NCBI RefSeq assembly: GCF_020382885.2
Contig: NC_058497.1
Location: forward strand, 23,552,330 to 23,616,329
Direction of reading: 5' to 3'
From: Scatophagus argus
Taxonomy: Eukaryota; Chordata; Actinopteri; Scatophagidae
DNA: 64,000 nt
A program made the translations under genes and the position numbers. Every line of letters starts with the position of its first letter. The first letter of the stretch is position 1. Shown piece after piece: positions 1 through 64,000 of the stretch. The notes beneath the pieces were generated by a model that saw only the letters and a list, made by a program, of their open reading frames with translations, was not told the origin of the DNA and did no database searches.

Positions 1-18
1 GTACAAAAGGTTTAGGAC

Positions 19-3000
19 CTCTTTGATAATCTTGAGAAGAGTTGGCAGTTCCCTGGTAGAGATGATAAGGCAGCAGTCTGTGTAATGTGTCCTCAAAGGA
101 GTGGAAAGGAGCACTGTAGTTTGGGTGAAGCACTGAACCCTGCTGTTTCCTCAGCTGTTCAAGCATCCTGCAGTGGAACGTGTATAAAGAAATACTATTT
201 ATTTGAAAAATTACACTATTAGAGGTTACAATAAGCAATTAAAATGCATACCTGGCTTCTTTGCTGGGCTCTGCACTGAAAGGCATCTTTATTGTTGTTG
301 TCTGAAATGTGAACAAACACATGACTTTCAGGATGAATCTTAATCTTATTAGAAGTTGTTAGGACCTGACTAATGTGCAGTCAAACACCTTTACCTGAGT
401 GGGTACAGGAGCTGGCGGCTGTGGAGCAGGCATCTGAGTCAAACTAGCTCCTAACACCTGTATCTGCATGCCACCTTTCCCCAAAGTCATCCCTCCAACT
501 GAGCTGATCACCCCTGGCTTTGGCTGAACCTGTTGGAGGGGAAAAAAAATCATCAAACATGAAAGGAATACATTAATAAAAAAAAACTAAAATCACCTTA
601 AAACTCAGCATTGAATGGTAGAAAGAAGCACACAATGTCTAAAACCACAATGCCTGTCCTAGGAGGACTCTGTGATGTTACCCACCTGTGCAGGCTGGGT
701 AAGGCTTGCAGGAGTGACAGTCTGATTCACCATTGCTCCAGCTGGTCCTTGGGCTCCTGAGAATACCTGTAAGTCACTTGATGCTGAAACAGGAGGAAAC
801 AAATCATTACAAAGGAAAACAGCTCAAGGTCATTTTTGCATCATTACAAGTTAACTGCCCTAACCTGTAACAGGAGTTTTGACGAGCACTGGCGTCGGCT
901 GCAGCACCGAGGAAAGCTGAGCAGGCGCACCAGTGCTGGCTGCAGATGCAATCACCACTTTATCAACAGGCACATCTTGCTGGGAGCTGAACTGACTGGT
1001 GGCTTGAGGCTGTGGTTGAGGCTGTGGTTGAGTCTGTGGCAGAGCAGGCTGCTTGGTCTGCAGCAGGATGTTCTGCTGAACCTGAAAACACATTAGGACA
1101 GTTTACTTATACATTCTGTATGCAAGAAATTCTAGACAACAAAACTTGGTTTCCTAAAAGCCTACTAATCCAATCACCGGCTGGATATGATGCATTTAAG
1201 CCAACAGCACAGAAAATAACTTTAAGAGGTTTTCATTTAGAGAACGTTGTGGTGTACTGGTGAAAATTACCTGGTGCAGCTTATCCAGCAGCAGTTTCTG
1301 CTGAGGAGAGGGCTGGGTGATGCCTGACAGGGTCTGAATTTGCGCTCCTACTAATTGCAGGTGGTGCTGCTGCTCTGCTGTCAGGCCCTGAATGGGAACA
1401 TGGGCTTTCACTACAGCAGTAGCGGAAGTGCTCACAGGAGGAGCAGTAAACTGGTGCTGTGCAGGTGGTGCAGCAGGAGGCTTCGGTGACTGTGACATAG
1501 GAGGAATATCTTGTTGATAAGGGGCGGGCTGAGAAGCTGGCCGTGGCTGCGGCTGTAGCTGAACTTGAATGTGTGCCTGCTGGGGCTGCGTCTGTTGTGG
1601 CGGGCCTTGTGGAGCTGGTTGGGGGGACTCCGCTATTTGGTTATGGACAATAAAAAGCGGAGGGTGAGATGAGGGTGTGCATGAGCGGGAGGGGGTTTGA
1701 GACTGTGGCTGTGGCTGAGGCTGAGAGGGAGGATGCGACTGCTGTTGATGGTGTGGCGACTGGATCTGCTGGCTCAGAGTGAGAGGAGACTGGGAAGGCT
1801 GCGGGCTGTCTGCCACTGTGGGCGCTGTGGTGTGAGTAGTCAAGGCCGGTGAGGGGGACATGCCCTGGATCTTCAGGGGCTGTTTATGTCCACTGGAGGG
1901 TACCTACAGAAGTGGAATCACAATATACTGATATGCTTATCTGATTCAAGACTGCAAACAAAATTTCAACATAAGAGGAAATCAAGCACAAAAACACACA
2001 CATACACACACTGAGAGTTTTGCATACACACAGTACGTAGTAAATATGATTCTAGCACACTAAGCTCAAGATTTGACACTACATACAAAACAGGGCTGGG
2101 CGATAAGGCAGATTATAATCTTTTTGATGTCAATATATGCATTATGATATGGCAAATGTATGCATGATTATATATGTAAAATGCTTAAAATAATGTTTAA
2201 AACGATTACTTTTGGGATACAATACAATGATGCTTGTTGGGATTTAATCACACAAGCTCTTAATCTGTAAAAGGATAACAAAAGTCCACTGAAAATCAAG
2301 CACGAAAATATGGAATTATCGCCCAACCCCTATAGAAAATTACACAAACATGGGTAAAACAACACCAAACAATACAAAAGCAAAGTATTAGACTTTAAAA
2401 TCTAGTAGAAAAAAAAGTGGTAGAATCTACTGATTTTTTTTCTAGTGCTTGAAGAAGATTAGACATTAAAAGGGAGCAATGATCATCTGGAGAGCCAAAA
2501 AGAAAAACAGTTCACAAAAGCAAGAAGTCAAGAACTGCGGGCCTGTGATGGTGAAGTAGGGGGTGATCTGAAGGCTTCAGGGACTGGGGTCAGGGGAGCA
2601 TGTAATTATAATCTGGGGGGGTCATTACACTGGGCAGACTAGGGGTTACAAGGGGGCAGTGGCACTGCAAGCACATGAGTCTAAAAGAGAGGTGGAGGGT
2701 CGAGGGCTGTGGTTTGACTGATCGGTCAGTGGTCAGTAATGCGGCACATGAAAGTGAGCTGACTGAATTTGATTGAGCGGAGTGTTAGTAAAGAGATGCA
2801 CCAGCTGCACTTGGCACCTCTGTTTAGCATGAACATGGTTTTTGTATTCTGTTACAAAATACATACAGTAGAATGGATGAAAAACAAGCCAAATCCGTTT
2901 TACTATTAGCACAAGTAAATAAAAAATAATACTTAATTGCCAGTCCCACATTCTACAGATGTGCATACAGCTAAATACTGAAATGGCACATTGGATGACA

Positions 3001-6000
3001 CACAAAACATATCGACAACTGGAATGGTCATGCCTTTACACATAAAGCGATGCAAGAAACACACAGACGATGCAAGCGAATTAGTGATTTCTGAGCTTAG
3101 GAAATGCACAGCAACGCACAGTGAGAAGAATGGAAGCAATGACTAATGCAGAAGAGAAGTGCAGAGCAGTGATGGGGAAAGGTCAGATACCCTAACATTG
3201 TGGCAGCAGCAGCAGCAACAAGTGGGTGGGGCTCAACATAAAGGGGCATTTCTACCTGCTTTACCACTGCTGTCATGTGGGAGGGGCCAGGGGAAGGGCT
3301 GTGGCTCTGACCCACCCACGAGTCAGTTAATTGGCTGTCATGGACAGCAGGGGCCGGAGCAGTGATGCTGTTGCTGCTGACGATTACAGACGCTGGTACG
3401 CCCACAGAGGGGGTTGAGTCATTCTCTGTTTGGTGGTGCTGCTCCTGATAGGAGTATATTTACAATTTCAGGACGAGGAAGGGAAGGAGGAAGGGGATTG
3501 GAGGGAAGGGGGAGTAAAATAATAAACCAAAAAGGTCAGACCACGATGTCACTCCATGCATGTTACTTATTTTTATTTTGTTAACTGTACAAAACCAAAG
3601 CAACCATGCAAAGCATGAAACACTGACCTGTTGCAGGAACATCTGCAGAGACTCCTGGCTCAGGATCATACTGGAGCCCTGGTTGGTGAAGAGTAACCTC
3701 CCTGGACTGTGCTGAGCCTGAGGGGGGACCAGCCCCACTGCTGTGACGGAGCAAGAGGTGGGCACCGACATGGACGGAGAAGACGAGGGTACTGTGGTGG
3801 CTGTGGACACAGAGGAAGCTGTGTGCATGGTGAGGATAGAGGGCTGTGGTACATGCTGCTGAGTGGGATGAGCAGCCTGGTCTGTGGAGCTACCCAGCAC
3901 CGTAACACACTCTCCTGGCTGACCTTGTGCCATGGTTGCTGCTCCTGCACTGCTGCTGCTGGGGACTCCGCCTGGCTGGGGTTGTAGGGCTGGCTGAAGA
4001 CTGACTGCAGGGCTCAGCCCCTCCACCTGACTAAGCATGGTCAGGGAGTTCTGGATTGGCATGCCCTGTATTACTGTCTGGGCATGACCTGAGACAGTGT
4101 GGGTCTGTGTCTGGCTTTGACTCTGAGCCAGTGAGACAGGCATCTGAAAGAGGGTGGGTGTGCCCATCTGGCCAGGCTGGAGCTGAATGGGTCCAGACAG
4201 GATGTGGGCAGCCCCAGGGTGGCCCTGTGAAGTCAGCACCTGACCCAAGTTGATGTTCTGGTTTGCAGTTAAAATCTGGTTTGCAATGAGCTGTCCACCA
4301 GGACCCTGACTAGTTATGATGTGGCCCCCCGGGTGCTGGGTCAGGATCTGCCCACCTGCCTGTAGCTGCGGCAGAAGGAACTGGTGGTTCTGGCCTTGCA
4401 GAACTGTTTGAGAGGGAATAACGATGCTGCCTGGTTGGTTCAACAGGTGTACACTAAGGGGCTTTCCAGATGGTTGTGCTGCTTGCTGTTTGAATAGAGT
4501 TTGTTGAAACTGAGGGCCTTGTGTTGTGGCTTGAGTACTCAGGACAACATTAGAGCCTGGTTTTCCTGTCAAGAAGGCTACATTCTGAGCAGTAGAAACT
4601 GGAAGTTGCTGCAGCCCTAGAGCCTTGTGGGCATCGTTTTGCAGGGGCTGGGGTGCTGGCTGTGGCTGCTGCTGCTGTTGCTGTTGCTGTTTGAAGAGTT
4701 TCGGTTGAATGGATCCACCCTGAGGGGGTTTAGGCTGAATGGGTGTTGGTGTGCGCTGGATGATCACGTTCTGCATGATTTGACCTTGAGGTTGGGTCTG
4801 GGGTCCAATTCCTGAACTCAGAGGGGTACTGCCAAAGCCCACAAGCCCAGTAGGAGCAGTCATTGTGCCACCACTGCTGCTGTTTGTGCTGCTGACACAC
4901 ACAGCTGGTCCATTTAAAGCTGGAGATCCCAAAGTGGCTTTGTTACCTTGGATCAGAAGTCCACCCCCTGAGCCACCAAGCCCTGGCTGAGAACCAGCAC
5001 CTGATACCTCTGGCCCAGACTGGTGCAGCTGGTAACCACCCATGGCTTTAGCCAGGATAGGCTGCCCAGACTGATTGATAGTCATGACTGTAGGCTGACC
5101 CACAACCTGAATCTGTCCGATCCCCAAATGTCCAGACTGACTCCCATTAGGAAGAGCTTGGAGACTTGAAATGGGTTGAAGCGTCACATTTCCCAGGCCC
5201 ACAGGCTGCATAAATGGCTGAACACTAATGGCCTTGTTCATGACCTGGGGTTGCAGTTGAAGGCCCTGCTGAGCAAGCACTGATCCGAGCATATCAGCTG
5301 TGGCGTTGGGAGGAGTAGCAGTGGTGCTCGGGGCAGATCCTGGGAAAATTGCTGCTGCTCCCCCAACGCCAACGCCTATGCCTACACCAACAGCAGTGCC
5401 TCCAGCCCCAGAAAGGCTGGCATCAGGCAGTGTCTGAACCACCTGCGTAAGGCCTGGGATTCCAAAGGAGCCCAGGTCCAGCTCGGCCTCTGCCTCCTGT
5501 AGGCTTTGCTCTGTGATGTTGGCTTCAGCCAAGCTCTGCTGCAGGATGTCACAGGGCTCGTGATTTGTCCCAATGCCATTGCTCCCACCTTCACCACCTG
5601 GGGATCCTCCCAAGATGTCTTCATCCTCCAGAAAGTCCAAGTCAACACTGACCCTAGGCAGGCCTGTTGGCTCATTGGCCGACAGCTGGACTGCAGGCTG
5701 GACCTCTGGAACATGGCCCTTAAAGGGAAGAACAAAGGGAAAGACGAAAGAAGTGAAATCAGGAGATGGGTGAATTTTAATGACTACATGTGATGGCGAA
5801 GAGAGTAACTAAGCTAACACAGAAATGCGGACATGTAAAATCCCCACAAAACCTCGTCAAACTGCGGCAAATCAAAGCTTGTAGAGTGTATATATGTTAG
5901 TGGAAAGGGGGTATTTGGAGAAGCATGCTACATAGATGGAGAGAAAACAGAAGGAAGAGGATTGGGGGATTTTACTCACCCCAGTGGTAGAGAAGAACGA

Positions 6001-6788
6001 GCTGGTGGGGTCACTCGAACCATCCAAAAGGTCGTCAGTGTCCAACTACAGACACACCCACCCAGGATAGGACAGACAGAAACCAAAGGGACCCAAACCA
6101 GCAGGCAAAAGCCACCAAGACAGAGAAACATACAGACCATCAAACAGAGGAGGGGGGGCAAGGAAAGGACAGAACACAGTCCGGAGAACCGAGATTGTAA
6201 AGAACCAGTGAAAAAATAAGCGACAGAGGGGCAAAATGATAGGATTAACAGAGTTGGGAAGAGTTAGTATTAGCGTTTCACACTTTGTGAATAAGCCTAA
6301 TAAAAGGGGAAGGCAGGCTAAGACCATAAACAGTGCAATCAAAAAGCAGAGACGACCATTAAGCAGAGGAAGCAGTAAAATAAAACATAAAAATAATGAA
6401 AGCAGTGAAGGACGTGGGTTTCGGAGTTCAAAGTAACTTAAGCCCCAACTAAAACATGCACAATTAAGACTCCTCATCACATCAAGTACAGACCCACTTT
6501 ATTAGAAATACAAATAACGAGCCTAGCATATACATTTTCGTTCAACCTTTTTCCCCCTCTCTCTTTTATACTCACATGGGTCTCAGATCCATGAAGAAAG
6601 TCATTGAGAGCTTCTGGGTCACTGAAGGAAAAAAACAATGTGAAACAATGTGATTCACAACAGTGGTAGACAAGACAAACAGAGACAGCACACTGAACAG
6701 TTTGTTAAATATAAAATTGATCTTGCACTGCGTCAGCAATGACTTACCAAATTACATCTAGAAGGCACCTGCCGTCTTCATCATCCAT
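19..6788 (-). CDS. bicra: BICRA (GLTSCR1), non-canonical BAF complex subunit, 3' end cut by the window edge
   Basis: BICRA is the scaffold-like subunit that defines the GBAF/ncBAF chromatin remodeller and works in the nucleus with BRD9 and SMARCA4. Coding exons, all phase-compatible, read on the minus strand: 6788-6748, 6621-6576, 6045-5980, 5718-3628, 3444-3256, 1903-1271, 1081-865, 783-686, 529-395, 301-252 and 167 to about 19. About 1240 residues are visible; the human protein has about 1560. The start MDDEDGRCLLDVIC and the following DFLHGSE are nearly identical to human BICRA. So are the CDILQQSLAEANITEQ region, the SVQPFMQPVGLGNVTLQP segment and SVHLLNQPGSIVIPSQ. The last exons open the conserved GLTSCR1 domain (QQGSVLHPNYSAPFHSFEDT). 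Gln/Pro-rich low complexity fills the middle, including a polyQ run coded at 4661-4695. The sequence fits BICRA better than its paralogue BICRAL. The exact donor near position 19 is uncertain. Confidence 0.95.
2091..2332. repeat. Short non-autonomous DNA transposon (MITE, hAT-like ends)
   Basis: A stretch of about 242 bp in a BICRA intron begins CAGGGCTGGGCGATA and ends TATCGCCCAACCCCTA. The ends are imperfect terminal inverted repeats of about 16 bp, and the inside is AT-rich without coding potential. CAGGG-type ends suggest the hAT superfamily. No clear 8-bp target duplication is visible. Confidence 0.7.
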
Positions 6789-6793
6789 GACAA

Positions 6794-8846
6794 CTGTTAA
6801 AGGTGAAAAAGGTTTTAAAATCCACTGCTGATCTGTTTCATTATCAATACTTTATTAAAAAATAAAACATGACACAGTTAAAAAAATTCATCCATGCCCC
6901 AAATTAATATTAATGATGTGTACAGTTACTATTACACTGTTATAACTGCTGTTATAATTGTAACCACAGTCCTGACTTAATAATGCACAAATAATCAATA
7001 AAAATATGTATGTTTAGTGGTACAGTGATATTTGAGTGATGATTTGTAGTTATATTTTAAAAGGAGTTAGCAACTAATGATGACAAACAACTACAAAACT
7101 GCAAGACCCTTTTAAAATGCTTCTTTGCCTCAGCGAGACAAGGAGCAGCATCATCTGATTACACATAATTAATCTTTTTATAGTCAAAAAATTAAAATGA
7201 CATTTGTTGGATATTTTCAGTGAAGATATTTATAGCACAATTTATCATGGACGGTCCTTAAAGGAAGTAAACCTCTTTAAACCTCTATGGCTGTGCTGAT
7301 GCTGTACTACACACAACGCACAACCACTAACATCTTACTGTCAGATTGTGACTCTAGACTTTTTAATATATCACAGCAGTTGGGTTCAAAATAACTGAAA
7401 GCTCTTAATACCTCTGCGATAGTAAGGGTAATCGGCTGGTTAACAGCAACCTGGATCCTTAAACCTTGTTATTGTTCTAAAATAATTATTTAACAATTCT
7501 CCACCCCACACCAAATATATAAACCCTTAGTTTTATTGGTTCGTCTACATGTCCACATATTTATTTGTTTATTTTTGTTAAAAATCAATGCAAAGAGGGA
7601 ATAGTTTGGGTTTTTTTTAAGTCTCACATGCCTGTTTTTTTGTTTTGTTTTCACGCTCATATTACGAATGGTGACTCAAAATACTAAACCACTTATTGCT
7701 GTCAGAGTTGTCCGGAACTTGCTGTGGAAACTTGTGACAACAAAGCAGCAACTACAATAACAATTTTAACAGTGATATATAGGTGCCTTAGGTCAAGAAA
7801 ATTACGGTTACATTTTAACGTATAAACCCATCGTCACCGTGAGTTTTAACACGCCGTGTCTTCATATATACGCTCAGCAACTAGAAAACCTTTTCCTGTT
7901 ATAAACCCGTCAGTAGACCAAGCAGCAGTTGTGCTTTCTACACACCGAGAAACAGCGGATGGCAATAGACAACAAACTGAAAACGCGCGGTTTTCACGCA
8001 GCCTGGAAAGATTTCCCGTGCGGGCTCTCGCTCAATTCACCGCAAGTCTCAACAACTGTGCTCAGCACTCCCAGCAACAAAAACACATCATGTCACCAAA
8101 ATTTTCACGCAGACATCTAACCGTGGTTGTGAGGGGAAGCATATCCCCAGTTGCCGCTCTAAAAAGGCAGCGGATCGTAGCCATTACTCGGTCAGAGCAG
8201 TACCAGTGCGCAGGATATGAATGGAGACACTGCAAGCGGCTTGCTACATGCTAGCTGGTGTTTTCAAAGAGCTTTGCGTGCATATTTTGCCGATTCGTTA
8301 CAATACACAGCATTTAGCAGCTAAGCGACTTACTTAAGACTCAAATTTATTAAAACGGATCTTTTCAAAACGCCGTTTCACCCCTGCTTCCAGCATTTTG
8401 GTGCATCTGGGTTAAATTTCTTTAGCCTAGCTAGCTAGTCTGCTTAGCTAACCAGCTATCAACAAGACGTACAGCTAGCTTGAGCCTTTGACATTCAAAA
8501 CAAACCACTGAGTGACACAATTTTAACACTCATATTGTACAGTGGTATCTCGATTCAACTAAGGCAAGGTAGTAGTGTTTGCTTAGAAGTGTAAACGCGA
8601 TTGCGTAGCGAGCTATCTATCTCTCCTTGCAAGCAAAATATGAGTTAATGTTGGAATACTCCTGGATGAGGGGGGTATGCTTGGGAATTCGGTGGAAAAT
8701 GACTATGTTTGCCGGGTCGTGCAGCAGTGTGGCGTTTCAATTGCGGTAGCTGTGCAGTTTGTGGGTTCACTGCAGTACGCGAATATTGCAGCTTTGTTAC
8801 AGTTATTCGGATTAATAGAGAAATTGCTACATTGTAACAAACTCAC
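6794..8846. other. Probable first intron of BICRA
   Basis: This AT-rich stretch lies between the acceptor just upstream of the BICRA start codon (minus strand, AACAG ending at 6794) and a good donor at 8847. Its longest open frame (7856-8254 plus) resembles no protein I know. Around 8425-8480 it carries a run of GCTAGC/GCTAAC units. I see no other gene in it. Confidence 0.55.
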
Positions 8847-9075
8847 CCGAGACGATAGAGGTGCAGGCAGCGCGGGGTCTCCAGGACGGCCTCGCACGGG
8901 CTGCTGTACAGGACCCAACTACAGGCAGGAAACAGGAGACTTCCGTTTTGCCTGATTCAAATCTGTTCCTCGTCTGTGTGCCTCGGCTACTTTCTTGAAG
9001 GCTGAAGTTTTCGGGTGGTCGGTTCAGTGGTTTTTGTTTTAAAGAAAGACACTGTACTTGTGCTGGTGCGATCAA
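8847..9075 (-). promoter_or_regulatory. Probable BICRA 5' leader exon and promoter region
   Basis: On the minus strand the sequence reads CTCGG followed by GTGAGT at 8847-8841, a strong splice donor. It is preceded by a GC- and CpG-richer stretch (about 8850-8960) that is unusual for the surrounding AT-rich DNA. The next downstream acceptor is at 6794, directly before the BICRA start codon. Inference: this is a non-coding first exon with the transcription start just beyond it. Confidence 0.5.
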
Positions 9076-10439
9076 ACAACCACATCTAGTCGCTAAAGGT
9101 TCATGTAAAATGTTTCTCGATTTTTAAAAACATTAAGAAATGCCTGTAAACCTTGGTAAACAAGCAGGTCTTACATGGAGATATAACAATGGCAAGACAT
9201 TTACCACCAGAGAGGCGTTTTAAGCACACAGGCATTTTTTGAATTTTCAGATTTGGGGAAACTGGGGTTTGGTTGTTCTTTAAATTGTCTAAGAAGCTAT
9301 GGGGATTAACTGGTAGACCACATAAACAATGGGGAGGCTTGCACAGGTTTTTGTTTTTTATGACTGTCAAACCTAATTACAATGTTCAATTTGACAAAGT
9401 TAGGGACATTGGAAATTTGTGGACTAATTGCTGTTACGTACTGATAGAGCTGGACTGGGGCTGGAAACATGCATCCTCATCCAATGTTTAAACTGGGATC
9501 TGGAGCAACATGCAACACATGGTAGCCTTAGTGTCATGTTTTAGAAACGCTTTGCCGATCAGCACCCGAGAGGCTCATAACATGTCAAAAAAGAAGGAGA
9601 GGACCCCTAAACCTTTTAGTGACAAGGCTTTAGTCATTTAACATGACTCATTTCACATTCCTGAACAGGTGGCAGAGGAAATGCTGGTGGGTAAAGTGAA
9701 AGAATACAAAACGTAGCTGTCACCACATCATCTAACCACACAGCATCATTCACTGAATTTGTAGACTGCACTCTCCAAAATATTAATTTCAGCAGAGTTA
9801 ATAATCATCATGAGACGAGATAAACTAGACCTCTGAGTCAACTGTCTTTACATCATTAGTTTATATAATTGGTACATGATACATAGGCTTAGACAACTTA
9901 AATAATATGTAATAGTTTACACACCATGAATTTTCTAGGTTAGATTCTTCTCTCACAGTCCAAAACATGGTGATCCAGGTTTAAAGGTGTGAACACCTCT
10001 GTTACTCACTGACGACTTGTCAGCACCCTGCAACTTTTCAAAGCATAAAATGGATGTAGGCGACTATATAGGGGTAGTCTAATAGCATATTACTATTATT
10101 ATTATTATTATTATTTGTAGTTCACCACCATCAGGTACTCGTCCAGTGCTTAATGAATTAGTTGACCAAGAAAAGAGTTCAGCTAGATTTGACCAGTATT
10201 ATTTTATTTGGGCCATAAATTTATCAGAAGATGCCTTCATGTATGATCAGTAAAATTAACGCTGTGAGTTGGCAAAGAGATACAAATGGTATAGTCTAAC
10301 TGACAAGTTGTTGTCTGACTACATATAAAAACAATTAGTATTTTCGACCACAATCCAAGCCGTCGCGTGGGATATTTGGCTTATATATAGCACTAATGGT
10401 TTGTGAATTAAACTCTAATCACTTTTCAACAATTACATA
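9076..10439. other. Intergenic spacer between BICRA and NAPA
   Basis: This AT-rich DNA lies between two divergently transcribed genes. It holds an (ATT)n run at about 10090-10115 and a short, interrupted coding-like fragment near 9580-9720 described under findings. No intact gene is visible. Confidence 0.6.
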
Positions 10440-10680
10440 AGTCAACGCCTCCACGGTGGACACTCTAGCCAGGGTGGTGGGGAGCTTACGGCGAGCACCT
10501 GAACGCAGCAGCAGTGTTTCCACGACTCCCGTGTCACATGACAGAGGAGATGGTTACTTTGCGGCTGGTGATGTGACAAGGCGAACCCATTCTGCTGCTG
10601 CTGCTGCTAGCATTGGTTAGCAAGTTTGTTGACTTTCGCAATTCGTCGTTCCTCTTCAAAATCAGAGCAGTGACACGAAA
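10440..10680 (+). promoter_or_regulatory. NAPA promoter and 5' leader
   Basis: The 240 bases before the NAPA start codon are clearly richer in CpG than the spacer to the left. They include a CTG/GCTGCTG run and GCTAGC units near 10600-10620. Inference: a TATA-less housekeeping promoter with a short 5' UTR. No defined factor site is claimed. Confidence 0.5.
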
Positions 10681-13600
10681 ATGGACAACAGCGGGAAAGA
10701 AAAGGAAGCGATGGCTTTAATAGCTGAGGCTGAAAAGAAAATGAAGTCATCGCAGTCGTTTTTTGGAGCGCTGTTTGGGTGAGTATGTCAGTTAGCGCTA
10801 GCTACTGTTTAGCTAATTTTGTCAAGCTAAAGGCCAACTAAGCGGAAGGTGGCTAGCCGACCACTTACCACCAGATTCAGGAGGCAGGACAAAAAACAGT
10901 TTAGTTTCACCGCTGCAACACTGGGCTGCTTTGTATCGTACGTAGTTGTGGTCGATGATATGCGAGAGTGTCAGCGCTGTGGATTTTATGTGGCGTGCTG
11001 TGATACCTGCTGAACACCTATCTGAGAACAATTAAAGGTGAAGTAGAGATGTATGCAAAAACGAGGGTCATTTACACAACGCTGATTGTATCTTTGAGAG
11101 GACGGCTTTACCATATCAGGTACTGATGAGGTTTTAATCAAAGATCAGTCAAGTAGCATTTCAAGGGATTCTTTCTTTATCTACGGCTATTGTGCTGCTA
11201 TAGCGCCAGCTACTGGGGACATTTCGCATGGCCACTCAATCGTTAGGCGCTGTCACATGTCCATCACATTTGTTTACAAGAGCAGGATGAAACGGATTTG
11301 TGAGTTTTGTCAGATTTAGTGAGATATTAAGTTTTGAAATCAGCTGAAATGATTCAGTTGGGTTTTTATTGGACTCAGAGGTTTGCAGGCATGTGCACAC
11401 TGAGTATGACAGTAACAGCTGTATTTTTGAAATCTCTTGAATGTACTTCTGTTCCGGTGATCAGCATCACTGCAAAGCGCCCGTGTTTGCCAAAAGGATC
11501 ATTTGTGACTGTCTTCAGTTTGTCCAGAAGCACGCAATGTGTAAATTACGAAAAGTTTACGCCGGACTGTAAAGCTTGAAGCTACAAGCGTCCATGTGAT
11601 TGTGTCTTGGCCATTATCATGGTGTTAGTAAAACTATTTATCTGATATCAATGTACTGAGAATAATAATGCTGTTGAATGTAGCATCCTGTATGTAATAA
11701 TCAGATTGATGATCAGCGTATTAAAGTGTATTTCAGACAGAACCTGTCGAGCTGAGTGAACAGCGAATGCCTCTCAGTCGTTCTGCAGGCCCACAATATC
11801 CTTTACATGATCATATCAGGCTGATGATGCAAAAGTATTATAGCACTTTGTTTGTTAACGTCACCCAGTAATGTGTATGAATCTTGTTTAACTAAACGTG
11901 TGCTGTTGCGCAGGGGTTCCTCCAAGATGGAAGAGGCCTGCGACATGTATGTGAGGGCTGCAAACATGTACAAGATGGCCAAAAACTGGAGCGGTAAGAG
12001 TAAATGTTACATGATGAATGAACAAGGGTTAATGATCGCCTTTTTCCTTGTTTAGGTCAGACTTCAGTCCTCCTAACCTAACGCGAAACATTTTCTTTTC
12101 AGCTGCGGGAAATGCGTTCACCCAAGCTGCTCGTCTTCACCTTCAGATGCAGAGCAAACACGATGCTGCAACTAACTTCATAGATGCAGGAAACGCCTTC
12201 AAAAAAGCAGATCCACAAGGTAATGATTACTCATCACCACTCTTGAGCTACGTGAGTGCTGAAGTTCACCCGTAATGCTTGTTTTACAAACTGCTGTGCA
12301 TTATTCAGGTCTCTGTCTACTGTGCGTTTAGCAAATGGGAATGTGGACCGAATGCTTTGCACCTGAGAGAAATATAAATAAATAAATGACATCAAGCTCA
12401 GTCGTGTGGTCGACATGTCTTAGTCATATTGTTAAACTGACTCTGTGCATGAAACCTGCACTTTACCTGACTCTAATTTTGTTTGCTCTTCCTTGGTTCT
12501 TATATAAATGCACATTCTCTTTGTTTCAACAGAGGCCATAAACTGCCTAAACCGAGCTATTGAGATATACACCGACATGGTGAGTCTGTGAGCAGGGAAC
12601 TCTTCTTCGAAAAGTCTGTTTGTAATGTTGAGCATCAGATTTACTTTACTTACTTTACGTAACGTGACACGCCTCCTGCTGATCCCTCCGCTCATGTGTT
12701 TTCTGGTTTCAGGGGCGCTTCACCATCGCAGCCAAACATCACATTAGCATTGCGGAAATATATGAGACAGAGCTGGTGGACATTGACAAGGTGAAATATC
12801 ATTTTACATGTGACTTCTATTCTTGCTTCTAATTTAATTGTGTGTATTGTTTTGAACTGTGAAGTAATCTTGTCTGGATTGTGAGTGTGGGGAAGCTCTG
12901 CTTTCAGCTTATATCCAATTTCCATTCCAGGCCATTGCACATTATGAGCAGGCAGGGGATTATTACAAAGGTGAAGAATCCACCAGGTGACTATTTTATG
13001 TTTTACAGACTCATATTTTCCATTTTTTTCCTTCAAGTTTGTTTCTAATTATTTTTTTATTTCATGATTGTGCAGTTCAGTTACTGTGTGGCCTTTGACC
13101 CTTGATTTCTGTGACTGAGAAGTTTCCCCTTATGCCTTTCAGTTCAGCCAACAAGTGCCTTCTGAAAGTAGCAACCTACGCCGCTCAGCTGGAGCAGTAC
13201 CCAAAAGCGATTGAGATCTATGAACAGGTGCGATCATGCTCACCAGCAGTCTTTGTCTCAACATGTTATCAGTTGCTTCAGGTATGGGCTTAAATTAGTC
13301 TCAGACCCGGCTCACGTAGAATCCAGGTGCATGCGTTCGGCACGAGCACACCGAACGGTATCGTACCGTATTTTTATTTCTGATCTCTGTGCCGTACACT
13401 CAGCACTCATCGATCATCTGTGCAAGGTGATGTTTGCTTTCCTACCGTGAAATAATTATTGCTTTACATAGAGCAAATGGAATCTATACCTTTAAACAAT
13501 ATTAAAATGGGGTCTGTGAAACCACCTTCAAAGTGCCTGAAGTTGACTTGATGAGTGAGTGAGTTGGGCAGTTGGGAGGCCGTGGGGAGATTCATGGTCA

Positions 13601-14930
13601 CGCCTGGCACATTCCTGTGCATGTGGAGCAGAAACACTGAAAAGCGTTCTGTTCTGTACACATGTCATATTCAGGGGCTGAAATAATGAAACAAACATGA
13701 TCTGTACTTTGTGACTTTAGGTTGGCACTCACGCAATGGACAGTACGCTCCTGAAATACAGTGCCAAGGATCACTTCTTCAAGGCGGCGCTCTGTCACTT
13801 CTGCGTAGACATGCTGAACGCAAAAGTAAGCCAGAACACAGAACTCATGTCCATGTACAGCAGTCAGAGCGTGAGCTGTTGTCCTAATGCCCGTCCTCTT
13901 GTCACCCAGCTCGCTGTGCAGAAGTATGAGGAAATGTTCCCGGCCTTTTCAGACTCTCGAGAATGCAAGCTGTTGAAGGTAGGCTTTGGTGTTATTTTAC
14001 ATCTAAAATCCTGGTATGCAGAGATACGGAGGAGCGAGGCTGATGCAGAGAAGTTTAACTCTGCAGACCGCTGAGATAAACTTTCCAACTGGCCGACTTG
14101 TTGCTTTTTGTTTCCTTCTCCTCTGGCGTCTGTCGTTGTCAATAACAACTGTTCCCGCGGGTGCTTGACCTTGGTAACATCTACATGCCAGTAATCAAAA
14201 ACAAAATCTGGATTGTAATTTTCGTCACGCAAAATGTCCCTCCGCGTTTCACCCCTCCAGCATCACATTACATGTCGGCTGTGTCGGCTTCCCGGAGTGT
14301 GTTTGTCGTGTATTTTTGTCTATGAGCAGCCTTTGTAATGTAGACTATTATTGTAAAAAATGTTTTTAATCCACCCAGAAACTTCTAGATGCCTATGAAG
14401 AACAGAATGTGGATGCCTACACTGACGCGGTGAGTGCACGCTTATCTCTCAGCTGGCGTGCAGCCACGGTGCTTAATCTGAACTGTTTGAAGTTTCTGCA
14501 GGTTTATGGGATTCCAATAAAAGAATAAGGCCTCATAGTAGCCTTCTTTATAACTCATTTGAATCAGAACGTGTCAGTTTACTGTCTATTTCTTGACACA
14601 AACTGTTATATAATGACCCTTATTAATATCACACCGTTCTTAACAAGGCTTAGACAAGAAGAACAAAGTGCGGTATGGATAGCATGAAGTTAAAAAGACA
14701 ATACCAATTATATAAAATAAGCTACAATACAGATGGGACGAAGTTAGAAACTAAAACAAATTATTTTTTTTAAAAAGAAACATTTGGTTTGTGGGTAACT
14801 TTGCTGATATTTACGACTCATTTCTCAGGTGAAAGAATACGACACCATTTCACGGTTGGACCAGTGGCTCACCACCATGCTCCTCCGCATCAAGAAAACC
14901 ATACAGGACGACGAGAGCGACCTTCGCTGA
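10681..14930 (+). CDS. napa: Alpha-SNAP (NSF attachment protein alpha)
   Basis: Alpha-SNAP is a cytosolic adaptor that binds assembled SNARE complexes and recruits the ATPase NSF, so that SNAREs are taken apart after membrane fusion. Eleven phase-compatible exons: 10681-10778, 11914-11993, 12103-12219, 12533-12579, 12713-12790, 12931-12986, 13143-13227, 13721-13825, 13910-13978, 14379-14429 and 14829-14930. They encode 295 residues, the same length as the human protein. The product is almost collinear with human NAPA. It starts MDNSGKE, contains [19 protein letters not shown] and [20 protein letters not shown], and ends [17 protein letters not shown] then DDESDLR. The penultimate Leu needed to stimulate NSF is kept. 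The helical hairpins of the TPR-like fold fill most of the chain. The N-terminus and the C-terminal ESDLR favour alpha over beta (NAPB). Many fish have two alpha copies, and which one this is cannot be decided here. Confidence 0.96.
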
Positions 14931-15949
14931 CTTCCCTCCCCGTGTCGCCTTCACTCCCTCAACAGCCGATTCGCATCCTTCTTTTTTGCCTTGAGCCTCT
15001 CACTTCCGTTCTTTCAGCGACCTTGACTTTCTGACCATTAGCTCTTGTGTTCCTTCTCAGACAACTGTGTTCATTTCCTACCATCTGCAGTGTGTTTTCT
15101 CGCCTTTTTAATTTGCTCACCTTTATAATCTAAAAATTATGGTCTTTATAGGTATGAACACTATTTTCCTGAGTGCACACGGCACACAGTATCTTAGTTG
15201 TATGTTGTTATAATCCAGGTGTTGGCCCAGTGTTACTTAAAATATTCATAACGGGCTGCAATGCCAAATACTCACACCAGCACACTTCTATAAAAAGGTT
15301 TTATTTGATGTTTCTTGTTATAAAAACGGATGAGAGGATGCCAGTTAACACTTTGATCTACCAAATCTATTTTCGAATAAAATTAACTGACCAAAATTTA
15401 GACTAAATGCTATAGAGTATACAACGGATCATATCAGGGCACCTCTAATTAAACAGCACTTTCATCTCGGCTGCAGAGCTCCTCTCCAAGCAGGCAGTGA
15501 ACGCACCCTCTGCCTTATTCTGCCACGCTTCCTCAGGATGTGAACAGCTGGATTTGACGAGGAAAAAAAAGGAAAAATCATGCTTTTAGAGGCGTTTAAT
15601 TTGCCAATTGTTTTTGTCACTTCCATATGAAGTGCTTTTATTCCACAGAAGGAGGTGAGAGAAGCCCGTCACCTTCATGAACATTTGCATGGTTTTGGTA
15701 TGGATGAGAAAACTAGAGCAGCCTGTTTTTTTGTCTTTTTTGTGTGTGTGTTTTGTTCTGTTTCCCTCATGACAAGCCGGGCTGAAAAAACATAATCATT
15801 TCTGCCAGGCCTGCTTCAGATGCAATACATTGATAAAAGGAGCTTTACTGATCTGAACACTGTGCTCTTGTACCCTCCTGATGATCATGTCGAGAGACGA
15901 TTGGTCTTAAATCATTTGTACGTCAGTGATGTTTCCTGTCAAACGTTTG

Positions 15950-15955
15950 AATAAA
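15950..15955 (+). terminator. Candidate NAPA polyadenylation signal
   Basis: AATAAA about 1 kb after the NAPA stop codon, just before the CpG-richer start region of the next gene. A second AATAAA lies at 15376-15381, so two 3' UTR lengths are possible. The stretch between the stop codon and this site shows no other gene. Confidence 0.5.
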
Positions 15956-15959
15956 CCTG

Positions 15960-16228
15960 TCTCAGACGCACACCGCCCTGGGCGTGGCCTCCACCTGCCT
16001 GCTCCGAGGTGATCACCTGACCTCCCGGTTCAGAGGTGCGCCTGCACGCGCTCGCATCTCCTCGCGGAATCCGTTAAGGAAAAATACGTAGCGGTAAACC
16101 AAATGATGCGGTTTTCTGTACCTGTTAGCCTCCCGGTAGGATTTGAAGACTTATGGAAACTGTTCCGGTCCGCCGCCGCTTCGACATGTGCTTCAGCCTT
16201 TGATCGGTGTGCGTTTATCTTGGGTTTG
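15960..16228 (+). promoter_or_regulatory. Promoter and 5' leader exon of the B3GNT-type gene
   Basis: A CpG-richer stretch ends in the splice donor TTTG/GTAAGT at 16228/16229. The matching acceptor, after a long pyrimidine tract, is TAG ending at 17179, and the coding exon starts at 17180. A start codon pair at 16103-16108 opens a short frame that continues across the splice to a stop at 17216-17218, so it is an upstream ORF and not the main CDS. Confidence 0.55.
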
Positions 16229-17321
16229 GTAAGTATTTGTACAAAACATAAATGCTGATTTTTCTTCTTTGCGGTTTGTCGACCTCCAGGTGAAAAGTCT
16301 CACCTGCTAGCGGGTGTGTGTTTGTTCGTAAGGTCTCGACGGGTTTATGAAAATTTCATCGACTGTTTAAATGTATTCAATATTTAAAGGGAACCCATCA
16401 AAACGTGTTGGACGTATTTGAAGGACTTGTAAGATGGCAAGATAAGGAACGAGTTTCTTGTTTTTGTCAGGACAAATCAATAGGTGTCAGGTGTTATCTT
16501 AATTTCTGTTTAATCAGGGAGGCCCTCGGGACTTTGCTCCACTGTTATTTGTACAAAGCCTGTTTGCCCCTAATTAAACACTTGAGACAAGGGTGTGTTG
16601 AGCTGCATCCCAATGGAGAACCACTGCAGGCTATAAAGAAACACAGTCGGACCGCATTGTGAGGTTTTTTATTTTTGTGTTTTATTTAAATACATCAGTA
16701 GAGGTACGTTTTGAGCCGTTGGAGTATGTAACAACACTGAGAGCAGATCAAAAAGTACAATTGCGATGTTCTGTTGTTCAAAATGTGTCTCCATTTTTTT
16801 TTCCCTCGTGGATTTGAACGTAAAAGCTCTAGTTCACCTCACTCTCCTTACGTGCAGTATTTCAAGAGGAAAAACGCAAACTTTATTGAGTTTTAGAGTG
16901 AATATGAGCAAGCACAGCCGTAAATAATTAAACAAAAAAAATCAAGAAATCTTACAAACTCGTGAGGTCAGCGGTGAGTTTAGAGTTTTCTCCCAGCAAG
17001 ACGTGCTGGCTTTGAGGTTTGCCAACATAACAAGGAAATCTGAATTCCCAATTTTCATTAAATATTAATTTCAGCTAGTTGTTCATTTCCCTTGAGTTTC
17101 AAGGCTGTAAAGTCTGTGATGTGTTCACTTACATTAAGGTTTCCTGTAACCTGTTTTTTTTCCCTCCTCCTGTTGGTAGGTACATCCATCTTGTCACCTG
17201 CTGGCTGAGTCTGTGTAACCTGAGAACAAATACACACCAGGTCCCAGTACCATCACCCCTGAAATATAATCTGTCTCTGGGAACAACACAACACACAGCT
17301 TGGTTTACTTACTCCGAGCCA

Positions 17322-18602
17322 ATGAGACGTATTCAAACTTTCTGTGCTATGGTTCTCCTGGTTACTTTATTTCTGATCTTCTTCTACTCAACCCTGAACC
17401 TGGAGACGACCTACAGCCACAAGACGGTAACGGTGGACCCCCTGAGGCATCCCGGCCTCCAGGTCCATGACGGTGACGTGGAGCCACAGACCTCCAAGAA
17501 GGAGAGCGTCACCACGCCTCGTCCTGCTGACCACAGCGTGTCTGTCTCTGACGGCCTCAAACAGACCATCGTTCAGAATGGAGCCTACTGGAACCGTCTG
17601 CTGTACTCGGCCCTCAGGAGCCTGGACAAGGGAGGAAACGCTTTCAGACTTGACTCTGATTGGTCTCGGTGCAGGGAGGCAAATCAAGAGCTTCTACTGA
17701 CCAACGTGCACGACTTCACCTCCTACCCGGTCTTGTTCCAGGACTTTTTGCAGGGTATGAACTGCAGGTCCCCACCACTCCTGATCAACCAACCCGACAA
17801 GTGCTTCTCCGGGAAAGGGAAGGGAGGCAACCAGACCTTTGTGCTTTTTGCTATCAAGTCTACTCCTGGAAACTTTGAGCGCAGACAGGCGGTGCGGGAG
17901 ACCTGGGGGCGAGAGGGGCCGTATCAGGGTGGACTGAGAGTACACACAGTGTTTCTCCTGGGTCGCTCTCCGCCGGATGACCCTGACCTCAGCCAGCTGC
18001 TGTCATTCGAAGCGAGACACTTCGGGGACCTCCTGCAGTGGGACTTCCACGAATCCTTCTTGAACCTGACGCTCAAAATGAACACGTTCCTCCAGTGGAC
18101 GCTGAAATACTGTCCTCATGTCTCCTTTGTTTTCAGCGGAGATGATGATGTATTTGTTAACTCGCTGGCACTGTTCAGCTACCTGCAGTCTCTGGAGCCC
18201 TCGAAAGCCTCTCAGTTGTATGTTGGACATATCATAAGCACAGCGAATCCTCTCAGGGACCCTAATAGCAAATACTACATTCCTCTGAGTTTCTATGAGA
18301 GTCCTTACCCTGCTTATGCTGGTGGAGGGGGCTTCCTCATCTCTGGAGCGTTGCTGCAGCGCCTATATTCAGTTTCACAGGTCATACCTTTCTTCCCCAT
18401 CGACGACGTCTACATCGGGATGTGTTCGAAGGCTGTGGGAATTTCTCCTGAGGCACACGCGGGCTTCCAGACCTTCGATGTGAAGGAGCAGGATCGTGAG
18501 AATCTGTGCGTACACAAAGATCTTATTCTGATTCACCAGCGCTCCCCAGCGCAGATAAAGAAGCTGTGGAAGGGCATTCACAGCCCCTTGTTGACTTGCT
18601 GA
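17322..18602 (+). CDS. Beta-1,3-N-acetylglucosaminyltransferase, B3GNT2/B3GNT8 type
   Basis: This is a Golgi type II membrane enzyme of glycosyltransferase family 31 that adds GlcNAc in beta-1,3 linkage to galactose, extending poly-N-acetyllactosamine chains. The coding part lies in one exon, as usual for this family: 426 residues, against about 397 in the human relatives. A short cytosolic tail (MRRIQ) is followed by a hydrophobic anchor at residues 6-24 and a variable stem. The catalytic domain has ERRQAVRETWG (about 186-196), the metal-binding DDD in FVFSGDDDVFVN (about 271-282), YPAYAGGGGFLISG, and the IDDVYIGMC block. The start is the first in-frame Met after the acceptor at 17179; there is none between them. 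INQPDKC and the DDD block look more like B3GNT2. Position next to BCKDHA matches B3GNT8, so orthology by synteny is likely but the paralogue name is left open. Confidence 0.92.
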   Translation: MRRIQTFCAMVLLVTLFLIFFYSTLNLETTYSHKTVTVDPLRHPGLQVHDGDVEPQTSKKESVTTPRPADHSVSVSDGLKQTIVQNGAYWNRLLYSALRSLDKGGNAFRLDSDWSRCREANQELLLTNVHDFTSYPVLFQDFLQGMNCRSPPLLINQPDKCFSGKGKGGNQTFVLFAIKSTPGNFERRQAVRETWGREGPYQGGLRVHTVFLLGRSPPDDPDLSQLLSFEARHFGDLLQWDFHESFLNLTLKMNTFLQWTLKYCPHVSFVFSGDDDVFVNSLALFSYLQSLEPSKASQLYVGHIISTANPLRDPNSKYYIPLSFYESPYPAYAGGGGFLISGALLQRLYSVSQVIPFFPIDDVYIGMCSKAVGISPEAHAGFQTFDVKEQDRENLCVHKDLILIHQRSPAQIKKLWKGIHSPLLTC

Positions 18603-18971
18603 ACAGGACTGGTGACGATTGTAGAGGGACTGCAGTGAAATAGCAAAACTGTGGCTAATCTGCTTTCTTCATTGTTCCCTTCACTGACCCGTTGCACACC
18701 AAGCATTTTAATTGAGGGTTTTGTATTGCCCACTCTTCACATCTTGCATGTATTTTAACTTGGTAGTAAAGCGGCTTTTTAAGTTTTAACAGGACTTGGG
18801 TGTCATTCTTTAAGAAAGAACTGGAAAATGCAACAAGCATTCAGCATTTTTCTTTGGCACCGAGGATCAAGATACTTCGCTGCCAATTCAAATTTAATCA
18901 TTAACCCAATTGCCATTTTCCTACTGAATTTAAATTAAAATAATTCAACCAGGACAACTGAAGGTTTAATA

Positions 18972-19088
18972 GTTTATTTACCACAAAACACCAAACATTT
19001 AACAGAAGCTTGATGGGTACCCAGTTATGGGACTTGAAAGTGTGTAACAGCATGCAAACCCATCTAAAATCTGGGTGTGCCTAATAAA
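18972..19088. terminator. Converging polyadenylation signals of the B3GNT-type gene and BCKDHA
   Basis: On the plus strand AATAAA occurs at 19083-19088. On the minus strand AATAAA occurs opposite 18972-18977, and again opposite 19232-19237. The two genes meet tail-to-tail here. If the outer signals are used, their 3' UTRs overlap by roughly 100 bases. These sites are motif matches only. Confidence 0.35.
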
Positions 19089-19518
19089 AACCATTAAATT
19101 AAAACACGGAAGTTGTTTGACACAAGTTAAATCACTCGCCTCAATGACACACAAAGGAACCTGTTAAACAGAACAACCACTGAAGAGGACAACTGACTAG
19201 AGGGAACATACTGAACTGAGGTTAACTTCTGTTTATTAATTTGTATATATAATGCATTCAAACAGCACTTGCTGTTTATTGCTGCACGTTGGTGACCTTG
19301 GAATTGCCGTGAAAGAAAGACGTGATTCAGCACTGACAGGAAATCTATTAACTTAAGGCACCAAATCCCGAGGCATGAAGTAGTGTTGATAGCATAATCT
19401 TTCTCCTCTCCATAATTTGCTCAGAAGCAACTGACACATCAAAACTATATTTTTTCTGAATACAGTACAAGGTTCATCCCACTCTCAAACATCAGCCGCT
19501 TCCACCCTGTCAGTGCGG

Positions 19519-24155
<4,637 letters not shown>

Positions 24156-24420
24156 CTGCACGGTCCACAGTTGTTTGATTCGAGCGGCTCTGCGCTAACT
24201 GGACGTTTAGCTTTAAAATATATGTCACAAGTGTGCGACAAGACGAGCCAAAAGGCCTCCGATTGTTCTCCGTCTACAGCGCTGATATCCACAATCACAC
24301 TCTCCAGCCAGGTCGAATATCTAACTTACATACATCTGTGTCAAGTCTACCATAAAAATCATCCGGTCAAACCTTCAAAATAAAGCTCAACGTGACCACT
24401 AACGGCACGGCTTGAACAGA
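24156..24420 (-). promoter_or_regulatory. BCKDHA promoter region
   Basis: DNA directly upstream of the BCKDHA start codon on the minus strand, with several CpG sites. I see no TATA box and name no factor site. The boundary at 24420 is arbitrary. Confidence 0.4.
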
Positions 24421-25552
24421 TGCACTCAATTTAGAGAGGGAACTGACGTGTGTCTTTATAATCCTTCACTTTGAAAACTACTGATAATGTTAAAAATAGA
24501 ATCGTTTTTTCATTGTAACAGCACAAGAGGCTAATATATGGCTAAAAGGCTGCAGAAAACATTGAGTTTGTCTTCGCCTTTACATTTAGTTTGAAGGCAA
24601 AGCAGATGACTTCCGGTGTAAGCAAAGTCAATGGTTGAACTCAATAGGTACCCAGCTGAGCCCGTCAAACGCGTTGGGTTATACCTTTTGCACCTGGAGT
24701 CCTTTTCCGGGTTGCTTTGTCACTTTCAAAAGCCACGGCTAATGCACCCATTTTTGTCAGATTTTAAAAGTTGTCCAATAACACCTCGCAGTGACAGTGA
24801 ATATACAACATCTGTTAAATCTCTTGAATACAGTTGCTCCCTTTGGCCTCGGTGGCTCGGGCTGATAGACTTTTACTCACAGGAAGAAGTGCCAGTAAGA
24901 TCTCCAAACAAAACCAGTTCCAGCGTGGTCACGCTCATATGTGGAACTGGTTGAGCTGGATGCTGGCAGATTCAGTAGCAATACTAAGACTGCTGCCTGA
25001 GTCTGAGGAACCCGAGTCAAACTGATAACCTCCAGTGCAGCAGCAGCAGCATTGAGCTCCACCCTTTCAGAGCGCAGAACACTTCACTAAAACTTTCTTC
25101 TGTCTGTGATTTTATTATTCAAAGCACATTCTTGTTAGACAAAAAGCCAGACTTGTGACATAACCTTTTTTTGCATTGAATCTTTGTGAATTTTTTGCTT
25201 TAATGAGCAAATGTAAGAAAAATACTTTATATCAAAAATATATTTTTTACTCCTGATAATGTAGCTGCACACTGTATGAAAAACATCTACTGAAGGTCTA
25301 TTAAATGACAAAGAAAATGCACACTGCAATTCACTAAACCGTAGCAGACGCCTTCAGTTTAATTCACTTCAACAATTAAATTTTTGTCTGACCAGCAGTT
25401 TGAAAAATATTCACTTTATTACCATAATCTGCTTTTAATTCTTTACTCTGTGTAATAAAAAAATAAAGCTCCAAGTGGCAAACTGCTTGCCTAAAACCCC
25501 CAAACTGAAAGCAATGAACGTTTGGCCTTTCGCTGGACAAAAGAAAGGACTT
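24421..25552. other. Spacer between BCKDHA and the hAT-derived gene
   Basis: Mostly AT-rich DNA. A more complex segment at about 24880-25080 includes a CAG/GCA run but has only short open frames on both strands. On the minus strand AATAAA lies opposite 25415-25420 and could end the transcript of the neighbouring hAT-derived gene, about 300 bases after its stop codon. Confidence 0.5.
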
Positions 25553-25632
25553 AAACGATAAATCGTTTATCAAAACCGAAGCAGCTGCTGATCGATTTTA
25601 GGTCACCACTAAGTGATTAATTGTTTCAGCAC
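25553..25632. repeat. Fragment of a fish ATTAATCG-type interspersed element
   Basis: The sequence has the typical look of this element's end: AACGATAAATCG, then AAAACCGAAGCAGCTGCTGATC, finishing near AAGTGATTAATTGTTTCAGCAC. Related copies are at 27115-27383 and 41080-41416. The family is widespread in fish introns. I do not assign a database name. Confidence 0.45.
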
Positions 25633-25715
25633 TTATTTACGTTATTGGTCCCAATGGCACAGTTTTAGCGGGACACTTGAGCTCTGCACACACTGACTGT
25701 TGCTTGTGCCGGTTT

Positions 25716-28700
25716 TTAACAGTTTTTCTGTAGAAAAATCTGCATGTCCGCCTGATCCGAGAGAATGCGAGACCTCTCTTGGCTGACCGTGTCTCCCGCT
25801 GTGGAAAACGCTCTCTCGTGAGGAGTAGACGACGCCTGGATACACAGGTACGAGTTGGAGAGTTTAAACAGGAGGGGCAGCGCGTCTCGTCTCTCCCACC
25901 ACCAGGCCAGAGCGTCCTCTGATGTGGGCACCGCCGGGAGGTTTCTGTACAGCTGCATTTCTTGCTGGACTCTTTCAGGTACTGACGTCGTGTTCTCTGT
26001 GGCTGTGATGCTCTTCAGGGCTTTGTCCTCCGCCTCGAAAAGCTCTTCCAGGGCGGATAACTTCTGCCGTTTGGCAAACAGAGTCTGACAAATGGGAGTA
26101 AAGCAAAACCAAAAACAAAAAGTTCAACAAGACAACCTGGATTGTATATGATAAATGTTTTGTGTAACAGGGATGGCTTTACCTCATCTGAATACTCTTC
26201 ATCATTTTGCTCAGATGCATCATCAGCATCACTGTCCTCATCCAAAGGTTTGGGTTCCTTCTGATTCGACACCTGAAGATTATATTTAAGGAAAGGAAAG
26301 GAAAGGAAAGTGACATATTTTGTCATTGGAGGGAACTCACTCCAACGAAATTTGTTCTCTGCATTTAACCCACCCAAGTGACGTGCACACACACACAGCA
26401 AACCCGGGGCAGTGGGCGACCGCGTGCAGCGCCCGGGGAGCAGTGGGGGGGTTAGGTACCTTGCTCAAGGGTACCTCAGCCATCACAATATATTGACACT
26501 GATGAGTCCAAAAACTGACAAAAGGGCAGCACGTCAGAAAAATCAGAATCAGAATCAGAATTCCTTTATTTATCCCCGAAGGGAAATTCTTTAAAAAAAA
26601 TTAACTATAACTATAAGAGTGTGTGGGACGGCAGATGGCATGAAGGGATCAAACATGTGAGTGCAGACAAGATTACAGCATGCAGCAGCAGAACCGCAAA
26701 ACAAAAGAGAATACTGTACCTTGGCCGTGGTGGTAACCCTCACCGCAGCATTTTGCACTCTCTGCCAAATCTCATCTGAGTCAACTCTGTTCTTGAACCT
26801 TGGATCCATGGCGCTCGACTCCTGCAGGAACTTCCAAGTATCACCATCCTGAAACAAAGCATACACACTGTGGTTCTGCTCTGAAAACAAGACTAGGATC
26901 ACACTTAGGATCCAGCCTAAACTGAAACTGACTTTGACCGCAACATCTTTCATCTGGTGGACAAAACAATAGAGATACCTTGCAGTACTATGGATTAACC
27001 ACAAGATGTCGCCATTTGACAAAGGCCTGGAAACAATGAACCGTTTTCAACACAAGCACCTGCGAAAGACTCAGGGCTTCAGAAAGCTTTGTTATTCAGC
27101 TGACAGAAATTAAATCTGCAACTATTTTGAGTCAATTAATCATTTAGATGATTTTTCAAGCCACAATACCATCCATTCTTGTCTTTTATCAGTGACAACT
27201 TGCTGCTTTTCTTTGTCTCATATATTAAACATGGAGAGTAAATATAATGAAATCTAGTGACACCATCTTGGGCTTTAGCAAACTATATTTTTCACTATAT
27301 TTTTCAGTGTTGACCACTAAACAGTAAACTGCGAAAACAGTCGGCTGATTAATCCACAATGAAAGTAATTGTTAGTTGCTGCAATGAATAAAATGTCTAA
27401 AAACACACACTAAGCTTACAGCAGACTTTATCAGGTAAATAACTTAGTTTTCATATTGAATTTGCTGGGCAGTGGAAGGTTTTGTACATACCTTGTAGTA
27501 CGTCGACAGGTCACCCCAGATTTTTCCCTTCAGTGTGGTTGTGAACAGAGTGTCGTCATCCTGCGCCTCAAAGTGGGCCTCCAGTTTTTTCAGGATGGGA
27601 AATATCTGACTACACGTTGGACTCTTGTCAGCTGAGACACACAGCGAAGACGTGTACACAGGCTTCATAACTCTGACGAACTCTTCTGCTTTCCGGTGAT
27701 CGTCGTCTGTGAGCGTTTCCAGCCTTCGGAGTAAATTTATGCGAATCAATGAACAGATCATTTCTATGCAATTAACGAATATTACATCCTGTTATCTTTC
27801 ATTACCTTCTCTTCTCAACCGACTGCTTGATCTGTGGATCTGTGCAGGTGGCCTGGATGGCAGCGTACTGCTCTACAAACCTCTCCACCATGAGGTACAG
27901 CGAGGTCCAGCGGGTTTGGACATCAAGCACTAAAGACTGTCGACGTAGATCTGAAACACAGACGTTCAGCCTCTCACATTCAGTAAATCCTCTCACTGAC
28001 ACACTCCATGTTCTATTGAAACAGCCCAAAAGAAAGTCTGGAAGAGATCGTGTACTCACTCAGAAGCTGTTGTTTCTCCTGAAGCACCTTTTTAGCTGTG
28101 GAAGACCTTTTGATCCACACAACAACAGCTCTTATTTTCGATGCCCATCTGGCCACAGTGCTGCTGGTGTACACACTCTGTGCAGCAACATTAAGAACTT
28201 GTGCGAAACACCTCAGCTTCCTAAATTGCACTTTCCTGATGGTGATGTCCATACTGAATGTATCAGCCACCGTCACGGCAACAACTTTGTCTCTGACGCC
28301 AAACTCCTCCAGTACGCTACCTAACTGCTCCGACACGACCGCGTCGGTCTGAGCGTCGTGAACCGGCTTCGTGCGAAGAACCTTCTGCTGCATGTGGCCT
28401 TTCATTATGAAGTGTAAAGTGACCGTGAGGTAACGGTCGTGGGCCAAACTCGTCCAGCAGTCACATGTCAGTGCAGCCTCAGACACCTGGAGCAGCTGTC
28501 TGATGATGTGTTTCTTCTCCACAGAGTACCATGAAGGGATGAGCGCGTTTGTGAGCTCGTCTCTGGAAGGCAGCTGGTACTTTGGGTTCAGCGTTTTTGT
28601 CATCTCTCTGAGAGTGAAAGCAGAAATGAAAATGAAAAACAGCAGATGTAAATAATCACATTTGTGTATCCAACATCCAGGTTAACAAAACACACCTAAA

Positions 28701-31684
28701 CCACGGCGACTCTAACGTGGACGAGGGATGCAGTCCCTTCACAAGATATCTGGTGACAGCCCTGTGACACTCCTCTGTCCTTTGTTTGCTCAGCCTCTTC
28801 CTGGCAGCCGGTGTGAAGGAGGCTGTGACAGCAGACACCACAGCTTCTTTCACGTTACTGTCGGTTGCAACACAGGGAGAACCTCCTGTAGGACGGGGAA
28901 AAAATGACCCACCAGTCTGAACTGATATATAACGATACCTAACACTCGCTTTACTTACTGCATGACCACAAGCAATGATTATTTTCATTACTGAGAAACT
29001 TGTTCAGTCTGAAAAAAGGTCATTTTTTTATTCTATCCAAGCAACAGCCTAAAATGCCAAAATATTCTCTAAAATGTCAACTAGTTCGCTACAAGTCTCT
29101 GATTTACACTTACGAGCAACCAGGCTGCTGGTGATTATCTCCATGCACACCGAACCCCAGACTTCCTCTGCATTTACTTCTCCAGTGAAGGACTCCGGCA
29201 GGCCCTGGATCTCAATCCCTGCACAATATGTACGAGAATTACTGATACTGCTTTTAAATAACAAATACTTTGTTTTTGTGATTTGTGATATTTAACTCCA
29301 GGTGCATGTACCGATGCAGATACCAAAATATACTCACCTGCCATGTTGAAAATCCCCTTCTGATAAAGATCCATCATGATGACAGATGGGCGGTCGTGAT
29401 TCGTAAGAGCCTCAAAGTGGAGGTAAGCCTGAAGCACTTCCATGCCACAGGGAGACCTGTCACCTACCGTCCGTTCCAGCACCTCCACCACTGCACCATC
29501 AGCAGTGTGATTCTAACAAAATGGGAAGCAGACGGAGATTAGCATTTTTAGCCAATCATCTAAGTAAACTGAAAATAAATAAATAAAACAATTTCTACTT
29601 TCTTGAAATACAGGAACCTTGACTGAGTCTCGCAGAAGCAAGCAAAGCTGCAGACTTAGGATTATGTGGTTGTTGTAATTGTGAACACCGCCGCTCCACT
29701 CCTGATAATGGTAGACCAGTTCACAATCTGGACACTTTTTGAAAAATGTGGAATAATCTGGAAAACATAAAAAGATGTCTTAAAGGGTCTGAAAAAATGA
29801 CAACAACAGGAGACCGTGAGGTGTAATACGGGCACATTTGTAGACAAACCTTCCATCACTCCCGTTAAAGTAATGACCCTCGCTTTGTTGGTGATCAGCA
29901 CTGGCTCCGTTAAGGAAACCTGACCTGGGCAGTCTTGGCAGGCGGTTTCAGCTGGAGCCAGATGCTTTGACAAGTGTATTTCAGACTCAGCCTGGGTGAC
30001 GCTCTCTGGAATCGTGGAGGGCAACTTTTTTTGGTTGTAAATGTACTTCGCCATTTGTTTTAGTCCTTCTTCGCCAAGTGGAATCACAGTTCCAGCTGAC
30101 TTTTCTGTGGACGTTTCTGCGGGTGAGTCCTCCATCAGTTCAGCAATTCTGAGTGGTACGTCTCCTTTGGCATCTGAGGAAAACAACTCTTTGTTGGACT
30201 GGAAGAGATACCATTTAGCTATGCTTTTGTGCAGGCAGGAAATTCTCCCTCGTATACAATCGCAGTGCCACAACCTTCCCTTCATATTATATGTCACAAA
30301 TAATCTCCCTGACTTGCTGTACAGTGACCCTTTGGGCTCAAACACAGACAAGTACAGACAATGACTTCCACCAAGATCCACGAGAGAAACGAGCGGCGCT
30401 GAGGTCTGAGCTGCGTGGTCATGATAGTGAAGGCACTTGGCCTTCATGTCCTTGCCGATCAGTTTATTGGCAACCAGTTCCTCCAGCACAGCAGGCTTCA
30501 AGTCTTCCGTGCTTGCATGAGTAAAACAAAAGTCAACTGACCGCAGATGGGGACACTGGCTATCAGGCAAGCCGCTCCTCCTTTGAAAATCTGAAATAAC
30601 CTTGCACCGATCTTCTTCGCAAATCATTTTGTGTGTGTCACCTGACTTCTTTTTAATGACATGAACTGGTACGGCAGTGGCCTTGTAAGACTTTGCTACA
30701 GCGTACACCCCGTTATGAGAATCAACACACTGACTTTTGAGATGGTCTTTGGCCGTTATGTCCTTTTCGGAAATTAAGTGTTTCCTGAGTTTATGTTTCC
30801 TTAGATTTTTTTTATGCAAGTGCAGATTGCACATTGGACATTTGATCTTTCTCCGTACTGTACTGAATATTGGACCTCTTTGCTTCACCGGGTTGTCTGT
30901 TAAAGTACAGAGGTGGACTACTGGTGTTGTTGGCTGGACAGGAGGGTCAGGTGGAACAGCAGGAGGGACAGATGTAGTTGTGAGTTCAATGAGGTGGCAA
31001 GCTGAGGCAGCCTGCTGCTGGTCTGCTGAGGATTCTGGTTTAACGGGGTGGTCAGGTGAAGCACGACGCTGGTCTGCTGTGGGTTTTGGCTGAGCAGGTG
31101 GCTTGGGTGGAGCAGGACCCTGTCCCAATGTGATAATCTGCTGCAAAGGGGGAGTGAGGCTGAGCAGAAGGATGGCAGGCTGGGAGACAGTGGTAGCTGA
31201 CTGAGCAGGAGTCTCAGGTGGAGCAGCAGACTGGCTGCCCTTTGCAGCTGTTGATGAACTTTGCATTTTTACACATTTGTCCATGTGAATTTCAAACTGC
31301 TTCCGAGTTATAATTGTCTTTGCACAATACGGACAATGAAAATGTCGTTCTCCTCTGCATTGCAGCTGACAAGAATGAATATCAAACTCTGCAAGGAGAA
31401 AACAAAACTCATTAAAAGTGGATGTAACGCCACAGGAGAGCAGCTTTGTGCCACTTACTGGATAAATGATCAGTGTGTGTTTCAGGTTCAGGTGGCAGTT
31501 CTGACCTCCGTGCTTTAACGCCCTCATTCTGTGGATTTCTATATGTGTCCAAACACTTGCATAGTCTCCTTTTGGCTTGTAGACGGACGGCTGGCAGAAG
31601 GGACAGTGGTACAGCTTGCACTCTTTGCACACGTCCAGACGCATGCGGCCATCTGAACGCCTGCGCACTGTCACATGCAAGTTC
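25716..31684 (-). CDS. Composite gene: HMGXB3-like zinc/SWIM module joined to a hAT (ZBED1-like) transposase body
   Basis: Twelve minus-strand exons join without a stop: 31684-31506, 31388-29850, 29757-29618, 29512-29338, 29218-29114, 28885-28696, 28607-28060, 27950-27806, 27723-27492, 26848-26720, 26272-26183 and 26084-25716, giving about 1279 residues. The start exon is not identified. Residues about 1-100 hold Cys/His clusters (VCKECKLYHCPFCQP, HFHCPYC...HMDKC). A proline-rich linker follows, then CPMCNLHLHKKNLRKH and a SWIM-type CxC(x6)CxH in WHCDCIRGRISCLHKSIAKW. About 573-712 resembles HMGXB3 (CPDCELVYHYQEWSGGVHN, LQAYLHFEALTNHD). From about 713 on it is hAT-like: YLVKGLHPSSTLESPWF, CDCWTS, VQTRWTSLYLMVERF and the C-terminal dimerisation region (ASSTPHERAFSTAG). 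No BED finger is seen. The CxxH motif reads CFAQ and the usual TDN reads ADT, so transposition activity is doubtful. Likely a nuclear DNA- or chromatin-binding protein, by inference only. Confidence 0.75.
26285..26590. repeat. Two adjacent fish interspersed-repeat fragments in an intron
   Basis: A short (GGAAA)n run is followed by a block with AACGAAATTTGTTCTCTGCA, CGCCCGGGGAGCAGTG and GGTACCTTGCTCAAGGGTAC, a sequence type repeated widely in fish genomes. The following block, with ATCAGAATCAGAATCAG and CCTTTATTTATCCCC, looks like the tail of another dispersed element, perhaps a LINE or SINE. Families are not assigned with certainty. Confidence 0.5.
27115..27383. repeat. Fish ATTAATCG-type element, full-length-looking but diverged
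   Basis: It starts CTGCAACTATTTTGAGTCAA and ends TAATTGTTAGTTGCTGCAAT, so the ends are inverted copies built on GTTAGTTGC/CTGCAACTA. The inside carries short phrases such as GATTAATCCACAATGAAA, typical of this common fish element. It lies in an intron of the hAT-derived gene. Non-coding. Confidence 0.6.
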
Positions 31685-31689
31685 CTACA

Positions 31690-32476
31690 GGGAAAGATGG
31701 GAAAACTCAACACTGCAACAGCACAAATACAAATAATTACACACATCACAAACTGAATTTTGTTTGAACATAAAATACATTTATCTAGTTTATGTCAATT
31801 TGTTCTCTGTTGTACGGAAGTCAGCATAAGGTTTCATGTTTGATTGGTTTGGGTTAGAGGTGTGGTTATTTCACGTTTAATGCCTAGCTTGTTTAATGCC
31901 TTAGTGAGAATCTTTTGGTTAACATTTTTGGTCTTAAGAGACTGTGTTATGTTCCCAGCTGTTTAACTTATCACACTGTGACAGAATTACTTGTTGAAAT
32001 TACCTTAATTTCTTTTAAATAAGTGAACAATAGAACACGACATCTCGACATGAAAACGTTGTCAAAACACGACCGTACAAACACGCACCACAGGCAAATA
32101 TCTCTGCAAGACAGAAGGAGCTTTGCTGCCGACATACCGCGTTTTGTCTCCCTCTTTCGCATGTTCACAAACTGAAAGACAGTTTCTCAGGTTTGAAACT
32201 GTGTTTAAAATAATATTCAGCCTGTCTGACTACGCTGGTTTTGGAAAAAGACCTCGTCCAACATGGCACAGATGCCCCCCCCCCCAAAAAACTGCAAAAT
32301 GTCCCCTTTTTGAATTGTTTAACTATAATAGTATTTTCACAAATGTGCAAATAGGTTTCAAACGGCATTAGGGCTTTTATTTAAAATGTCTAACACGCTT
32401 TCACGACAGCAAAAGCTGCAAAAACACAGGATAAGTCCCTCAGTGGTGTTTGTTTACTTTGGTTTTATCTGCCATA
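31690..32476 (-). other. 5' side of the hAT-derived gene, with a candidate leader exon
   Basis: Upstream of the first recognised exon lies AT-rich DNA with one notable site. On the minus strand a Met at 32168 opens MNMRKRETKR, followed by a good donor CGCG/GTATGT at 32138/32137. Its phase does not fit the exon starting at 31684, so it is either non-coding leader or is joined through an exon I cannot see. An in-frame Met (in RMRLDVCKEC) inside the 31684 exon could also serve as start. Confidence 0.3.
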
Positions 32477-32592
32477 ATGGACGCTAACTTCAGTGTCGTT
32501 CTGACAGCTAACGTTAGCTCGCTGGCGGCTGACATCTCGGTTAGCTTGGACCATCTGTCTCGTACCATCACCACTGCTGAGGACCGTGAGGT
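32477..32592 (+). CDS. Orphan 5' coding-like exon, 38 residues then a splice donor
   Basis: An ATG at 32477 in CpG-rich DNA opens a frame starting MDANFSVVLTANVSSLAADI. It reaches GAG/GTACAA, a possible donor, about 115 bases on; without splicing the frame runs to 32731. I recognise no family and found no matching downstream exon before EXOSC5 starts. It may be the first exon of an unrecognised gene, an alternative 5' exon, or chance. The bases GCTAACGTTAGC inside are a common fish palindrome, which weakens the coding case. Confidence 0.2.
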
Positions 32593-33119
32593 ACAACCAC
32601 AACCGAGAAGTGTTAATCGTGTATTTGGAGTACATCTCGGTGTAACTCCTCTCACCCTTCAACACGCCCAGAAAGCGGCTCTCGCGCCCCCGTCGTCTCA
32701 CCACACGCCCCGCACGCCTGCGCCATCTTGACTGGGCGTCATTGAAGTTGTGCGGTACGTGTTGCAGTTTCTGCAGCCCTGAGATCCGCCTGCCAGGCAA
32801 CTCCTCCTTCCAGATCCCCCCTCCAACTCCCATATTTAAAACTTTATTAATAACACATTGATTTTACAATGCAAGTAACCACAGTCCATAATTTATAAGG
32901 AAATAAAATAAAATAACCCCACTAAAAACACCAGCAGAAATTTAAAAATGCACAATACAGAAATTAAAAACGGCTTCAAACATTGCAAACCACCTCGAAT
33001 CACTTGTAAAACTATGACCCACACGATGATTATATTTAAAAGAGAGTTTGTCGTCAACAAGTTTTCAATAAGTTCAATAAGGTTAAAATTAAACCAATTT
33101 GCCGCCTCTTTTATGTCAT

Positions 33120-33197
33120 CAGTAAGGGCCCCAAATGGCAAAACAGATTACGTCACTCGCCCGCGACCAACTGATCTTCCAGCGCGAGAGCAGCACG
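33120..33197 (+). promoter_or_regulatory. EXOSC5 promoter-proximal region
   Basis: The bases before the EXOSC5 start codon change from AT-rich to CpG-containing (CACTCGCCCGCGACC) at about 33150. Inference: transcription start and short leader. No TATA box is seen at the expected distance. Confidence 0.35.
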
Positions 33198-35500
33198 ATG
33201 GAAGTGTGCGGCTCCTCAAATGTTTCTCTGAGAGAGTTTGGTAGTGAACTGAGCCTGCTGTCTCGACCTGACGGTTCAGCGTCCTTCATCCAAGGTAACA
33301 ACGCCGGATCCGGAACCGGCTGCGAAAGGCAGATTGTAGAGCCGCACTGTAACGTCGGGCAGAGCTCCTAGCACAGAAGTCAGCCGAGATGTTGGATGGT
33401 GTATACTTACGTTTAAAGCAGAGGTTCTGAATACCGAAAATTCCTCTTCTGCCGTTGCGTTCAAACACTGTTAATAGTTGGTTTAAACTATATTATGGTT
33501 TTATTTTTGTTGGCGTCTAGCTGGTGGGTGTGTACAGAGTAAAACCACAATAGTAATGAGATTCACAGTAGTAGCGATGTGACATTTCCACCCTCCAAAC
33601 ACCCACCAGATCAGCTGGTCACTTAATCTGTTTTCATTGTTTTTGATTGTTCTGTAGTCGCCAACAACCGAGATATTCCATCTGCAGTGGATCACAAACC
33701 ATAATGTCCCCATCTGGATCCATAATGTATCCTCTGTTGAATAATGTCTTCTTTTGTTCTCATGTGAAAGGAGACACAAGTGTGTTGGCTGGAGTGTATG
33801 GACCAGCCGAGGTCAAAGTCAGCAAGGAAATCTACGACCGGGCAACACTGGAGGTGCTGGTACAGCCCAAAGTGGGACTGCCAAGTCAGTGGTTGTCTGT
33901 TGTTGTCTCATCAGTCCTCAGCATTGTCTGATTTGTACCTGAGGGTTTTTTTAATTGCAGCACAGGCAGGAAAAGACATTTTGTTTAATTTTCATTTAAT
34001 GTATTTGTGCAGACGTGAAATATTTAATGTTTGTATATTTGACACAGAACGGGCTGTATACTGTAGTCACAATGCAGTGCTGATATTTGGAGATATAAAA
34101 TATACATAAAAGGGAAGTTTACCTAAAAATCTTGAGGGGAAAATGAGGAGTATGAAGGAGGAATGAATTTGGCGAGTTTTTGGACTCTTAACTGCTTGTG
34201 CAGACTAAAAGCTGCTGTACCACAACACACCTCAAGGTGGAACAAGTGAGGCAGCTGGAATCAAGCGCGTGTCCCATCGTGTGTTTATTTTCCAGGTGTA
34301 CGGGAGAGATCACAAGAGCAGTGTGTGCGAGAGACCTGTGAGGCGTCTCTGCTCTTGTCACTCCATCCTCGCTCGTCCCTCACTCTCATCCTTCAGGTGT
34401 TACACGACGATGGCTCGGTATCCTTCGGTAAAACTGTCCCGTGGCGTTGTGCCGTGAGGTCTGCTGTTAATAGGACACTGAAGTGGTGTTTCTTGGCGTG
34501 TGTTCTTCCTTACCCGTTGTTCAGCTCTTGTCCTGCTTTTTGAATGCTGCCTGCATGGCTCTTATGGACGCAGGCCTGCCGATGAGCTGTCTGTTCTGTG
34601 GGGTGACCTGCGCCATCGACACTGACGGTCAGATCATCACAGACCCCACTGCAGCTCAGGAGAAGGTAAACCTGAGACTTGTGTCCAACACCCCAAAAAA
34701 AGCACTTTTGAGGCTGACTACATCAGGTGTCGTCTGTTAAAGTCCTCATGGGACACAATAAGTCACACGTAGAAACATGTTAAAGGGTCAGCTACCAGTT
34801 TCCTGACAGGACTGACTGGCTTTGGATTTGTAGAAAATTGCACTGAAATAAAGTCAAATGATGCAGAAGATTCAAGGGAAAAAGTCCCAACACTGACAAC
34901 CAAAATTTCACATTTTAATGCGTCATAACAGAATAAGTGAACTAAAGTGAACATCAGAGATTGATGGTTGACTTTACTTTTTACCAAAAGTCTGTTGCAC
35001 ACCAGCAGGCTGTTCGCATGTCCTTGCAGTCCACTCGGCACCGACGTGACCCTCACTGAACTTGTTCCCGTCTGATTCTGTACTCACCAGGAAAGTCGAG
35101 CTTTGATGACCTTTGCTATCGACAGTACCGAACGCAGAGTAATGATGTCATCAACCAAAGGATCATTTTCAGTTCACGAGGTCAGTAAATAAATGAGCCA
35201 GTGTTTTTGTTTTCCACACACACCGCAGCATTGTTAAACGCGGGTTGGACGTGGAATAGAGCTGCGTTCAGCTCTGTCAGTGATCTGCTTCAGGGCTGAT
35301 GATGATGATGATGATGATGCACGGCGTTCTTCAGGTTCTGTGTGTGGCCATGCTGCAGACGTTTCATGTTTTCAGGCTGAGTTTCTGCTTTTGTTCTTGT
35401 GCAGCTGCAGCAGTGTATCGCAGTCAGTCAGAAAGCATCAGAGAAGATCTTCCACTTCTACAGAGACTCTGTCAGGCGGCGATACTCCAAAACGCTCTGA
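33198..35500 (+). CDS. exosc5: EXOSC5 (RRP46), RNA exosome ring subunit
   Basis: EXOSC5 is one of six RNase PH-fold subunits that form the catalytically inactive barrel of the RNA exosome, which degrades and trims RNA 3'-to-5' in nucleus and cytoplasm. Six phase-compatible exons: 33198-33294, 33771-33884, 34296-34417, 34525-34665, 35091-35180 and 35405-35500, giving 219 residues (human 235). Strong matches to human: [55 protein letters not shown] and [13 protein letters not shown]. The final exon codes [19 protein letters not shown] then [12 protein letters not shown]. The protein is shorter than human only at its N-terminus, which reads [19 protein letters not shown]. It keeps the same neighbours as in human (BCKDHA and TMEM91), apart from the transposon-derived gene upstream. 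Confidence 0.95.
35298..35319. repeat. (GAT)n microsatellite in the last EXOSC5 intron
   Basis: About seven perfect GAT units, some 85 bases before the acceptor of the last EXOSC5 exon. Confidence 0.85.
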
Positions 35501-35797
35501 GGACACATTCAAAGCAGCAGTGTTCTTCTTTTCTAGTCCTTTTTTTTCTTAATGTATATGAAAATGCAGATGTTGGGCTGCCTGTGTTTCAGCTGGGTTA
35601 GGGGTGAGGTGAGTGCGTTTAGCAGGAAGTGGTGTGAAAAGACACACACACTGAACTGTGAGTCGGGGTGCAAAATAAAAAAGGAGGGAAGACGAATGTC
35701 AAACAAGTGCATTTATTGGGATTCACTGATTCAGTTTAATATTTACATGTAATATAAGGATGTGAACTGGGGAAACAACTGAATAACCCTTGTACTA

Positions 35798-35803
35798 ATA
35801 AAA
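35798..35803 (+). terminator. Candidate EXOSC5 polyadenylation signal
   Basis: AATAAA about 300 bases after the EXOSC5 stop codon, followed by T/G-rich sequence (CTTGTTTGCC). This fits a short 3' UTR. Confidence 0.5.
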
Positions 35804-35819
35804 CTTGTTTGCCGCAATC

Positions 35820-37602
35820 TTTGACCTTTACTGACTCGCAGTTGTCCACTTCATTGTGTCCACCAAATCTGGACAGCATGACCAGTCTAGACAATAGACA
35901 TTAAACGACTAATTAACTCGGCTGTAATGACTACAAAGTGTCCAGTGGAGGCGGGATGGTTCAGGATCGTCAGGACTTCAACGTGGCCGCTGACGGGGGT
36001 TAAGACGCTGACATCACAGGTGTGTCTACAAATACACGCACAGTGACCGAAATCTATCGTCAGTCTCGATACAACACTGGGTCTGCAGAAAACAGAAGTA
36101 TTTGACGTATTGATGTAGTTCAGCTGTGGACTCTATCAAAACTATACATCTAAATAGAAAATGTCACCTTTCACCATTTTATTTTAAATATTAATAGGAG
36201 TTCCCTTATTCACAGTTTTATAAATGGCACATTTAAGCTCAAACCAATATGGCGAGAGTTTTATTTTTTTCCTCTTTCGTCAAAGCGGCGTCAACTCAGG
36301 GCCAAATGAAGGAGGTGATGGAAGCTCGAAGCAGGTTCACACACGACAAACTGCAAACTCGCCATGCAGGTTTGTGCTGACTTGACCGAAAAGGAGGTTT
36401 TACTGACTCATGCATCACGTGGCTCAGCACTGGTGGTCTGGTTAGGCTCTTTTTAGCGACATATTTACCCGTTTGCTCATTTGAACAAAGTGCTTGTTCA
36501 CATAAGTTTGAGTAGAAAGCTTTAAAACTTTGTCGTACTGCACAAAGCTGAAGGACTTCCAGTGTGGAAAAGGCAGAGTCTGTATTTGGGAAGCGTGGGG
36601 TGGCAGCCTGTATGCTTCTATTAACGGAACAGCTCATAAAAGGATCATCCTTAAGAGTTTCTTCCATATTTTTTTTGGCACTTTTCCTTGCAGGTCCACA
36701 CCTCCGTGTCATCGTCTCCCAGCACCGTATATACAGATGCAGCTCCTTTACTTCTATATCTAGAGCCAGCGTTTCACATCACCACCCTGCGTTTCCTTTG
36801 AACAATCCACTATATGTGTTTATTTTCTTATATAATGGCACAAACGTATTTTTCATTTAAGTTTGTGTGTATTTCTACATAAAGACTCAACTTGACATAA
36901 ACAAAGCAGAATCAGCTTTTTCTGCAGGGAAACAATGAGTGTCTCTGACTGTGAAATCAGGACTGGTTGATGGAGGTTCCTGTGACAGCGTTTTCCTGTG
37001 TGGTCCATCACTCCGGCCAGAGGCGCAGCTACAGATTCTGGGTTGTTGCTTGGGGCCCCCTCATAGATGTTTTGTTTTTAAAATAAAGCTCTGGTGCCCT
37101 GAAGCCAGCTTTCACCCCCACAGCACGCTCCATCAGGATTCTGCCGCCGCTGCGTCCTTGCTGCAACCTTCTCATAAATCTGCAGACTCCATCGCTTTTG
37201 GCTCCTCCCAAACGTCCTCTCCCTCCTCCTCCTGCCTCTGGTTATTGTGACAGTGAAATCTACAGTGTTGTGATCACGTCTGCGTTTGTCGTCACAGTTT
37301 TTCTTTCTTTCTTCTTTTTTTTTTTTGCACTACGGTAATGTTTAACGTGATGACAGCACATACTAAAAGAAAGACACGTGACTCAAGACTGAAACAAAAC
37401 ACATTTACAGACTGGATGTTCTGCTTTCAGTGAGGAACGTCCTCGGTCCTGTTTTCACCGTCCGTTCTCTGCCTCGTGTAGATAAAAACTGCGGATGGGG
37501 TCGACGGAACAAACACTGGGCTTATTTGACATGTACGGGTGATGCGTTGGCATGTGTCGATGTGTTCGTGAAACGTGTGAGAGGTCGGCGCGGCAGCCGC
37601 CC
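35820..37602 (-). other. Spacer and probable TMEM91 3' UTR
   Basis: No coding exon is recognised between the EXOSC5 3' end and the TMEM91 stop codon. Candidate minus-strand AATAAA signals lie opposite 36178-36183 and 36260-36265, which would give TMEM91 a 3' UTR of about 1.3 kb. The rest is AT-rich DNA with a T run near 37315-37325. Confidence 0.45.
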
Positions 37603-42008
<4,406 letters not shown>

Positions 42009-45000
42009 CCCTCTGTTTTAATACCAGCGACACAACAGGCCACCGCATCAACAACCAAATGTAATCTACAAATCGGTCTGCGGAGCGTCTCCCTGAAGAG
42101 CGCCCGATGGGTTTATGCAAAGGCAGCTGCTTTGCTGGCTTTAGTATTTCAGTGATAATCCATCTTTAATCCTATTCTTCGATTTTTCTCTTATTATAGG
42201 CCTTGGTCCAGAGGCCACCAACACATGCCAGCTCAATGGCACAGTGAAATATCCTTAATGTGCCAGTGGTAGCCTCCGCCAGTGTGCTATGGGATGTGCT
42301 GAACTTGCGAAAGGGAGATTCAGGATCCTCTTCTCCTCACATGTCATTAGCTATTTGTTTCAGGGCTTGATTGCTCAGGGTTTGCGCCATGTCTTCCATT
42401 TCACATGACTGAATGTGTCAGTATTCATGAATATGCTAATGTCAGCCACTTTCTCTCTCATACAATATGGAAATGTCAATTCTGATGATGGAGGACCTTG
42501 ATTAGCCCCAGACAGACTAATGGAAATATCGGGCAATGGGATTTCGATATGATTTGCCTCTGTGAACTTTTGCAATAAAAAATAAAGTCTTAATCTAAGC
42601 ACAGTGTTGTCATTTTAGCATGAAATCATCAGACATCAATCCATCACCTTCAGCCGCTCCGAGTGGAAACGGCCAATGACTTGGGAAGTGAGAAATGATT
42701 TTAAGGAGAGCAGAAAAAATGGCTTTCAAACCGTCGTGAGATGCAGCTGCATGTTTGTTCCTCTGCAGGAGTCTGAAAAAAACAAAACAGTGCACTGCCT
42801 TATTAAAACAGGCCAAAGGCAGCAGGCCTTCAAATGACTGGACTGACGCACGCAGTGGGTTGTTTTGAAGCTCGAATATGCACAACCTCCAGCAGCAGTC
42901 AAACTAGTGGCACAATGAACGGATTGGGGCCATATTTGAGGGCAGTTAATCTGTAAGAGCAACGAGGCTCCAGAAATAGAATCCTATGGTGCACATCCGC
43001 AGGTCAGCAGTCCTGCCAACACGCCTGTTTCTCTGCCGTCGCCACAGGACGTGACAGCGATGAAAACAAAGTCCTCTGGTGTTGATTTGTGGCTGTGGGT
43101 TGCCGCTTGCCACGGCCTTCCTTCGGGACACGTATTTTTACTGTTCCCCCGTCCGCCTTAAGAGGGCTTCATTCATTACAGACGAGGAGTCGGGCAGCCC
43201 TCCATCCAGCTCTGCGACGAGGATCAGGAGGTCTGTTGAGAGACAAGGTCACACAGAATATTTAGACTCTAACTCTCTGCACATCCTGTCACTGAGGGTT
43301 GGGAGCTCCGAGGCTCCAGTCTGGGCCTCAGCCCTACCGTAAATTCACATCAGACATGAGCCCATTGAACCTTCACCAACTCCGACCTTCGCCACAGTGT
43401 CTCTGTCCTCAGGCGAGGCTGCCCTTTCAGTCAACACAGATCCTGGTTGGACAAATTGTCCTTAACAGGCTGACTAATATCAGAAATTCTGTAGATGAAA
43501 AGTTTTACAGAAGTCCAAAGTGAAGCTGATGCATCAATACAGATGCAGTTAATTAAATACATACTGTGATGTGGTAGAGCTGGCTTTTTGTGTATCAGCA
43601 CATGGTACTGTTAGCTTACGCTTTATTTATCAAGCAAAATCTGAGAACAAATTACACAGAAACAACAGTGAAACAAGACTATCGAGCCACACAAATTATT
43701 TATTGCTCACACAAGCACACTTATTGAAACTGTAAATATTTAAAGTTTAAATAAATAAAAATCAGTAAGCACAACGTTGAAATCCATCAGAGGAACGAGT
43801 GTGGTTTGCAGTACAGGAATACAAGTTACACAATAATAAGTACAGTGAAGTAAAGCAGTTGTCAGCGTGTTGAAGGATACGCATGCGTTGGGCTCAAATC
43901 AGACAGGACTTTTTCTGCTTTCTAGTTGTTTGTAGAAACCCCATCAGTGAGAGTAAAATATGTGTATTCATCCTAATGTTTGACATCAGTGGTGCAAGAT
44001 TGAAAACCTTCCTCTCCATGTTGGCCCACAGTCCACACTAAGATGATCATTAATGTTTGAAAAGCTTAGTATTCCAGTGACGTACCAGGAGTGTATAAAT
44101 CCAAAACCATTTGTGTCTCAACAAACAAAATGGAGACGAGAGTCGAAAACGTTCAGGGGCCGTCGGGACATTAAACCTACTGGCTCCTCTAACCTTCCCC
44201 TGTGATCACTCGTGTTCCACAGTCAGTACAGTCGACCACAGAGCGCAGATGGGGTTGTTAAGTTGTATTTACGTATTTTGTGTTGACTTCACAATCACAA
44301 CACATCGTTTCAATGCAGCGGTGCGGGAAATGCTGTCTGCCTACTTAACGTGGAGCATTTACGAGCCCCCACTCGAGTTATTTTCATTCTTTAGTCTGTA
44401 AGAAAATAAAGAGCCACAGTTAACTTAAAAGATTCATTGTAATCCATTGTCTCTGTGAAAATGAGTATGAGAATAAGACGGTCTCAGATATTATTCAGAC
44501 GTGTTTCCTACAGAGACATAAAACATGTGAAATGAGAACATGAAAATGGTGAATTTGGCTGAACTGAAATTGGTACAGAGAGCCAGAGTGGACAAAAAGG
44601 AGGTTTAACCAGCTGAGGTTGAAGAAGAAGGGATTTAGCCATTTGCCTGCTGTTCAGGCTGGATGTTAAACGATGACGTTAATTCACATGTGACTCACTT
44701 CATGTGCATATCTAAAATTAGCAGACGACTGAGTGTTGGAGAAAGTGACAGAAGATGGAAGAAGTCTCTGCATGTGTTGTGTGTTAAGGCTATCTTAATC
44801 ATAGTACTCATAGGCTTGAGATCAGTTCGACGAAAAGCTCGAACAATCGGGTGTCTTCATTCCTTCAGTCTGCTGCTTCACCGTGCAGAAACCCTGAGCT
44901 CCTCTTCCTCTGCACACACCCCCCTTTCAAGGAGGACTGGTGCCTCTCACACCGAACAAGCTGAGTGACGGTTCAACACACTGACGTCAGCTACAGCTCT

Positions 45001-45021
45001 GAGCACACCGCCACCCACTCG

Positions 45022-45054
<33 letters not shown>
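45022..45054. repeat. (CA)n microsatellite
   Basis: About 16 perfect CA units. Confidence 0.9.
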
Positions 45055-45056
<2 letters not shown>

Positions 45057-46474
45057 GACATATGGTGCATACTGCACACACGCACTTGTGCTCACTCACA
45101 CACTAATATTTGAAGCACTCCAGCAGCCTTCCCTCTCTCTTCTGCCCACCTCCCAATCGCTGCAGCTTCATTCCAGGAGAGATGCACTCAGCTTTATTAC
45201 ACCCCCTCCCTCCTCCCTCCTCCCTCCTCCACCTCTGCTCATCCACCATAAAAAGACTTCTGTCAGCTGTATTATAAGCCTGCCTCCTTTTCTGATTCTG
45301 CGACGCTCGTAAAACATCCAGTCAGGTAGGGGAGGGAAGCTTGCAAGGACGCCGCTGCAAATCACCACCAACACTTTTTACAAGAGGCTTCCTTCTCTCC
45401 CTCCATGTCTCGCTCCTTTTCAGTGAAGTGCTTCGCCACACATACACACAACATCCAACCGCTTCCCCTTCCGTAATCCAGCCGGTACCTTCGGCAGAGT
45501 CACTGTACAAAACTCAAAACTTGTCTTTCTTGGTACGTTTTCCACTTGCTGCATGAAAACAAGACTTTACAGAAATGTGCAACCACAGTGAAACGTGGCT
45601 GTAGCGAAAAGAGTGAACTGTTGCTGCTGACTCTTAGATAGATTGTCAGCAACTCTGCAGTCTTTTTTGGCTGACTCTCTGCCTCACACACACACACACA
45701 CACCCGTGCACAGAGCTGGAAGTGATTGCAGTAATATATTTCAGCTGATACACACCGAGGAGATGCAGATACAGTGAACTCGCTTGCAGAAAGGAAATGG
45801 CATAGGGGGCTGTAGGAAATTGGAGCCATAAACGCCTGTGGGCTCTAATAAAGAAAGACATCTTGAGGAATAGCGACGTCAGGCCGATAAGAGCAGAGCA
45901 AGCTTGGAGATATGTCAAACAAAAATCTGAAAAACCCAAGTGGCGGTTAAATGGCCCTATTGATTTCATTTCCAAAGCCTTTTTTCACACACACACACAC
46001 ACACTCTCTCTCTCCCCTCTTCAATTTTTCTGTGTGGAGTGACTGACAAGAGCAGAGAGGAAACCGAACAAAAAAGATAAGCAAAACACAGTGGCGACGT
46101 AGAGCGCGTTGCACAGCTTGCGAAGCCCAAAGTAACATCATGTTCCTATGGAAACAAATTCACCATGGAGTGGAGTGCTCACTGCAGGATAAATGAAGCA
46201 GAGGCTAATTTGCCATTTCAGTACTGTTCCTCTGCTCGGCTTGATAATAACTGGATGGGATAATTTCAGCGTTGCAGTGCCTTCCAGTAAGGATGTCTTA
46301 CTGTCACATTAGACTGCAAAGGATGGATAATTTCCACAGAATTACTCTATAATAACAAATGAGCACAGTCACGTGGGCTCTGGGTTTACTTCAACACCCC
46401 CCACCACACAGAATGCATGCATGACAGTGGGAGCTCATTAATCAGTCCACAGTATGCCCCACTCCAACCCCAGA

Positions 46475-46501
46475 AACACACACACACACACACACACACA
46501 G
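46475..46501. repeat. (AC)n microsatellite
   Basis: About 13 perfect AC units. Another longer tract follows 120 bases later. Confidence 0.9.
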
Positions 46502-46622
46502 TCTTTGAATTTCCTTCACATAAATACTCATATACTTTGCAGCCTTGCATCATCTTGCCCTTTCAGAAACACACACAGTAAACAAACCTTTTGAAGCCCT
46601 CCATTCCCTGCCTCCTACAAGC

Positions 46623-46629
46623 TCACACA

Positions 46630-46669
<40 letters not shown>
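46623..46669. repeat. (CA)n microsatellite, one interruption
   Basis: About 23 CA units with a single CATA interruption near the left end. Confidence 0.9.
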
Positions 46670-46670
<1 letters not shown>

Positions 46671-47639
46671 TGTTCGCACAGCTGGTGCTTGTGTGCAATG
46701 AGGCCCGAGGAACGACAATATGCAATATGTTGCAAATGGTTCCAGCATCATCTCTGCAGAGGGTCTTGTATGTTGTACTCAACGTTCTGTTATACATCAG
46801 TGGACACACATGGGACGAACTGTGCAGGGGATGGTAACATCTCAGTGCCGTGTTATTTGTGTGTGTGTGTGTGCACATGTGCAGCTCGGTTTACTGTATT
46901 CTCCAGGGTTTACATGTATGGATGTGTACTGGTTGTGGGCAGATGTTGCTGTGTAAAAAAGAACTGAACATGCAATATAAGGTTATTTAAAGGCTTATTA
47001 TATACACGTGTACCTTCCTAAGAACACACAATTTGTACATATCTCCAAGTTTGTTAAGTTAAAATAAATTTTAAAACCTTTTTTCTTTATTTTGGCATCT
47101 GGCTATTGTTTCTGTTGGTCAGGATTTCATTTGTTTAAAAGTTTAATTGCAGTAATTTGCTATTGATAAACCATCTGTGTTTACATCAGCTGTACTGCAG
47201 TGTCATCATGCTCTCATGCTCAAAAGAACCACAGCTGATGGACACTGTTTTCCCAAATCATCTGTGCAGAGAATTCACCGGTGTTGATTTGATCAAACAG
47301 ACCCCCCCCCCCCACACACACACACGCCAACTCACACCAAGCTGGAGGGTCATACCAGCAGGAAGAGAGGTTTGGAAGTGAATGTGCAGAGAGAACCATC
47401 ACCCAGGAGAACCACATCAGCGAGTGTGCTGATGATGTGGCGGCCTGAGCCAGTTAAGTTGCCTGACAGTCAGGTGACCAGGAAGCATACAACACTGCCA
47501 GGGCGAGACCCAACAATGATCTTTGGCGTTGTTAGATTTGACGTTAACAACGGCAAAGATACGTGGCAGGCAGATTTTACAGGCTGTAAAATCCTGAGTG
47601 GCCCCGTCATGTGTGAGGCCACATTGCCACATGAGCTAA

Positions 47640-48420
47640 ACGGTCAGCTGTGACGTCTAAGCTCCACCTCGAGAGGACCTCCAGAGGACCTCCTGATGAC
47701 CTCCTGATGTACTAAAAACACGTGCCGATAAGACGGCCGATATTATTACTGACATTTTTAACATATCACTCTCACAGCAGACTCTTCACATCTGCATCAA
47801 GGCAGCTGCAGTTGTCCCTGTGCCTACAAAGTCTGCGGTGTGTATTAGTGAAAACGCCTACTTTGGCCTTCAAACTGGTTCTCCAGCACATCAAAGACAA
47901 CACCCCATCCAGGTTGTAGCTTCACCAGTTTGCACTCAAAGCCAACAGCTCCACAGAGAGGAAGCCATCTCCGCGGCCCCCCGGTCAGGCTTCACGCACC
48001 TTGAAAATAACATCCAAAAAGCAAAAACAGCTGCACGTCTCAAGGAAACTTAAGAGGGCAAAATTCACATGCCAAAAGAGGAGCAACGGAAAGCATCCTG
48101 AGCAGAGACATCATGAACTGGCACGGGAGGTGCACGGCGCAGGACAGGAAGGCTCTGCAGCGGGTGATTAAATCTGGCATGTGATTCAGAAGCATCTGCT
48201 GCTGCACCACCAGACTACAGAGCAGCTGCTTTCTTCAAGAAGCCTGAACTCATCTTCATCAGTCAGCCACAGATGGATGAGGTGGAACTTTACTCTGATG
48301 TTGCACGTACTGTACATAATGTACATAAGTACATACTTTTTTTCTATTTTTATTTGAGGATAATTTAAATATTTGCATGTGCGCTCTACTGCATTGTGCA
48401 ACCCTGCAGAGTAAAAAGAG
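47640..48420 (+). mobile_element. Decayed non-LTR retrotransposon (LINE, Rex1/Babar or L2-like) fragment
   Basis: Frames on the plus strand show reverse-transcriptase pieces of a fish LINE in the right order. ITDIFNISLSQQTLHICIKA then VVPVPTKS begins near 47745. LVLQHIKDNTPS and QFALKANSST come next, and NWHGRCTAQDRKALQRVIKS follows near 48115. The pieces fall in different frames and lack the catalytic block, so the copy is 5' truncated and dead. A 3' part with GACTACAGAGCAGCTGCTTT and GTACTGTACATAATGTACAT fits the tails of this class. The clade is a best guess. Confidence 0.75.
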
Positions 48421-50238
48421 AACCGAAGGAACCTGGACACCTTGATAAAGTCCTGTATGTGGCTGCATGCTTTTAGTCAGAATCAGGTTGATTTTAGGAT
48501 AAGGATTCATTCAGGAATGTAGCACTTAGCAGTGATGGCTGAGGACGAGGTGAACCGTTAGGGAACAAATATGAATCAGTACAAAACCCTCACACGTAAC
48601 CTTAACAAGCATGTGAAGTAATTGGCCTCTCTGGGATGTATTACATGGTCTCATTGTCATCACAGAGGAAGAAAGACCCCACCATCACCACCACCGCCAG
48701 ACACACACACACACACACACAGCACAGTCAGGTCAAAGTCAGGTTAAAACACCCTGCATGTCCCGTGAAAGCACTTTCAGACTGCACTTTCTCACACTGT
48801 CCCCTGATACACGTTTTACATTTCACACTGAAATGCGTGAGCTCCCAGAATCAGACTGTGGTGGAAAAGCTGAAAGACTTTTAGCTTTTCGACCTGAACT
48901 AAAGACGAAAATGTGCTAAGGCACGCGGATGTGTCAGGTTGCCTGAGGTTTCAGGGTTGCTGCATGAGCGTATTACGTTCTTATATGACTGCACAGCGTG
49001 TCACGCCACAGTAAACTGCCATACAAACATGAGCGATGGAGCGGAGCTGCGGGTTGTTTGTAGAGGGGAGGGGGTTACTCTGCTGCTGCTGGGCTTCTAC
49101 TGCTAAAGCAGCATATCTGTTATCGTATGTCTTCAAAAAATATACCCAGAAAACAACAGAAATGGAGAAATTTCAGATTAATAATGAACACTGAAGAGCT
49201 GTCACTACTGCAATGTAGGTGATCTGATGTCGAAACAGACAGGCAATTAAAATGTTAAGATCCGCTCTGACACGAGAGTCACACTTCACTACTAGAACGT
49301 GCATTTTCGGGTAAAAATAAACCAAAGATAAAACCCTGAAGGATTCAGTAAAGCTGAGCAAGTTAGAAACTAAATCAAATTTAGTTGTACGTGGAAGATT
49401 TAGAGTACACTTTCTCCATTCAAAAATAACAGTCATTAGAAAGAGTGCATTTGGTAAATCTTAACAACTGTAAAGCAGCTGAATACAATACTGCATTTAT
49501 CTCCCACATGTGCAGAACGTGGCTGAAATGTACGAATATTTGGAGCTGTGTAGGCCTCAGTATGTGGGAGTGGAAGCCTGTGAATTATTTACACAAAAAG
49601 AGCTTATAACTGGCCGCATATTTCACTCCACCATGCAGCACCTGCTTAAAACAATATTCATTTTAAAAATAAATAAATAAAAGAAGAAGTTTTTATAGAG
49701 AATAATGGCAACACTCCTAAATGTGCTCAACGTGTTACAGCTGGAAGCATTTCAGTATTTTAGCGTAGTGAGCCGCCATAAAACGTACGTGAAATTAATC
49801 TGCAGGAGCAAACATTTAGTGCACTAATTAATAAAGTATAATAATTAATAGTAATGGTAGAACAGTACCAGGACCTGCAGGTTATGATTAGTTTTAGGCT
49901 AATTAAATATTTTAGTCAATTCTCATTGTGCACGTAGACGAGAGGTGACAGTTTTGGTGTGGTATTTTTAAAAATATTGTTTTAACGTGACACAAAGATT
50001 TGAAAATGCTGTTTGGCGAGAGGAGGAAGTGAGGGTGGGGGTGGTGGAGCAATAACAGAGAAAAGAAAAACGACGAATTGTGCCTTTACATCCAACGTTG
50101 TATTGACAACAAACGGTTGAAAGCGGAGTCAAAGAAACAAAACACGCAACACAACACCATAACCCGGCTCTCTTTTGTTCTCACCTGAAGTGACAACAGC
50201 TCAAAGTGTCCCGTCTGATTCGTTAAATATTGACTCAC

Positions 50239-50433
50239 CTTTACGTCAAAGAGACTGGGATCCTGTCCCGTCCCGTCCTGTCTCAGTCCTCTGAGAAGAA
50301 ACACTGCGGTCCAGCGTCCCAGTTGTCACCATCCACTGGACTGGATGCTCTTACACACTGATCCGCTGATTCGCTTGCTTTCAGAGGGGGCGTGTGCAGA
50401 AGGTGTGTGTGTGCGCGCGTGTGTGTGAGAGAG

Positions 50434-50479
<46 letters not shown>

Positions 50480-50880
50480 GGGGGGGGGATATGAGACACC
50501 GTGAGTCAAACTTGTCAAGCGTCCCTCCGTCGAGCCTGTGCCGACGCACCTAACGCACCTGTGCGGCCCGGCAGCAGCGATGTGCCGTCTGAGACTCCCG
50601 TTTCCCGCCGCGCAGCATCTTCTCCTGCGTCCCGCTCGCTTCGCTGTCTCTGCCTCTCACGAAACAGAAGCTCGTCCGTCTATTCTCGCCTCTTGCGCGG
50701 TGTCAACTTTCTTGTGCCACTCTCAGCTTCCCTCTGACTTTCCAAACACAACTCGTCCTCTCCCCTTTCTCCTCCTCCTCACCCTCCTCACCCTCTCTCC
50801 CCTCCTCCCTCTCCTTGGTGCTGCTCCTCAGCTCTGATACCTCATTACGACCGAAACGCCGGGTCCTAAAGCCTGTCCGC
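50239..50880 (-). promoter_or_regulatory. Probable TMEM91 leader exon and CpG-rich promoter
   Basis: On the minus strand the donor AAAG/GTGAGT at 50239/50238 is near consensus. The DNA from about 50500 to 50720 is the most CpG-rich of the right half (CGCCGCGCAGC, TCTTGCGCGGTGTC). It lies upstream of TMEM91 with no other minus-strand gene between. Inference: non-coding first exon plus promoter. The plus strand could equally start a transcript here. Confidence 0.4.
50402..50489. repeat. Compound GT/AC/GA repeat ending in a 20-base G run
   Basis: Successive (GT)n, GC-rich, (AC)n and (GA)n tracts run into about 20 consecutive G. It lies within the proposed TMEM91 leader/promoter region. Confidence 0.9.
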
Positions 50881-52149
50881 GCACTGCCTGAGCGTGTGCG
50901 TTATGTTTCAATTACTCTGAGGTCCTCGTAAGGATAGGAGGAAAAAGACACGTGCAAAGTGAGGACATTTTGCCTTTTCTTACTTCTTTAAGAGGATTAG
51001 AAGGGTCATTTTGGGTTTGAAGGATTGGGGTTAAGACTAGGGATGTAGCCGGGGTGGTTAAGGGTAGTCTTACACAAATGTGTGCATTTAATGGGATATC
51101 AGTGGATCTCAGGATTGTGGACAAGCTGCAAATGCAATATCTGCAGTGTGCAGCAAGGTGCAAGTATGAGATGAAAATCTAAATGATGCTGCTGCATGAG
51201 GCAAACAGAAAAATGGACAGAGGCAGCAATCACAACAGAGAGGCCGGGGGAACAAATACCGAGAGAGGTGGAGAAAAGGGGGGCGGAGGGGGTTGGTGTT
51301 ATGCAGTGCAGTGGCCTTGTGTGTGTGTGTGTGTGCTATATACCAGAGTGGAGGCAGTGAGATGCCCCCCAGCAAGGATGACTCCACTTTGTGTCAGCCC
51401 TTTCATGTCCGCTTCACCCTGTGACCCACTTTAGCCACCCGGGCGAGCCCACATTAAGAATCTCCGGTCAGAAATAGACTCAAGAAGCAAAAACAATCAT
51501 CCCTGCTTCAGGCTCATGCTCATTTCGCCTCTTTCAGAGGAGGCTGTGCAGGATAAAGCTCAGGCATCGCTGGACACCAGCAATCAATGAAATCCACAGG
51601 GCTTACGCTGAGTATTTAATGAGGTGCACTGCTCTTAGCCAGAATCCCCCTCCCCCAGAAACGCTTTAACATTAGGGCTGTTTTTGTTTTTGTTATTCTT
51701 GTTGTTTGAATCTTTCCATTTGGCCAGCCTTAAAGCTGCCCGCCTGATGCTCCATTTGTCTCCGGCTGCCAGAGTGACAAGCCGCCTCTCAGTCCATCAT
51801 GAAGCTTGGATCGATACGCCCTCCTTAGTCTGAGCACATCCTGCCCCATCACTCTATCTTCCATCTCTTTCTTCCTTTGCTTCATCCTTGTGCGTGACAC
51901 CAGTGTACTGCTTTGTTCATATCAGACCAATACTGATCGGTCTGATGTACAACAAGCAACGTTGTCCACCGCCGATATGATCAAAGCTTCAGCACAAATA
52001 CACAAAACAGACTGTAAATCTTGCAGTAAAATTTCACTTTCATCGTTCCAGTGTTGTTTCAAATTCTAAACACAACATTTTGAAATACTACTGACATGCA
52101 AGCAGCAAGATTTAAAATGCTGCTTTCTGGCAAAACATGTCACAGATGT

Positions 52150-52460
52150 CTGTACCAACCACTGACTGTACATAAAGATGAACAACACAAGCGAAGGCAA
52201 AACATCTGGATGTTACCCCTCCATGTTGGCTGAGAGGACGTGGGCCAAACTAAAAACGCAAAGTACACCTCAAATAAATGCTGATGCCGTGGCTCCGCCT
52301 GCTAGCCACGACTGCACAGACTTCGGCTCCAAACAATGTCACCGGCACAAGATGGCAGCGCTCCAATCCGGGATATGTTTGGGTTCACTTTTGTACCGTG
52401 GCAGGAAGTGGAGATGCCATCTTTGTGCGTGTCAGCGTATCAGCCTTCCCAGCACTCACA
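52150..52460. repeat. Probable fish interspersed repeat (non-coding)
   Basis: A block beginning ACTGACTGTACATAAAGATG and containing GTTACCCCTCCATGTTGGCT and CACAAGATGGCAGCGCTCC resembles a dispersed, non-coding fish element often seen in introns. Family and exact ends are not established. Confidence 0.4.
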
Positions 52461-54799
52461 TGCTATTGGTAAGCACAGAGCATCAAATGTGTAAAGTGCA
52501 GCCAAACTTAAACAACAACAAAACAAAACATTCACTCCTTATACAAATTCAGGTTCACCAAACCAAGATGAAGGACGCTTTTCCTTCTTGTCTCAAAATA
52601 ATCCTCACCATTTAGCTGTTGGAAAGGCCATAACGATCCGAGTCTGACTCTTTCAGTTTTACGGTCGATAAGATGATAAGATTATTCATTTCTTTTTGTG
52701 TTGCATTGCTCATTCTACAAATACTGCTGTGATTCTTGTCCTCCTCAGATGTCCACTCAGTCACGACCATCCGCCCTGTCTGTTGCTGTCTGGTTTTGAA
52801 GGACGTGTCATAAGACTCTTATCTCCTCACCTGTCAACCTTTTTTACCAAAAGCCGATTTGAGAATAATGAGTTAACCAGGGATTGAGACAACTTGTAGG
52901 TGAAAAGGCAGCGGACTGCCTGCCCTGACATGACGCACAGCAGCGTTTCTACACAGGTGGCAGGAATTTCATCGAGATTTGAAATTAAGCTCAGTTACAC
53001 CATTCTTGATAAGATGGCCGAAAGCCGCGAGCGAACAGAGCGAGATATTTGACGTAAGCTTGTGTTTTTCCTTCAGGAGCGCTGCGGCTGCAACACCTCT
53101 TTGGCCACCTCAGCAAACCCTGCAAAAGGGCGGATGAGGGGGGTGGAGAAGGGGCAGTGTAGTATTAGCACAAAGCCTGAGATGGTAAGCAGATGAGTAC
53201 GGAAAACACAGCCATAATCCAATACTCGCTGAGGAGGGGAAACACAATCACTTTGGAGTTCTACAACATAATTACTGCTAGAAAGTGATGAATCTTTGAT
53301 GATTTAATTCATTTCAGTGCGGATATCAAAAACACGTGTCCAGGATGCTCTCTTCTCGTGCTGCTTTCTACTTTAGCGAAACCAGCTCTGTGGGGACATA
53401 TCAATATTTTAGCGAGATGTAATCTATCATCCTTCTTCTTTTTTTTTTTTTTTCACAGACAAGAGCTAACAAGAGATCCTGTTTGTGTGCCAAGCACTCT
53501 GGGCAAAATGCAAATGCAGCAGCTCGGGCTCCAGTCTGGGCTGATGACGGTTGATTTGTGTGCATGTGCCTTGCAGCGGCGCTGAGGTTTACGCGCCACC
53601 AAGGAGGAAAATGCAGCCTTTGTACTCCCTGAAAGACAATGCATGGAGAAAGTCAGAGCTCGTGACTCTTTCATTTTCCTTTCCCACGAATGCTCTCCTC
53701 TCTCCACTCTTTGCCTCTGGAGGCCTGAATTATTTCTCTTGCATAAGGAGAGAAATGCCGAGAGATACGAGGACAATCAAGATGCGGAGACGCACAAAAT
53801 GCACCCACACACGTTCACGTGTCAGCCATCACCCACCAACCAACACACACGCAGGAATGTTTACATAAATGTGTTCAGTCACACACACACACATTTTGAG
53901 TAAGGATGCATGCTTCAGTGATCACGGAGGCCTAAAAAAGCGCCGTAATTTACAGGCTCGAAGAGAGCTTTGGATTTCTATATTTGGACTGAATCAACAG
54001 GGGAGAGAGACCTGAGGGAAGACAGAGAGAGAAAGTGAGGAGGGGTGAGGTTTTCTCAGGAGGAGGGAGAGATTAATGTAGCAGTAAATTGATTACACAG
54101 CGAGCTGGGAGGGGGACAAAAAGTGATGAACTGTTGAGGAGGAGCGTTTGGGGACCAACAAGCCAAAACAGCAGCTTGCTGCGATGTAAACACTTCCAGC
54201 GGGATCACAGTTTCGTCGCCGCGACAGCAGTGAGACACCTGTGATTAACGTGTGGCATTCATGGCATCAGGAAGACCAGGAAGAGCAAAAACAAACAAAC
54301 AAAAAGAAACTGTCCATCAAATGATGCTTTCTGCACTACAGGAGGGGAAAAAGCAGAGATTACACAGATTACACAGCTCTTTGTGAAGGGCAAAAGTACA
54401 AACTTTTCAAGCCTATAAGGGATGAGCGTTCCATCCTGAAAAGATAGACAGAGAGATATGAAGGGTGATCGGGAAAGTGACCACCCGGAGAGTAACAGTC
54501 CCGTCCACTTTATTGATGGCCCGCTGCCCCTGACTCGGCTAAGTGTGATTGCTTCAGCAGCTCGAGTCTGTTGAAACGGGACTGAGCTTCCAGAGGATTA
54601 TTCATCTGCGCTCCGTCTATCCAGCATGGTAACAGTCAGTTCTAACATCCATCGTCGTGAGGGATGTGCGAGCAGACGGCATCCCGACCCGGCACAGAGC
54701 TCCACCAGATGGTGGTTTGAAGGTACGAGGTATAAATAAATGTAATGTGAGTGACCGCTGGGCTGATGTTTGGACATCCAACAAGACTGACGTAATAAG

Positions 54800-55130
54800 C
54801 ATCCATCCATCCATTTCCTATACCGCTTATCCATCAGGGTCGCGGGGGAGCTGGAGCCTATCCCAGCTGACTACGGGCGAGAGGCGGGGTTCACCCTGGA
54901 CTGGTCGCCAGTCAATCGCAGGGCCAACACACAAAGACAGACAACCACACACTCTCACACTCACACCTAGGGGCAATTTAGAGTAGCCAATTAACCTAAT
55001 GTGCATGTGCATTTTTTTATAAAACACCCTACCTATTGCTCCCGGGACCTGAGTCCTAATTTCGCGTCATAAGCATGTAAATGTGAGCTGGTATGACAAT
55101 AAAAGTTCCTTGATCCCTGATCCTTGATCG
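54800..55130 (+). repeat. Abundant teleost interspersed repeat (CATCCATCC...TATACCGCTTATCC type)
   Basis: It opens with CATCCATCCATTTCCTATAC and CGCTTATCCATCAGGGTCGC and continues with GGAGCCTATCCCAGCTGACT, CTGGTCGCCAGTCAATCGCA and GGCAATTTAGAGTAGCCAAT. These are signature phrases of a very common fish repeat. It closes with a TGATCCTTGATC-type tail, typical of elements copied by a LINE. Non-coding. Confidence 0.8.
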
Positions 55131-57630
55131 TTTCTCCACCGAGAACCTGGTGAAGTGGCTCTCCGCAGCAGCTAAGTTACAGTTTAAATATATCACGAGC
55201 ACACACCTCATCATCAGCATTGTAAGTCACAGACAGACCTGCCTGATGTCAGGTGCTTCCCAGCAACAAGGTCACCACTCCTGATGATACAACTCACCTT
55301 TACACCCGCCAGTCTGTTCTGCGACGCCACGTCTCACCCAAATGCAGCCAGTTTTACCCACATTTTCCTGCTTTTATTCGCTGACCTCGCGGTGAACTGA
55401 AACGCCAACAACTCGCTACGAACATTTGAAAGGCATCGAGACAACAGCCGCTAATCAGTTCAGACAGCAAGAAAATACCAGGGCTCACGCACATACTGAG
55501 GCATGTTTAGCACACACACACACAGAGTCTTGTTTCCATCACTTTTGGGGACATTACATAGATTTACATTCATTTACTTACTTGCATTCAGCTACTTTTG
55601 AGAATTTCTGCTGGATTTTGAAGCAGCGAAATTGTAGTAAATAATGAAATAGATGCGATGCTTGACAGGAATGAGACGTGCAAAGCGAGAGAGGGTGAGA
55701 CAGGAACAGAGGAAGAGTCAGCGGAAAGAAAGATGAATAAGACAGGCCTTTATTGATCCCCGGTTTGCTTGTTACAGCAGCGCAGGAGGAGCAATGATTA
55801 CACATAATTAGAATAAATAATGAGAGGAGGCACACAAAACAAAGCAAAACATTCATGAAAAAGAAGGAGAGAGACAAACAGAGAGATACACATGGAAGAT
55901 GTGATGGGGATCTTACGCTTTTTGGCAATCAAAGTGATTAATACCCGCCCGCTAAGGAAGTGGTGGGAGTTGGGGTGGGGGGTGTTTGGTTAATGGAGAC
56001 AGATTAAGAACAATTGGTCCTGTCTGTAAGGGAACACCCAGAAGAGAGAGGAGAGCTGAGGTTGTTCACAAAGCGCCGACACTGTGGGTGTATTGAAGAG
56101 GGAGGGGGGGGGACTGAGGTGAGGAGAGGAGGGGGGAGGGAGAGGGAGAGAGAGAGAGTGGATGGAGGGAGAAAAACACAGAGTGACGGAGCATTTTCAA
56201 GTCAAGGCAGCAAACAAAGGATTTTGAGAAAGCTTTTGAATCTGTTTGTCAAATCTGTTTCAAACGTGATCTTTTTTTTTCCCAGCCACAAATCCATTCT
56301 GGTATTTGTCCTTGGTGGTGTGTGTGAAAGTGTGTGTGTGTGTGTGTTTGATAAAGACCTGATCCAGATTCTGAGAATAGCTCCTTGTTTCAAAGAACAG
56401 GACGGCATTTTGGGAAATACATTTGTTTGCTAGTCCTGCCGATTTAGATGGCAGGACTGATGACTTTGACCTCTCGGTTGACTGTAGCTCAGCATCAAGA
56501 CTGCACGCACACAGAAGAGACGCAATCAGCTGATCCATAATTCCCACGTGTTCACAACAAGCCGCTGATGACTCTGTTATGTGCTGGGGGCTTGCTCTCC
56601 ACGAGTGTGTTTCTAAATGACTGGTGGTGTCTTCTCCACCCTCAGAACATCGACACATACGGGTTCATCAGATTAATATCTTCATTCTGGTTTCACCATT
56701 TTCAGACCAAAAGTCCATCGTTTTCTTCACGGACCTCATTAGAGCAGAGTGCAACAAATCATGACTCAAAATAACACAGATTTCCCTCACACTCCCTGGC
56801 TTGAGGGCACCTTCGTGATCAAAATCAAACTACTGCAGCCCTCGAGTAGTGTATCGATTAAACGTGGTTATGAGCAGATTTATTTATATCTCTCCTCTGC
56901 ATAACCTGCAGGGTTTTTTTAAATCCATCCCTTTTATGACCCCAATGCAGCCGCTTCCATTGGGGACACATCCACGTGACGTCAGGAATTTCTGCTCCGA
57001 CAATGAGGGCAGAGTGGGAGGCGTAAAGGAGGAGAAGGAGGAAGGATGTGAGGAACGTTACGCATTGGGCTGAACCCCGGCCGAGTGAGAGCTTAAGTGA
57101 AATGGTTCCCCATGGGAGGGAGGGAGAGGGGAGGACGGCATTAAAAAGTGAAGGAAAGAAGACGGCGGTGAGAAAGGGCTGTTCCTGGAGGAGGAGGAGG
57201 AGGAGGGCGTAGAGAGCGACGATGGCAGAGTTTTTACCAGCATGGCCCTGGCTTCGTGGCTTCGAGCCTGGCGGACTTGTTGTCCTGAAGGCCTGAATGA
57301 TTTATTAAAGTGAGGAGTGGCAGGCAAGAGGGCAGCCAGGCGAGCTCTGATTAACTCTGGGAGCGAGCGAGGACAAGCACTCCTCTATTATTCATTACTC
57401 CACAGGAACACAGAGCGGGAGCATGGCTGGAGCCGCCGAAGCAGGGAAGGAAAGAAGAAGAAAAAGAAAGAAAGCAGACGTCGAGTGGACACTTTTGCAA
57501 GCTGCTTTTGTCCATTTTTTTGCTTAGTGTTTAGTGCCCTTGATGCAGGGCTGGATGGGTTCAGTGAAGCTCTATGTTTCTGCTGGGCTGTGGATCTGTC
57601 TGCCCACCTCAGTGTCCGAGATGCACTCCT

Positions 57631-57653
57631 ACACACACACACACACACACACA
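57631..57653. repeat. (CA)n microsatellite
   Basis: About 11 perfect units. Confidence 0.9.
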
Positions 57654-57787
57654 GGATCTCCCTTCAAGGCAGTTTACTGGCTGTCACATACAATACTCTC
57701 AAATACAGGGAGACATCAGTCCAGCTCTGATCTGAACTGCTGGAAAACAGTCATGACATGCAGTATGATCACATCCAAGTGTTGCTG

Positions 57788-57829
57788 CACACACACACAT
57801 GCACACACACATGCACACACACACACACT
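57788..57829. repeat. (CA)n microsatellite with ATGC interruptions
   Basis: CA tract of about 42 bases broken twice by ATGCAC, a mild higher-order repeat. Confidence 0.85.
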
Positions 57830-59564
57830 TGTTTGTCGTCCCTAAATAATGAAGCACAGCTCTCGCCGAGATCGCATTATAAGATGCTTTCCTGCCGCCG
57901 CTCTGACAGAACCAATCTCCTCAGAAGTACAACTGAGACGGGCGCCTGCTCAATACTTTAAGAGGCGAAAACATACAACATTGATGACCTGTGGGTCTGC
58001 TGGTTGTGGCCATCTGAAGACAGAAACGCCGTATACCCCCGTGGTGTCTGCAACAGCGTCTGTGGATGCAAGTGTTGCCAACTTTTGTTTTTTTATTATT
58101 ATTTCAACTTCATATTCACAAACAAAAACACAACATTAATCTTTTACATGCTTTTCCCTCTTTCTTTTCGACCCCATCAGAGTGGATTTCAGGTTGTAAC
58201 TGGTGACTCTACTCCTCTACATGTAATGGAGCGCACGTGACACGGTCGAGTGGTTAATAGATTATCTTCACGCTCCTCTGGCAGATATCCCATCAAACTG
58301 AAAATCCTCTGGTGGCCTCAGACAGAAATCGTATTCCCTCCATCACACTCGTTATTTCTCTTCATCCATTTTTCCCATCCCGCTCTGTCATTGTCTCACC
58401 CGTCCTATTTGTCCATACCAGCTCTCATCCTTTACTTCATGTCTGCGAAGCCCATCTGCTCTTAGTGCTCTTATGTGTTTATCTGACCGCAGCAGTTGAA
58501 GGCCTGGCTCGTCATGTCAGGTGGGCTTGTCAGACTCTGATGGGCCAAAGAGGCTGTCTCTGATAATGGCCAGCATTTCTGAAATCACAGTGTGCATGTA
58601 GCGGTGCGGTGGGGGTGGGGGTGGAGGGGCAGCGAGGCAGAACTGGATGCAGTGAGGAGAATGAGAATAAGATACAAATAAAAACCACGCCACAGAACTG
58701 GGCAAGTAACCGAGCTCCTCCGCCGCTGCCGCCCTGGCCCAGCTGGCTCCAGACCATGTCAATAAGAGTTCATTTTGCTCCAGCGTGGTCATAATGGGCT
58801 TTCAATGAGGCATCAAATGAGTTCTGCTTGAGCAGAATCACTGTTCAGCACAAAACTCTTTGCTGCCACAGATACAATTTGCTCTCCACTGCAGCGCCGT
58901 CAGAAAGCGACGAGGAGGGAGGAAGTGCCTCAAGTGGGACCTCGTGGACCCAAATAAAATGTGTGTTTCAGGCAGGAGCGAGCCTGAAACATCTCCGAGA
59001 CAGCAGCACTCACGTATTACGGCTTTGTTTTACCGGATGGAGTTTTCTTCAACAAATATTTAAATACTCTCATCAGTAGCTGTTCTTCTTTGGTTTGTGA
59101 TCCTTTAAACCAAAGTAATAAGTGAGGACAATTCATGAAGCAGAAAGAAAGATGTTTATCATTTTAATCATCACGTGACCCTGACAGATTTTTTATCTTG
59201 TGACCCTCTGGAACCACCGATTCAAATTACTGGACTGCACCTCATCTCAGCCTGTTTCTTTAATCATCTCTATGCAAGCAATCACGTTCAGTCAGATGAA
59301 GCGACTCCTCTCATTCATGCTTTCTCTGAGCTTGTATTTCTTCACAGAAGTGACATTATTATCACCGCCTTGATTGAGGTGTTGATTTGGACCAAGAAAT
59401 CTGGTGTTTTATGAATAAAGATGAGAGAAGAGGAGGAGCGTTTCAGCAGAACATTTGACTCCACTTCAAATCATCTGAATTATTCACCGGAAAATCTGAA
59501 TCGATGCATTAGTTCACCACAGCTACACACCAACGACACAACTGTGCGTGTCTGTGTGAGTGTC

Positions 59565-59590
59565 TTCATCATCATCATCATCATCATCAT
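59565..59590. repeat. (ATC)n microsatellite
   Basis: About eight perfect ATC units. Confidence 0.85.
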
Positions 59591-60289
59591 ATACATTGAT
59601 AATCTACATAAAAGTAACACAGTGTTGACATAATCTTCCTCGGGGATGAAGCGCACAGCGTTGGTGTTTTCTTAATAATCAGTGGGATGGAGACGGTCCG
59701 CAGATCAAAAGGACTGAGTCAGGCTTGATTAAAAAATATTAATCACGTGTGTAGTTTTTTAAATAATTACCCGTATGCATAATGTGCTGCTAATTGACTC
59801 ATTAAGAGTCACAGCAGTCGCTTGGGTGCGCTGCGGTGTGAAAGAAGAGAAGAGGAACGTGAGGATAAATTTAACTTGAAAGAAGGAGAAACAAAACGGT
59901 TCGACAGAAAACACAACACAGAGGACTGATTCTGCGCCATAAGTCGTGTTTCACTATGCATCAGTCCACCTGTGCAGCCCAAACAGCTCTGACCTGCAGG
60001 GGAAGCGACTCAGGACGTCTGGAGGAACTTTGTGGTCACAGGAGTCAGCACGTGGGATCCTCTGGGTCCTGCACATTGAAGGTGGGGCTTCCCACCTGGC
60101 GCATCACTTCACCTGTCAGTTGTTTTAACGTTGTGACTGACTGCCGTTCCCATGCTGGTGGTACTGACAAATAAAAAATCTTATACTGACACAGAATTTG
60201 TACAACAGTGACACCTGCTGGCCAGTAAAGGACATTTCACAGTCTTATTATAAGCAGCAAACAGGACAAAAGACGAGTGACAAAAACCA

Positions 60290-61208
60290 TGAGTCATGTA
60301 TTTATTGAATATTTGCTCACTGCATGCCCCTCAGATGGGTGTTACAGGTTAAGTGCACAAAGGTGTTACACTGAAATCCGATGACATACAAAACACAAAA
60401 CAAATGCCTCACCAAACATTCATTCTATTACCATGAATGCACGCAAATCCACAGAAAGTCACGTTTCATCGTCGTAGAAAACATACGTTCTCCTCTAAAG
60501 TAGAATCATCTAAAAATATGCAAAGTCTACAGCCACATTAATGGGAAAACATTAAGCGTCACTCTTCAAAAAATGCAATAAAATCATGAATATGGTCGTC
60601 ATTAGGATTCAACAGCAGTGGTCAGAAAAGGTTCACGTCCACGTCAGCTCCTGACCAGTCTCTTTCACGTAACAGTTTTCAATGTTGCTTCGACGCAGCA
60701 GCAGACAACTCTGCTCCGGTAACGAGCACATTGATTTTCCTCTACCTGAAGCAGCAGTTCTCTAAATTGAGCCATCATGTTTGCTGCCCAGCGTGCGGCA
60801 AACGCTGACCTCGTTGACGAGTGGACTGAACACCAACAAGCTGCCGTTTCTGCATTCTCATTATTAACCATCCGGTGAGACAGAAGCTGAGCTGAGCAAG
60901 ACAGCAGGGATTGTGACCCTTTTGTAACCTTCGGACAGACGGGCATAGCTTGATTGAAAGGTTTAGCAGAGTTTACGAGAGAAAAATACCAGCAAAGCCA
61001 GTACAAATGATGCGTCCTTGTCAGCGTGGCCAACATGAATACAGAGACTTCTCCTTCAACTTTCCTCGACTGATGGATCAAAAGCATTTCTCATGCCCCG
61101 CAGTAATACAACCTTTTCATTATCACATGCACACAGTCCTATCAAACAACAGTGTGAAGCTGTAAAGTACAGTTTTTGACAGTCCTGGGTCGATCATCCA
61201 GAGACCAC
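60290..61208 (-). other. Probable PPP1R13L 3' UTR
   Basis: DNA between the PPP1R13L stop codon (61211-61209) and a minus-strand AATAAA opposite 60301-60306. It carries only unspliced open frames with no recognised similarity. Confidence 0.5.
60301..60306 (-). terminator. Candidate PPP1R13L polyadenylation signal
   Basis: TTTATT on the plus strand, AATAAA on the coding strand, about 900 bases past the stop codon. Confidence 0.5.
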
Positions 61209-64000
61209 TTAGCAGAGAGATTTCGGTCGAACCTTCGGGAAAAGCTGCAAAGAACAAAACAAGGCGTTGACATTCGTGTTTTACTTAAGAGGCCAAATTG
61301 TTCAACATGTCATTAAGGTCTCTCACCCCAAAGTAGTTGTTTGGAACGAAGCCCTCCCGGCCGCAGAGCGAGGCCCACCACCAGTCCGACCCTTCAGGTT
61401 TCTGCAGGATGGTGATCATGTCTCCCTCCCTGAAGCTCAGCTCGTCGGCTGCCTGAGCCGGGTAGCTCCACAGGGCGTAGAGCACCCCGCTGTTCTCCAC
61501 CCCCATGGCCTCCTCCACACCTGAGATTACACAAAAAGCAGGGCACATAAGCATTGATGCAAGTGATTAAATATCAAAGATGTAAGAATTCTTTTTTCGC
61601 TTTTGCTTTATTCTGAAATCCTGTAATCTGTATCCTGTTATTACAGCATTGTCTTACATAAACAGCCTGCTGATGCATACCAATGAATACATGCAAAGTT
61701 TTAGTGTGTTTTAAAGGCTTTTCCGGCTTTCCAAAAATGAAGATTTGGTATTAAATGGTCATATTTTATATCAAATATCAAATATTTTCACAAATTCCCA
61801 TATTGTTTAAAGAGCTCCCCCACAAAGAGAAAGACAGCAGGATCCCTTTCTGTTCCTGTTAGCTTACTTTGAGAATATTGTTGAGAATATTAGCATTAGT
61901 TAGTGTTGGCTTAGCTACATTATGTGTTAGTGCTTGAATGACTGACGGGAGACTAATCTCAAACACATCACGTGTGACCATTTAACCAACCGTCAAATGC
62001 AAACTGTCATTTTATGATTCATCTTCTGTTAGCATTTAACAGCGCTCTGTCACAGGGTGTGTATTTGTGTGTGTGTATGTGTGTGTGTGTGTAGGTGTAA
62101 TTGCCTCACCCCTCAGGAAGCTCTCACACTCTTCAAACCCAGGAGCATAAGGATCACACTTCTGGGAGGCGATAGCGCCGTCGCTCTGCGTCATGGCCAT
62201 GACAGCAGCTCCGTTCCTCACCAGAAACTCACACAGAGGACGGTCATTGCAAGAGGCTGCACAATGCAGCGGAGTCCTGTGGACCAAACAGCTGCCGCTT
62301 AAAAACAAAACTCTTTCAAAAACATCACATCGAGACACATAAAGCTTCACCTCTCAGCTCGTAAACTTAACATGCTGCCTTTTACACAAAACCGAAAGAC
62401 GATGAGCGATAATATTGGAGAAAGGAATAAGAGAATAATCACCAGCCGTGGCTGTCTGGTGCGCTGACATTGGCTCCAATGCGAACCAGGAAATCCACCA
62501 CATTGTAATGGCCCCCGCAGATGGCATTGTGAAGAGCAGTGATGCCCTCATCGTTGGGCTGGCTGGGGTCGTTCATCTGCAGGAAACATTTTACACAGCG
62601 GATTCATCAGCTACACTGCAATCGTTATTATCATTATTATAACAAGAACCTCTGCATGAGTATATCCTCACACTGTTACATTTCAAGAAAACGTGATCTT
62701 TCATGAAAACTGCATTATCTATTGTTACTGGCTTTATGAGCCTTTTCCTGAGTGGAAGCAGAAGCTGTTGCAGTGGATGAGACTTCCCAGCAAACGTATT
62801 TCAGTGTGAAGAAGATGCAGGGATGTACTGAATAAGTGAAAGCAAACCCCCAGAGAGAACAAAAGTTAAATACAACACGTATTCAGTGCTTCTCAAAGTC
62901 AGCGTCCGCAAGTGCAGCACCAACTTTACTGTCTTTGTTCAGGCTGGTTCGAATGAGTTTTTATTCTGTGAAACGTATTGACGGAGGCTGCTGAGATGAG
63001 CTAAAAGGACTTTGTAATGTTAAAAAGGAGGAATTACCAACTGTAAATATGAGCGCAATCAAAATGACAAATGCAAATTTAATTCATTCATTAATGTCAA
63101 AACATTCTCTTTTATTTAACTATACTTGTACTCTTTCTTTCCAAACTTCTTCTTGGATCAGTTTCACACTTTTTGTCTACATGATTTTCCTTCCTTTACT
63201 GAATTTAATCTTAATTTTTACTAAAACATATATTAGAGATAGAGGTTTAGAATTTTAGGAGTAAGTGAAGTTGTAGTAGTAGTGGTAGTACTGTAGTATA
63301 CAGTCAGGTGCACACACACCTCCTGGACGGCCCTCTGCACCGTCTCCAGCTCACCGACCAACGATCCATCCAGCAGCAGGACGAGCGGGCTGAGCCGAGC
63401 TCGCCTCCCCGAACTTTTGCGTTCCCGGCTGGACCGCCGCAGAATCGAATGGTAGCTCTGGAGGGACAAAAAGGATGCAAGCTTGTATGAAGTAAAGCAC
63501 TTGACTGCAGACAGCGTTGACCAGCACAGATAACCGTCGACATATCATGCACTGAAGTGTAATGTCCCTTTACACAGCACTGAATGCAAAGTAAAACATT
63601 TCATGTATAAATACCATCATTATTTAATGCTCTTTTGATTTACTGCACGACTCATCTGTGGTGTAACACAGCACACTCCTAATGCCTTTTTTCCACTTGT
63701 TTCAGTTGCTCTAAGATCGTTTCTTACTCTGAAGTCAAGGGGAACCATTGAGGATGTCTGAGGTATGGGGGCAGGAGGCATAGCGCAGTCCTCTCCGTCT
63801 GAAGAGCTGCTGGTCTCGCTACCTTGATCCCCCTTCTGGCGATGCTCCTTCCTGCGGAAAAGCTTGTCAATGAGGTTTCTGTACTGGTTCGGCTGGTAGT
63901 GGGAGGCCTTCTTCAGGGGCCGCGACTGGTCCACGGAGCCCCGTCTCTTCAGGGCGCGGGGAATTTCTGCCCGGATGCGGAGCAGCTCCTCCACGCTAGG
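61209..64000 (-). CDS. ppp1r13l: PPP1R13L (iASPP), C-terminal exons; gene enters from the right window edge
   Basis: iASPP is the inhibitory member of the ASPP family. It binds p53, p63, RelA and protein phosphatase 1 through its C-terminal ankyrin-SH3 unit and dampens p53-driven apoptosis. Minus-strand exons in view: 64000-63728 (5' limit unknown), 63457-63320, 62576-62443, 62276-62110, 61520-61327 and 61244-61209 (stop). The first holds basic and serine-rich sequence ([22 protein letters not shown]). [40 protein letters not shown] and [14 protein letters not shown] form the ankyrin repeats. [20 protein letters not shown] and [20 protein letters not shown] form the SH3 domain, with ALWDY-like and WWWA motifs intact. 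The end [11 protein letters not shown] aligns with human [25 protein letters not shown] favours PPP1R13L over ASPP1/2. Confidence 0.93.

Follow-up and report, generated by a model that had tools for sequence, protein, structure and literature searches.

Between bckdha and exosc5 in the genome of Scatophagus argus, exons encoding a cysteine-rich zinc protein are followed, on the same strand, by exons of a hAT transposase. The question raised by this locus is whether the two sets form one host gene or two adjacent ones and, if they form one, how the transposase body came to carry a foreign zinc module in the place of its own BED finger. Within our window, the whole stretch of 64,000 nucleotides that was analysed (C5:23552330-23616329 in own-genome coordinates), a single host gene seems to us the probable answer, in which a CxC4-type zinc protein has had its exons spliced onto those of a BED-less, intron-bearing hAT transposase. 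The best reading of its sequence is that the hAT body has been domesticated and its BED finger exchanged for the CxC4 module. That this is one gene and not two is probable, and we infer the single transcript, the DNA binding, the dimerisation, the selection and the order of events.

A thirteen-exon frame between bckdha and exosc5

Our hand-built model places 13 exons on the minus strand of the bckdha-exosc5 interval, which together encode one frame of 1303 residues closing with a TAA at 25718-25716. All 12 introns are GT-AG, the phases agree and there are no internal stops, so that at the sequence level non-transposase exons stand in frame with transposase exons. The twelve exons of the original prediction, for which agreeing phases and the absence of stops had been claimed, are recovered as exons 2-13 (31684 to 25716), with the same 29114/28885 junction. 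The start exon (32726-32656) is additional to them; it lies beyond the interval considered earlier and completes the frame. Past the stop codon, AATAAA/ATTAAA poly(A) signals occur from 25439 on. The parts of the model are as follows:

32656-32726, minus strand: exon 1, residues 1-24, ATG at 32726-32724; its donor (AGG/GTGAGA) fits exon 2 in phase, and a reverse frame is higher in codon use
31506-31684, minus strand: exon 2, residues 24-84, with CKEC and CPFC motifs; codon use does not favour the predicted frame
29850-31388, minus strand: exon 3, residues 84-597, with C2H2-like motifs, a Pro-rich linker, the SWIM-like CDCIRGRISCLH (459-470) and the start of CxC4; the predicted frame tops all six in codon use
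29618-29757, minus strand: exon 4, residues 597-643, the middle of CxC4; PF18717 at 28.1 bits in the whole-genome search, above the cut-off
29338-29512, minus strand: exon 5, residues 644-702, the end of CxC4 (661) and the segment following it (hand-built model and Pfam)
29114-29218, minus strand: exon 6, residues 702-737, the final exon of the N-terminal half; donor CTC/GTAAGT
28886-29113, minus strand: intron 6, the join of both halves, with one AATAAA (29032), no BED remnant and a low forward codon-use score
28696-28885, minus strand: exon 7, residues 737-800, the first hAT exon
28060-28607, minus strand: exon 8, residues 800-983, the RNase H-like core, which retains the first Asp (TCDCWTS) and has Ala in the second Asp column and CFAQ for CxxH (alignments with Hermes and own-genome hAT loci)
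27806-27950, minus strand: exon 9, residues 983-1031, with a TRWTS motif; both junctions are common to the C7 copy
27492-27723, minus strand: exon 10, residues 1031-1108; 59% identity to the C7 copy over 61 residues
26720-26848, minus strand: exon 11, residues 1109-1151; short matches to the C7 copy (34 columns) and the C14 copy (29 columns)
26183-26272, minus strand: exon 12, residues 1152-1181, an acidic linker (hand-built model)
25716-26084, minus strand: exon 13, residues 1182-1303 and stop, the hAT dimerisation region, catalytic Glu kept (HERAFSTAG; PF05699 and Hermes)

Intron 11 (26273-26719) includes GATTCTGATTCTGATT together with a C/G-rich block, which looks by eye like the tail of a fish retroposon.

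The neighbourhood was characterized by similarity searches with open frames, six of the eight tested as neighbours having matched Pfam:

19525-24155, minus strand: bckdha (PDB match, E 1.5e-55; E1_dh, E 6.4e-24), last exon within 19525-19896
33198-33928, plus strand: the 5' part of exosc5 (RRP46 match of a 41-residue piece, E 6.7e-16; start codon read from the sequence)
17079-18599: galactosyltransferase match in Pfam
12036-12272: SNAP match in Pfam
37606-37824: CD225 match in Pfam
61288-62353: SH3/ankyrin matches in Pfam

These matches uphold the original placement of the gene between bckdha and exosc5/RRP46, the former encoded on the minus and the latter on the plus strand. The first exon of bckdha is probably 24155-24042, which by eye encodes an N-terminus of mitochondrial type, and the open frame 33647-33928, a part of exosc5, had no Pfam match at E<=0.001. 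From gene order we take the CD225 match to be TMEM91-like, and the names of the neighbouring genes are likewise our assumption. The fusion gene and exosc5 lie head-to-head, with 472 bp from ATG to ATG, and the CpG observed/expected ratio is 1.04 at 32500-32749, 0.61 at 32750-32999 and 0.98-1.08 at 33000-33499, so a promoter shared by the two genes (32500-33500) is possible. Human EXOSC5 and BCKDHA are presumably head-to-head as well; if so, the fusion gene came to sit between the two, on the side facing exosc5.

Codon use, scored with a training set of four neighbouring open frames, backs the 13-exon model only in part, and modestly. Among the three forward frames, the predicted one ranks first in 12 of the 13 exons (the exception being exon 2), a reverse frame outscores it in six (exons 1, 2, 4, 6, 7 and 12), and its score rises above zero only in exons 6, 9 and 10. 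The preference for a reverse frame in exons 6 and 7, the two exons that meet at the junction, speaks against a single gene. The locus might instead comprise two neighbouring genes, one for a CxC4 protein whose exon 6 is extended, the other hAT-derived, without BED and beginning in intron 6. Read-through from exon 6 would reach a stop at 29049 with an AATAAA at 29032, as would suit a terminal exon, and the frame of exon 7 extends upstream without a stop as far as 29003 and includes an ATG. However, an AATAAA arises in 13.4% of 5000 shuffles of intron 6, the exon 6 donor scores 5/7 (with 2 of 12 donors higher) and the exon 7 acceptor 14/16 (joint best of 12), the phases fit, and codon use within intron 6 is low in all three forward frames (-0.48 to -0.90), lower than in the predicted frame of every exon. 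We consider two separate genes unlikely.

The CxC4-bearing N-terminal half

In the single gene that we prefer, the N-terminal half is identified by a CxC4 domain (PF18717) at residues 559-661, with a Pfam E-value of 1.5e-11 and a match that crosses both the exon 3/4 and the exon 4/5 junctions. Profile searches of the protein, which had been put forward as a check, thus matched CxC4 as well as the hAT dimerisation region (E 9.3e-13). Matches to CxC5 (E 0.038) and zf-Di19 (E 0.00038) stayed under the Pfam cut-offs. This half also holds seven CxxC and four C2H2-like motifs, and a PDB search with it gave just weak zinc-finger matches (best E 0.34). A structure prediction for a 231-residue part of exon 3, made without an alignment, reached a pLDDT of 37 and was set aside.

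The SWIM motif named in the original prediction fared less well. Its letters are present, as the CxCxnCxH pattern CDCIRGRISCLH at residues 459-470, but 107 of 2000 shuffles of this Cys/His-rich half also contain such a motif, and no SWIM domain was matched in Pfam by the whole protein (E<=1) or by its six pieces (E<=10). The SWIM assignment is statistically weak. HMGXB3 carries a CxC4-type cluster, and this cluster is what it has in common with the fusion protein. The proposed likeness of the module to HMGXB3 keeps the CxC4 family match as its one basis and, in contrast with HMGXB3, the fusion protein had no HMG box among its Pfam matches at E<=1 (whole protein).

Our whole-genome searches covered the species' own assembly (570,666,677 bp, 48 contigs) and proceeded exon by exon. 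With the N-terminal half as query, all six rows recovered were its own six exons, and CxC4 alone returned exon 4 only (one match among seven candidates at E<=0.001), a result to be read with the limited sensitivity of exon-by-exon searching in mind, since the gene's own CxC4 scores just 28 bits. By the same searches the fusion is single copy in this genome. No homologue spanning the exon 6/7 junction was found in the sequence searches, nor were relatives of the protein pieces found in viral or bacterial/archaeal contigs. A KDZ transposase domain was likewise absent from the Pfam matches of the whole protein (E<=1) and of its six pieces (E<=10). Because the N-terminal half is single copy here, and its assignment to transposons rests on the CxC4 family name, its origin from a transposon is uncertain. 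Of the claim that one frame joins two transposon-derived genes, the open, spliced CxC4-hAT frame is retained, and the transposon origin holds for the hAT half only.

The hAT body, its relatives and the probable exchange of its finger

The original prediction of a hAT transposase body with a C-terminal dimerisation region is supported, as Dimer_Tnp_hAT (PF05699) is matched at residues 1231-1302 (E 9.3e-13) and the Hermes transposase matches this half in two stretches (E 1.5e-13). In the Hermes alignment, a one-residue shift puts an Asp opposite the second catalytic Asp, which had suggested an intact DDE triad. That candidate was dropped, as alignment with 15 hAT loci of the same genome, several of them near-duplicates of each other, gives Ala in the second Asp column, where 14 loci have a letter and Asp is found in 11 of them, the other three likewise lacking it. 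The His of CxxH is Gln in the gene and His in 11 of 13 loci, and the first catalytic Asp and the Glu are retained. The hAT body is likely, not certainly, catalytically dead, the shifted Asp of the Hermes alignment and the three loci without Asp leaving some doubt. At one of the other loci, L013 (C4:4902974-4903972), a hAT-derived frame combines a pair of BED-like patterns with altered catalytic columns, Asn for Asp and Thr for His, and is possibly a domesticated zbed gene.

The hAT half as query recovered 83 rows in the own genome, seven of them the gene itself. Its closest relative is a broken copy on C7, with 46-59% identity in four rows; over the core, the C7 copy has 46% identity and the next loci 35% or less. 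The introns of the C7 copy at residues 983 and 1031 are in the same two places as in the gene, and its aligned blocks contain four in-frame stops. A second copy, at C5:18.04 Mb, is 48% identical to the gene in the C-terminal part only and, because it is 90% identical to the C7 copy over 383 bp, we regard the two as copies of one family. For a third, on C14 (43%), the matches are short and fall in exons 7, 11 and 13, none having been found in the core. It is a less certain relative, because other loci reach 45-51% over 61-67 residues of the C-terminal region, where C14 scores 70.5 bits and another hAT locus, L010, 68.6. Exon 7 has a short similarity to a broken copy at L036 (22 residues, E 0.007), and at L008 query positions 34-565 are covered by one intronless frame. 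A tree of the C-terminal region (17 rows, 13 of them different, 92 columns) was poorly resolved, with one of ten inner branches well supported. Right after the hAT stop of the C7 copy lies a 63-bp palindrome (L033:9411-9473, 95% self-complementary).

BED fingers were found upstream of the hAT part in the copies at C5:18.04 Mb (E 3.1e-11, a stop being read as X) and on C14 (E 4e-9), and a BED-like pattern occurs in the longest open frame of 7 of 17 hAT loci. In the fusion gene PF02892 was matched neither by the whole protein (E<=1) nor by its six pieces (E<=10), and tblastn found no remnant of a BED finger. The presence of BED in two broken relatives and its absence from the gene provide within-genome evidence for a module swap. 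The originally proposed replacement of one DNA-binding module by another gains support from two of the three broken relatives, but not from the C7 copy, in which a BED finger was sought and not found. The BED-bearing broken copies are frameshifted, and the phase of an intron from the BED exon to the next exon could not be fixed in them.

Both the C7 and the C5:18.04 Mb copy lie beside a dispersed repeat, at least about 100 bp long, to which 37 of the 41 rows from a genome search belong and of which 30 sequences were aligned:

L033:7223-7324, L035:6820-6913 and L045-L072 (own-genome search): copies of the dispersed repeat

Many of these copies start with TAGGGCTGGGTACCGAA, whereas those beside the C7 and C5:18.04 Mb copies differ in the first bases; the first bases are of a kind that we take to be typical of hAT ends. 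The repeat is probably a hAT end and may represent a short non-autonomous hAT family. Only the C7 and C5:18.04 Mb rows also matched the transposase part of the query beside it.

Around the gene there are no convincing terminal inverted repeats (TIR) with target site duplications (TSD). A scan around the hAT part alone gave zero pairs at three settings, and a scan around the whole gene, also run at three settings, gave a single weak pair in two of them, with 10 of 14 TIR bases matching, counts that three of six and one of six shuffles reached. Inverted-repeat pairs near the gene numbered 153, of which none of the 25 longest stood out by eye, and a pattern search for one hAT-type terminus returned nothing. 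The weak pair, together with the hAT body and the location of a multi-kilobase unit between two cellular genes, is what a mobile composite transposon, namely a hAT element that acquired the CxC4 module, would lead one to expect. Such an element is very improbable, since the N-terminal half is single copy in the genome search, the second catalytic Asp column is changed and the window lacks the repeat that lies beside the related copies (no match when as many as 3 mismatches were allowed, against 0.26 expected by chance).

The history that we consider most likely for the host gene runs as follows. A hAT copy of some age, its body split by introns and its BED finger encoded by an exon upstream of them, would have come to sit downstream of the CxC4 gene, between bckdha and exosc5. 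Splicing would then have linked the donor of exon 6 with the acceptor of the exon immediately after the BED exon, and this BED exon, along with the two ends of the transposon, would have been lost afterwards. The resulting protein is predicted to be a sequence-specific DNA or chromatin binder in which the N-terminal zinc clusters would take over the targeting role of BED and the hAT body would supply dimer formation, not DNA cutting. A more specific version, in which a KDZ-type zinc targeting module has replaced the finger on a dead, dimerising hAT body, giving a regulator that derives entirely from two unrelated transposon superfamilies, with a promoter region facing exosc5, is tentative, and we are more inclined to doubt it than to adopt it.

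Persistence of the frame and comparison with known fusions

The changed catalytic column and the modest codon-use scores would also be compatible with a pseudogene, or a frame open by luck, in which either half is out of use and decay is yet to come. However, when neutral change was simulated at 0.02 substitutions per site, the whole frame stayed open in 4.7% of 1000 runs, at 0.05 no run kept it open, and the three relatives examined (C7, C5:18.04 Mb and C14) all have stops, frameshifts or deletions. Moreover, the synonymous divergence between the gene and the C7 copy is saturated (pS 0.79 over 359 codons, in aligned blocks picked by hand), although part of this divergence may predate domestication. 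Because dS is saturated, dN/dS against C7 is uninformative. We regard decay yet to come as quite improbable, and a domesticated gene as the better account of the open frame.

A literature search based on listings, which is not proof of absence, found no published description of a CxC4-hAT fusion, and none is described in the available parts of PMC12062965, PMC3606216, PMC8097297, PMC10027918, PMC7325037 and PMC5753468. Related systems are described there. Host-transposase fusion genes include KRABINER, SETMAR and CSB-PGBD3 (Cosby et al. 2021, cited in PMC12062965) and, in the relevant passages of PMC12062965, tend to pair the DNA-binding part of a transposon with a host regulatory domain. As in these genes, exons of another gene stand here in frame with transposase exons, and the product is a predicted DNA binder. 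In contrast with them, the transposase contributes its body and dimerisation region, its own finger is missing, the partner is CxC4, and the fusion is known from sequence alone. The zebrafish F-box::CxC7 fusions (PMC12062965) are, as far as that account extends, also a case in fish of a KDZ-type cysteine cluster and another domain spliced into one polypeptide, with CxC7 and an F-box there and CxC4 and a hAT body here.

The ZBED proteins, which are domesticated hAT transposases (PMC3606216), have the hAT-derived body and the C-terminal dimerisation region in common with the fusion protein, which differs from them by the lack of a BED finger. BED has also been lost in C7ORF29, a truncated protein for which the corresponding passages of PMC3606216 mention no replacing module. 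The CGGBP proteins (PMC8097297) are domesticated hAT DNA-binding regions defined by BED and Hermes DNA-binding domains; they are an independent hAT domestication, fish included, whereas the gene described here lacks BED and retains the body. The fusion gene appears to be a further case of animals making DNA-binding proteins from mobile DNA. The presence of BED-bearing broken relatives in the same genome renders the exchange testable, and the exchange, if confirmed, suggests that a hAT body can be useful to a host, through dimerisation, without its finger. What seems to have happened at this locus is the reverse of the usual fusion, with the transposase body retained and its finger replaced.
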